37,794 bases of DNA, taken from Nitrospirota bacterium (GTDB taxonomy: Bacteria; Nitrospirota; Thermodesulfovibrionia; Thermodesulfovibrionales; UBA6898). This document shows, piece by piece, positions 1-37,794 of this stretch (the stretch's first letter is position 1; the number at the start of each line of letters is the position of its first letter). Below the pieces are notes generated by a model that saw nothing but the letters and a program-made list of their open reading frames with translations, made no database searches and was not told the origin of the DNA. The stretch lies in the NCBI GenBank assembly GCA_021811105.1, contig JAJZPM010000038.1, positions 1-37,794 of the forward strand. The letters are read 5' to 3'. Position numbers and translations under genes: made by a program.

Positions 1-1
1 G

Positions 2-124
2 GCAATCAAGGAGTATCTGGAAAATCATAATCAGAATCCTCGGGTATTTTCATGGACCGCTCCAGCAGAAAAGATTCTGACCAAAATAGCTAAATGTAAA
101 GAAGCGTTGGAGACACTACACTAG
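2..124 (+). CDS. IS630-family transposase, C-terminal end (partial)
   Basis: An open frame enters from the left edge and ends at TAG 122-124, giving 40 residues. The tail contains YLENHNQNPRVFSWTAPAEK followed by a short Lys-rich helix. This matches the usual end of IS630/Tc1-type DDE transposases, where 'HN.NP..F.WTA.AE.IL.K' is a recurrent signature. The catalytic DDE residues would lie outside the window. The following ~190 bases are AT-rich and carry no clear gene; an IS end should lie just after the stop, but I cannot define the terminal inverted repeat without the other end. The family call is from recognition of the tail only. Confidence 0.6.
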   Translation, partial: AIKEYLENHNQNPRVFSWTAPAEKILTKIAKCKEALETLH

Positions 125-353
125 TTCAAAAGGGACTTATTACAATGACCACATAAAGGACAGGTATCAATGCTATTAGTCAGACTGCTCAGCCGACGAA
201 ACATAAGTCTAAAATGATTAGGAAATCACAGCCAAGGGAGGCAGGGATGCCTGAAACGAGAAATCGCTCAATCTGGCGAGGAAAATATCACTTTTTTTTT
301 CCTTCACTACTATCTTGTCTACCAATCGAGGCTCCATTGCCAATTCTCAGCAG

Positions 354-614
354 ATGAAGAATTATGTCGTTGCAGTACCATATGCAGACATGAGCTTGGC
401 GAGATATTTGGGATGTTCAAAATTTGGCGACAAGAGATTTGTTTATTGTGCCAATCTTCAGGCTACGGATGAGAATACGGCAATTAAGCGAGCTGAAGAT
501 ATTTTTTGGAGTGACAAGAATTTGCAACCGTTCGATGCAAAGAATGCAAACAACAAGAAGAATGTTCTTATGATCGACAGACATAATATTTTTGTACGAA
601 TGGAAGATAGATAG
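354..614 (+). CDS. Hypothetical protein, AT-rich orphan
   Basis: This 86-residue frame starts at ATG 354; a TTG at 315 would add 13 residues. I do not recognise a family. The protein is soluble, has no signal or membrane segment, and is rich in Asn/Asp/Lys near its end. Base composition is clearly lower in GC than the genes from 667 onward, consistent with acquired DNA next to the IS630 remnant. There is no good ribosome site for ATG 354. However, a 36-codon frame with a good Shine-Dalgarno (GGGAGG, ATG 247) ends in TGA overlapping this ATG (ATGA), so it may be translated by coupling. It is a real gene or a decayed one with roughly equal likelihood. Confidence 0.4.
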   Translation: MKNYVVAVPYADMSLARYLGCSKFGDKRFVYCANLQATDENTAIKRAEDIFWSDKNLQPFDAKNANNKKNVLMIDRHNIFVRMEDR

Positions 615-666
615 AAAGAGCCAGATACGATGTTGGTATGAGATAAAGATATTGTTGAAATAGATC

Positions 667-1227
667 ATGACCATATACAACCTCTATAAACTTCTCAAGG
701 AAGAACTTGGAAACGGCTCTTCGGACCTTGTTACCCGTCCGTCCGGGCAGGCGATAAGGGAGCGGATCGAGCGGGATGTTGAGAAGGAAGAGCGCGGGGC
801 GGTCATTGCCCTCGACTTTTCCAAGATAAGCATAATAGATTATTCGTGCGCCGACGAGATAGTTGCAAAACTCGTCTCGCGGCTCTTGAGTGGAGAGTAC
901 GGGGAAAAATATATTGTCCTGTCCGGGCTTAATGAAAACCAGAAAGAGAACATCGAGGTTGCGCTTGAACGAAAGGACCTTGCCGTCATCGCTGAAATGA
1001 GAGACGGCAGGAAGGTCCTTGTCGGGAATCTGAATAAATATTTACAGGAAACCCTCGATATGATATCAGAGAAAGGGAAAGTTACGGCCGGTGATCTGTC
1101 GGTTGCGCTAAAACTTCCGGCTAATACAAGCGGCACAAGGTTATTGAATCTTCACAAGAAACGTCTTGTAAAAAGGATAGATGAGATGAGAGACGGCGGA
1201 AGGGTATGGGTTTATGAGAAAATTTGA
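667..1227 (+). CDS. STAS-like (DUF4325-type) domain protein with C-terminal winged helix
   Basis: The protein has 186 residues. Residues ~40-110 read as an alternating alpha/beta STAS-like fold (AVIALDFSKISIIDYSCADE is typical of the DUF4325 type), with a central strand, the 'D-F/Y-S' loop and a following helix. Residues ~125-186 look like a winged helix (helix, turn 'VALKLPANTSGTRLLNLHKK', basic recognition helix, beta wing ending RVWVYEKI). By family analogy the STAS-like part would bind a protein partner and the C-terminus DNA, but no partner kinase lies nearby. It sits 15 bases before rmuC and is probably co-transcribed. No convincing Shine-Dalgarno precedes ATG 667. Function is not known. 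Confidence 0.7.
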   Translation: MTIYNLYKLLKEELGNGSSDLVTRPSGQAIRERIERDVEKEERGAVIALDFSKISIIDYSCADEIVAKLVSRLLSGEYGEKYIVLSGLNENQKENIEVALERKDLAVIAEMRDGRKVLVGNLNKYLQETLDMISEKGKVTAGDLSVALKLPANTSGTRLLNLHKKRLVKRIDEMRDGGRVWVYEKI

Positions 1228-1242
1228 TATGGGAAGTGAGAT

Positions 1243-2643
1243 ATGGAGCCGGTAGCTTATTTAATCTTGGGAATAATTGTCGGGGGAATTGTCGTCTATA
1301 TCATAGTCTCTTCCCGTCTCAAGGAATTCTATTCGACACAGATAGCCGACCTCCAGATGAAGCAATCGGAACTCGACGGTAAGGGAAGAAGCGCCGAGGC
1401 GGTGAACACTGAATTGAGACAGCAGATCGCTCAGAAAGAAGCGACGATTGAACAGCTGAGGGATGAGCTGAATACCGAGCGCCAAACAAGGGTGGAGGCG
1501 CTCACAAGACTTGCGGCCGCGCAGAAGAGTTTTGAAGAGCAGAAAGCGTTGATAGAGGCTATGAAAAACGAGATGACCGATACATTTAATGCTCTTTCGG
1601 CTGCCGCCCTCAAGAGCAGCAGCGAGGATTTTCTGAGGCTTGCCTCGGAGTCGCTTGGAAAGGTCGTGTCTGATACAAAGGGGAAGCTCGGTGAGCATCA
1701 GGCAGCGATGGACGGAATGATAAAGCCCCTTTCAGAGACCCTGAAAAGATATGAGGAACAGATCAGGGCGATGGAGGAGAGCAGGCACAAGGCTTATGGC
1801 AGTCTCGAAGAGCAGCTCAGGTCGCTTGCCTCAACGCATGAAAACCTTCAGAGAGAGACAAGCAACCTTGTATCCGCCCTGAGAAAGCCGCAGGTCCGCG
1901 GGAGGTGGGGCGAGATGCAGCTGAGGCGGGTCGCGGAGCTTTCGGGCATGTCCATGCACTGTGACTTCACCGAACAGCAGTCCGTCGATACCGATAAAGG
2001 CAGGATACGGCCCGATATGATCGTCCACCTTCCGATGGGGCGTGAGATCGTTGTGGACTCGAAGGTCTCTCTTGAAGCCTATCTCGATGCGATAGCTGCC
2101 CAGACTGATGAAGAAAAAAAGGTGAAGCTGGAGAGACACGCGCAGCAAGTGAGGGCGCATATGGTAAAACTTGCCTCGAAGGACTACTGGAGTCAGTTCC
2201 GGCAGTCCCCTGAATTCGTGGTGCTCTTTATCCCCGGTGAGGTCTTTTTGAGCCCGGCGGTAGAAATTGACAACAGCCTGATCGAGGACGGCATCGAGAA
2301 ACGGGTCATTATCGCTACGCCGACCACTCTCATCGCACTGCTCAGGGCCATCGCCTACGGCTGGCGTCAGGAACAGATGACAAAGAACGCCGAGCAGATA
2401 AGCATGCTCGGGAAAGAGCTATATGACAGAATAAGCACAATGGCCAAGTATTTCGGCGAACTCGGTTCCGCGATAGAAAAGTCGATCGCTTCCTATAATA
2501 GAGTGATCGGCTCCATGGAATCGAGGGTGCTGCCTTCAATACGGAAATTCCGGGAACTCGGCGCTACTGGTGCCGAAGAGATACCGGCCCTGGAACAGGT
2601 GGATCAAAAGCCGAGGAACCTGAGCCTCTTAGATCCTGAATGA
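1243..2643 (+). CDS. rmuC: RmuC-family DNA recombination protein
   Basis: The protein has 466 residues. One N-terminal membrane helix (~residues 4-24) is followed by a long charged coiled coil (~25-110), then the RmuC nuclease-like domain (~200-400). That domain has the conserved GRWGEMQLRRVAELSGM stretch, 'DMIVHLP', 'VDSKVSLEAY' and the 'LFIPGEVFLSPA' block, a PDDEXK-like core. RmuC limits recombination at inverted repeats in E. coli; its biochemical activity is not firmly established. Length is normal for the family. A good ribosome site (GGGAAGTGAG) precedes ATG 1243. Its stop overlaps the mtgA start by four bases (ATGA at 2640-2643), so the two are translationally coupled. Confidence 0.93.
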   Translation: MEPVAYLILGIIVGGIVVYIIVSSRLKEFYSTQIADLQMKQSELDGKGRSAEAVNTELRQQIAQKEATIEQLRDELNTERQTRVEALTRLAAAQKSFEEQKALIEAMKNEMTDTFNALSAAALKSSSEDFLRLASESLGKVVSDTKGKLGEHQAAMDGMIKPLSETLKRYEEQIRAMEESRHKAYGSLEEQLRSLASTHENLQRETSNLVSALRKPQVRGRWGEMQLRRVAELSGMSMHCDFTEQQSVDTDKGRIRPDMIVHLPMGREIVVDSKVSLEAYLDAIAAQTDEEKKVKLERHAQQVRAHMVKLASKDYWSQFRQSPEFVVLFIPGEVFLSPAVEIDNSLIEDGIEKRVIIATPTTLIALLRAIAYGWRQEQMTKNAEQISMLGKELYDRISTMAKYFGELGSAIEKSIASYNRVIGSMESRVLPSIRKFRELGATGAEEIPALEQVDQKPRNLSLLDPE

Positions 2644-3458
2644 AAAGAAAGAAGAAATCCTGCATCGGCAGATTCTTCACCATGGGCGCCCTCGCTCTTG
2701 CCGTTTTCGTCGCCTTTCAGTTCGTATATCCGAACGTCTCTGCACTGAAGAAGACGAACCCGAAGAAGACGGCGATGATGGAATACCGCGAGGCTGAATG
2801 GAAGAGAGAAGGCAAGAAATACAGGATCGATCAGAAATGGGTGCCGCTGAGGGCGATATCGCCTTATCTCATCAAGGCGGTGCTGATAGGGGAGGACGAC
2901 AAGTTCTGGAGACATGAGGGGTTCGACTACGAGGCGATGCAGAAGGCGATGGAAAAAGACATCAAGGCTAAGAAATTCAAACTCGGGGGCAGCACGATCA
3001 GCCAACAGCTTGCGAAGAACCTTTATCTCTCTCCGTCGAAAAATCCGGTCAGGAAACTGCGGGAGGCGATCATCACCTGGAGAATGGAAAGGACGCTTTC
3101 GAAAAAGAGGATCCTCGAACTTTATTTAAACGTTGCCGAATGGGGAGATAAGGGGATATTCGGGATCGGTGCCGCGTCGCGCCATTATTACGGAAAACCG
3201 GCTTCTGCGCTGGGGCCCGAAGAGGCGGCGAGGCTTGCGGCGGTGCTGCCGAATCCGCGGAAGTACAGTCCGCTCGGGACGCAGAGATATGTCGTGAACC
3301 GCTCCAATCTTATTTACAACATCATGGTAAGAAGGGGCATCGTCGTGCCGGAATATGAGGAGATGCAGGCGGAACCCGAGCAGCCGGAGACTCCGCTGGA
3401 ACCGTCTCAGCCCCCGCCGACTTCGATCATAGACGCAAAACCGTCCTCAGATAAATAA
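2640..3458 (+). CDS. mtgA: Monofunctional peptidoglycan transglycosylase (GT51)
   Basis: The protein has 272 residues. A basic N-terminus and one membrane anchor (~residues 13-33) precede a GT51 glycosyltransferase domain. The signature motifs are present in order: EDDKFWRHEGFD (~85-96, Glu85 catalytic), GGSTISQQLAKNLYL (~116-130), 'RKLREAIITWRMERTLSKKRILELYLN' split over ~138-164, and the 'AARLAAVLPNP' block. There is no transpeptidase domain, so it polymerises lipid II glycan strands without cross-linking them. The C-terminus is a Pro/Glu-rich low-complexity tail. It is coupled to rmuC by the ATGA overlap and ends before a bidirectional hairpin, converging on nifS. Confidence 0.93.
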   Translation: MKRKKKSCIGRFFTMGALALAVFVAFQFVYPNVSALKKTNPKKTAMMEYREAEWKREGKKYRIDQKWVPLRAISPYLIKAVLIGEDDKFWRHEGFDYEAMQKAMEKDIKAKKFKLGGSTISQQLAKNLYLSPSKNPVRKLREAIITWRMERTLSKKRILELYLNVAEWGDKGIFGIGAASRHYYGKPASALGPEEAARLAAVLPNPRKYSPLGTQRYVVNRSNLIYNIMVRRGIVVPEYEEMQAEPEQPETPLEPSQPPPTSIIDAKPSSDK

Positions 3459-3473
3459 TGTTTCGCAGATGAT

Positions 3474-3508
3474 GAGGAGACGGGCAGCCCGTCTGCCTCT
3501 TTCTTTTA
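3474..3508. terminator. Hairpin terminator between convergent mtgA and nifS
   Basis: AGACGGGC and GCCCGTCT (3478-3494) form a GC-rich hairpin with a tiny loop, with a further AGG/CCT pairing outside it and a T-rich run (ctttctttt) to the right. It lies between two converging genes and fits a terminator for mtgA, possibly serving both. Confidence 0.65.
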
Positions 3509-3528
3509 TGTTTCACTGAAGCTGAAGG

Positions 3529-4707
3529 TTATTGGGGCGGACAAACTATCTTTTCCCTGCCGAAGGGTGAATACTCCCTGAGTTCCCGTATGACCCCGGG
3601 CATCACCTCGATCACCTTGTCTATCTCCTGTTGCGTGTTGTAGCGGCTCAGTGAGAAGCGAATAGAGCCGTGCACCGCGGTATATGGTATTCCCATCGCC
3701 CGCAGGACGTGCGAGGGCTCGAGTGAACCGGAGGTGCAGGCCGAGCCGGAGGAGGCGCAGATGCCGAATTCGTTCAGCCGCAGAAGGATAGCCTCGCCTT
3801 CGATGTATTCGAAGCTCATATTGGTGGTATTTGGGAGCCTGTTTTCGATGTCGCCGTTGATCCTCGCGTCCGGACAGCATTTCAGAAGTGCGTTTTCGAG
3901 CCTGTCGCAGAGAACCTTGAGGTCTGTGGCTTCTTTGTGGAGAAATTGCGCCGCCAGTTCGCAGGCCTTTCCAAGACCGATGATCGATGCAACGTTCTCG
4001 GTGCCGGCCCTCCGTCCCCCCTCCTGGTGGCCGCCTATTACATACGGGCTGAACCTTGTCCCGCGTCTTACGTATAAGACCCCAATGCCCTTGGGCGCGT
4101 GCAATTTGTGTCCTGAGAGCGAGAGCATGTCAACCGGAAGTTCTTTCAGATCCAGGGGAAGCTTTCCCCCCGCCTGGACTGCGTCGGTATGAAAAAGCAC
4201 CCCTCTTTCTTTGAGCTTTTCGGCGATCTCGGCTATCGGAAAGATAACACCCGTTTCGTTGTTTGCATACATGATCGAGACAACCGCGGTATCATCGTCA
4301 ACGGACTTGAAGAGAAAATCCATATCGAGCTGGCCGAGATTGTTCACCGGTACGAAGGTCACCCGGTAGCCTTTCCGTGCAAGGTGCCTGCAGAAGTTGA
4401 GTACCGCAGGATGTTCGACCCTCGTGGTGATCACATGTTTCCTCCGGGGAAGCGATCCGATTGCGCTCATGATTGCGGTGTTGTCGCTCTCGGTGCCGCA
4501 GCTCATGAAGATTATCTCTTCTGGGTCCGCATTCAGGAGGCCGGCGACCTTTTCCCTTGCGCCCTCGATCTTCCGGTAGAGCTGCCCGCCAAAGGTATGC
4601 ATGCTAGATGGGTTGCCGTAAAGGTCCCGCAAGTAAGGCAGCATTTCATCGAGTACCTCGGGGGCTACCCTCGTCGTTGCGTTATTGTCGAGATAAATGG
4701 GGTTCAT
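3529..4707 (-). CDS. nifS: Cysteine desulfurase, NifS type
   Basis: The protein has 392 residues from the ATG at 4707-4705; this start was chosen because the NifS N-terminus (MNPIYLDNNATTRV) begins there and it overlaps the nifU stop by four bases (ATGA on the minus strand). It is a PLP fold-type I enzyme: 'SCGTESDNTAI' near 69-79, the PLP Lys201 in SGHKLHAPKG, and the persulfide Cys324 in CASSGSACTSG, the short-loop NifS/IscS class arrangement. It removes sulfur from cysteine and passes persulfide sulfur to NifU, and probably to TusA-like acceptors in this genome. It is downstream of nifU in a two-gene operon. Confidence 0.95.
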   Translation of the reverse strand: MNPIYLDNNATTRVAPEVLDEMLPYLRDLYGNPSSMHTFGGQLYRKIEGAREKVAGLLNADPEEIIFMSCGTESDNTAIMSAIGSLPRRKHVITTRVEHPAVLNFCRHLARKGYRVTFVPVNNLGQLDMDFLFKSVDDDTAVVSIMYANNETGVIFPIAEIAEKLKERGVLFHTDAVQAGGKLPLDLKELPVDMLSLSGHKLHAPKGIGVLYVRRGTRFSPYVIGGHQEGGRRAGTENVASIIGLGKACELAAQFLHKEATDLKVLCDRLENALLKCCPDARINGDIENRLPNTTNMSFEYIEGEAILLRLNEFGICASSGSACTSGSLEPSHVLRAMGIPYTAVHGSIRFSLSRYNTQQEIDKVIEVMPGVIRELREYSPFGREKIVCPPQ

Positions 4708-5537
4708 TGATAGGCCTCCACTACAATATCTTCGCTCACCATCTCCCTCAGCTTTGCCTGGATGCCCTTTATCGTGATGTCCGACATCATGCATCCCGTA
4801 CACATGCCCCGGAGGGCGAGGGTGACCTTGCTGCCTTCGATATCGATCAGTTCGACGTCGCCGTTGTCGGCCTGAAGCCCGGGACGTATCTCGTTTTCGA
4901 TGATCTCCTGGATCAGGGCTATCTTATGGAGGTTAGTGAGCTTCTTGGGTTTGGGCGGTTTTTCCGGGGGCTTCAAAGACCAGAGGTCCCTCAGGATAAG
5001 CTCTATCTGTGGGATGCACTCCCCGCAGCCTCCGCCCGCCTTGGTGAAGTTCGTGATCTCGTCAACAGTGGTGAGGTGGTTCTCGACCGCGACTTTTCTG
5101 ATCTTTTCCTCGCTTACGTCAAAGCATTTGCAGACAAGCTTTCCTTCCTCTTTTTGCGGGATTTTTTCCCCGCGGTAATTGGCAATGGCCGCCTCGAGTG
5201 CCTCCCTTCCCATCACGGAGCAGTGCATCTTTTGTTCGGGAAGACCGCCCAGGAAATCGGCTATGTCCTGGTTTGAGATCTTCAGGGCCTCGTCGAGGGT
5301 CTTTCCTTTGACCATCTCGGTAAGAGCGGAGGAACTCGCGATGGCAGAGGCGCAGCCGAAGGTCTGAAATTTCGCATCGATGATCTTGCCGGTCTCCTTG
5401 TCGAGTTTTAGAAAGAGTTTCAGCGCGTCTCCGCAGATGATGCTTCCGACTTCGCCGACCGCGTCGGCATCAGAGATTTCGCCTACGTTCTTCGGTTTGA
5501 GAAATGTCTCTTTTACCTTGTCCGTATATTCCCACAT
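4704..5537 (-). CDS. nifU: Fe-S cluster scaffold NifU, three-domain form
   Basis: The protein has 277 residues with the complete NifU layout. The N-terminal IscU-like scaffold has Cys35, Cys62 and Cys106. The central BFD-type [2Fe-2S] domain has Cys136, Cys138, Cys171 and Cys174. After a Pro/Lys-rich linker (~188-200) comes the C-terminal Nfu-like domain with Cys246-x2-Cys249. It assembles and transfers Fe-S clusters with sulfur from NifS. No nitrogenase genes are in the window and I found no TGT-N10-ACA NifA site upstream, so this pair may be the housekeeping assembly system, as in several anaerobes that lack ISC. The first gene of the nifU-nifS operon. Confidence 0.95.
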   Translation of the reverse strand: MWEYTDKVKETFLKPKNVGEISDADAVGEVGSIICGDALKLFLKLDKETGKIIDAKFQTFGCASAIASSSALTEMVKGKTLDEALKISNQDIADFLGGLPEQKMHCSVMGREALEAAIANYRGEKIPQKEEGKLVCKCFDVSEEKIRKVAVENHLTTVDEITNFTKAGGGCGECIPQIELILRDLWSLKPPEKPPKPKKLTNLHKIALIQEIIENEIRPGLQADNGDVELIDIEGSKVTLALRGMCTGCMMSDITIKGIQAKLREMVSEDIVVEAYQ

Positions 5538-5557
5538 GATTTAATTTTTTCATGAAT

Positions 5558-5581
5558 AGGGACCGATGTCAAATCGTCCCT
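5558..5581 (-). promoter_or_regulatory. Hairpin in the nifU leader
   Basis: AGGGA (5558-5562) and TCCCT (5577-5581) pair, with inner CGAT/ATCG pairing after one bulged base, about 20 bases upstream of the nifU start. It could be an operator or RNA hairpin; no known Fe-S regulator site was recognised. Confidence 0.3.
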
Positions 5582-5656
5582 GAGGTCGTATCACTTAAGG
5601 TCGCATGTCCGCCTTCTTAGATGAGCTTTTTATACGTGGCGAGAGTTGACAGTCGA

Positions 5657-5685
5657 TTGACACGGTCTCTTAAGGGGGGTATAAA
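5657..5685 (+). promoter_or_regulatory. Sigma-70 promoter of the GYD-domain gene
   Basis: A perfect -35 TTGACA (5657-5662), a 17-base spacer and TATAAA (5680-5685) make a strong consensus promoter. The predicted transcript starts near 5692 and gives a leader of about 37 bases. A second TTGACA at 5646-5651 lies just upstream and is not at a usable distance. Confidence 0.8.
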
Positions 5686-5728
5686 TTAGGAGAAGACGGA
5701 AATTCAAACCGTGAAAGGAGAGGGGAAT

Positions 5729-6013
5729 ATGGCCACATACGTTATTCTGAGCACATTGACCGACGAGGGGAGAAAGACGATCAAGGAGAACCCTAAGCGC
5801 ATCATCGAAGTGAACAAGGAACTCGAAAAAATGGGAATAAAAGTGAAGGAGCAGTATTCGGTGCTTGGCCCATACGACTTTGTGAATATCGTTGAGGCGA
5901 AGGACAACGAAGCGGTCATGAAGATGTCGTTTGAACTGGGTGCTCGCGGCTCGGTCCAGCTGATGACGCTGGCGGCCATCCCTGTGGCGGACCTCGTCAA
6001 AATGTTGAAATAG
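5729..6013 (+). CDS. GYD-domain protein
   Basis: The protein has 94 residues starting at ATG 5729, chosen over GTG 5711 because GGAGAGGGG lies at the right distance before ATG. It begins MATYVILSTLTDEGRKTIKE and has the 'VLGPYDFVNIVEAKDNEAVM' core, the GYD motif region (GPYD here), and a ferredoxin-like alpha/beta pattern ending in 'LAAIPVADLVKMLK'. The family is small, cytoplasmic and widespread, with no firmly assigned activity. It has its own strong promoter and stands alone between nifU (divergent) and tusA. Confidence 0.85.
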   Translation: MATYVILSTLTDEGRKTIKENPKRIIEVNKELEKMGIKVKEQYSVLGPYDFVNIVEAKDNEAVMKMSFELGARGSVQLMTLAAIPVADLVKMLK

Positions 6014-6074
6014 ACCGGATTCAGCAGTAATATTATCGATCTACTTTTCCGTGGTCGGAGATGACGGGTTCCGG

Positions 6075-6103
6075 TTGACAAAAGGCGCGGGATATTGTTT
6101 AAT
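6075..6103 (+). promoter_or_regulatory. Sigma-70 promoter of tusA
   Basis: TTGACA (6075-6080), a 17-base spacer and TTTAAT (6098-6103) lie ahead of tusA, giving a predicted leader of about 35 bases that includes the ribosome site AGGAGG. Confidence 0.7.
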
Positions 6104-6145
6104 AGTTTATTGTTTGCTTGACAATAGAGATTACAGGAGGATAGC

Positions 6146-6382
6146 ATGGCTGATATTAAGGCAGATGTCGTACTGGATACAAAGGGGATGAATTGCCCCA
6201 TGCCCGTTTTGAAGACCAAGAAGGCGATCGATACTCTTCAGTCGGGACAGGTACTCGAAGTCATATCCACCGACGCCGGCTCGAAGTCCGACATTCCGGC
6301 TTTGCTGAAGAGACTCGGGCACGAGCTTCTTGAGACCAAAGAACAGGGCAACGTTATCGAGTTTTACATCAAAAAGAAGTAG
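6146..6382 (+). CDS. tusA: TusA-family sulfur-transfer protein
   Basis: The protein has 78 residues with the TusA/SirA/YeeD fold. The N-terminal motif NCPMPVLKTKKAI carries the persulfide-carrying Cys17 and Pro20 of the CPxP motif, and the rest has the usual 'L..G..LEV..TD.GS..DIP' pattern. It would accept sulfane sulfur from a desulfurase or rhodanese and pass it on for tRNA thiolation, molybdenum-cofactor or sulfur metabolism. ACAGGAGGATAGC gives a strong ribosome site. It is monocistronic, with its own promoter and a very strong terminator. Confidence 0.92.
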   Translation: MADIKADVVLDTKGMNCPMPVLKTKKAIDTLQSGQVLEVISTDAGSKSDIPALLKRLGHELLETKEQGNVIEFYIKKK

Positions 6383-6401
6383 TTTTAGCGTATTGTCTGC
6401 T

Positions 6402-6432
6402 AAAAAAAGCCGGGCTTCCCGGCTTTTTTTTT
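6402..6432. terminator. Rho-independent terminator after tusA
   Basis: An A7 run, AAGCCGGG stem, CTT loop, CCCGGCTT stem and a run of nine Ts form a textbook terminator. The A/T symmetry means it could also act on the opposite strand. Confidence 0.92.
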
Positions 6433-6490
6433 GAGCGCCGACCGTCTTCAATTGTCTTTTCGCGTCCTTTTCTTGTATCTTATTACGCCT

Positions 6491-6577
6491 GCCCGAGTGG
6501 CGGAATTGGTAGACGCAAGGGACTTAAAATCCCTCGCGGGAAACCGCGTGCCGGTTCGAGTCCGGCCTCGGGCACCA
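6491..6577 (+). tRNA. tRNA-Leu (anticodon UAA)
   Basis: The gene is 87 bases with an encoded CCA. The acceptor stem GCCCGAG (6491-6497) pairs with CTCGGGC (6567-6573). The anticodon stem AGGGA/TCCCT frames the loop CTTAAAA, so the anticodon is TAA. A long variable arm (CGCGGGAAACCGCG) and the T loop GGTTCGAGTCC are typical of bacterial tRNA-Leu. Confidence 0.97.
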
Positions 6578-6772
6578 TCATTATTTCCTTCTTGGTACAA
6601 TTCAATGTCATTGTAAATAACCTCTTAAAAGCTTCGTTGGAAAGGCGTTGTGGGAATCCTCATCCTTGGGGTGTCCGGGCGGCTAATTCCAATTTTTACA
6701 ACACGTCTCAGTTGGATGAAGTACGGTGAATTATGACGGATCTTTTTTGACTTTTCGTGGGATAAAATAAGT

Positions 6773-6809
6773 GATAGGCCGGCTGGGGATCGGGGATAAC
6801 CGGCCTATC
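6773..6809. repeat. Inverted repeat (hairpin) in the gene-free region
   Basis: GATAGGCCGG (6773-6782) and CCGGCCTATC (6800-6809) are a perfect 10-base inverted repeat around a 17-base purine-rich loop that contains GGGGATCGGGGA. There is no T-run, so it does not look like a terminator. The 570 bases from 6578 to 7148 have no convincing gene; besides this they hold the hairpin at 6820, the terminator at 6912 and a 27-codon frame at 7036. Confidence 0.6.
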
Positions 6810-6819
6810 TATGGAGGGT

Positions 6820-6856
6820 GGTAGATAAATTATTTTGGAGGGATCATCTATCTACC
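6820..6856. repeat. Second inverted repeat beside the first
   Basis: GGTAGATA (6820-6827) and TATCTACC (6849-6856) form an 8-base inverted repeat with a 21-base loop containing TTGGAGGGATC. It follows the first hairpin by ten bases; together they look like tandem stem-loops in an unidentified transcript. Confidence 0.5.
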
Positions 6857-6911
6857 TAATTAACCTTACCAGATAATCATGGCCTGTGTCAACAACAAGC
6901 GGCAAGCTCAA

Positions 6912-6946
6912 GAAAAAAAAAAAATTCATCGGACAAAAAATCCGAT
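6912..6946 (-). terminator. Minus-strand terminator downstream of the NPD-type oxidoreductase
   Basis: Read on the minus strand, ATCGGA, a TTTTTTG loop, TCCGAT and then a run of twelve Ts form a rho-independent terminator. It lies about 200 bases past the stop of the gene at 7149, so that transcript would carry a long 3' tail. Confidence 0.6.
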
Positions 6947-7035
6947 AAAAGCCTCTTGGGAAAGAAGAAAAAATACTGCGGAGTCAACAATTGTCGATTC
7001 GAAAGGTGGCGACTACTACGCCGGAGGCGACTACC

Positions 7036-7119
7036 ATGAAACAATCGCCGATGCTGACCGAGACCGAGGAGATATGCGTGTATCTGAACTTCGGGACGGC
7101 GTCAAGAGCGCCGGGATGA
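7036..7119 (+). CDS. Possible 27-residue peptide
   Basis: ATG 7036 follows a good ribosome site (GGAGG with seven bases spacing) and opens a 27-codon frame ending TGA 7117-7119. The peptide begins MKQSPMLTETEEICVYLNFG. I do not recognise it. A GGCGACTAC direct repeat (7008-7016 and 7026-7034) lies just before it, and the second copy overlaps the ribosome site. Short frames with a chance ribosome site are common, so this is weak. Confidence 0.2.
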   Translation: MKQSPMLTETEEICVYLNFGTASRAPG

Positions 7120-7148
7120 AAGGTAAGGATTAGTTGGTTGCAGTCGTG

Positions 7149-8246
7149 TTATGGGGTCGAAGCCAGAACTTTTCCGGCGAGCTCGTCCATCAGGGTCTTG
7201 ACAGTGACGATCCTGTCCACCCTGCTGGCGTTCGTACCCACGGTAAAGAGGGGTTCTTCCTTGTCGGGGTTATACCCCGCGGAGCTCAACAGGCCGTTAC
7301 AGATGCAGAAGCAGTTTTCATTGCTTTCCTTTGCCGGGCAACGGGTAAACTTCCCCTCATCATCCTTCAGAAGCACATACCCCTTGTCGCATTTCGGCTG
7401 ACGAAGTCTCTTTAGTCCGGAAACGTACATCGGCGACTGTTTGATTATCCTGAAGGGCAGGCCGCAGGGCGATGCCGGCTTGCGCGCCACAATGATGTCT
7501 TCTTCTTTCGCAGCCAGGACCGCACTTTTGTATACAGCCGATGCACTGCTCTCCTCGGTCGCCAGGAACCTCGTCCCCATCTGCACTCCGTCTGCTCCCA
7601 TCGCCAAAAACCTCATGATATCGGCATGCGTATAGATGCCGCCGGCAACAATCAACGGAATGTCGCCGTATTTGATCGCCATGTCCTTGACGGGGGGAAG
7701 AAGGTTTTCGAGCTTGTTCGATTCGAGTTCTATCTGGTCTATCTTGAATCCGAGGTGCCCTCCGGCAAGCGGACCCTCGAGAACAACCGCATCTGGTCTG
7801 TAGCCGTGCCTCTCCCATTTCTTGCAGATGAGTTCGAGCGCCCGCGCGGATGAGACGATCGGGATAAGCGCGGTTGCGCCAGGCGCTTTTATCGCCGGCA
7901 GGTTTAGGGGAAGTCCGGCGCCGGATATGATAAAGTCCGCTCCAGCGTCTATTGCCCCCTTTACCGAAGCCTCGTAGTCCCTGACGAGGGCAACCATGAT
8001 ATTAATGCCGGCGAAACCACCCGATGCCTTGGCGAGGGAGACCTCCTCATATGCGGCTTCATAGGTGTTTACCTTCTTGCCTGTTCGTTTCGAGACAAGT
8101 CTGTCGAGGCAGGCGGACGAAACAATGCCCACTCCCCCTTCACGGGCAACGGCGCTGGCAAGAGGCGAGAGGGACACTCCGACCCCCATGCCGCCCTGAA
8201 TGATCGGCAGGGGTACTTTTTTCCCTTTAATTACCAGTTGCGGCAT
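7149..8246 (-). CDS. Nitronate monooxygenase-like (NPD family) flavoprotein
   Basis: The protein has 365 residues from ATG 8246; GTG 8273 or TTG 8267, which has a better-placed GAGGGGTGA, would add 9 or 7 residues, so the start is unsettled. It is a TIM-barrel FMN enzyme of the 2-nitropropane dioxygenase/nitronate monooxygenase family: 'LPIIQGGMGVGVS' at the start, 'AGGHLGF' and the phosphate-binding 'VAGGIYTHADIMRFLAMGADGVQMGTRFL'. Substrate cannot be inferred; relatives include nitronate oxidases and enoyl-reductase (FabK)-like enzymes. After the barrel (~residue 250 on) there is an extra segment with six cysteines, including a CFCIC cluster, not expected in the basic fold. It stands alone on the minus strand. 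Confidence 0.85.
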   Translation of the reverse strand: MPQLVIKGKKVPLPIIQGGMGVGVSLSPLASAVAREGGVGIVSSACLDRLVSKRTGKKVNTYEAAYEEVSLAKASGGFAGINIMVALVRDYEASVKGAIDAGADFIISGAGLPLNLPAIKAPGATALIPIVSSARALELICKKWERHGYRPDAVVLEGPLAGGHLGFKIDQIELESNKLENLLPPVKDMAIKYGDIPLIVAGGIYTHADIMRFLAMGADGVQMGTRFLATEESSASAVYKSAVLAAKEEDIIVARKPASPCGLPFRIIKQSPMYVSGLKRLRQPKCDKGYVLLKDDEGKFTRCPAKESNENCFCICNGLLSSAGYNPDKEEPLFTVGTNASRVDRIVTVKTLMDELAGKVLASTP

Positions 8247-8476
8247 TGACGAAAAAGGTTCCGGCAAAATCACCCCTCAAAATAAGTTGAAGGCATCTAC
8301 GTTTAGCAATGAATCCAATAGACAGGAAGGTCGGCTTCGTTTCCTGAAAGCACGTATTTGCGCATACACTATGATTACTTATCGGGGATGAATTTATCAA
8401 GCGAAATGTTCACTTACAAAGGGCGGGCCAGAAAAAAATCAGGAAGACAGGGGTGAAAAAAGTGGCCGATATGGGC

Positions 8477-8482
8477 TATAAT
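8477..8482 (+). promoter_or_regulatory. -10 box of the TusA-like/E1/JAMM cluster
   Basis: A perfect TATAAT lies 40 bases before the GTG start at 8523. No good -35 is present at 17 bases (TGAAAA), so the promoter may need an activator. The rest of 8274-8522 shows no gene. Confidence 0.4.
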
Positions 8483-8522
8483 CTAATAAAAAAAATAAAT
8501 AGATAATGCAGCGGAGGTAACG

Positions 8523-8768
8523 GTGGAACAAACAATCCCTGACAAGAAGATCAACATAAAAGGGCTCGTCTGTCCTTACACATTTGTGAAGGCGAAACTC
8601 GCAATAGAATCGATGGAGGTCGGGCAGATACTCGAGATACTTCTCGATTACGAGGAGGCGTCGAGGAGCATACCCAAGTCCATGGAAGACCATGGGCAGA
8701 AGGTCTTGAAGGTCGAAAAGGTGAGCGATACCGATTGGGTGCTGCAGATCAGAAAGGACAAGGACTGA
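8523..8768 (+). CDS. TusA-like sulfur-transfer protein, variant motif
   Basis: The protein has 81 residues with a GTG start behind GCGGAGGTAAC. It has the TusA-type beta-alpha pattern with GLVCPYTFVKAKLAIE: Cys17-Pro18 are kept but the second proline of CPxP is Thr20. The C-terminal half ('SMEVGQILEILLDYEEASRSIPKSMEDHG') matches the family. It overlaps the next gene by one base (TGATG), so it is co-translated with an E1-like enzyme and a JAMM protease. That context suggests it passes sulfur to the activated carrier rather than to tRNA. How the Pro-to-Thr change affects it is unknown. Confidence 0.85.
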   Translation: MEQTIPDKKINIKGLVCPYTFVKAKLAIESMEVGQILEILLDYEEASRSIPKSMEDHGQKVLKVEKVSDTDWVLQIRKDKD

Positions 8769-9568
8769 TGGATTTCACCGACGACCAGCTGATGCGTTAC
8801 AGCAGGCATATCATCCTTCCCGAAGTCGGGGGGAAAGGGCAGGCGAAGATCGCCAAGGCAAAGGTATTCATCATCGGCGCGGGCGGACTGGGTTGTCCGG
8901 TAGGGTATTATCTCACCGCCGCCGGAGTCGGAACGATCGCCCTCATCGACAATGATACGGTCGAAATGAGCAACCTCCAGAGGCAGATCGCCCATAGTGT
9001 GCAGACTATCGGAATGCCGAAGGTGGAGTCCGCGAAGAAAACCTTTGAAGCGCTGAATCCCGATGTAAACGTCGTGGCAATCCAAAAAAGGATATCAAAA
9101 GACAATATTATCGATCTGATAAGGGATTACGATATCGTTGTCGACGGAAGCGATAATTTTCCGACAAGGTACCTCGTCAACGACGCGTGCTTTATGGCGC
9201 GAAAGCCTCTCGTCACCGGCGCGATTCTCAGGTTCGAGGGGCAGGTGACAACCATATTGCCCGGAGACGGACCCTGCTACCGGTGCCTTTTCGAGGAACC
9301 GCCGCCCCCGGGCCTTGTGCCTTCCTGCCAGGAGGCCGGTGTCCTCGGCGTTCTCCCGGGTGTCATCGGCGGACTGCAGGCCACCGAAGTGCTCAAATTG
9401 ATACTCGGGAAGGGAGATGTGTTGAAAGGTGAACTTCTGATGTATAACGCGCTGAAGACCACCTTCAGGAAGGTAAGGGTGCCGAAGAACCCCTCCTGCC
9501 CTCTCTGCGGCGCGAAGCCTAGCATCACGGAGCTTATCGATTACAACGAAGGCTATTGCGCGATGTGA
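8768..9568 (+). CDS. E1-like adenylyltransferase (ThiF/MoeB/HesA family)
   Basis: The protein has 266 residues; ATG 8768 overlaps the preceding stop. It has the ATP-binding GAGGLGCP (~37-44), the adenylation residues 'DNDTVEMSNLQRQ' (~61-73), 'DGSDNFPTRYLVND' (~126-139), two zinc-binding pairs (Cys170-x2-Cys173 and Cys244-x2-Cys247), and Cys187 in VPSCQEAGVLG at the catalytic-cysteine position. Enzymes of this family adenylate the C-terminal glycine of a ubiquitin-like sulfur carrier (ThiS, MoaD, CysO, HcyS) to allow thiocarboxylate formation. There is no C-terminal rhodanese domain. No small carrier is encoded next to it, so the substrate must be elsewhere. It is followed by a JAMM protease. 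Confidence 0.92.
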   Translation: MDFTDDQLMRYSRHIILPEVGGKGQAKIAKAKVFIIGAGGLGCPVGYYLTAAGVGTIALIDNDTVEMSNLQRQIAHSVQTIGMPKVESAKKTFEALNPDVNVVAIQKRISKDNIIDLIRDYDIVVDGSDNFPTRYLVNDACFMARKPLVTGAILRFEGQVTTILPGDGPCYRCLFEEPPPPGLVPSCQEAGVLGVLPGVIGGLQATEVLKLILGKGDVLKGELLMYNALKTTFRKVRVPKNPSCPLCGAKPSITELIDYNEGYCAM

Positions 9569-9579
9569 GTTGTCAACGC

Positions 9580-9987
9580 ATGGCGAAGATACGGCTGTCG
9601 CAGCAGCTTTTTGACAGAATGATCGCCCATTGCAAGTTGGTCTATCCGCACGAGGCATGCGGCATCTTCTCAGGCAGGGACGGTGTTGCGGAAAAAATAT
9701 ACGAGATGCCTAACGTCGAAAGTTCCCCGGTAAGTTATATGGTTGATCCCAAGGCCCAGTTCGTGGCGATGAAGGAGATGAGAGAAAACGGAGAAACGAT
9801 GGTTTCGGTCTATCACTCTCATCCGCAGTCTCTGCCATATCCTTCCGGGAAGGATATCGAACTCGCTTTCTATTCCGATGCCGTGTATATTATCGTCGGT
9901 CTGGGTGACATTGACCGACCCGAAGCGAGGGCATATACGATACGTAAAGGGAAGGTGAGGGAGGCGAGGATAGACATCGGGACTTGA
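9580..9987 (+). CDS. JAMM/MPN-type metalloprotease (Mec-like)
   Basis: The protein has 135 residues from ATG 9580; GTG 9565 or TTG 9556 would overlap the previous gene, and no start has a good ribosome site. The JAMM zinc motif is complete: Glu25 (YPHEACGIFSG), His79-x-His81, Ser89 and Asp92 in HSHPQSLPYPSGKD. Relatives next to E1-like genes (Mec in Mycobacterium, HcyD in Wolinella) release an amino acid formed on the carrier's thiocarboxylate, making cysteine or homocysteine, or trim the carrier to expose its Gly-Gly end. The same role is a fair inference here. Confidence 0.9.
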   Translation: MAKIRLSQQLFDRMIAHCKLVYPHEACGIFSGRDGVAEKIYEMPNVESSPVSYMVDPKAQFVAMKEMRENGETMVSVYHSHPQSLPYPSGKDIELAFYSDAVYIIVGLGDIDRPEARAYTIRKGKVREARIDIGT

Positions 9988-10013
9988 CGTTCAGGTGGTT
10001 CATGTCCTAAAAT
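9984..10013 (+). promoter_or_regulatory. Candidate sigma-70 promoter of htpX
   Basis: TTGACG (9984-9989), an 18-base spacer and TAAAAT (10008-10013) overlap the end of the JAMM gene and would give a leader of about 140 bases. No heat-shock-sigma type promoter was recognised. Confidence 0.45.
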
Positions 10014-10159
10014 TAAACATGAGTGAGGCCGGTTGAAACACGCATAAAGCGGTGACAAACCGGAGAAAAGCAATAAACAACAGGGCCTTTATTTCGATTC
10101 ATAGAGCATGATTTCGGGATAGGGCTTTTTTAATTTAGAAAATCGTTCCGGAGGAATAT

Positions 10160-11008
10160 ATGAACGGATTGAAGACAATTATGCTTATGATGTTGCTGAC
10201 CCTTCTCCTGGTTTTCGGAGGGGCCGCCCTTGCAGGCAGGTCGGGGATGACTATTGCCCTTATTATCGCGTTCGGCATGAATTTCATAAGCTATTTTTTC
10301 AGCGACAAAATAGTGTTGAAGATGTACCGGGCGCAAGAGGTGACAGAGGCCGAGGCTCCGGTGTTATACAGGATAGTGAGAAGGCTGGCGCAGAAGGCAG
10401 GGATGCCGATGCCGAAGGTCTACATTATTCCGGATATGTCGCCGAACGCCTTTGCAACGGGGAGAAGTCCTCAGCATGCTGCGGTCGCCGCGACGGAAGG
10501 GATCATGCAATTGCTTACCGAAGAGGAACTTTCCGGGGTGATGGCGCATGAACTTACTCATGTGATGCACCGGGATATCCTTATCGGAACGGTGGCCGCC
10601 ACGATCGCGGGCGCGATCAGCTATCTTGCGCAGATGGCGCAGTGGGCGATGATCTTCGGAGGAGGGAGACGCGATGACAACGACGGGGGGAGTCCGGTTG
10701 CGTCGCTCGTGATGATGATTGTGGCGCCCATTGCGGCTATGCTGATACAGATGGCGATTTCGCGCTCCAGGGAATATTCGGCGGATGAAGGCGGTGCGAG
10801 GCTCAACGGGAACCCGCTGGCGCTTGCAAACGCCCTGCGTAAACTCGCAAAGGGCTCGCAGATGATACCGATGCATGCGACTCCTGCGACTTCTCACATG
10901 ATGATCGTAAACCCGTTCAGGGGCGGAGGTATCGTGAACCTTTTCAGTACTCATCCCCCGATAGAAGAGAGGATCTCGCGGCTCGAAGCGATGAGACGCG
11001 GAGAGTAG
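10160..11008 (+). CDS. htpX: Membrane zinc metalloprotease HtpX
   Basis: The protein has 282 residues, the usual HtpX length. Two N-terminal membrane helices (~5-25, ~30-47) precede the M48 catalytic site His130-Glu131-x2-His134 ([12 protein letters not shown]). Two further hydrophobic segments (~143-167, ~180-200) follow, and the third zinc ligand Glu205 is in [10 protein letters not shown]. The C-terminal '[16 protein letters not shown]' is typical. It degrades misfolded inner-membrane proteins together with FtsH in well-studied bacteria. CCGGAGGAATAT gives a strong ribosome site, and the gene ends before a strong terminator, so it is probably monocistronic. Confidence 0.95.
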
Positions 11009-11041
11009 TCTCGTCGATACGAGCTGTCAATGACAATAACC

Positions 11042-11066
11042 GCGCGGGTCTGACCCGCGCTTTTTT
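11042..11066 (+). terminator. Rho-independent terminator after htpX
   Basis: GCGCGGGT, a CTG loop and ACCCGCGC are followed by six Ts, 35-60 bases past the htpX stop. Confidence 0.9.
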
Positions 11067-11172
11067 GTTTCGGCCCACACATATTTTTCTGTCCTTTGAG
11101 GACGGAGAATACCCCCCATTCCCGAAAAGAAGTGACAGACCGTAGCGTATCTATTACCATGTAAATGTAAAC

Positions 11173-12108
11173 ATGAAAGACACTTTTCGTAATAAGACGA
11201 CGAACTGGCATCTTAAGACGGCCGGCGAGGTTTTCGAAATCCTCCGGTCCTCTCCGGAGGGGCTCGACAATCAAGAAGCAAACAAGAGACTGGAAGAATA
11301 CGGGCCTAATCTGCTGACGGAGAAGAAGAAGAGGTCTCCGTTTGCCTTCTTTCTCGACCAGTTTAAAGATTTTATGATCCTCGTCCTGATTGCCGCCGCG
11401 GTCGTGTCCGGGCTGATCGGAGAAGTGTCCGACGCAATTGCCATCGTCGTGATCGTCTCGCTGAACGCGGCCATCGGTTTTGTCCAGGAATACAGGGCTA
11501 AAAAGGCGATGGCCGCATTAAAGAGGATGGCTGCGCCCGAGGCGACCGTGCTGAGGGATGGAATGCCGGCAAAGATCGATGCCTGGCGCCTTGTACCGGG
11601 AGACGTGGTCATTGTCGAGCAGGGTGACGTGGTGCCGGCGGACATGCGAGTTGTCGAATCGGCCCGGCTGAAGACGGACGAGGCCGCCCTTACCGGCGAG
11701 GCTGCTGCGGTCGAAAAACAGCATACGGCCTTTCATGATGAGACGTTGCCGATAGGAGACAGGAGAAACATGCTGTATAAGGGGACTTTTGTCTCTTACG
11801 GCCGGGGGAAAGGCGTTGTGGTGGCTACGGGGATGCAGACCGAAATAGGCAAGATCGCTTCGATGCTCCAGGAGGAGGAAGAGGTGAAGACCCCTTTGCA
11901 AAAGAGGCTGGCAACCTTCGGCCGAAGGCTCGCCGTTGCGGTCCTTGCGATCTGCGGCATCGTCTTTGTTATGGGGGTCATGCGCGGGGAGCCGACTCTC
12001 CGCATGCTGCTTACGGCCATCTCTCTCGCGGTTGCTGCAATCCCCGAGGCGCTCCCTGCGGTGGTGACGGACAGCAGGGCTGTCACAAATATTTCTGTTC
12101 CATGTTAA
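11173..12108 (+). pseudogene. P-type cation ATPase, truncated after transmembrane helix 4
   Basis: The 311-residue frame begins as a normal P2-type ATPase. It has the cation-ATPase N-domain (~10-70), two membrane helices (~58-102), the actuator domain, then helices 3 and 4 ending PEALPAVVT. At that point, where the family continues to the DKTGT phosphorylation site, the sequence switches to about 13 unrelated residues and a stop. The whole phosphorylation domain, nucleotide domain and last six helices are missing. The actuator motif is TGEA, not the usual TGES, a further sign of decay. No ribosome site precedes ATG 11173. A GACAGC/GCTGTC hairpin (12070-12084) sits at the break. It cannot pump ions; an assembly deletion is an alternative. 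Confidence 0.8.
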
Positions 12109-12138
12109 TATTATTAATAAAAAAAAGAGAGGGGTTCT

Positions 12139-12609
12139 ATGGTAAGGGCTCAGGATATCATGAAGACCGGGGTGATCACAGTATTGCCCGAAACGACGGT
12201 CGAGGAACTCGGAAGACTTTTCATCGAACGGGGGATCAGCGGGGCTCCCGTGGTCGGTGCCGACGGGAAGTTGTACGGAATTGTAACGGAAAACGATCTG
12301 ATCAAACAGAACCGTCGGTTTCATATCCCGACGATCATCAGGCTTTTTGATGCGTTTATTCCCTTGGAAGGTTCGTCTACGATGGAGAAAGAGATCAGGA
12401 GGATGTCCGCATCGAGGGTTTCCGAGATCTGCACGCACAAGGTGGTCACGGTCGCTCCCGAAACGCCTCTCCAGGAGATCGCAACGATAATGTCCGAAAA
12501 GGGGATCCATCTCCTTCCGGTAATGGACGCCGGGAAGATCGTCGGTATTATCGGGAAGATGGAAGTCATCAAGGGAAGCATGGGTGAAACTGGCGAGCGA
12601 CAGTCCTGA
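12139..12609 (+). CDS. CBS-domain pair protein
   Basis: The protein has 156 residues and consists of two CBS domains: ~1-57 (MVRAQDIMKTGVITVLPETT ... 'GISGAPVVGADGKLYGIVTENDLI') and ~90-148 ('VSEICTHKVVTVAPETPLQE ... GIHLLPVMDAGKIVGIIGKMEVI'). CBS pairs sense adenine nucleotides and regulate partner proteins; no effector domain is attached. A ribosome site (GAGAGGGG) precedes ATG 12139. It starts 30 bases after the broken ATPase and overlaps tsaE by 26 bases, so it heads the operon running to 17544. Its target is not known. Confidence 0.9.
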   Translation: MVRAQDIMKTGVITVLPETTVEELGRLFIERGISGAPVVGADGKLYGIVTENDLIKQNRRFHIPTIIRLFDAFIPLEGSSTMEKEIRRMSASRVSEICTHKVVTVAPETPLQEIATIMSEKGIHLLPVMDAGKIVGIIGKMEVIKGSMGETGERQS

Positions 12610-13024
12610 GCGGACTGAGGAGTTGGGATACGCCCTGGGAAGACGTCTGAAACCGGGCGACGTCGTCGCGCTCTTCGGAGACCTCGGAAGTGGAAAGACA
12701 ACGATGGTCAAGGGGATCGCGAGGGCCTTCGGCATTGCAGGACGGGACGTTACCAGCGCCAGTTTTACGATAATCGCGGAGTACCCCGCCCGACCGCCCT
12801 TGTTCCATATCGACCTGTACAGGGTGGAGAAGGAGGAGGACATCGACGCAACCGGCATATGGGATTGCATCGGCATGGATTCGGTGGCGGTCATAGAGTG
12901 GGCCGAGAAACTTGGGGACCGCTGCGGGAAAGAATGCATACGGGTGAGGATAAAGGATACCGGAGACGACAGGAGAGAGATCTCTATAGAGGGACTGGAT
13001 GAAGAAGATCGGAATCATCTGTAA
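12584..13024 (+). CDS. tsaE: tRNA threonylcarbamoyladenosine synthesis ATPase TsaE
   Basis: The protein has 146 residues with a GTG start inside the preceding gene. It has the TsaE layout: 'S.ERTEELGYALGRRLKPGDVV', Walker A GDLGSGKTTMVKGIARAFG (~33-51), 'VTSASFTIIAEYP', 'LFHIDLYRV' and 'VAVIEWAEKL'. TsaE works with TsaB and TsaD to place the t6A modification at position 37 of ANN-decoding tRNAs; tsaB and tsaD are not in the window. It overlaps nadK by 26 bases, a tight translational arrangement. Confidence 0.93.
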   Translation: MKLASDSPERTEELGYALGRRLKPGDVVALFGDLGSGKTTMVKGIARAFGIAGRDVTSASFTIIAEYPARPPLFHIDLYRVEKEEDIDATGIWDCIGMDSVAVIEWAEKLGDRCGKECIRVRIKDTGDDRREISIEGLDEEDRNHL

Positions 13025-13850
13025 ACCCGGTAGGCCCGAGCCGCGGGAGATTTTGAAGGAGCTTCTGCCCTGGCTGGAGCGGAAGGGGTACGAGACGTTC
13101 GTGGACTCACAGACCGCGGCGGCCCTCGGGGTGAAAGGCTTTACGAGAGCGGAGATCGCCGACCTCGTGGATGCGGTCCTCGTCCTCGGAGGAGACGGGA
13201 CGATGCTCAGCGTGAGCAGGCTTGTTGCAGAAAGGGGCGTCCCCATACTCGGTGTCAACCTAGGAAGCATGGGATTTATCACGGAGGTCAACAGGGACGA
13301 GATATACGAGGCGGTCGACACGATGCTTTCCGATTCCTGCACCGTCGAAGAGAGGCTGATGCTCTCTGCCGGGATAATCCGGGACGGCGAAAGGGTCGCG
13401 GAGTATACGGTGCTAAACGACGTAGTGATCAACAAGGGCGCACTTGCGCGGATAATCGACCTCGACGCCTTCATAAACGGCATATACGTGACGACCTTCA
13501 AGGCCGACGGGCTGATCATCTCGACCCCCACTGGTTCCACTGCGTATTCTCTCTCGGCGGGCGGCCCCATTCTTTATCCCTCCCTCGGAAGCATCCTGCT
13601 GACGCCGATCTGTTCGCATACACTTACGAACAGGCCTATTGTTCTGCCGGACGATTTCACGATCCAGGTGGTCCTCAAGACCCTCAGTGAGGACGTGTAT
13701 CTGACTCTGGACGGGCAGGTCGGTTTTTCTCTCAGGAAGGACGACGTGATCGAGATCAATAAGTCGCCGTTCAAGACGAAGTTGCTTATCCCCTGCGAGC
13801 GGGATTATTTCAATATCTTAAGGACAAAACTGAAGTGGGGGGAACGATGA
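12999..13850 (+). CDS. nadK: NAD kinase
   Basis: The protein has 283 residues. It has the diacylglycerol-kinase-like GGDGTMLSVSR (~64-74, catalytic Asp in GGDGT), 'LGVNLGSMGFIT', 'LNDVVINKG', and the glycine-rich TPTGSTAYSLSAGGPI. It phosphorylates NAD to NADP, with ATP or polyphosphate as donor depending on the type. It overlaps tsaE at its start, and its stop overlaps an ATG that opens only an 18-codon frame. Length and motifs are intact. Confidence 0.95.
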   Translation: MKKIGIICKPGRPEPREILKELLPWLERKGYETFVDSQTAAALGVKGFTRAEIADLVDAVLVLGGDGTMLSVSRLVAERGVPILGVNLGSMGFITEVNRDEIYEAVDTMLSDSCTVEERLMLSAGIIRDGERVAEYTVLNDVVINKGALARIIDLDAFINGIYVTTFKADGLIISTPTGSTAYSLSAGGPILYPSLGSILLTPICSHTLTNRPIVLPDDFTIQVVLKTLSEDVYLTLDGQVGFSLRKDDVIEINKSPFKTKLLIPCERDYFNILRTKLKWGER

Positions 13851-13883
13851 GTACGGTCCGCCCTGGCGGCGGAATCCGGGACA

Positions 13884-14588
13884 ATGGAAGATTCGCAAAG
13901 TAAGATTTACGATGAACTGAGGGCGGCCCTTCAATTTTATCAGGCCCTTGGTGTGGAGGCATTGCCGGTCCTCCTCCAGACCGTTCCGGACCGTCCCCGT
14001 GCGGGGGGCGGCAAAGCGGAGCTGCTGGCACAGCTCAGAGAAGAAATCGGCGATTGCAAGAGGTGCAAACTTTCAGAGGGCAGAAAGAACATCGTCTTTG
14101 GGGAAGGGGATGCCGGGGCACTTCTCATGTTTATCGGCGAAGGTCCGGGCAGGGAAGAGGACATCCAGGGAAGGCCTTTTGTCGGGGACGCAGGAATGCT
14201 GCTTACGAAGCTCATCGAAAAAATGAGCGTAGCGGAGAAGAACCTGACGAGGGCTGACGTGTATATCGCCAATATCGTCAAATGCAGACCCCCGATGAAC
14301 AGGGACCCCGAAGAGGACGAAATCGCCAGCTGCCGCGGGTTCATCGAAAGACAGATAGAGATCATCAGGCCGGAGATAATTGTCACACTCGGAAGGATAG
14401 CGCTCCAGACCCTCCTGAAGAGACCTGGACTGAGAATCACGGCGGCCCGGGGGAATTTTTTCGAGTACAGGGGCATTCCGGTGATGCCTACTTTCCATCC
14501 CGCCTATCTCCTGAGAAACCCAAAGGACAAGTGGCTCACGTGGTCGGACGCACAGAAGGTCATGGAGAGGCTCGGCGGCCATGGTTAG
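13884..14588 (+). CDS. Family 4 uracil-DNA glycosylase (Fe-S type)
   Basis: The protein has 234 residues. The four [4Fe-4S] ligands Cys58, Cys61, Cys134 and Cys150 are present. Motif A is GEGPGREEDIQGRPFVGDAG (~85-104), and the second motif is HPAYLLRNP (~205-213). An N-terminal extension of about 45 residues is common in these enzymes. It removes uracil from DNA. A clear ribosome site is missing before ATG 13884; an alternative start is not obvious. It lies between nadK and the PpiC gene in the same direction. Confidence 0.93.
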   Translation: MEDSQSKIYDELRAALQFYQALGVEALPVLLQTVPDRPRAGGGKAELLAQLREEIGDCKRCKLSEGRKNIVFGEGDAGALLMFIGEGPGREEDIQGRPFVGDAGMLLTKLIEKMSVAEKNLTRADVYIANIVKCRPPMNRDPEEDEIASCRGFIERQIEIIRPEIIVTLGRIALQTLLKRPGLRITAARGNFFEYRGIPVMPTFHPAYLLRNPKDKWLTWSDAQKVMERLGGHG

Positions 14589-14605
14589 TGCGGGAGTGCT
14601 TTGCC

Positions 14606-15550
14606 GTGGGAAATTCACGTAGGTCCGCACTTCTGGTCATTTTCCTGCTCGTGTTCGCGGTGTCGGCCGCCGGCGCTGAGAAGGAGAGGATACTCGCCAC
14701 CGTGAATGGTGCGCCTGTCACTTTTTCCGATTACCGGAGGTTCGTGCTCAAGATCGACCCGTCCATGAGGACGGACGGTGTTGACGATGCGATATTGAAG
14801 AAGGTGATAGATGAGACGCTCATTCTGCAGGAAGCCTCCCGTCAGGGTATACGTGTCAGTGACAAGGAGGTGGAAGGGAGCATACGGGATTTCCTAAAGG
14901 AGAATAGTCTCACCGCAAAGGAATTCGAAAAGAAGATCAGCGCGCAGGGGATAAAACCTTCCGATTACCGCAGATGGCTCAAGGAGAATATCATCGTCCT
15001 GGTCAAGATGATCGGCAAGGAGGTAAACGATAAGACGGCCGTAAATGACGGTGAGATAAAAGACTATTATGAGAGAAACAAGGAGTGGTACCGGGAGGGG
15101 GAGGAAACGATACAGGTGAAGGCGATTCTGCTTAGACTTAGCGATACCCCCTCGCCTGCGGAGGCGACCTATCTGGAGATCAGGGCGATGAAGATCGAGG
15201 CGGACCTCAGACGAGGCGAGCCCTTCGAAAAACTGGCGGGCCTTTATTCCGAAGATCCGTCAAAAAAATCCGGCGGCGCTTGGGGAGAATTCAGAAAGGG
15301 CGACCTGGTACCGGCAATCGAAAAAAAATTGCTGCAGTTGAAGGAAGGCGAAGTGAGCGAGCCGTTGTGGAGGAAGGAAGGGCTCTATATCTTCGAGCTC
15401 GTGAAGCGGCAGGGCGAGAGATTCGCCCCCTATGAGAGCGTGAAGGGAGATATCGGCCGCACGCTCCTTAAGCAGAAACGGGACGAAAGATACTCCGAGT
15501 GGGTGAAGTCATTATGGGAAAAGGCGGCTATCGAGATACGCGTAAAATAG
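14606..15550 (+). CDS. SurA/PpiC-type peptidyl-prolyl isomerase, exported
   Basis: The protein has 314 residues from GTG 14606, chosen because GGGAG lies nine bases before it and an N-terminal signal sequence follows (basic SRR, hydrophobic ALLVIFLLVFAVSAAGA). A SurA-like N-domain ('ILATVNGAPVTFSDYRRFV', ~25-150) precedes a parvulin (PpiC) domain (~165-275) with 'GEPFEKLAGLYSEDPSKKSGGAWGEFRKGDL'. It would act in the periplasm as a chaperone/prolyl isomerase for outer-membrane proteins. The frame is open far upstream through the glycosylase gene, but that part is not coding here. It overlaps the next gene by 37 bases. Confidence 0.88.
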   Translation: MGNSRRSALLVIFLLVFAVSAAGAEKERILATVNGAPVTFSDYRRFVLKIDPSMRTDGVDDAILKKVIDETLILQEASRQGIRVSDKEVEGSIRDFLKENSLTAKEFEKKISAQGIKPSDYRRWLKENIIVLVKMIGKEVNDKTAVNDGEIKDYYERNKEWYREGEETIQVKAILLRLSDTPSPAEATYLEIRAMKIEADLRRGEPFEKLAGLYSEDPSKKSGGAWGEFRKGDLVPAIEKKLLQLKEGEVSEPLWRKEGLYIFELVKRQGERFAPYESVKGDIGRTLLKQKRDERYSEWVKSLWEKAAIEIRVK

Positions 15551-17544
15551 CTTTTCTGCTTTGCCTGGTGGTCTCGGGGATCGTCCTATGGACGGGTTCC
15601 GGTTCCGGCGGTACAGAGGGCGAAGCGGAACTTTTCGAGAGGGCTTACGGGTATTACCTTGATTATCAGCCCGGGGCGGCGGCTTCCGCATTCGGTCTAT
15701 TTCTCGAAAAATTCGGCAAAAGCCCGGCCAGGGATGCCGCCCTCTTCTGGCAGGCGAAATCGCTTGCGTTGACCGGCAGGACGGAAGAGGCGGGAAAGAT
15801 TTTTGCCACTATCAGAGAGGAGTACCCGGAGAGCGCCTTCGGAGAGTTTGCTCGGAAGGAACTCGAAGCCCTTTCCCTGCACGCGAGTCAGGAGGGAGGC
15901 GTGGATAACGGGGCCAAAGGGCAGACGAAAGGCGACGGCAGGGAGCAGGGCTGTGAAGGACTGAGGGCCGATACGGAGAAGTGCGCCGCAGAAGTAAAGG
16001 AACTTACCGCCCGCCTGCGCGAGAGCGAGACAAAGACCGCCAGCCTTACGGCCGAGCAAGAGAACGGCGCAGCCGAAACAAGAAAGGCACTGAAAGAACG
16101 GGATGAAGCGGTCGCCGCGTTGAGGGACGCTGAGCTGAAACTGCCGGAAGTCAATGACGTTGCAATCCGTCTCAGAGAAAGGGAAAAGTTCCAGAGGGAG
16201 CAGGACGAATACATAAAGAAGCTTAAGGAAGAGATGCGTGCCCTGACAAAGGGCATGAAAGAGAGGGACGGGAAACTTTCTGAGGCTGAAAAGACGATCG
16301 CTCTGCTTCGGGAGCAACTGGCCGCGGGAGGCGATGTACAAAAGAAGGCTGAAGACAGGCAGGCGGAGCGGGACAACGAGGATATCGGGAAACTCAAGAA
16401 GGCGTCTGAAGACACGGCGCGCGACATTGAGGCGCTTGCGAAAAAACTGGAGGAGGCGGAAAGGGCGCTTGCCGAAAAGGAAGATGAAACGAAGCGGCTG
16501 ACCGCCGAGAAAAAAATGTATGAAGAGAATCTCGGGAAATACGAGGCCGCGACGACCGAATTGAAGAGAATGAGAGACGAGTATGAGAAGTTGAAGGCCT
16601 GCAGTGCTGTACATGTGGCGTCTGCGGCGCGGGAGGATACTGGCGTATCGGCCGAAAAACTGAAAGGACAATTTGCGGACCTGAAACAGGCGCATGAAGC
16701 ACTGCTCGAGCGGGATCGCGGACTGGAGGCGGAGATTGAGGCCTTGAAAGAACGAATAGGCCGGTACGAGATGCCGGTGGTGAAGATAAGAGAGAAGGCG
16801 TATAGCATGATGGAGATCGCAGAGCACAGCCGGTTCGCTTCGGCGGTGCTGTCGAAAATAGGCGCCTCTCCTTCCTGGAGAAAGGGAGATGTATATGAGG
16901 ATTTTATAACCGAGCGGCTGCTCCTGGGGAAGGCAAGCGACGGTGACATGAGCAAGGCGAAGGACGAGGTTCGAAAGCTGGTGGGTAAGTATTCCCTCGA
17001 CGGGGATGAAACGCAGTATCTTATGGAATATCTGGCTATTGAAGAGCTGCTCAGAAGGAAAAAAGAGGGTGGAGCGGTGGACGAGGGCGCGGTACGACAC
17101 TATTATGAGGATAACAAAAATGATTATCTGGAGATGAAAGAGGTCCGTACCATCAGCTACCTCGTGATGAAATACCAAAGGGGAGAAAAACTCGGGAGCG
17201 TTGCGCTGGTGTCCGAGCTTCAGCGTGAAGCGGGGAAGGGAAAATCCTTTGAAGATATCGCGAGGTCGCGGCCCGGCACGGTATCGCTAAAGCGCGTAGG
17301 ACTCGAAGAGCTTCCCGCGTGGATAGCGGAGAAGATAAGGATGCTGAGGGACGGGGAAATCAGCAGTATATTCACCGAAAAACAGTTTATCTTGCTCAAG
17401 ATGCAGGTGAAAGGCCCTGTCTATCGTAAGTACGAAGACGTGAGGGAGGAGATCAGAAAAAAGCTTTCCCCGAAGGGGGAAAGTCCCGTTGACATCGAAA
17501 CGTGGATCCGGGAAGTCAGGAAAGAGGCGGTCGACATCAGATGA
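15514..17544 (+). CDS. TPR + coiled-coil + degenerate PpiC-like protein, exported
   Basis: The protein has 676 residues from ATG 15514. An N-terminal signal or anchor (~11-30, IAFLLCLVVSGIVLW) leads to a short TPR unit (~40-110, 'FERAYGYYLDYQPGAAASAF ... ALFWQAKSLALTGRTEEAGKIF'). A long Glu/Lys/Ala coiled coil spans ~115-420. A C-terminal part (~430-676) resembles the SurA N-domain plus parvulin region ('VRHYYEDNKNDYLEMKEVRTISYLVMK ... ARSRPGTVSLKRVGLEELPAWI ... LRDGEISSIF') but is degenerate. It is probably a periplasmic scaffold paired with the upstream isomerase. The combination is unusual and I know no named family for it. It converges with the ATPase gene seven bases away. Confidence 0.8.
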   Translation: MGKGGYRDTRKIAFLLCLVVSGIVLWTGSGSGGTEGEAELFERAYGYYLDYQPGAAASAFGLFLEKFGKSPARDAALFWQAKSLALTGRTEEAGKIFATIREEYPESAFGEFARKELEALSLHASQEGGVDNGAKGQTKGDGREQGCEGLRADTEKCAAEVKELTARLRESETKTASLTAEQENGAAETRKALKERDEAVAALRDAELKLPEVNDVAIRLREREKFQREQDEYIKKLKEEMRALTKGMKERDGKLSEAEKTIALLREQLAAGGDVQKKAEDRQAERDNEDIGKLKKASEDTARDIEALAKKLEEAERALAEKEDETKRLTAEKKMYEENLGKYEAATTELKRMRDEYEKLKACSAVHVASAAREDTGVSAEKLKGQFADLKQAHEALLERDRGLEAEIEALKERIGRYEMPVVKIREKAYSMMEIAEHSRFASAVLSKIGASPSWRKGDVYEDFITERLLLGKASDGDMSKAKDEVRKLVGKYSLDGDETQYLMEYLAIEELLRRKKEGGAVDEGAVRHYYEDNKNDYLEMKEVRTISYLVMKYQRGEKLGSVALVSELQREAGKGKSFEDIARSRPGTVSLKRVGLEELPAWIAEKIRMLRDGEISSIFTEKQFILLKMQVKGPVYRKYEDVREEIRKKLSPKGESPVDIETWIREVRKEAVDIR

Positions 17545-17551
17545 CGGCGAT

Positions 17552-20251
17552 TTATTTTTCCCCTTTCCGCAGCCGCGATTTCCTAAATTCCTCAGCAAAG
17601 AAAAGCAAAAAGGCGAAAGGCAGAAGGACAAGCCATATATGCAACGGGAGGGGAGAGGTTGAAAATATACTGTTGCCCCAAGGTGTATAGACGATGAAAA
17701 GCTGAAGGCAGAGTTCAAAACCTATACCAAGGAAGATCATCCGATTCGTGAAGAGTCCCAGCCCCAGTACAGATTCTTTCGATGACCTGCACGCAAAGAC
17801 ATTACTCGCCTGTGTTATCACGATAGCGGTCAGGCAGGCTGTTGTGGCCTGCATATAGAGGATATTGTTACGCTGAAGCATGGTCCCCCAGTTCCAGCCC
17901 CCTCCATACATCACATAGAAAAACCCGAACATGCATGCCGCTGCCTCGATAGGACCGAGGAAGAGATAAGCACGGGAAAGGACTGAAAAATCAAGGAGTC
18001 TTTTATCCATGCTTCTTGGCTGCTGCTTCATAACAGAAGGCGTTGGCTTTTCCGTGCCGAGCCCGAGAGCAGGTAGCATGTCCGTGCCGAGGTCGACTGC
18101 CAGGATTTGCATGATTGTAAGCGGCAGGGGAATCTTCAGCAGGATATAGGCAAGATAGGGCACTGCCTCCGGTATGTTTGATGCGAATATATAGGTGATG
18201 AACTTTCTGATGTTCTCATACACGGCCCTCCCTTCCTCAACCGCATTGACGATGGTGGCAAAGTTGTCGTCGAGGAGTATCATGTCAGCAGCCTCTTTTG
18301 CAACATCAGTTCCGGATATCCCCATGGATATACCGATATCTGCCTTCTTAAGAGCAGGGGCATCATTTACGCCGTCACCGGTCACTGCGACCCTCTCCCC
18401 TTCTTCCTTCAGGACTGAGACGACCCTCATCTTGTGCTTTGGTGTCATGCGTGCGAAGATTATCTCCTTTTCGGAGAGCTTTTTCCTGAGTTCCCGGTCG
18501 CTCATATTCACGAAGTCGGCCCCTTCGATCACCACAGGCTCTCTCTTCACAAGGGCTATTTCGCGCGCTATGGCAACTGCCGTCCTGCTGCCGTCACCGG
18601 TGATCATGATTACTTTGATGCCAGCGTCATGACATTTTTCGATCGCATCACGCACTTCAGGACGTGGCGGGTCTTCCAGCCCGATCAGTCCGGCGAAAAC
18701 GAGATCAGTTTCAAGAGAATGGGGATCAGGGACCGGGGATCGGGAAATATCTTTTTCATGCCCCTCTTGTTTTTTGTCCTTTGCTCCCTGCCCTTTGCTT
18801 TCCTTATACGCAAACGCCAGCACTCTTAATCCCATATCCATCAGCTGGCGGCAGGCCTCCGATGCCTTCTGTCTGAAGGCATCGTCCATCTGCTGCTCAG
18901 TTCCGTTCACCAGGGATCTGCAGCATAAGAGAAGGATGCCTTCCATGGCGCCCTTGGTAAAGACATATTCCCTGTCTGCAACCCTATTCAGGGTCGTCAT
19001 CCTCTTCCGGTCGGCGTCAAAGGGGATTTCTGAGATGCGCTTTGCCCCGGAGTCGCCGATACGCTCTCTCGCAAGCTTCAGGAGCGCTGTTTCGGTCGGG
19101 TCGCCTCTGTATTCATTGTCGGCAAAACGGGCATTATTGCACAGAAGCGCTGTCTGCATAAGCATATCGCCGGCTTGTGGACTATAATCTTTTGCATCAA
19201 TGACCTGATCGTCTTTCCATATTTTTGCCGCAGTCATTCTGTTTTGGGTGAGCGTGCCCGTCTTGTCGGTGCAGACGACAGTTACACAACCCAGCGTCTC
19301 TACAGAGGATAGGTTCTTGATCAGGGCCTTCCGTTTTCCCATTCTCTGGGATGCCATCGCAAGGGAAAGGGTGACTGTCGGCAGCATACCCTCAGGGATG
19401 AGTGCCACTGTGATGCCGATGGCAAAGATGAAATTGTCCCAAAAGCTCCTCCCGATAAAAAAGCCGAGGGCAAAGAAGAAAATGCCTACCAATGCCGCGA
19501 TGGTCGCCACAAGGCGTGTTGCTTTGACGATCTCTTTCTGGAGGGGGCTAAGGCCCGGTTCGACTGCGCTGGTCAGATGGGCTATCCTGCCGAACTCGGT
19601 CCCCATGCCGGTTGCAAAGACGAGCGCCTTCCCGGACCCACTTGTTACTGTCGTGCCCGCAAAGACAATATTGGGACTTTCCAGTAGCTCGCCCTCCGAA
19701 GGCATATGGTCCCTGAGCCTGGCTTCCGACTCGCCAGTAAGGGATGCATTATTGACCTTCATCATGGAGCTTTCCAGCAGCCGCGCATCGGCGGGTATCA
19801 TGTCGCCTTCGGCAAGCAGGATGATGTCACCCGGTACTACTTCTCGCGAATGGACACTGTTTTCCCTCCCCTCCCTTACGATCCGCGCACAAAAGGGCAG
19901 GAGTTTTTTCAGGGCCTCGAGTGCCTTTTCTGCGCGGTATTCCTGTATAAAGGTGAAGATCGCATTGATGAAGATGACGCCGATGATCGCAAAACCGAGT
20001 CTGGACATGCCTTCTCCCGGATGGAGATAGGCCGAGAGAAACGAAAGGCCTGCGCCTATCCAGAGCAATATTGCCAGAAAATGAGTGAACTGTCCCAGGA
20101 ACCGCATGAAGAGGGGTGTCCTGGCTACGGCACTGATTTCGTTGAACCCGTTCTCTGAAAGTCTCTTCGCGGCCTCGGCATCCGAAAGACCGTTCTCCGA
20201 GCTTACCAGCTGCCTGAGGGCATCCTCCCTAGAAAGGCTGTTAATCTTCAT
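17552..20251 (-). CDS. P-type cation-transporting ATPase (P2 type)
   Basis: The protein has 899 residues and is complete. It has the N-terminal cation domain, ten or so membrane helices, actuator LTGES (~171-175), helix 4 'VALIPEGMLPTVTLSLAM' (~282-299), the phosphorylation site CTDKTGTLTQNRMT with Asp329, 'MITGDGSRTAVAIA' and 'VTGDGVNDAPALKKADIGISMG'. The PEGML motif is closer to Na/K- and H/K-type relatives than to the PEALP of the truncated copy. Ion specificity cannot be fixed from sequence alone. Residues ~484-511 are a low-complexity insertion (KGQGAKDKKQEGHEKDISRS) between conserved blocks. It overlaps the Usp gene by 11 bases, so the pair forms an operon. Confidence 0.93.
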   Translation of the reverse strand: MKINSLSREDALRQLVSSENGLSDAEAAKRLSENGFNEISAVARTPLFMRFLGQFTHFLAILLWIGAGLSFLSAYLHPGEGMSRLGFAIIGVIFINAIFTFIQEYRAEKALEALKKLLPFCARIVREGRENSVHSREVVPGDIILLAEGDMIPADARLLESSMMKVNNASLTGESEARLRDHMPSEGELLESPNIVFAGTTVTSGSGKALVFATGMGTEFGRIAHLTSAVEPGLSPLQKEIVKATRLVATIAALVGIFFFALGFFIGRSFWDNFIFAIGITVALIPEGMLPTVTLSLAMASQRMGKRKALIKNLSSVETLGCVTVVCTDKTGTLTQNRMTAAKIWKDDQVIDAKDYSPQAGDMLMQTALLCNNARFADNEYRGDPTETALLKLARERIGDSGAKRISEIPFDADRKRMTTLNRVADREYVFTKGAMEGILLLCCRSLVNGTEQQMDDAFRQKASEACRQLMDMGLRVLAFAYKESKGQGAKDKKQEGHEKDISRSPVPDPHSLETDLVFAGLIGLEDPPRPEVRDAIEKCHDAGIKVIMITGDGSRTAVAIAREIALVKREPVVIEGADFVNMSDRELRKKLSEKEIIFARMTPKHKMRVVSVLKEEGERVAVTGDGVNDAPALKKADIGISMGISGTDVAKEAADMILLDDNFATIVNAVEEGRAVYENIRKFITYIFASNIPEAVPYLAYILLKIPLPLTIMQILAVDLGTDMLPALGLGTEKPTPSVMKQQPRSMDKRLLDFSVLSRAYLFLGPIEAAACMFGFFYVMYGGGWNWGTMLQRNNILYMQATTACLTAIVITQASNVFACRSSKESVLGLGLFTNRMIFLGIGFELCLQLFIVYTPWGNSIFSTSPLPLHIWLVLLPFAFLLFFAEEFRKSRLRKGEK

Positions 20252-21080
20252 GCCGCGGCTTCAGGATGATGAGGTCGCAGGGTGTTTCCCTCAGGACTTC
20301 CTCAACAGGGCTGCCTTTTATCAGGGTTGTCAGCAGGCTCCTTTCGCTTGCACCCATGATGATCAGATCGTGCCTTTTTGCTGCGGCCTCAATGGTGATG
20401 CTCCTCGCTGTTTTACCGGGCAAGAGCCTTCCTTCATGTTCGATCTCGTATTTTCTTAGATACTCCATGAATCCGGAGACTCCCTCGGGAAGCCTTTTTT
20501 CCCATTCATACGGGGTGAGATGTATTTCGCCATGAAAAAAACTTGTGATAGGTTTTATGGCGTGAAATGCGACCACCTTTGCGTTACAGCACTCGGCCAT
20601 CTTTGCGGTGAACCATGCCCTTTCTCTCACCTTGCTGATCCTCGCCTTGAGAGGGACAAGTATCTTTGTCGGCCGCATCTTTCCCATATGGACCACTCTC
20701 ATGAGGGCAACTGAGCAGGGGAGTTTAAGAGAAAGGCTGCGTGCGACGGTGCCGGCGTAAAATCTCCGCTCGACATCTTCTCTGCGGGTTGCGGCAAACA
20801 GCAGATCGACCCTTTGATTTCTGACAATCGCCCTGATTTCTTCTACCGCCTGGCCGGTTCGTGTTATGCTCTCGGTCTTGATTCCCGTCTTCTCCGCCTC
20901 GACGAAGAGCCTTTTCATCGCCTCCTGCGCATGGTCGAAGACGGACGGGGGCGCGTTTTTATCGGCTATAAAGCAGAGGTAGAACTCTGCACCGCAGACG
21001 CGTGCCAGGTGAAGGGCATACCGGGCGGCGACTTCGGAATTGAGATGCTCGTTGACCGCAGCGAGGATTCTCCTGTACAT
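20241..21080 (-). CDS. Tandem universal stress protein (two Usp domains)
   Basis: The protein has 279 residues. The first Usp domain (~1-130: MYRRILAAVNEHLNSEVAAR) lacks a clear 'G-x2-G-x9-G-S/T' ATP-binding run. The second (~138-275: 'KILVPLKARIS...', then 'HDLIIMGASERSLLTTLIKGSPVEEVLRETPCDLIIL') keeps MGASERSLLTTLIKGSPVEE, which is like the ATP-binding loop. Usp proteins aid stress survival and can regulate transporters. Its overlap with the ATPase start suggests a functional link with that pump. Confidence 0.9.
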   Translation of the reverse strand: MYRRILAAVNEHLNSEVAARYALHLARVCGAEFYLCFIADKNAPPSVFDHAQEAMKRLFVEAEKTGIKTESITRTGQAVEEIRAIVRNQRVDLLFAATRREDVERRFYAGTVARSLSLKLPCSVALMRVVHMGKMRPTKILVPLKARISKVRERAWFTAKMAECCNAKVVAFHAIKPITSFFHGEIHLTPYEWEKRLPEGVSGFMEYLRKYEIEHEGRLLPGKTARSITIEAAAKRHDLIIMGASERSLLTTLIKGSPVEEVLRETPCDLIILKPRHED

Positions 21081-21140
21081 GGTTAATTACAACGTATCAC
21101 CTGCTGCGCGGGAAAGCAACGGAATCCGAATGATCTTCCT

Positions 21141-23336
21141 TCAGGGGATGTCGGGGCGATTCGGCAAGGCGGTTTGCAATCTTTCCTTCAACCTCGTATA
21201 GCGCATTTTGGGTTTGTCATTTCTGATCGCGATCCCGAGCGCCTTTCTCGTGCCGATGAGGACGACCAGCTTTTTCCCGCGGGTGATCGCCGTGTAAAGG
21301 AGATTCCTCTGGAGCATCATGTAATGCTGGGTGAGGAGCGGCATCACAACCGCCGGGTATTCGCTGCCTTGCGACTTGTGGACCGAGACCGCATAGGCCA
21401 GCACGATCTCGTCGAGTTCCGTGAAATCATATTGTACCAGTTTCCCGTCGTAGTCCACCGTAAGTTCCTGCTCTTCCCTGTCGATCGAAAGTATCCTTCC
21501 GATATCGCCGTTATAGATGTCCTTGTCATAATTGTTTCGTATCTGCATTACCTTGTCGCCTCTCCTCAGTGCTTTTTCTCCCCTGAGCAGTTCGTCCCCG
21601 GAGGGGTTCAGGTGCTTCTGCAGTTCGAAGTTCAGGTTGGTCGCTCCTACCACTCCGCGGTGCATCGGTGCCAGCACCTGTATGTCCCGCATCGGGTCTA
21701 AGCCGAATTTTTCAGGTATCTTTTTCCCGCACATATTCAGAATCATCCTGCAGACTTCTTCCGGGTCCTCCAGTTCGATAAAGTAAAAATCCTGCGGGAC
21801 CTCTTTCTTTGAGGAAAGGAAGGGGAAATCGCCGTGGTTTATCCTGTGGGCGTTGACGATGATAAGACTCTCCCCGGATTGTCTGAATATCTCATCCAGT
21901 TTCACCGTAGAAACCCGGCGTGAACAGATAATATCCGCGAGCACGTTCCCGGCACCCACCGATGGAAGCTGATCGGCATCTCCGACGAGGACCAGCGCCG
22001 CGGTTCCCGGGACGCCTTTCAGTAGGTGATACATGAGCGCAGTATCGATCATGGAAGCTTCATCGATTACGACCATGTCAGCGTTGAGGGGGAAATCCGC
22101 ATTCCTTTTGAATCCACCCTGTTTGGGACTGAACTCCAGAAGCCGGTGGATCGTCTTCGCCTCCTGCCCGGAGGCTTCAGAGAGCCTTTTGGCGGCACGG
22201 CCGGTCGGCGCGCCCAATACGACCTTCCTGCCCTGACTGCCGCAGATCTTTATAATGGATCTGACGATCGTCGTCTTCCCTGTGCCGGGTCCTCCGGTGA
22301 TCACAAGCACCTTCTTATCGAGCGCTTCTTTGACGGCCCTTACCTGGTTTGCCGCGAGGGTGATGCCGAGATCTCTCTGCACGTCTTCGATCGCTTTTTC
22401 CCGGTCGAAGCGGAGCACATCGGCGCCCCGCGCCATGATCCCCGCGAGGCTTTCGGCGATCCCCTTTTCCCAGTGAAGGAATTCAGCAAGATAGACAGGC
22501 CTTTCGGGCCCCCCCCCGCCTTCCGGAACGTCTTCGACGAGGATTTTCTTTTCACTCGAAATCTTTTCTATCGCCTGGATGACGAGCGAATTGTCCACCG
22601 CCAGCATCTTTTGACACTCTTCCGTCAGCGGTCCGAAGGGGTAATATACATGGCCTTCGGCGGCAAATTGCCCCAGTATGTGAAGAATTCCCGCCTCGGC
22701 CCGCAGTGATGAATCTCTCGGAATGCCCAGTTTTTCGGCTATCTTGTCAGCCGTGAGGAACCCTATCCCGAATATCTCCGACGCCAGCCTGTAGGGATTT
22801 TCTCGTACAACCCTGACGGAATTTTTTCCGTACTGCCGGTAGATCTTCACCGCGTAGGAAGTGCTCACTTCATGGCCCTGAAGAAAGAGCATCACGTCAC
22901 GGACCTCTTTTTGCTCGTCCCAGGCCTTTTTTATCATGCCGATCCGCTTGCTTCCGATACCGTCGACCTCGGCGAGCCTTTCGGCCTTCGTCTCGATGAC
23001 AACCAGGGTGTCCTGCCCGAATTTTTCGACGAGCCTCTTTGCCATCACCGGACCGATGCCTTTGATGAGGCCTGATCCGAGATACCGCTCGATCCCCTTG
23101 ATTGTCGCCGGCAGCACTGATTCGTAAGAAGCGATCTTGAATTGTTCCCCGTACCGGGGATGCCGCTCCCAGGTACCTTGCAGCCGCAGGACTTCTCCGG
23201 GCGCAACCGAGAGGAGGTTGCCTACTATTGTCACGAGGTCGCGCCGGCCCTGCACCTTAAGCCTGGCGATGGTGTAGTGGTTTGACTCGTTGCAATACGT
23301 GACGCGTTCCAGCTGCCCCTGAAGTTCCGTATACAT
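21141..23336 (-). CDS. recD2: RecD2-type 5'-3' DNA helicase
   Basis: The protein has 731 residues from ATG 23336, chosen over an upstream in-frame ATG because the family N-terminus 'MYTELQGQLERVTYCNESN' begins here after GGGGA. It has an OB-like N-region, tandem helix-hairpin-helix segments (~95-210), and a superfamily 1 helicase core: Walker A GGPGTGKTTIVRS, Walker B 'MVVIDEASMID', 'VLVGDADQLPSVGAGNVL', and near the end 'AYAVSVHKSQGSEYPAVVMPL' and 'NLLYTAITRGKKLVVLIG'. RecD2 works without RecBC in DNA repair. Single gene with no obvious partner; it lies between the Usp operon and the sulfur-compound locus. Confidence 0.95.
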   Translation of the reverse strand: MYTELQGQLERVTYCNESNHYTIARLKVQGRRDLVTIVGNLLSVAPGEVLRLQGTWERHPRYGEQFKIASYESVLPATIKGIERYLGSGLIKGIGPVMAKRLVEKFGQDTLVVIETKAERLAEVDGIGSKRIGMIKKAWDEQKEVRDVMLFLQGHEVSTSYAVKIYRQYGKNSVRVVRENPYRLASEIFGIGFLTADKIAEKLGIPRDSSLRAEAGILHILGQFAAEGHVYYPFGPLTEECQKMLAVDNSLVIQAIEKISSEKKILVEDVPEGGGGPERPVYLAEFLHWEKGIAESLAGIMARGADVLRFDREKAIEDVQRDLGITLAANQVRAVKEALDKKVLVITGGPGTGKTTIVRSIIKICGSQGRKVVLGAPTGRAAKRLSEASGQEAKTIHRLLEFSPKQGGFKRNADFPLNADMVVIDEASMIDTALMYHLLKGVPGTAALVLVGDADQLPSVGAGNVLADIICSRRVSTVKLDEIFRQSGESLIIVNAHRINHGDFPFLSSKKEVPQDFYFIELEDPEEVCRMILNMCGKKIPEKFGLDPMRDIQVLAPMHRGVVGATNLNFELQKHLNPSGDELLRGEKALRRGDKVMQIRNNYDKDIYNGDIGRILSIDREEQELTVDYDGKLVQYDFTELDEIVLAYAVSVHKSQGSEYPAVVMPLLTQHYMMLQRNLLYTAITRGKKLVVLIGTRKALGIAIRNDKPKMRYTRLKERLQTALPNRPDIP

Positions 23337-23440
23337 GCAATCCCCGTGTAAAAGGATTCGGCGGCAACGCCGTTCTATTAACATAACATCAACGGGCGCT
23401 CTAATCCAATGCGGGAAAAATACCCGGGCAGATGAGGGAA

Positions 23441-23476
23441 CGAAAAAAAGAGAAGGGGAGGCCGGGCCTCCCCCTT
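23441..23476 (-). terminator. Terminator of the rhodanese-YeiH-small membrane protein operon
   Basis: On the minus strand AAGGGGGAGGCC and GGCCTCCCCTT pair almost perfectly around a tiny loop (23453-23476) and are followed by CTCTTTTTTT. It lies 30 bases past the small membrane protein stop. Confidence 0.85.
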
Positions 23477-23506
23477 ATGAAGTCTTCAAAGTTAACTTCT
23501 TCCTTC

Positions 23507-23668
23507 TCAATGGCCGGCCGGGAAAAAGGTATAGCTCACCCAGACCAGAAACCCCAGAAGAACAGTCCCCAGTATCAGGCTGTACCCAATAAGCTTCTTC
23601 TCGACAGGGAGAAGGTCCTCGTATTCCATCTTTTTAAGTTCTTCCGACAACTTAGGTTCTTCAGTCAT
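23507..23668 (-). CDS. Small single-span membrane protein (53 residues)
   Basis: ATG 23668 follows a near-perfect ribosome site (TAGGAGGTCAT). The acidic N-terminus MTEEPKLSEELKKMEYEDLL faces inward by the positive-inside pattern, and one membrane helix (~27-47, LIGYSLILGTVLLGFLVWVSYTF) is followed by a short tail. No family is recognised. It starts 20 bases after the YeiH-type transporter stop and ends before a terminator. It is likely an accessory subunit or regulator of that transporter; this is inference from position. Confidence 0.75.
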   Translation of the reverse strand: MTEEPKLSEELKKMEYEDLLPVEKKLIGYSLILGTVLLGFLVWVSYTFFPAGH

Positions 23669-23688
23669 ATGACCTCCTATTAAATCGT

Positions 23689-25206
23689 TTAGCCGGTTAC
23701 CAGCGGCGGTTTCACTCCGTGGAAAAACAACCACGAAATGAACAACCCTATCCAGATGATAAACCCGAAAAGACACAGCAGATACACCGCCGCCAACCTG
23801 CCTATGCCCTCTTCCCATAGCTTCTTGAAGTTAGACACAACACCGATCGTAAAAAAGGTCATGGTGAAGAAAATGCCTCTAAAGACATTCCCCTCTCCCA
23901 TGGCCGCTTTTGTCTTACCCATTAAAGCGGGGGAGTTAACACCGATATACAATATCACTAGGAATGTGACCACATACCCGATGACAAACTTTGGAAATCT
24001 GTCCCAGATTTGTCCAGGCCTGACCCTTTCGCCCGGCTTGCACTCTATCACCGTGCACCATACTATCGCAAGTATGAATGCCCATATCCCGATGAAGACG
24101 TCGATGAAGACCTTCACTGTTGTGGCAGCGCCCATTATCCAGCCGTCCTTGTAATTTACCCCCTCTGACGCCAGGGCTTTAGCCCGTATGAGTGAGTCAG
24201 CGACGGCCCCGCTTGCCACCGCTGCGCCGTCGGTCTTTACGGCAAGACCCATCCAGGCACCTGCCACCATCGGTTCTTTATAAAGGAACTCCTCCGCGAT
24301 GAAGGGGAGAACCAAAAGCTCAACCACTGCGAAGATAACGACAAGAGAAGACACCATGATGGGTATCATTGGCCTGGCCTTTATAGCGCCTCCTGTTGCT
24401 ATGGCGGCCGAAACACCGCATATGGATATACCCGACGCAAGCGGCGCAGCCCATTCCCTGCTGAATTTGAAATACTTGCGTGCAATGTAATAGACCAGCG
24501 CCCAATAGATCAGATATGCCTCGACGATGGCGCAGAGCCCCCTGAACATTACCGCTGTGGCCAATCCCAGTTTCTCAGCGGCAGTGATCCCCAAAAACCC
24601 GCCAAGAATGACAATGGCGGTCTTGATATAGAGTTCCGGCCTCACCGCCTCCTTTATCGCACCGGCAAAACCCTGGAAGAAATTGCCGACGATCAAGCCA
24701 ACAACTAGGGCCACTATAAATCCGGCCTCTGGAGTCAATTTCAGAGACCACGTTATTCCGAATTTCTTCATGTCGGGAGGTGTAGTCACCGCAATATTAG
24801 CCCAGCTTCCTATGATCCAGCAGAGGTAGCTGATGAAGAACACTATCGTAAACCCAACGACGAATCTGCCTATTTTGGCCTTCAGGGCAGCAGCACCGAT
24901 CGTCATGACGGCCAACAGGAATACATACGTTGCGACCAGGGACCCGATTCCTCCCAAGTCGGCAAATGGTTTGGCGACTGGTTTCAGTGCCTTTGACAGG
25001 TCTGTCCATATGCTCGTTGTTATTCCGAATCCCAGGAGATCGATCCCAATATACACTCCGAGGGAGAGGAGGAATATGAAAAGCCCTATCCAGACAGCCA
25101 GCCAATCTTCACTGATGCCCCTTTTCTCTGTCGTGCATGTCTCTTGGCTGTTGCATTGTCCCTCAGCGAGTTTGTCTTCATCGATGCCCTGCTTCTTTTT
25201 TTCCAT
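23689..25206 (-). CDS. YeiH-family putative sulfate/sulfur-anion exporter, enlarged
   Basis: The protein has 505 residues and about 11-12 membrane helices. It has the family blocks 'LTPEAGFIVALVVGLIVGNF', 'LYIKTAIVILGGFLGITAAEKLG', SGISICGVSAAIATGGAIKA and 'GAWMGLAVKTDGAAVASGAVAD'. Typical YeiH proteins are about 350 residues; this one has an added hydrophilic N-terminus (~1-35), extra helices before the core, and a longer C-terminal part. The family is called a putative sulfate exporter, but transport has not been shown for most members. GGGAGGTTATT precedes ATG 25206. It follows a secreted rhodanese gene, which supports a role in sulfur-compound movement. GC content appears lower than in the surrounding genes. 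Confidence 0.85.
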   Translation of the reverse strand: MEKKKQGIDEDKLAEGQCNSQETCTTEKRGISEDWLAVWIGLFIFLLSLGVYIGIDLLGFGITTSIWTDLSKALKPVAKPFADLGGIGSLVATYVFLLAVMTIGAAALKAKIGRFVVGFTIVFFISYLCWIIGSWANIAVTTPPDMKKFGITWSLKLTPEAGFIVALVVGLIVGNFFQGFAGAIKEAVRPELYIKTAIVILGGFLGITAAEKLGLATAVMFRGLCAIVEAYLIYWALVYYIARKYFKFSREWAAPLASGISICGVSAAIATGGAIKARPMIPIMVSSLVVIFAVVELLVLPFIAEEFLYKEPMVAGAWMGLAVKTDGAAVASGAVADSLIRAKALASEGVNYKDGWIMGAATTVKVFIDVFIGIWAFILAIVWCTVIECKPGERVRPGQIWDRFPKFVIGYVVTFLVILYIGVNSPALMGKTKAAMGEGNVFRGIFFTMTFFTIGVVSNFKKLWEEGIGRLAAVYLLCLFGFIIWIGLFISWLFFHGVKPPLVTG

Positions 25207-25351
25207 ACAATAACCTCCCTAATTGGGAATGATGTGTTTTACATGGTTAAAAATCAGTAAGACTTCTCTTTCCCCTGAGAAAAAGCACGTCCTGAGAAAT
25301 CCCAACTCCTTTTCCAAAGACATGTAATCTTCGAAGTCCTTAACCCCTCTG

Positions 25352-26329
25352 CTATTTTTTTTGCAATGCTTCTACAGCCTTGATGGTATTATTGATCTTT
25401 ACGAAGTTATACCATTGCTCATTCTCCACAGGATATTTCACATTGCTGCCCCAGACCTGCCATGAATCGTCCCAGTTGGCAACATTATGGTATCCAAGCA
25501 GTCGGAGCGTCAGATACGTCCAGGTAGACCTTGTTCCGGTCTGGCAGTGAAGGATCACCCTTTTGTCCTTAGGGACATCTTTATAAACTGCTGCCTGCTC
25601 ACTGGCTGAAAGCATCCTGTAGGTCTTAGGGTCAAAGCTCTTCTGTACAGGTATATTTATAGCGCCCTTCAAATGTCCGCCCCTCAATGCCCTTATATCA
25701 GTCCCCTCGAACTCAGCAGGTGTTCTTGCATCTACTATTACGACATTATGCTCTTTCCCCTCAACTACGCTAAGCACTTCAGCCGATGAAGCTAACCTGG
25801 AGGCGCTCAGATGGGCTTTAAATGCAGCGGCAGGAGGCTTGTTTCCCTTGATCTCTGACTTGCCTCCATCTGCTACCCATCTCTCGAAACCCCCATCGTA
25901 GTAACTTACTGTGCATTTCAAGTTAGAGCTATTGCAACCCAAATATTCCAGAACCCAGAAGGGCACTGTGTTTTCGTAAGTCTCATTCGCCTTGCCGTAC
26001 AGGATTATGTGTTTATCATTACTTATGCCGGCGTCGCCTAAAATCTTCTCGATTTTGGGTACTATTGTATATGCCCTTGCAGTGGCATCTCGCAAAACTT
26101 TAGCCCCCATACCACCCAGGTTTATGGCTCCGGGTATATGTCCTTCCTTATACTCCTTCGCATCCCTTACATCCAGGATTACCAGGTCGGGCTTGCCTAT
26201 GCTGTCAGTAACCATCTTACTATCAGCCAGCAAGTTAGGATTTGCAAATTCGGCGCAATAGCCGGCTGTGCCGACAAACAGAAACACCAGAATGGAAAAG
26301 AAGACAATAGTTGCTTTTTTTTGTGACAT
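25352..26329 (-). CDS. Secreted two-domain rhodanese (sulfurtransferase)
   Basis: The protein has 325 residues from ATG 26329 (strong site GGGAGGTATCAAC). A signal peptide (KKATIVFFSILVFLFVGTAG, cleavage near YCAEF) sends it to the periplasm. Domain 1 (~28-160) has 'VILDVRDAKEYKEGHIPGAINLGG' but the active-site loop (LYGKANETYEN) has no cysteine, so it is inactive, as usual in tandem rhodaneses. Domain 2 (~180-310) has 'VVIVDARTPAEFEG' and the active Cys262 in HCQTGTRST. It would move sulfane sulfur from thiosulfate or a persulfide to a thiophile such as sulfite or cyanide. First gene of the operon, 145 bases before the transporter gene. Confidence 0.92.
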   Translation of the reverse strand: MSQKKATIVFFSILVFLFVGTAGYCAEFANPNLLADSKMVTDSIGKPDLVILDVRDAKEYKEGHIPGAINLGGMGAKVLRDATARAYTIVPKIEKILGDAGISNDKHIILYGKANETYENTVPFWVLEYLGCNSSNLKCTVSYYDGGFERWVADGGKSEIKGNKPPAAAFKAHLSASRLASSAEVLSVVEGKEHNVVIVDARTPAEFEGTDIRALRGGHLKGAINIPVQKSFDPKTYRMLSASEQAAVYKDVPKDKRVILHCQTGTRSTWTYLTLRLLGYHNVANWDDSWQVWGSNVKYPVENEQWYNFVKINNTIKAVEALQKK

Positions 26330-26478
26330 GTTGATACCTCCCACTGTTATTTGGCCGTTTGCAGGCCTTATTTCTTTTTAAAAAAAACCTCCTTCCCTGA
26401 TGTATTGAGCCACTCGTTCCTTCATCCTGCCAAGAACAGGCATAAGAGTTGATCGGAACATTCATCCTTTTATCAGTT

Positions 26479-26494
26479 TGCAATAAGGAGACCA
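26479..26494 (-). promoter_or_regulatory. Candidate sigma-54 promoter of the rhodanese-YeiH operon
   Basis: The minus strand reads TGGTCTCCTTATTGCA: GG and GC separated by exactly ten bases with a TTGCA -12 element. Transcription would start near 26468, about 140 bases before the rhodanese start. It fits the adjacent sigma-54 activator gene; the -24 side is only a partial match. Confidence 0.5.
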
Positions 26495-26496
26495 CC

Positions 26497-26519
26497 TTGT
26501 AAGCCCTTGAATTGTAAGC
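26497..26519. repeat. TTGTAAGC direct repeats next to the sigma-54 promoter
   Basis: TTGTAAGC occurs at 26497-26504 and 26512-26519, with a third TTGTAAG at 26610-26616 that forms ATTGTAA/TTACAAT (26609-26630). The spacing of the first two is 15 bases. They could be regulator half-sites. Confidence 0.4.
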
Positions 26520-26587
26520 TGGAAATAAAAAGATGCAAAAAATAGGGTTTACCGATTTGGCCTATAGTGGACAGTTTTTCTCTCTCT

Positions 26588-26605
26588 TTGTCCCATTTGG
26601 GACAA
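26588..26605. promoter_or_regulatory. Palindrome, candidate upstream activator site
   Basis: TTGTCCC-ATTT-GGGACAA is a perfect 7-base inverted repeat, centred about 128 bases upstream of the predicted sigma-54 start and about 48 bases before the kinase start codon. This is the usual distance for an NtrC-type enhancer site, and it could also autoregulate the kinase-regulator genes. Confidence 0.5.
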
Positions 26606-26644
26606 TTCATTGTAAGATACGTGTTACAATATACAGGAGTGCAC

Positions 26645-28309
26645 ATGGACCGTATGGCATACCACATTGCTGAAGAATTCCTCATCGCTGCGATTTGCCT
26701 CGTCCTCGGCCTGAGGTCCCTCATGACCTACAGGAAATGCGCCGGCACCGCTTGCGGCGCAGACGTTGCAGGCCGCATCTACCTCATGTCCATGGGCTTT
26801 TTTCTCCTGTCAGTCAACAGCCTCTTTCACTCGGTGGTCCACGTGTTCGGCCTCAGCAAAAACCTGTTGTTCCATACACTGGCCGGATACACACTCGGTC
26901 TTCTTCTGATTATTTTTTCGGTCTCATTCAGGGACCCTTCGGGGAAGAAGCTTCTTCCCGTTGTCCTCTATGCCCCTCTTCTCGCCATTCTCCTGCCGTG
27001 GATACATCAAGTTCTCCCCCCGTTTACCGAATTAAGACCGCTTCTGTGGGTTTTGATCACCTACCTTTCCGGCGTGCTATCCATGCTCTTCGTGGCCCTC
27101 TTCCGGAACACCGGCCTCAGGTCCTATCTCCTCATCTCGGGAGGCTTTCTGCTCGGCGCGGTCTCAGGCATTTTTCTTTTTTTCCCCAGTGCGATCGGCT
27201 CGGCCCCCTGGGAATACGGCCACCTTTTGAGGCCGCTCGGCTTTCTCGTTCTCCTTTTTGCGTTGCGCGAAGAGAACCTGAAGAGCCTTAGCGGAAGCAT
27301 CTTATACCGCGCGCTGGTCGCCTTCAGCCTTCTCGCAGCGATACCCCTCATCTTTTTCGGAGTCGCCATATTTTATGATGAGCTGACTCCCTTCGGCATC
27401 GTGGAGCGGCGTTTTCTGATATTTGCCCTCATTCTCACGACGCTCGCGGCGGCGCTGATATTCGGTATCGGCATAGTGTCAAGACTGCTCAGACCCCTCC
27501 TGGAATTGCGGAAAGGAGTTGATACCTTGGCCAAAGAGGGGTTCGAAAAGGAACTGCAGATACATACGGGCGATGAGATCGAAGAACTGTCCGCCGCCTT
27601 CAATAAAGTGGTTTTCGAACTCAAGGAAAGCGTGAGAGGGCAGGAGAAGCTGAGCCGCCTTGCAGCGATGGGAGAGCTCTCGGCTAGACTCGCGCACGAG
27701 ATAAGGAATCCCCTTGACGCGATAGCCGGGGCCTCCTCCTATATCGGCAGGAATTATAAGGGCCGGCTGATCTCGGAATTCCTGAAGATCATCAAGGAGG
27801 AGGTGGACCGGATCAACATTATCACGACGAGCCTCCTCAATTTCGCAAAGCCTGTTTCGCCGCTGCCTGTGTTATCGGACGTCAACAAGGTGATCGATGA
27901 GACGGTCGACCTGTTCAAGCAGGAGTTTGCGGACAATGGCGTCCTGCTGGAGTCGGAGCTGAGCCGCGATCTGCCGCTCACCCTGCTCGACAGGAATCAG
28001 ATCAAACAGGTGCTCATCAATCTCCTGCTGAATGCGCTCGATGTATCGGGGCGGGGGCAGAAGGTGCGGATCATAAGCGGCAGGGAAGACGGCGCCGTCG
28101 TCGTTTCGGTGAGGGACTTCGGACCGGGCATACGTGAAGAGGACCTCGGGAATATATTCAGGCCTTTTTTTACCACAAAAACAAAGGGCACCGGGCTTGG
28201 GCTGTCCATAGCAGAAATGATCGCCGGCGAACACGGAGGTGAGATTATGGTGAAGAGCAACGAAGGAGACGGCAGCATGTTCAGTCTGTTGCTGCCCATC
28301 AGAAGATGA
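26645..28309 (+). CDS. Membrane sensor histidine kinase
   Basis: The protein has 554 residues from ATG 26645 (AGGAG six bases upstream); a GTG at 26567 is rejected because the region before ATG carries regulatory repeats. About nine membrane helices cover ~1-300 with short loops, so sensing is likely within the membrane. A HAMP-like segment (~290-340) leads to the phosphorylation helix with His in LAHEIRNPLDAIAG, then the ATPase part: 'NQIKQVLINLLLNALD' (N box), 'DFGPGI' (G1), 'FTTKTKGTGLGLSI' (F and G2 boxes). It overlaps the response regulator by four bases. Divergent from the rhodanese-YeiH operon, which it probably controls. Confidence 0.9.
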   Translation: MDRMAYHIAEEFLIAAICLVLGLRSLMTYRKCAGTACGADVAGRIYLMSMGFFLLSVNSLFHSVVHVFGLSKNLLFHTLAGYTLGLLLIIFSVSFRDPSGKKLLPVVLYAPLLAILLPWIHQVLPPFTELRPLLWVLITYLSGVLSMLFVALFRNTGLRSYLLISGGFLLGAVSGIFLFFPSAIGSAPWEYGHLLRPLGFLVLLFALREENLKSLSGSILYRALVAFSLLAAIPLIFFGVAIFYDELTPFGIVERRFLIFALILTTLAAALIFGIGIVSRLLRPLLELRKGVDTLAKEGFEKELQIHTGDEIEELSAAFNKVVFELKESVRGQEKLSRLAAMGELSARLAHEIRNPLDAIAGASSYIGRNYKGRLISEFLKIIKEEVDRINIITTSLLNFAKPVSPLPVLSDVNKVIDETVDLFKQEFADNGVLLESELSRDLPLTLLDRNQIKQVLINLLLNALDVSGRGQKVRIISGREDGAVVVSVRDFGPGIREEDLGNIFRPFFTTKTKGTGLGLSIAEMIAGEHGGEIMVKSNEGDGSMFSLLLPIRR

Positions 28310-29661
28310 AACAGGCGGTCCTTGTCGTTGATGACGAAAAAAACATCCTGCGGATTATTGCCGCGTCACTAAAGGCCGAGGGGTATCAGGTCGAAACGGC
28401 CAGGAGCGCGGAAGAGGCAATTTCGAAGTTCGCCCACGGGCATCTCGACCTTGTCATATCTGACCACCGGTTGCCCGGCATGAGCGGGACCGACCTGCTG
28501 GCCCATATCAAGGCGAAAGACCCTGATATGCCCTTTCTCGTTCTTACGGCATACGGTTCGATCGAAAAGGCAGTCGAGGCGATGAAGAAAGGGGCATACA
28601 GCTATCTCACCAAGCCCGTCAACATGGATAGTCTTGTGGTCCTTGTGAGAGAGGCCGCTGAAAAGAGACGCCTCCTCATCGAAAACAGGACGCTGAAAAA
28701 GGAGCTCTCCGGAAGGTATGGATTGGAAAATATGCTCGGCAGGTCGGCCGCGATCAGGGATGTATTCTCCACGATAGGGAAGGTGAGTGCTACCGGGGCC
28801 AGTGTGATGATTACGGGGGAAAGCGGCACCGGAAAGGAACTCGCGGCGAGGGCGATTCACCAATTGTCTGCGAGGAAGGATGGACCGTTTGTTCCCATAA
28901 ATTGCGCCACGATCCCGTTAGACCTGCTTGAGCCGGAATTGTTCGGTTACGAGAAGGGCGCCTTTACCTGCGCCTATGAGCGGAAAATCGGGCTTTTCGA
29001 GACAGCACACGGCGGCACGCTCTTCTTTGACGAGATAGGCGACCTCGACTTGTATCTTCAGAAGAAGCTTTTGCGGTTCTACCAGGAGAGGGAATTCTAC
29101 AGACTGGGCGGCAAGAAACCGATCAAAGTCGACGTGAGGATCCTCGCCGCCACCAACCGCGACATCGAAGAGGCTGCAAGAGCGGGTGCATTCCGCGAAG
29201 ATCTCTTCTACCGGCTGAACGTGATTTCGATACATATGCCTCCCCTCAGGGACAGGAAGGAGGATATCCATCTTCTTGTAAATCATTTCCTCGACGCCTG
29301 TAACAGGAAGTTTGCGAAGAACCTCAGGGGGTTCGATTTTTCGGTCATAGAGGCCTTCATGGATTATGACTGGCCGGGCAATGTCAGGGAACTTGAGAAC
29401 GTAATAGAAAGGGCCGTGGTGTTGTCTCCCCACGACATGATCACGCGCAGTTATCTTCCCAAGAAACTTGCGGATCTGGGCGCAAGGGAGTTGCCGGGCC
29501 TTGCCGAAGGGAATTTGAACCTTGTTGAGATAGAAAAAAAGGTTATTCTTGCGGCACTCGACAAGTCCGGCTGGAACCAGAGCAGGACTGCGGCCGTTCT
29601 CGGGATCTCGAGGAAGCAGTTGAGGACGAAGATGAAGAACCTGAAGATTACGCCGTCCTAA
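28306..29661 (+). CDS. NtrC-type response regulator with GAFTCA variant
   Basis: The protein has 451 residues. The receiver domain (~1-120) has VVDDEKN, phospho-acceptor Asp in LVISDHRLPGMSG, and 'LTAYGS ... SYLTKP'. The AAA+ domain (~140-375) has Walker [16 protein letters not shown] and Walker B 'GGTLFFDEIGDL', but the sigma-54-contacting motif reads GAFTCA (Cys222) instead of GAFTGA. The C-terminal Fis-type helix-turn-helix is 'SGWNQSRTAAVLGISRKQLRTKM'. Start overlaps the kinase stop (ATGA). The cognate of that kinase. Whether the altered motif still activates sigma-54 is open. Confidence 0.93.
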   Translation: MKQAVLVVDDEKNILRIIAASLKAEGYQVETARSAEEAISKFAHGHLDLVISDHRLPGMSGTDLLAHIKAKDPDMPFLVLTAYGSIEKAVEAMKKGAYSYLTKPVNMDSLVVLVREAAEKRRLLIENRTLKKELSGRYGLENMLGRSAAIRDVFSTIGKVSATGASVMITGESGTGKELAARAIHQLSARKDGPFVPINCATIPLDLLEPELFGYEKGAFTCAYERKIGLFETAHGGTLFFDEIGDLDLYLQKKLLRFYQEREFYRLGGKKPIKVDVRILAATNRDIEEAARAGAFREDLFYRLNVISIHMPPLRDRKEDIHLLVNHFLDACNRKFAKNLRGFDFSVIEAFMDYDWPGNVRELENVIERAVVLSPHDMITRSYLPKKLADLGARELPGLAEGNLNLVEIEKKVILAALDKSGWNQSRTAAVLGISRKQLRTKMKNLKITPS

Positions 29662-29780
29662 CGTCTTTTTTTCTCTGCGATATTCTTTGTGCTAATATAG
29701 AATTTGACGGTTTTCGTCGACGCCTGCACGTTTTTTTGCAGATACGAATAGTGAAAGATTTACGGCAGTCAGGAGGAGAA

Positions 29781-31238
29781 ATGGTATCGAGAAACAGAGT
29801 ATTGCGTAACGCGCTCTTATTAATTGTCATGTTGCTGGCGACAGGCCTTTTGGCGCAGGTCCTATTCCCGGCGGAGTCATCTGCGGCCGCTCCGGCGATA
29901 TCGCGGAAGTCGATCGATTCGTTGACGACGATAGGAAAGGCGATGGCGGAGATTTCAGCTGCGGTAAAGCCGGCAATCGTCAATATATCCACCACCAGGA
30001 CTGTGAAGGTGCCCGGAAACGACCCCTTTGCTGAGGACCCTTTCTTCAGGCATTTTTTTGGCGATAACCTTCGCCGGCAGCCGAAAGAGCAAAAGTCTGC
30101 AGCCCTCGGGTCTGGTGTAATAGTATCGTCCGACGGGTATATCATTACGAATTATCACGTTGTGAAAGACGCCGACGAGATAAAAGTGCTTCTTGCCGAC
30201 AAAAGGGAATTTTCCGGCAAGGTGATCGGCTCCGATCCCAAGACAGAGATATCGGTCGTCAAGATCGATGCGAAAGACCTCCCGACCCTTCCCTGGGGGA
30301 ATTCTGATTCGCTGGAAGCCGGTGACCTTGTACTCGCAGTAGGCAATCCTTACGGACTGAACCAGACGGTGACCATGGGGATCGTCAGCGCGGTCGGCAG
30401 GGCGAACGTAGGGATCGCCGACTACGAGGATTTCATCCAGACGGACGCTCCGATCAACCCCGGAAATTCCGGGGGGGCGCTCGTCAACGTGCGTGGCCAG
30501 CTTATCGGGATCAACACCGCGATTTTCAGTACGAGCGGAGGGTATCAGGGCATCGGGTTTGCGATTCCGAGCAACATGGTCAGAACGATCATGGAGAGCC
30601 TCGTCAAAGAGGGCAAGGTCATAAGGGGGTGGCTCGGGATCTCGATCCAGCGGATTACTCCGGACCTCGCGAAGCAGTTCAACCTTAAGGACGAAAACGG
30701 CGTCCTGGTAAGCGATGTGACAGAGAACGGTCCGGCGGAAAAGGCCGGGCTGAAGAGGGGCGACGTGATCCTGGAATATGACGGGAAAAAGACCGATGAG
30801 CCGGGCCTGTTCCGTAACATGGTTGCCAATACGGTCCCGGGCGAAGAACACAGTCTGAAAGTATTGAGAGACGGAAAGGTGGTGACGTTAAAGGTCACCA
30901 TCGGCGAACTTCCCCCGGAGGTGCAGCAGGCTGAAAACGGCGCCTACCAGAATGCCCTGCGGGGGATAGGAGTGCAAGACATCACCCCGGACATCGCCAA
31001 GAGACTTGGTCTGCCTCCGAAGGTTAAAGGCGTGATTGTTAACAACGTCGACGAAGATAGTCCCGCATACGGGGTATTGGCCCAGGGAGACGTGATCCAG
31101 GAGATCGACAGGAAGAAGATCACTAACGTGAAGGACTACCAGCAGATCGTCCCGACGATAGGGCGGGACAGCAACGTACTGCTGCTCGTCTACCGCAGAG
31201 GATCGTCGCTGTTTATCACGCTTTCTAGTCAGAAATAG
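29781..31238 (+). CDS. HtrA/DegP-family periplasmic serine protease
   Basis: The protein has 485 residues from ATG 29781 (AGGAGGAG upstream). It has a signal sequence (~8-37), a trypsin-like domain (~55-260) with His126 (TNYHVV) and Ser230 (PGNSGGAL), and two PDZ domains (~270-365 and ~385-480). At the position of the catalytic Asp (DPK/RTD-I in relatives) the sequence is DPKTEISVVKID, so residue 156 is Glu. It is a Do-type quality-control protease/chaperone of the periplasm. It follows the response regulator by 120 bases and converges with nifA; its own promoter is not obvious. Confidence 0.92.
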   Translation: MVSRNRVLRNALLLIVMLLATGLLAQVLFPAESSAAAPAISRKSIDSLTTIGKAMAEISAAVKPAIVNISTTRTVKVPGNDPFAEDPFFRHFFGDNLRRQPKEQKSAALGSGVIVSSDGYIITNYHVVKDADEIKVLLADKREFSGKVIGSDPKTEISVVKIDAKDLPTLPWGNSDSLEAGDLVLAVGNPYGLNQTVTMGIVSAVGRANVGIADYEDFIQTDAPINPGNSGGALVNVRGQLIGINTAIFSTSGGYQGIGFAIPSNMVRTIMESLVKEGKVIRGWLGISIQRITPDLAKQFNLKDENGVLVSDVTENGPAEKAGLKRGDVILEYDGKKTDEPGLFRNMVANTVPGEEHSLKVLRDGKVVTLKVTIGELPPEVQQAENGAYQNALRGIGVQDITPDIAKRLGLPPKVKGVIVNNVDEDSPAYGVLAQGDVIQEIDRKKITNVKDYQQIVPTIGRDSNVLLLVYRRGSSLFITLSSQK

Positions 31239-31251
31239 AGGAAGTTTATTT

Positions 31252-31289
31252 CAGACCCGCGGCACAGATATGCCCGGGCCGCGGGTCTG
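31252..31289. terminator. Hairpin between convergent htrA-type gene and nifA
   Basis: CAGACCCGCGGC (31252-31263) and GCCGCGGGTCTG (31278-31289) form a 12-base perfect stem with a 14-base loop immediately after both genes. T-runs are short on both sides, so efficiency as an intrinsic terminator is uncertain. Confidence 0.6.
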
Positions 31290-31290
31290 T

Positions 31291-32820
31291 TCAGTCGGCT
31301 TCGGTGATTCCGTACCGCTTGATTTTGTAGCCGATCTGCCGTGGAGTGAGGCCGAGCAGTCTGGCAGCCCTTGCCTGGACCCAGGCGGTCTTCCTCAGTG
31401 CATCTATTATCTGCGCCTTTTCTATATCGGCGATGGCGGCCGGCAGGGCGTCTCTTGTCCGGATCGCGCGTGCGGCTTTCAGAGAGCCATCGCGTATATT
31501 CAGGGGAAGGTCGGCCAGAGCGATGACCTTTTTTGCCGACATGACCACAAGCCTTTCGATCGTATTTTCGAGCTCTCTGACGTTCCCGGGCCAGTCGTAT
31601 CCGATAAGCGCATCGAGGACCTCCGGGGTGATCTTCAACAACTTTGCGTTTTCCTCGTTGTACTTCGCGAGAAAATGATCGACGAGCACGGGGATGTCGA
31701 CCTTTCGCTCCCTGAGGGGCGGCAGATAGAGGGGGACGACGTTGAGACGGTAGTAAAGGTCTTCCCTGAATCTGCCTGAAGAGACCAATTCCTCGAGGTC
31801 CCTGCTCGTCGCGGCGATGAGCCTTATGTCGACCTTTATCGTTTTTTCGCCGCCGACCCTCTCGAACTCCTTTTCCTGCAGTACCCTGAGGATCTTCGGC
31901 TGCAGGGTCAGGGGCAGGTCCCCGATCTCATCCAGAAATATCGTCCCTTTGTCGGCAAGTTCGAAGCGGCCTTTTCGCATCGTCATCGCTCCGGTAAAGG
32001 CCCCTTTTTCGTGGCCGAAGAGCTCGGATTCGAGAAGCCCTTCCGGTATCGAGGCACAGTTGAATTTGATGAAGGGCTCACGGGCCCGCGGACTCATAAA
32101 ATGGATCGCCTTTGCGACGAGTTCCTTGCCTGTACCGCTTTCTCCCCGCAAAAGGACGTTTGCCCGCGAAGGCGCCACGCGGTGGACGGCCTCGAAAACC
32201 TCCTGCATGCCGTCGGACTGGCCTATGATGTTGTCGACACTATATTTCCCTTTAAGCTGACGATTCAGGTTCTCCTTTTCTTCAAGAAACGCAACCCGCT
32301 CTCTTTCGAGTTCCCTGTGCAGTTTCACCGACTGGGCGATCAACGAAGCGATGATTTTCAGCAGTCTCAGATCTTCCTCGAACGATACACCCTTGGCGCC
32401 GAAGAGCCGGTCGACGCTGAGGACGCCCATCACCTCATTCTTGAATTTGATCGGCACGCAGAGAAAGGAGACATTTTCCCGCTTGATCATCTGCCTGGCG
32501 CCGGTCTTGTTCAGAAAAAGGGGTTCATCGCCGATGTTCGGGATGACGATCGGCGAACCGAGTTTCGCCACTCTTCCGATAATACCTTCTCCGAGTTTGT
32601 ACCTGCCTCTTTTAATTTCCTCTTCGGTCATGCCGTGTGCGGCGATGATCGAGACCCCGCCGTCGTCCCGCAGCGCAACGGTTCCCCTGTTCATGTCGAG
32701 ATATTCGGCGAGGACCCTCATCACGCCTCTGAGGTTCGACCTGACGTTAAGCGAGAAACCAAGCAGCTTGCTTATCTCGTAAAGCGCCGTAAGTTCTATT
32801 GTTTTGGACTCTTTTTGCAT
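31291..32820 (-). CDS. nifA: NifA-type sigma-54-dependent activator
   Basis: The protein has 509 residues. An N-terminal GAF domain (~20-165) is followed by a linker helix, an AAA+ domain (~195-430) with Walker [17 protein letters not shown], intact GAFTGA ([18 protein letters not shown]), '[13 protein letters not shown]', and a C-terminal helix-turn-helix '[26 protein letters not shown]' typical of NifA. It lacks the interdomain cysteines of the oxygen-sensitive NifA class. It sits next to glnB-glnA, consistent with nitrogen control, but no nitrogenase genes are visible, so a related activator of the same subfamily is possible. No clear ribosome site precedes ATG 32820. Confidence 0.8.
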
Positions 32821-32840
32821 AGCAGCCGTTTTTCAGATAA

Positions 32841-32846
32841 ATTATA
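32841..32846 (-). promoter_or_regulatory. -10 box of nifA (weak sigma-70)
   Basis: The minus strand has TATAAT about 21 bases before the start codon; the nearest -35 (TTGACC) is 20 bases away, longer than optimal. A sigma-54 type alternative lies upstream at 32983. Confidence 0.35.
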
Positions 32847-32982
32847 TAACAAATGGGAGACGCGTTGGTCAAAAATTACTTTTTCTCCTACGAACTCATT
32901 CCCCCGGGTAGTAGTTTCGTCCGATTGTGTCCTCCTTTTTTTTATATCTGCACAAAATTTAGGCATATCTGGTCAAAAATCA

Positions 32983-32998
32983 GGCAAGTTGTCTACCC
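32983..32998 (-). promoter_or_regulatory. Candidate sigma-54 promoter upstream of nifA
   Basis: The minus strand reads GGGTAGACAACTTGCC: GG and GC ten bases apart with TTGC. Start would be near 32972, giving a leader of about 150 bases. The -24 side is a weak match. The 247 bases between nifA and the next gene hold no gene; TGGTCAAAAAT is repeated at 32866-32876 and 32970-32980. Confidence 0.35.
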
Positions 32999-33067
32999 GC
33001 AAGTTCCTGAAAGCCTTGTCCCGGGCCGATTGAGTTCTGGCAGGCTTCTTGTAATGCACAGGTGACT

Positions 33068-33760
33068 ATGAGTGTGCTCATATTGAAGAACGTGCCTGCA
33101 GAGGGCCCCGGCACGATCGAGGACTATCTCCGGGAAAGCGGAATCGGTTTTCGCGTGATAGACCTGCAGAGCGAGAGTTTGCCTGCCACTCAAAACGAAG
33201 ATACACTGGTAATCATGGGGGGGCCCATGAGTGTGAACGACGTGGATGCCTATCCATTTATCACCGCAGAGGTGGCCCTCGCGGCGGACTTCATGCGAAA
33301 AGGGAAGAAGGTCTTTGGAGTTTGTCTCGGGGCCCAGATAATGGCGAAGGCGCTCGGGGCGAACGTGTATCCGGGACCGGAGAAGGAGATCGGCTGGTAT
33401 GATATCGAGCTCATGGAAGAAGGCATCAGGGACCACCTGATGTCAAAACTCGCGGTGCATCCTAGGGCAGGGGACTTCTGGAAAAGATTCAAGGTTTTCC
33501 ACTGGCACGGAGAGACCTTTGATCTGCCGAAAGGCGCTGTTTGGCTTGCTAAATCGGCTCTTTATCCGCACCAGGCCTTCAGATATGGAAATAACTCGTA
33601 TGCCTTCCAGTTCCACATAGAGGTGAGGAAGGAGACGGTCTACGAATGGCTGAAGGAAGAGCCTGTCGACTTGGAGAAGGTAGGGAAAGATACGGAGGCA
33701 TTCTATGATGATTACCATGGCAGGGCGGTTAATTTTTACAGGGCCTTTTTTAGAAAGTGA
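33068..33760 (+). CDS. Class I glutamine amidotransferase (GuaA-like GATase domain)
   Basis: The protein has 230 residues from ATG 33068 (AGGTGA just before; GTG 33062 possible). A type 1 GATase domain with catalytic Cys in VFGVCLGAQIMAKALG, 'VIMGGPMSVND' oxyanion region, 'VFHWHGETFDLPKGAVWLA', and catalytic His in YAFQFHIEV. There is no synthase domain, so it is the free-standing type that hydrolyses glutamine or related gamma-glutamyl compounds; the ammonia acceptor is unknown. Directly upstream of glnB-glnA, possibly in the same transcript. Confidence 0.9.
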   Translation: MSVLILKNVPAEGPGTIEDYLRESGIGFRVIDLQSESLPATQNEDTLVIMGGPMSVNDVDAYPFITAEVALAADFMRKGKKVFGVCLGAQIMAKALGANVYPGPEKEIGWYDIELMEEGIRDHLMSKLAVHPRAGDFWKRFKVFHWHGETFDLPKGAVWLAKSALYPHQAFRYGNNSYAFQFHIEVRKETVYEWLKEEPVDLEKVGKDTEAFYDDYHGRAVNFYRAFFRK

Positions 33761-33783
33761 ATATCCTAAGGAACAGGAGGTGA

Positions 33784-34125
<342 letters not shown>

Positions 34126-34223
34126 ACTAAAATTGATAGCGCCGGTGAAAGTGGTCCGCGGCAATTTGCCCGCACTGACACTATGCGCTGAAAACCAATC
34201 ACTAAATACACAAAGGAGAAGAA

Positions 34224-35636
34224 ATGACACCAAAAGACGTGATCAAGATGGCGCAGGAAAACAAGGCGGTCATGGTGAACCTCAAGTTCCTCGATTTTCC
34301 GGGAATCTGGCAGCACTTCGCGGTCCCTATCGCGGAACTGAAGGAGGAGATCTTTGAAGAAGGGCTCGGATTCGACGGTTCCTCCATCAGGGGATGGCAG
34401 GCGATCCATACATCCGACATGCTGGTCATGCCTGACCCGGAGACCGCCTTCATGGACCCTTTCATGGAATACCCGACGATCAGCCTCATCTGCAACATCG
34501 TCGACCCGATCACAAAGGAATACTATACGAGAGACCCGCGGTACATCGCGCAGAAGGCCGAAAATTATCTTAAGTCGACAAAGCTGGGCGACACCGCATA
34601 CTTTGGTCCGGAGGCGGAGTTTTTCATCTTCGACAACATCCAGTTCGACCAGAACTCCCACAGCGGGTATTACTTCGTAGACTCAGTGGAGGGCATCTGG
34701 AATTCGGGCCGCGATGAAAATCCGAATCTCGGGTACAAGCCGCGTCACAAGGAGGGGTATTTCCCGGTTCCGCCTACCGACAGTCAGGTAAATCTCCGGA
34801 CCGAAATGGTCATCGAGATGCAGAAGTGCGGCATTTATGTGGAACGGGAGCACCACGAGGTCGCCACTGCAGGCCAGGCCGAGATCGATATGAGGTTCGA
34901 CTCCCTCGTGCGGATGGCGGACAAACTGATGCTCTTCAAATACATCATCAAGAACGTTGCGCGGAGAAACGGCAAGACCGTGACGTTTATGCCGAAGCCG
35001 TTATTCGGCGACAACGGGTCAGGTATGCACTGCCACCAGAGCATCTGGAAGGGAAGCAAGCCCCTTTTTGCGGGCAACGGATATGCCGGCCTGAGCGACA
35101 TGGCCCTCTATTACATAGGAGGCATACTGAAGCATGCCACGTCTATCGCTGCCTTGACGAACCCTACCACGAATTCATACAAGAGGCTCACCCCGGGTTT
35201 CGAAGCGCCGGTCAATCTTGCGTATTCGGCGAGGAACCGCTCGGCATGCGTGAGGATCCCGACCTATTCCGCGAGCCCTAAGGCAAAAAGAGCAGAGGTC
35301 AGGTTCCCCGACCCGTCGTGCAACGGGTATCTCGCCTTTGCGGCAATGCTTATGGCAGGCCTCGACGGCATCGAGAATAAGATACATCCGGGAGAGCCTC
35401 TCGACAAGGACATCTATGAACTCGGTCCGGAGGAACTCGCAGCAGTCCCGACGATGCCGGCGAGTCTCGATGAGGCCCTGGACAACCTCGAGGCGGACCA
35501 CGAATTCCTGCTGAAGGGCAACGTGTTTACGGAGGATGCGATAGACACCTGGATCAGTTACAAGAGGTCTAAGGAGGTCGACGCCCTTAGGCTCAGGCCT
35601 CATCCGTACGAGTTTTTCCTGTACTACGACATTTAA
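34224..35636 (+). CDS. glnA: Glutamine synthetase, type I
   Basis: The protein has 470 residues, normal GSI length. It has the N-terminal beta-grasp ('[14 protein letters not shown] ... [10 protein letters not shown]'), metal and ATP motifs ([10 protein letters not shown], '[15 protein letters not shown]', '[14 protein letters not shown]'), 'NRSACVRIP' and '[21 protein letters not shown]'. The adenylylation region reads [10 protein letters not shown] with the Tyr retained. It makes glutamine from glutamate and ammonia with ATP. AAAGGAGAAGAA is the ribosome site. Last gene of the nitrogen operon, ending before a strong terminator. Confidence 0.97.
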
Positions 35637-35664
35637 GCCCCTAATGGCAGATACAGACTCTCAG

Positions 35665-35698
35665 GAGGGAAGGGCGTTGTCCTTCCCTCTTCTTTTTT
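35665..35698 (+). terminator. Rho-independent terminator after glnA
   Basis: GAGGGAAGG, a 7-base loop and CCTTCCCTC are followed by TTCTTTTTT about 30 bases past the stop. Confidence 0.9.
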
Positions 35699-35765
35699 GT
35701 CTCGCATTGCGTTCGGGCAGAAGCGGCGCATGGCAAATCAACTGCAGTTTGATGTATCTTAGAGT

Positions 35766-36320
35766 ATGTCAGGATTCGCATATGGGCTGCTGAAGCCGCT
35801 GAACAGGGACTATTTCCTGCTTGCGCTGTCTATCTGGCTGTTCGCAGCGGCTTGCACTTCCGGACCGGCGACCGACAAAGGGAAATTCACGGAATTGGCC
35901 CGGGAGGCTGGGGCGCTGAAGACCTCGCTCGCAGCAGGGGCCTCCTACCCGCAGTTTTCGGAGTCGCTGCACAAGTTTTCGACTCAGATAGCTTTTCTCC
36001 GCGCCAAAACGGCAACTAAAGAGGAGAAAGACCTTTTGGACGCCTACGCTGATCTACTCGCGATCTATCAGGATGGGCTGGTGCTGTGGAGGTACAAACT
36101 GGAGTTTGCCCCGTTCGGGTTTGTCCCCAAGGGAAGCATCTACGTGGGGCAGGATGTCGATCCTATTGTCCTCAAATACCGGTTCACGACGCAATCCCAT
36201 CTTTATCAGCCGACAAAACAGTACTGGAAGAGCATTCCGGACGACTCGATTCAGATAATCTGGGGTAACGCCGATTCGCAGCTTAAGATCATAGAGAATA
36301 TGATGAGGTATCAGGGATAG
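35766..36320 (+). CDS. Putative lipoprotein of unknown function
   Basis: The protein has 184 residues. The N-terminus has a hydrophobic segment (FLLALSIWLFAAAC) ending in a lipobox-like AAAC at residue 30, so it is probably lipidated. The rest is helical ('TELAREAGALKTSL ... HKFSTQIAFLRAKTATKEEKDLLDAYADLLAIYQDGLVLWRYK' in parts) with a C-terminal region ending 'DSQLKIIENMMRY'. No family is recognised. No good ribosome site precedes ATG 35766. It is flanked by the glnA terminator and the repeats at 36425, so it is a single gene. Confidence 0.7.
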   Translation: MSGFAYGLLKPLNRDYFLLALSIWLFAAACTSGPATDKGKFTELAREAGALKTSLAAGASYPQFSESLHKFSTQIAFLRAKTATKEEKDLLDAYADLLAIYQDGLVLWRYKLEFAPFGFVPKGSIYVGQDVDPIVLKYRFTTQSHLYQPTKQYWKSIPDDSIQIIWGNADSQLKIIENMMRYQG

Positions 36321-36424
36321 AAGACCGCGTTTTCCTCGCACCATGCGCCGTCCCTTTGTCTGTTGGCCCGGCTACTGGTTTTCTCTTATGAAAGTGTAAG
36401 TTTGTTTTAACTGATAGTCCTCAC

Positions 36425-36443
36425 ATTTTATCATTGATAAAAT
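36425..36443. promoter_or_regulatory. Palindrome upstream of the ORF6N gene
   Basis: ATTTTATC-ATT-GATAAAAT is a perfect 8-base inverted repeat 60-78 bases before ATG 36503, a good candidate operator. Confidence 0.4.
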
Positions 36444-36506
36444 TCGCGGATTACTGGTAAAAATATATACCATGAAAATCGGGGAAAAGAGGGATCGGGG
36501 AAATGA
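36434..36506 (+). repeat. Imperfect direct repeat, left copy
   Basis: This copy and the one at 37072-37140 share GATTACTGGTAAAAA, then ACCATG, then GGGGAAA and AGAGGG at nearly the same spacing. The left copy runs into the ORF6N start codon. Both contain a TGGT...ACCA inverted repeat. Confidence 0.65.
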
Positions 36507-37021
36507 ATAAACTTATACCAGCCGAGATTATTGAAAAAAAGATTCTGCTCATTCGCGGTGAAAAAGTGATGTTGGATGCTGATCTTGCAGAGCTTTACGG
36601 AGTCACAACAAAGAGACTCAATGAACAGGCAAAAAGAAACAGTGATCGGTTTCCCGCTGACTTTATGTTTCAACTGACAGCTGAAGAAAAGGCCGAGGTG
36701 GTCGCAAAATGCGACCACCTTAAACAATTGAGGTTCTCGCATGTTTTTCCCTATGCATTTACGGAGCATGGAGCAATAATGCTCGCCTCAGTCTTGAACA
36801 GTCCTATCGCTGTACAAACCAGTGTTCAGGTCGTCAGGGCGTTCGTCAGGCTGAGGCAAATGCTTGCCTCGAATGCGGAACTGGCCGGAAAACTTGCGGC
36901 GCTCGAAAGGAAATACGATTCACAGTTCAAGGTGGTTTTTGACGCGATACGGCAATTAATGGAAGGGTCGGATAAAAAGATGAAGGTAATAACGGGCTTC
37001 AAGAAGGGGAAGGATTTATAG
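36503..37021 (+). CDS. ORF6N-domain (KilA-N-associated) protein
   Basis: The protein has 172 residues. The ORF6N domain covers ~1-95: 'PAEIIEKKILLIRGEKVMLDADLAELYGVTTKRLNEQAKRNSDRFPADFMFQLT', then 'FPYAFTEHGAIMLASVLNSPIAVQTSVQVVRAFVRLR'. The C-terminus (~125-172) is a helix plus a Lys-rich end. This family is common in phage and mobile DNA and is thought to bind DNA; its role in bacterial chromosomes is not settled. GATCGGGGAA may serve as a poor ribosome site. It is bracketed by two imperfect 60-70 base direct repeats, suggesting a mobile cassette. Confidence 0.88.
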   Translation: MNKLIPAEIIEKKILLIRGEKVMLDADLAELYGVTTKRLNEQAKRNSDRFPADFMFQLTAEEKAEVVAKCDHLKQLRFSHVFPYAFTEHGAIMLASVLNSPIAVQTSVQVVRAFVRLRQMLASNAELAGKLAALERKYDSQFKVVFDAIRQLMEGSDKKMKVITGFKKGKDL

Positions 37022-37032
37022 CAAGCATGTAG

Positions 37033-37069
37033 TGGCACGGCGTGCCGTGTCCAGAATCATCTTTTTTTT
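37033..37069 (+). terminator. Probable terminator after the ORF6N gene
   Basis: CACGGC (37036-37041) and GCCGTG (37044-37049), with outer TGG/CCA pairing, form a compact hairpin; a run of eight Ts follows after ten bases. Confidence 0.5.
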
Positions 37070-37071
37070 CG

Positions 37072-37140
37072 TTGATTGAATCCGCCGATTACTGGTAAAA
37101 AATCACCATGGAAATTGGGGAAAGAGGGCTCGAAAAGTGA
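37072..37140 (+). repeat. Imperfect direct repeat, right copy
   Basis: This copy matches 36434-36506 as described there, with a two-base gap near the ACCATG and a one-base gap in the purine-rich end. It is not followed by a gene at the same offset: the ATG within it opens only a short frame. Confidence 0.65.
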
Positions 37141-37226
37141 CAAACAGAGCGCATCAGGGGACGATCAAAGACCTTACAATTAATCTTTCGGCAGAAAATG
37201 GGACGCTCCTGTGTTAAAATGGCGAT

Positions 37227-37550
37227 ATGCCGGAAGATAATTCCAAATTGGTCTATTCGACGGGGAGCGCGGTTCCGAGAAAGGAGAAGCCGGCTAATCG
37301 CAATTCTACGGCGGCCGCAGGCCCGGCAAAATCCAGAACGATCATACGCCTCGATCGGAAGGGCAGGGGCGGCAAGTCAGTGACCATGATAGAGGGTTTG
37401 CGGATTTCGGCTAAAGACGGCGAAAAACTCCTAAAACAATTAAAGGCAAAGCTCGGTACAGGTGGAACCCTTAAGGACGGCTCGCTCGAAATCCAGGGAG
37501 ACCATTGCGATGCAGTCATGGCCGAGTTGACCAGAATTGGCTACGAATAG
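37227..37550 (+). CDS. yciH: SUI1/YciH-family translation factor
   Basis: The protein has 107 residues. A flexible N-terminal tail (~1-40) leads to the SUI1 domain (~45-107): 'DRKGRGGKSVTMIEGL', 'LLKQLKAKLGTGGTLKDGSLEIQGDH', 'ELTRIGYE'. It resembles eukaryotic eIF1 and E. coli YciH, which affects initiation fidelity and stress responses. There is no Shine-Dalgarno; TAAAAT at 37215-37220 lies so close to ATG 37227 that a leaderless mRNA is possible. The stop codon falls inside a perfect hairpin. Confidence 0.9.
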   Translation: MPEDNSKLVYSTGSAVPRKEKPANRNSTAAAGPAKSRTIIRLDRKGRGGKSVTMIEGLRISAKDGEKLLKQLKAKLGTGGTLKDGSLEIQGDHCDAVMAELTRIGYE

Positions 37551-37587
37551 GCGTCATTCTGCAACTGCCGCAGCAGAATGACGCCTA
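37548..37587. repeat. Perfect 15-base hairpin at the yciH stop codon
   Basis: TAGGCGTCATTCTGC (37548-37562) and its exact complement (37573-37587) flank a 10-base loop. No T-run follows, so a terminator role is uncertain; it may be a dispersed palindromic repeat. Confidence 0.6.
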
Positions 37588-37686
37588 GAAATATATAGCG
37601 GATCAGGATGGGGAAAAGATGGAACGAAGAGTGACGAATGGAGGGTATCGGGGAAAAATCAAGAAGAAAGACCTGATAATCATATA

Positions 37687-37768
37687 AAGGCACCTCCTGG
37701 CATATCGGATGATCGCTCATCTGATATGCTGTGGGAAAGAGCTCAACCTTTACCCACGGAGGTGCCTT
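37687..37768 (+). ncRNA. Three-way-junction RNA-like structure before the transposase start
   Basis: An outer stem AAGGCACCTCC/GGAGGTGCCTT (37687-37697 with 37758-37768) encloses two hairpins: GCATATCGGATGA/TCATCTGATATGC (37700-37729, one G-U) and GTGGG-AAAG/CTTT-CCCAC (37731-37757). The right outer strand contains the GGAGG ribosome site of the gene starting at 37769, so folding would hide it. No known riboswitch class fits. Confidence 0.55.
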
Positions 37769-37794
37769 ATGAAATTGTACGCAGCTTTCGATTT
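37769..37794 (+). CDS. IS110-like transposase, N-terminal start (partial)
   Basis: ATG 37769 follows GGAGGTGCCTT and reads MKLYAAFD to the window edge. This resembles the common IS110-family start 'MK.YAA.DLHS', with Asp as the first catalytic residue of its RuvC-like domain. Only eight residues are visible, so the call leans on the structured leader and on the assembly ending here. Confidence 0.45.

What the first reader, a model, noticed from the sequence alone, without database searches (positions are those of the whole stretch)
37687..37768. Branched RNA structure hiding the transposase ribosome site
A long stem and two internal hairpins form a three-way junction whose closing strand is the ribosome site of the IS110-like gene. 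It could stop translation from read-through transcripts, as in some IS elements, or be part of the structured RNA known from IS110 elements (bridge RNA lies upstream of the gene in the IS110 group). The short hairpin loops do not look like the guide loops described for bridge RNAs.
Basis: partly seen in the sequence, partly recalled or inferred. Interest (0 to 1): 0.65.

Follow-up and report, generated by a model that had tools for sequence, protein, structure and literature searches.

The report
Jumping gene that hides its start
The start of this RNA-guided jumping gene folds into a branched RNA that hides the ribosome site of its own enzyme, and dozens of distant relatives keep that fold and also keep a promoter, written inside the enzyme's first codons, that probably makes an opposing RNA, so two layers of self-restraint look like a shared trait of a large part of the group.

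Summary
Confirmed: 37687-37768 is the leader of a transposase gene (ATG 37769) and folds into a three-way junction (-50.3 kcal/mol, z -9.2) whose closing strand carries the Shine-Dalgarno 37758-37762. The window holds only the left ~121 bp of the element, because its contig ends there; relatives show the rest. It is an IS1111-group member of the IS110 family, starting at 37674/37675. Its guide RNA lies downstream of the gene: the downstream guide matches each element's own insertion site (5-nt match 154/190, shuffled 77±6.5, 0/20000). So the leader is not the bridge RNA.

RBS hiding is conserved: in 75 diverged leaders the two arms change together (0/20000 shuffles), inner hairpins covary, and most leaders pair their SD. 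The predicted circle-junction promoter would start transcripts at the stem's first base, so the structure is not only a read-through guard.

New here: an antisense sigma70-like promoter inside codons 2-12, in the same place in most relatives. It exceeds synonymous shuffles in 61% of genes (0-7% in 17 other gene windows). The predicted antisense RNA starts at the stem's other end. ISPpu9 and antisense reads over an IS110-type transposase 5'UTR in P. aeruginosa PAO1 are precedents. Expression is untested.

The parts
37586..37673 (+). Host DNA left of the element: 88-bp dispersed repeat, ending in the target flank AAGAAAGACC
   Evidence: 98% identical, uninterrupted copy at C31:102830-102917 in the same genome, which runs on past the insertion point
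37674..37680 (+). Left terminal extension TGATAAT of the IS1111-group element (first base may be 37675, with T37674 the shared crossover base); GATAAT 37675-37680 is the -10 of the circle-junction promoter
   Evidence: All relatives share the sequence from here; TTGACN in the right end lies 16-19 nt away in 46 of 48 predicted circles, or one base less if T37674 is the shared base
37681..37691 (+). Left subterminal inverted repeat (sTIR) CATATAAAGGC; its last 5 bases are also the first bases of the RBS-hiding stem
   Evidence: LE/RE repeats change together between elements, e.g. CATATAGAGGGCA at both ends in L024 and L027
37687..37697 (+). 5' arm of outer stem (AAGGCACCTCC, anti-SD); predicted start of the circle-junction transcript at 37687
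   Evidence: Fold; arm covariation in 75 leaders, own 23.7 vs 19.6±0.36; start predicted 7 nt after GATAAT
37699..37730 (+). Inner hairpin 1
   Evidence: 9 of 11 pairs of its main helix show changes on both sides, 86% of cells paired
37731..37757 (+). Inner hairpin 2
   Evidence: All 9 pairs show some two-sided changes; 54-77% of cells paired
37758..37768 (+). 3' arm of outer stem, containing the SD GGAGG (37758-37762)
   Evidence: Fold and SD pairing probability 1.0
37769..37794 (+). First 26 bases of the IS110-family (IS1111-group) transposase gene, cut by the contig end
   Evidence: Reads MKLYAAFD; full 339-aa relative L018, PF01548+PF02371, NF033542
37774..37779 (-). -10 element (TACAAT on the minus strand) of a conserved antisense promoter; its -35 (TTGAAT, 17 nt away) would be at about 37797-37802, beyond the window
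   Evidence: L022 shows TTGAAT-17-TACAAT; same position in most of 71 relatives; exceeds synonymous shuffles only in this part of the gene
37687..37767 (-). Predicted antisense RNA over the whole leader, start about 37767; its 3' end is not predicted
   Evidence: Inference from promoter position; the antisense strand also folds into a three-way junction

Best explanation
The feature is the left-end leader of an IS1111-group insertion sequence of the IS110 family. Shown by sequence: the leader RNA folds so that the transposase SD is the closing strand of a stem, and this is kept by compensatory change across the family. Inferred: translation of the recombinase is therefore very low both in read-through mRNA and in mRNA from the promoter formed when the ends join in the excised circle, because that transcript is predicted to begin at the stem's first base. 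Shown by sequence: codons 2-12 carry a conserved antisense sigma70-like promoter. Inferred: it makes an antisense RNA that starts at the other end of the same palindrome, covers the SD, and acts as a second brake (like RNA-OUT of IS10), less likely as an opener (like Asr9 of ISPpu9).
For: Fold z -9.2. Alignment-free arm test 0/20000, with distinct paired arms such as GGCACCTCC/GGAGGTGCC, GACACC/GGTGTC, GGCTCC/GGAGCC, AGCTCC/GGAGCT, GCAAGCC/GGCTTGC. Pair counts on 26 leaders: 68 two-sided cells vs 36±5, and 78.6% paired vs 39-48% when slid. Mean SD pairing above 0.8 in 54 of 72 leaders. In one clade the RBS stem lies far from the terminal repeat yet is kept. Junction promoter geometry in 48 loci. 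Antisense promoter: 61% of 57 genes at p<0.05, against 0-7% in 17 other windows of the same genes; Ser11 TCA is the most codon-conserved of 153 columns, z 27. Precedents: mutations weakening the ISPpu9 leader raised expression 26-fold (PMC8450116); six loci with antisense sRNA-seq reads over the 5'UTR of an IS116/IS110/IS902-family transposase in PAO1 (PMC3349714).
Against: No RNA or reporter data for this element. Some leaders do not hide the SD in the computed fold (L054, L055, L058, L093), and shuffled leaders, which keep their C-rich composition, also pair the SD fairly often (mean 0.65 vs 0.82). The outer stem hardly varies within the nearest clade, so its covariation rests on distant relatives. 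Permutations do not correct for relatedness. The promoter matrix is approximate and from general knowledge, and sigma70-type -10/-35 usage in Nitrospirota is assumed. The antisense promoter is weak or absent in a plasmid relative read (L102). The full element is taken from another species of the same genus.
Confidence: 0.75

Rival explanations
1. Read-through guard only: host transcripts entering from the left carry the structure, while the element's own promoter starts inside the 5' arm and so makes an unhidden RBS, as textbook accounts describe for IS10 and IS50.
For: A same-strand host gene (37227-37550) ends about 120 bp upstream with no terminator-like site found in 37000-37794; the structure forms in the longer read-through RNA. 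A second possible -10 (TATAAA, 37683-37688) would start transcripts near 37695, inside the arm.
Against: GATAAT, not TATAAA, is the -10 kept in all clades, at a near-constant distance from TTGACN in the right end; the predicted start is then 37687, outside the arm.
Confidence: 0.15
2. The leader is the bridge RNA / seekRNA.
For: It is a structured RNA at the end of an IS110-family element, and IS110-group elements carry theirs upstream (PMC11208160; PMC11187229).
Against: The downstream noncoding region holds the guide that matches each element's left flank; the leader is ~95 nt with loops of 4 and 8 nt; lengths and loops are not conserved.
Confidence: 0.02
3. The palindrome is a DNA signal at the element end (part of the sTIR read by the recombinase), and RBS pairing is a by-product.
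For: The 5' arm overlaps the sTIR by 5 bases in the window's clade.
Against: In the GACACC clade (L051-L062, L074, L090) the RBS stem lies about 100 bp from the sTIR and is still kept with compensation; inner hairpins also covary.
Confidence: 0.06
4. The antisense RNA opens the structure and activates translation, as proposed for Asr9 of ISPpu9.
For: Same general layout: leader burying the RBS plus an antisense promoter reaching into the first codons (PMC8450116).
Against: In ISPpu9 the antisense -10 overlaps the RBS, so that RNA starts upstream of it; here the -10 lies in codons 2-4, so the RNA would cover the SD itself, which favours inhibition.
Confidence: 0.25
5. Codon conservation in codons 2-12 reflects a DNA site or an mRNA structure, not a promoter.
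For: Only computation supports a promoter; the TTGAAT -35 is not the best consensus.
Against: Two hexamers at a 17-nt spacing, -10 with T1 A2 T6 kept, third base of the variable codon 2 is A in 54 of 57 (21% elsewhere), no similar sense-strand signal; antisense reads seen over an IS110-type transposase 5'UTR in PAO1.
Confidence: 0.2

Closest known systems
ISPpu9 of Pseudomonas putida (IS110/IS492 family), PMC8450116
   Same: Transposase leader folds to bury the RBS (tested with lacZ fusions); an antisense RNA is transcribed over the leader from a promoter reaching into the first codons.
   Different: ISPpu9 has a 244-nt 5'UTR and an internal tnp start; its antisense -10 overlaps the RBS and Asr9 is reported to activate. 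Here the leader is ~82 nt from the predicted junction start, is a three-way junction, and the antisense RNA would cover the SD.
IS1111-group elements with downstream seekRNA/bridge RNA (ISEc11, ISPa11; PMC11187229, PMC11208160)
   Same: sTIR near both ends, short left and right extensions, guide region downstream of tnp, promoter formed at the circle junction, DEDD transposase of ~340 aa.
   Different: In the passages read, these papers do not describe RBS hiding or an antisense promoter in the first codons.
Antisense sRNAs SPA0004-8 and SPA0066 of P. aeruginosa PAO1 (PMC3349714)
   Same: Small RNAs antisense to the 5'UTR of a six-copy IS116/IS110/IS902-family transposase.
   Different: Found by sRNA-seq, not tested further by the authors; the leader structure was not described in the passages read. 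That this is ISPa11 is my recollection, not tested.
RNA-OUT of IS10 (named in PMC3349714 and PMC8450116)
   Different: Different transposase family; IS10 was not compared by sequence here.

Membership tests
IS1111 group of the IS110 family | DEDD transposase with Transposase_20 C-terminal domain, about 340 aa | tested here: met
   339 aa; PF01548 3.7e-15, PF02371 1.4e-10, NF033542 1.5e-50; nearest solved structures IS621 and ISCro4. Full gene read in L018, same genus; the window has only 8 codons.
IS1111 group of the IS110 family | Subterminal inverted repeats at both ends (usually 11-13 bp) with about 7-bp left and 3-bp right extensions | tested here: met
   12-13 bp perfect in L024, L027, L028, L043; imperfect or offset by one base in others, including L022, the window's near relative
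IS1111 group of the IS110 family | Long noncoding region with target guide downstream of tnp | tested here: met
   About 400 nt downstream region; guide matches own left flank in 38 loci, 0/20000 permutations
IS1111 group of the IS110 family | Promoter formed where the ends abut in the circle | tested here: met
   TTGACN-16..19-GATAAT in 46 of 48 predicted junctions; sequence only
IS110-group bridge RNA in the left end | Guide-bearing structured RNA upstream of the recombinase gene | tested here: not met
   Left noncoding end ~95 nt, no guide; guide is downstream
ISPpu9-type leader control | Leader structure that buries the tnp RBS | tested here: met
   (computed; no reporter assay)
ISPpu9-type leader control | Antisense RNA over the leader | tested here: inconclusive
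   Conserved antisense promoter by sequence; RNA not observed for this element
ISPpu9-type leader control | Antisense promoter -10 overlapping the tnp RBS | tested here: not met
   -10 lies in codons 2-4, 37774-37779
ISPpu9-type leader control | Long (244-nt) 5'UTR with an internal tnp promoter | tested here: not met
   Only ~95 bp between element end and ATG
RNA-OUT type inhibitor | Antisense RNA that covers the ribosome site and lowers transposase translation | not testable with these tools
   Predicted start covers the SD; effect needs an experiment

The most novel reading that the evidence does not exclude
A large part of the IS1111 group shares a two-promoter leader: the circle-junction promoter and a promoter written into codons 2-12 fire towards each other from the two ends of one palindromic structure, giving two RNAs that both begin AAGGCACCUCC. 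The antisense RNA acts in trans as a copy-number brake on an RNA-guided recombinase.
Probability: 0.4. Interest if true: 0.65.

Novelty: new variant of a known kind. Interest (0 to 1): 0.52.

Why it matters
IS110/IS1111 recombinases are programmable, RNA-guided DNA-rearranging enzymes, yet how these elements hold their own expression down has, in the papers found here, been studied in one case (ISPpu9). If right, RBS hiding plus a codon-embedded antisense promoter is a shared rule in relatives spread over several phyla. It would also explain an unusual constraint: short stretches that serve at once as DNA end signal, anti-SD arm and transcript start, and codons that serve at once as coding sequence and antisense promoter. 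It gives a direct bench test and warns that native leaders may suppress expression when such elements are built into tools.

Tried and rejected
Other copies in the own genome: none; only the first 26 bases of the gene are present. Rfam: no real match in 36000-37794. The leader as bridge RNA: rejected by the guide/flank test. A stand-alone promoter near the leader: the scan of 37000-37794 found none close to it, as expected if the -35 comes from the other end of the circle. A possible T-run after the antisense stem as its terminator in the GACACC clade was looked at only by eye; the script stopped part-way, so no claim is made. Literature searches for an earlier description of RBS hiding or antisense control in the IS1111 group found only ISPpu9 and the PAO1 sRNA survey; most subscription papers are not in the library.

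Full report
What is there. The stretch 37687-37768 is the leader of a gene starting at ATG 37769 with MKLYAAFD; the contig ends 26 bases into that gene. Folded as RNA, it forms an 11-bp outer stem (37687-37697 with 37758-37768) enclosing two hairpins (37699-37730, 37731-37757). The energy is -50.3 kcal/mol against -21.4±3.1 for dinucleotide shuffles, z -9.2. The same junction is kept in a 245-nt fold with upstream sequence. The SD GGAGG (37758-37762) is wholly inside the closing strand.

What element it is. The own genome holds no other part of the element, but four relatives in the same genus or family carry the leader: two at 98-99% and two at 82% identity. The one in G001 (L018/L022, 'Nitrospirae bacterium WY3.bin57') is complete: a 339-aa transposase with PF01548 and PF02371 and NCBIfam IS110, then about 400 nt of noncoding sequence. 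All four begin at the same point, TGATAATCATATAAAGGC. The own genome holds an uninterrupted copy of the host repeat into which the element is inserted, which diverges from the window at the same place. So the left end is 37674 or 37675 and the left noncoding end is only about 95 bp.

Where the guide RNA is. In the downstream region each element has a stretch before TGATT(G/A)G that matches the host sequence just left of its own TGATAAT. In 38 loci the last five positions agree 154 times of 190, against 77±6.5 when guides are dealt out at random, 0 of 20000. The guide is thus downstream, as in the IS1111 group (PMC11187229; PMC11208160). The two ends carry sTIRs that change together from element to element, perfect over 12-13 bp in several. 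In 46 of 48 predicted circles TTGACN of the right end and GATAAT of the left end lie 16-19 nt apart, one base less if the shared T is counted once. This is the junction promoter known for the group. The leader is therefore not the bridge RNA.

Is RBS hiding real and kept? Eighty relatives were fetched from bacteria and one archaeal bin. Without any alignment, the best stem between each leader and its own last 18 bases was compared with the stem using another element's last 18 bases: 23.7 against 19.6±0.36, 0 of 20000, for 75 leaders less than 85% alike. The arms exist in many paired forms, e.g. GGCACCTCC/GGAGGTGCC, GACACC/GGTGTC, GGCTCC/GGAGCC, GCAAGCC/GGCTTGC. On 26 nearer leaders the named structure has 68 cells with two-sided change against 36±5 and a covariation score of 0.190 against 0.128±0.010; sliding the partners nearly halves the paired cells. 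Hairpin 1 covaries best. Mean SD pairing exceeds 0.8 in 54 of 72 leaders; two inner hairpins are usual near the window's clade and one in more distant ones. A few leaders do not hide the SD. In the GACACC clade the RBS stem lies some 100 bp from the sTIR, so it is not a by-product of the terminal repeat. A similar stem is seen by eye in plasmid relatives at 45-47% and even 32% identity.

Where transcripts would start. With GATAAT as -10, the start is about 37687, the first base of the stem. This is inference from spacing. It implies that both circle-derived and read-through mRNAs carry the whole structure, so the read-through-only model is not favoured.

An antisense promoter in the first codons. 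In the window's relatives the minus strand shows TTGAAT-17-TACAAT (or TATAAT, TATAGT) in codons 2-12, in the same place in most of 71 genes. Against shuffles of synonymous codons from the same gene, 61% of 57 diverged genes exceed the 5% level in codons 2-18, with 6.1 bits of excess, while 17 other windows of the same genes give 0-7% and no excess, and the sense strand gives little. Among 153 conserved codon columns, Ser11 (TCA, inside the -35) is the most constrained, z 27, with His10 (CAT), Gly6 and Tyr4 also high. The third base of codon 2 is A in 54 of 57 genes. Ser11 and His10 lie outside all peptide patterns used to fetch the loci, so the fetch did not create this. The predicted antisense RNA would start at about 37767, the other end of the palindrome, and would itself fold into a three-way junction. 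It would cover the SD, which points to inhibition.

How it compares. ISPpu9 is the closest tested case: its leader buries the RBS, weakening mutations raised expression 26-fold, and an antisense RNA covers the leader, although there it is reported to activate (PMC8450116). In P. aeruginosa PAO1, six loci gave small-RNA reads antisense to the 5'UTR of an IS116/IS110/IS902-family transposase (PMC3349714). What seems new here is the generality, the mirror-image layout with two predicted starts at the two ends of one palindrome, and the promoter written into the coding sequence. This is a new variant of a known kind.

Limits. All evidence is comparative sequence and computed folding. Relatedness is not corrected for in the permutations. 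The promoter matrix is approximate. The rest of this very element is unread because the contig ends.

Noticed in passing
L057, downstream of tnp; L056 similar by eye: The guide region carries two tandem modules with different guides. In L057 the second (TCTTTTTT) fits the element's left flank (TACTTTTT) better than the first (GATTATTT): possibly a natural double-guide element.
   Followed up: partly
window 37550-37585: Long perfect hairpin GGCGTCATTCTGC...GCAGAATGACGCC at the stop codon of the 37227-37550 gene; related palindromes occur at the starts of contigs C52 and C13 (L003, L004).
   Followed up: no
window 37586-37673; L002, L005; L017 flank: 88-bp dispersed repeat (..TAGAAATATATAGCGGATCA..) used as insertion site; by eye, the flank of the relative in L017 belongs to the same repeat family.
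   Followed up: partly
L051-L062, L074, L090 leaders: In this clade about 100 bp of extra sequence lies between the element end and the RBS stem; its role is unknown.
   Followed up: no
window 37227-37550: Small gene whose C-terminal half looks like a SUI1/YciH-type translation factor (by eye), same strand as the element, ending about 120 bp before it: a possible source of read-through.
   Followed up: no
G145 (L110, L116, L118-L122): One genome of the same phylum carries seven copies with identical match scores of a 49% relative: a good place to compare insertion sites and leader changes.
   Followed up: no
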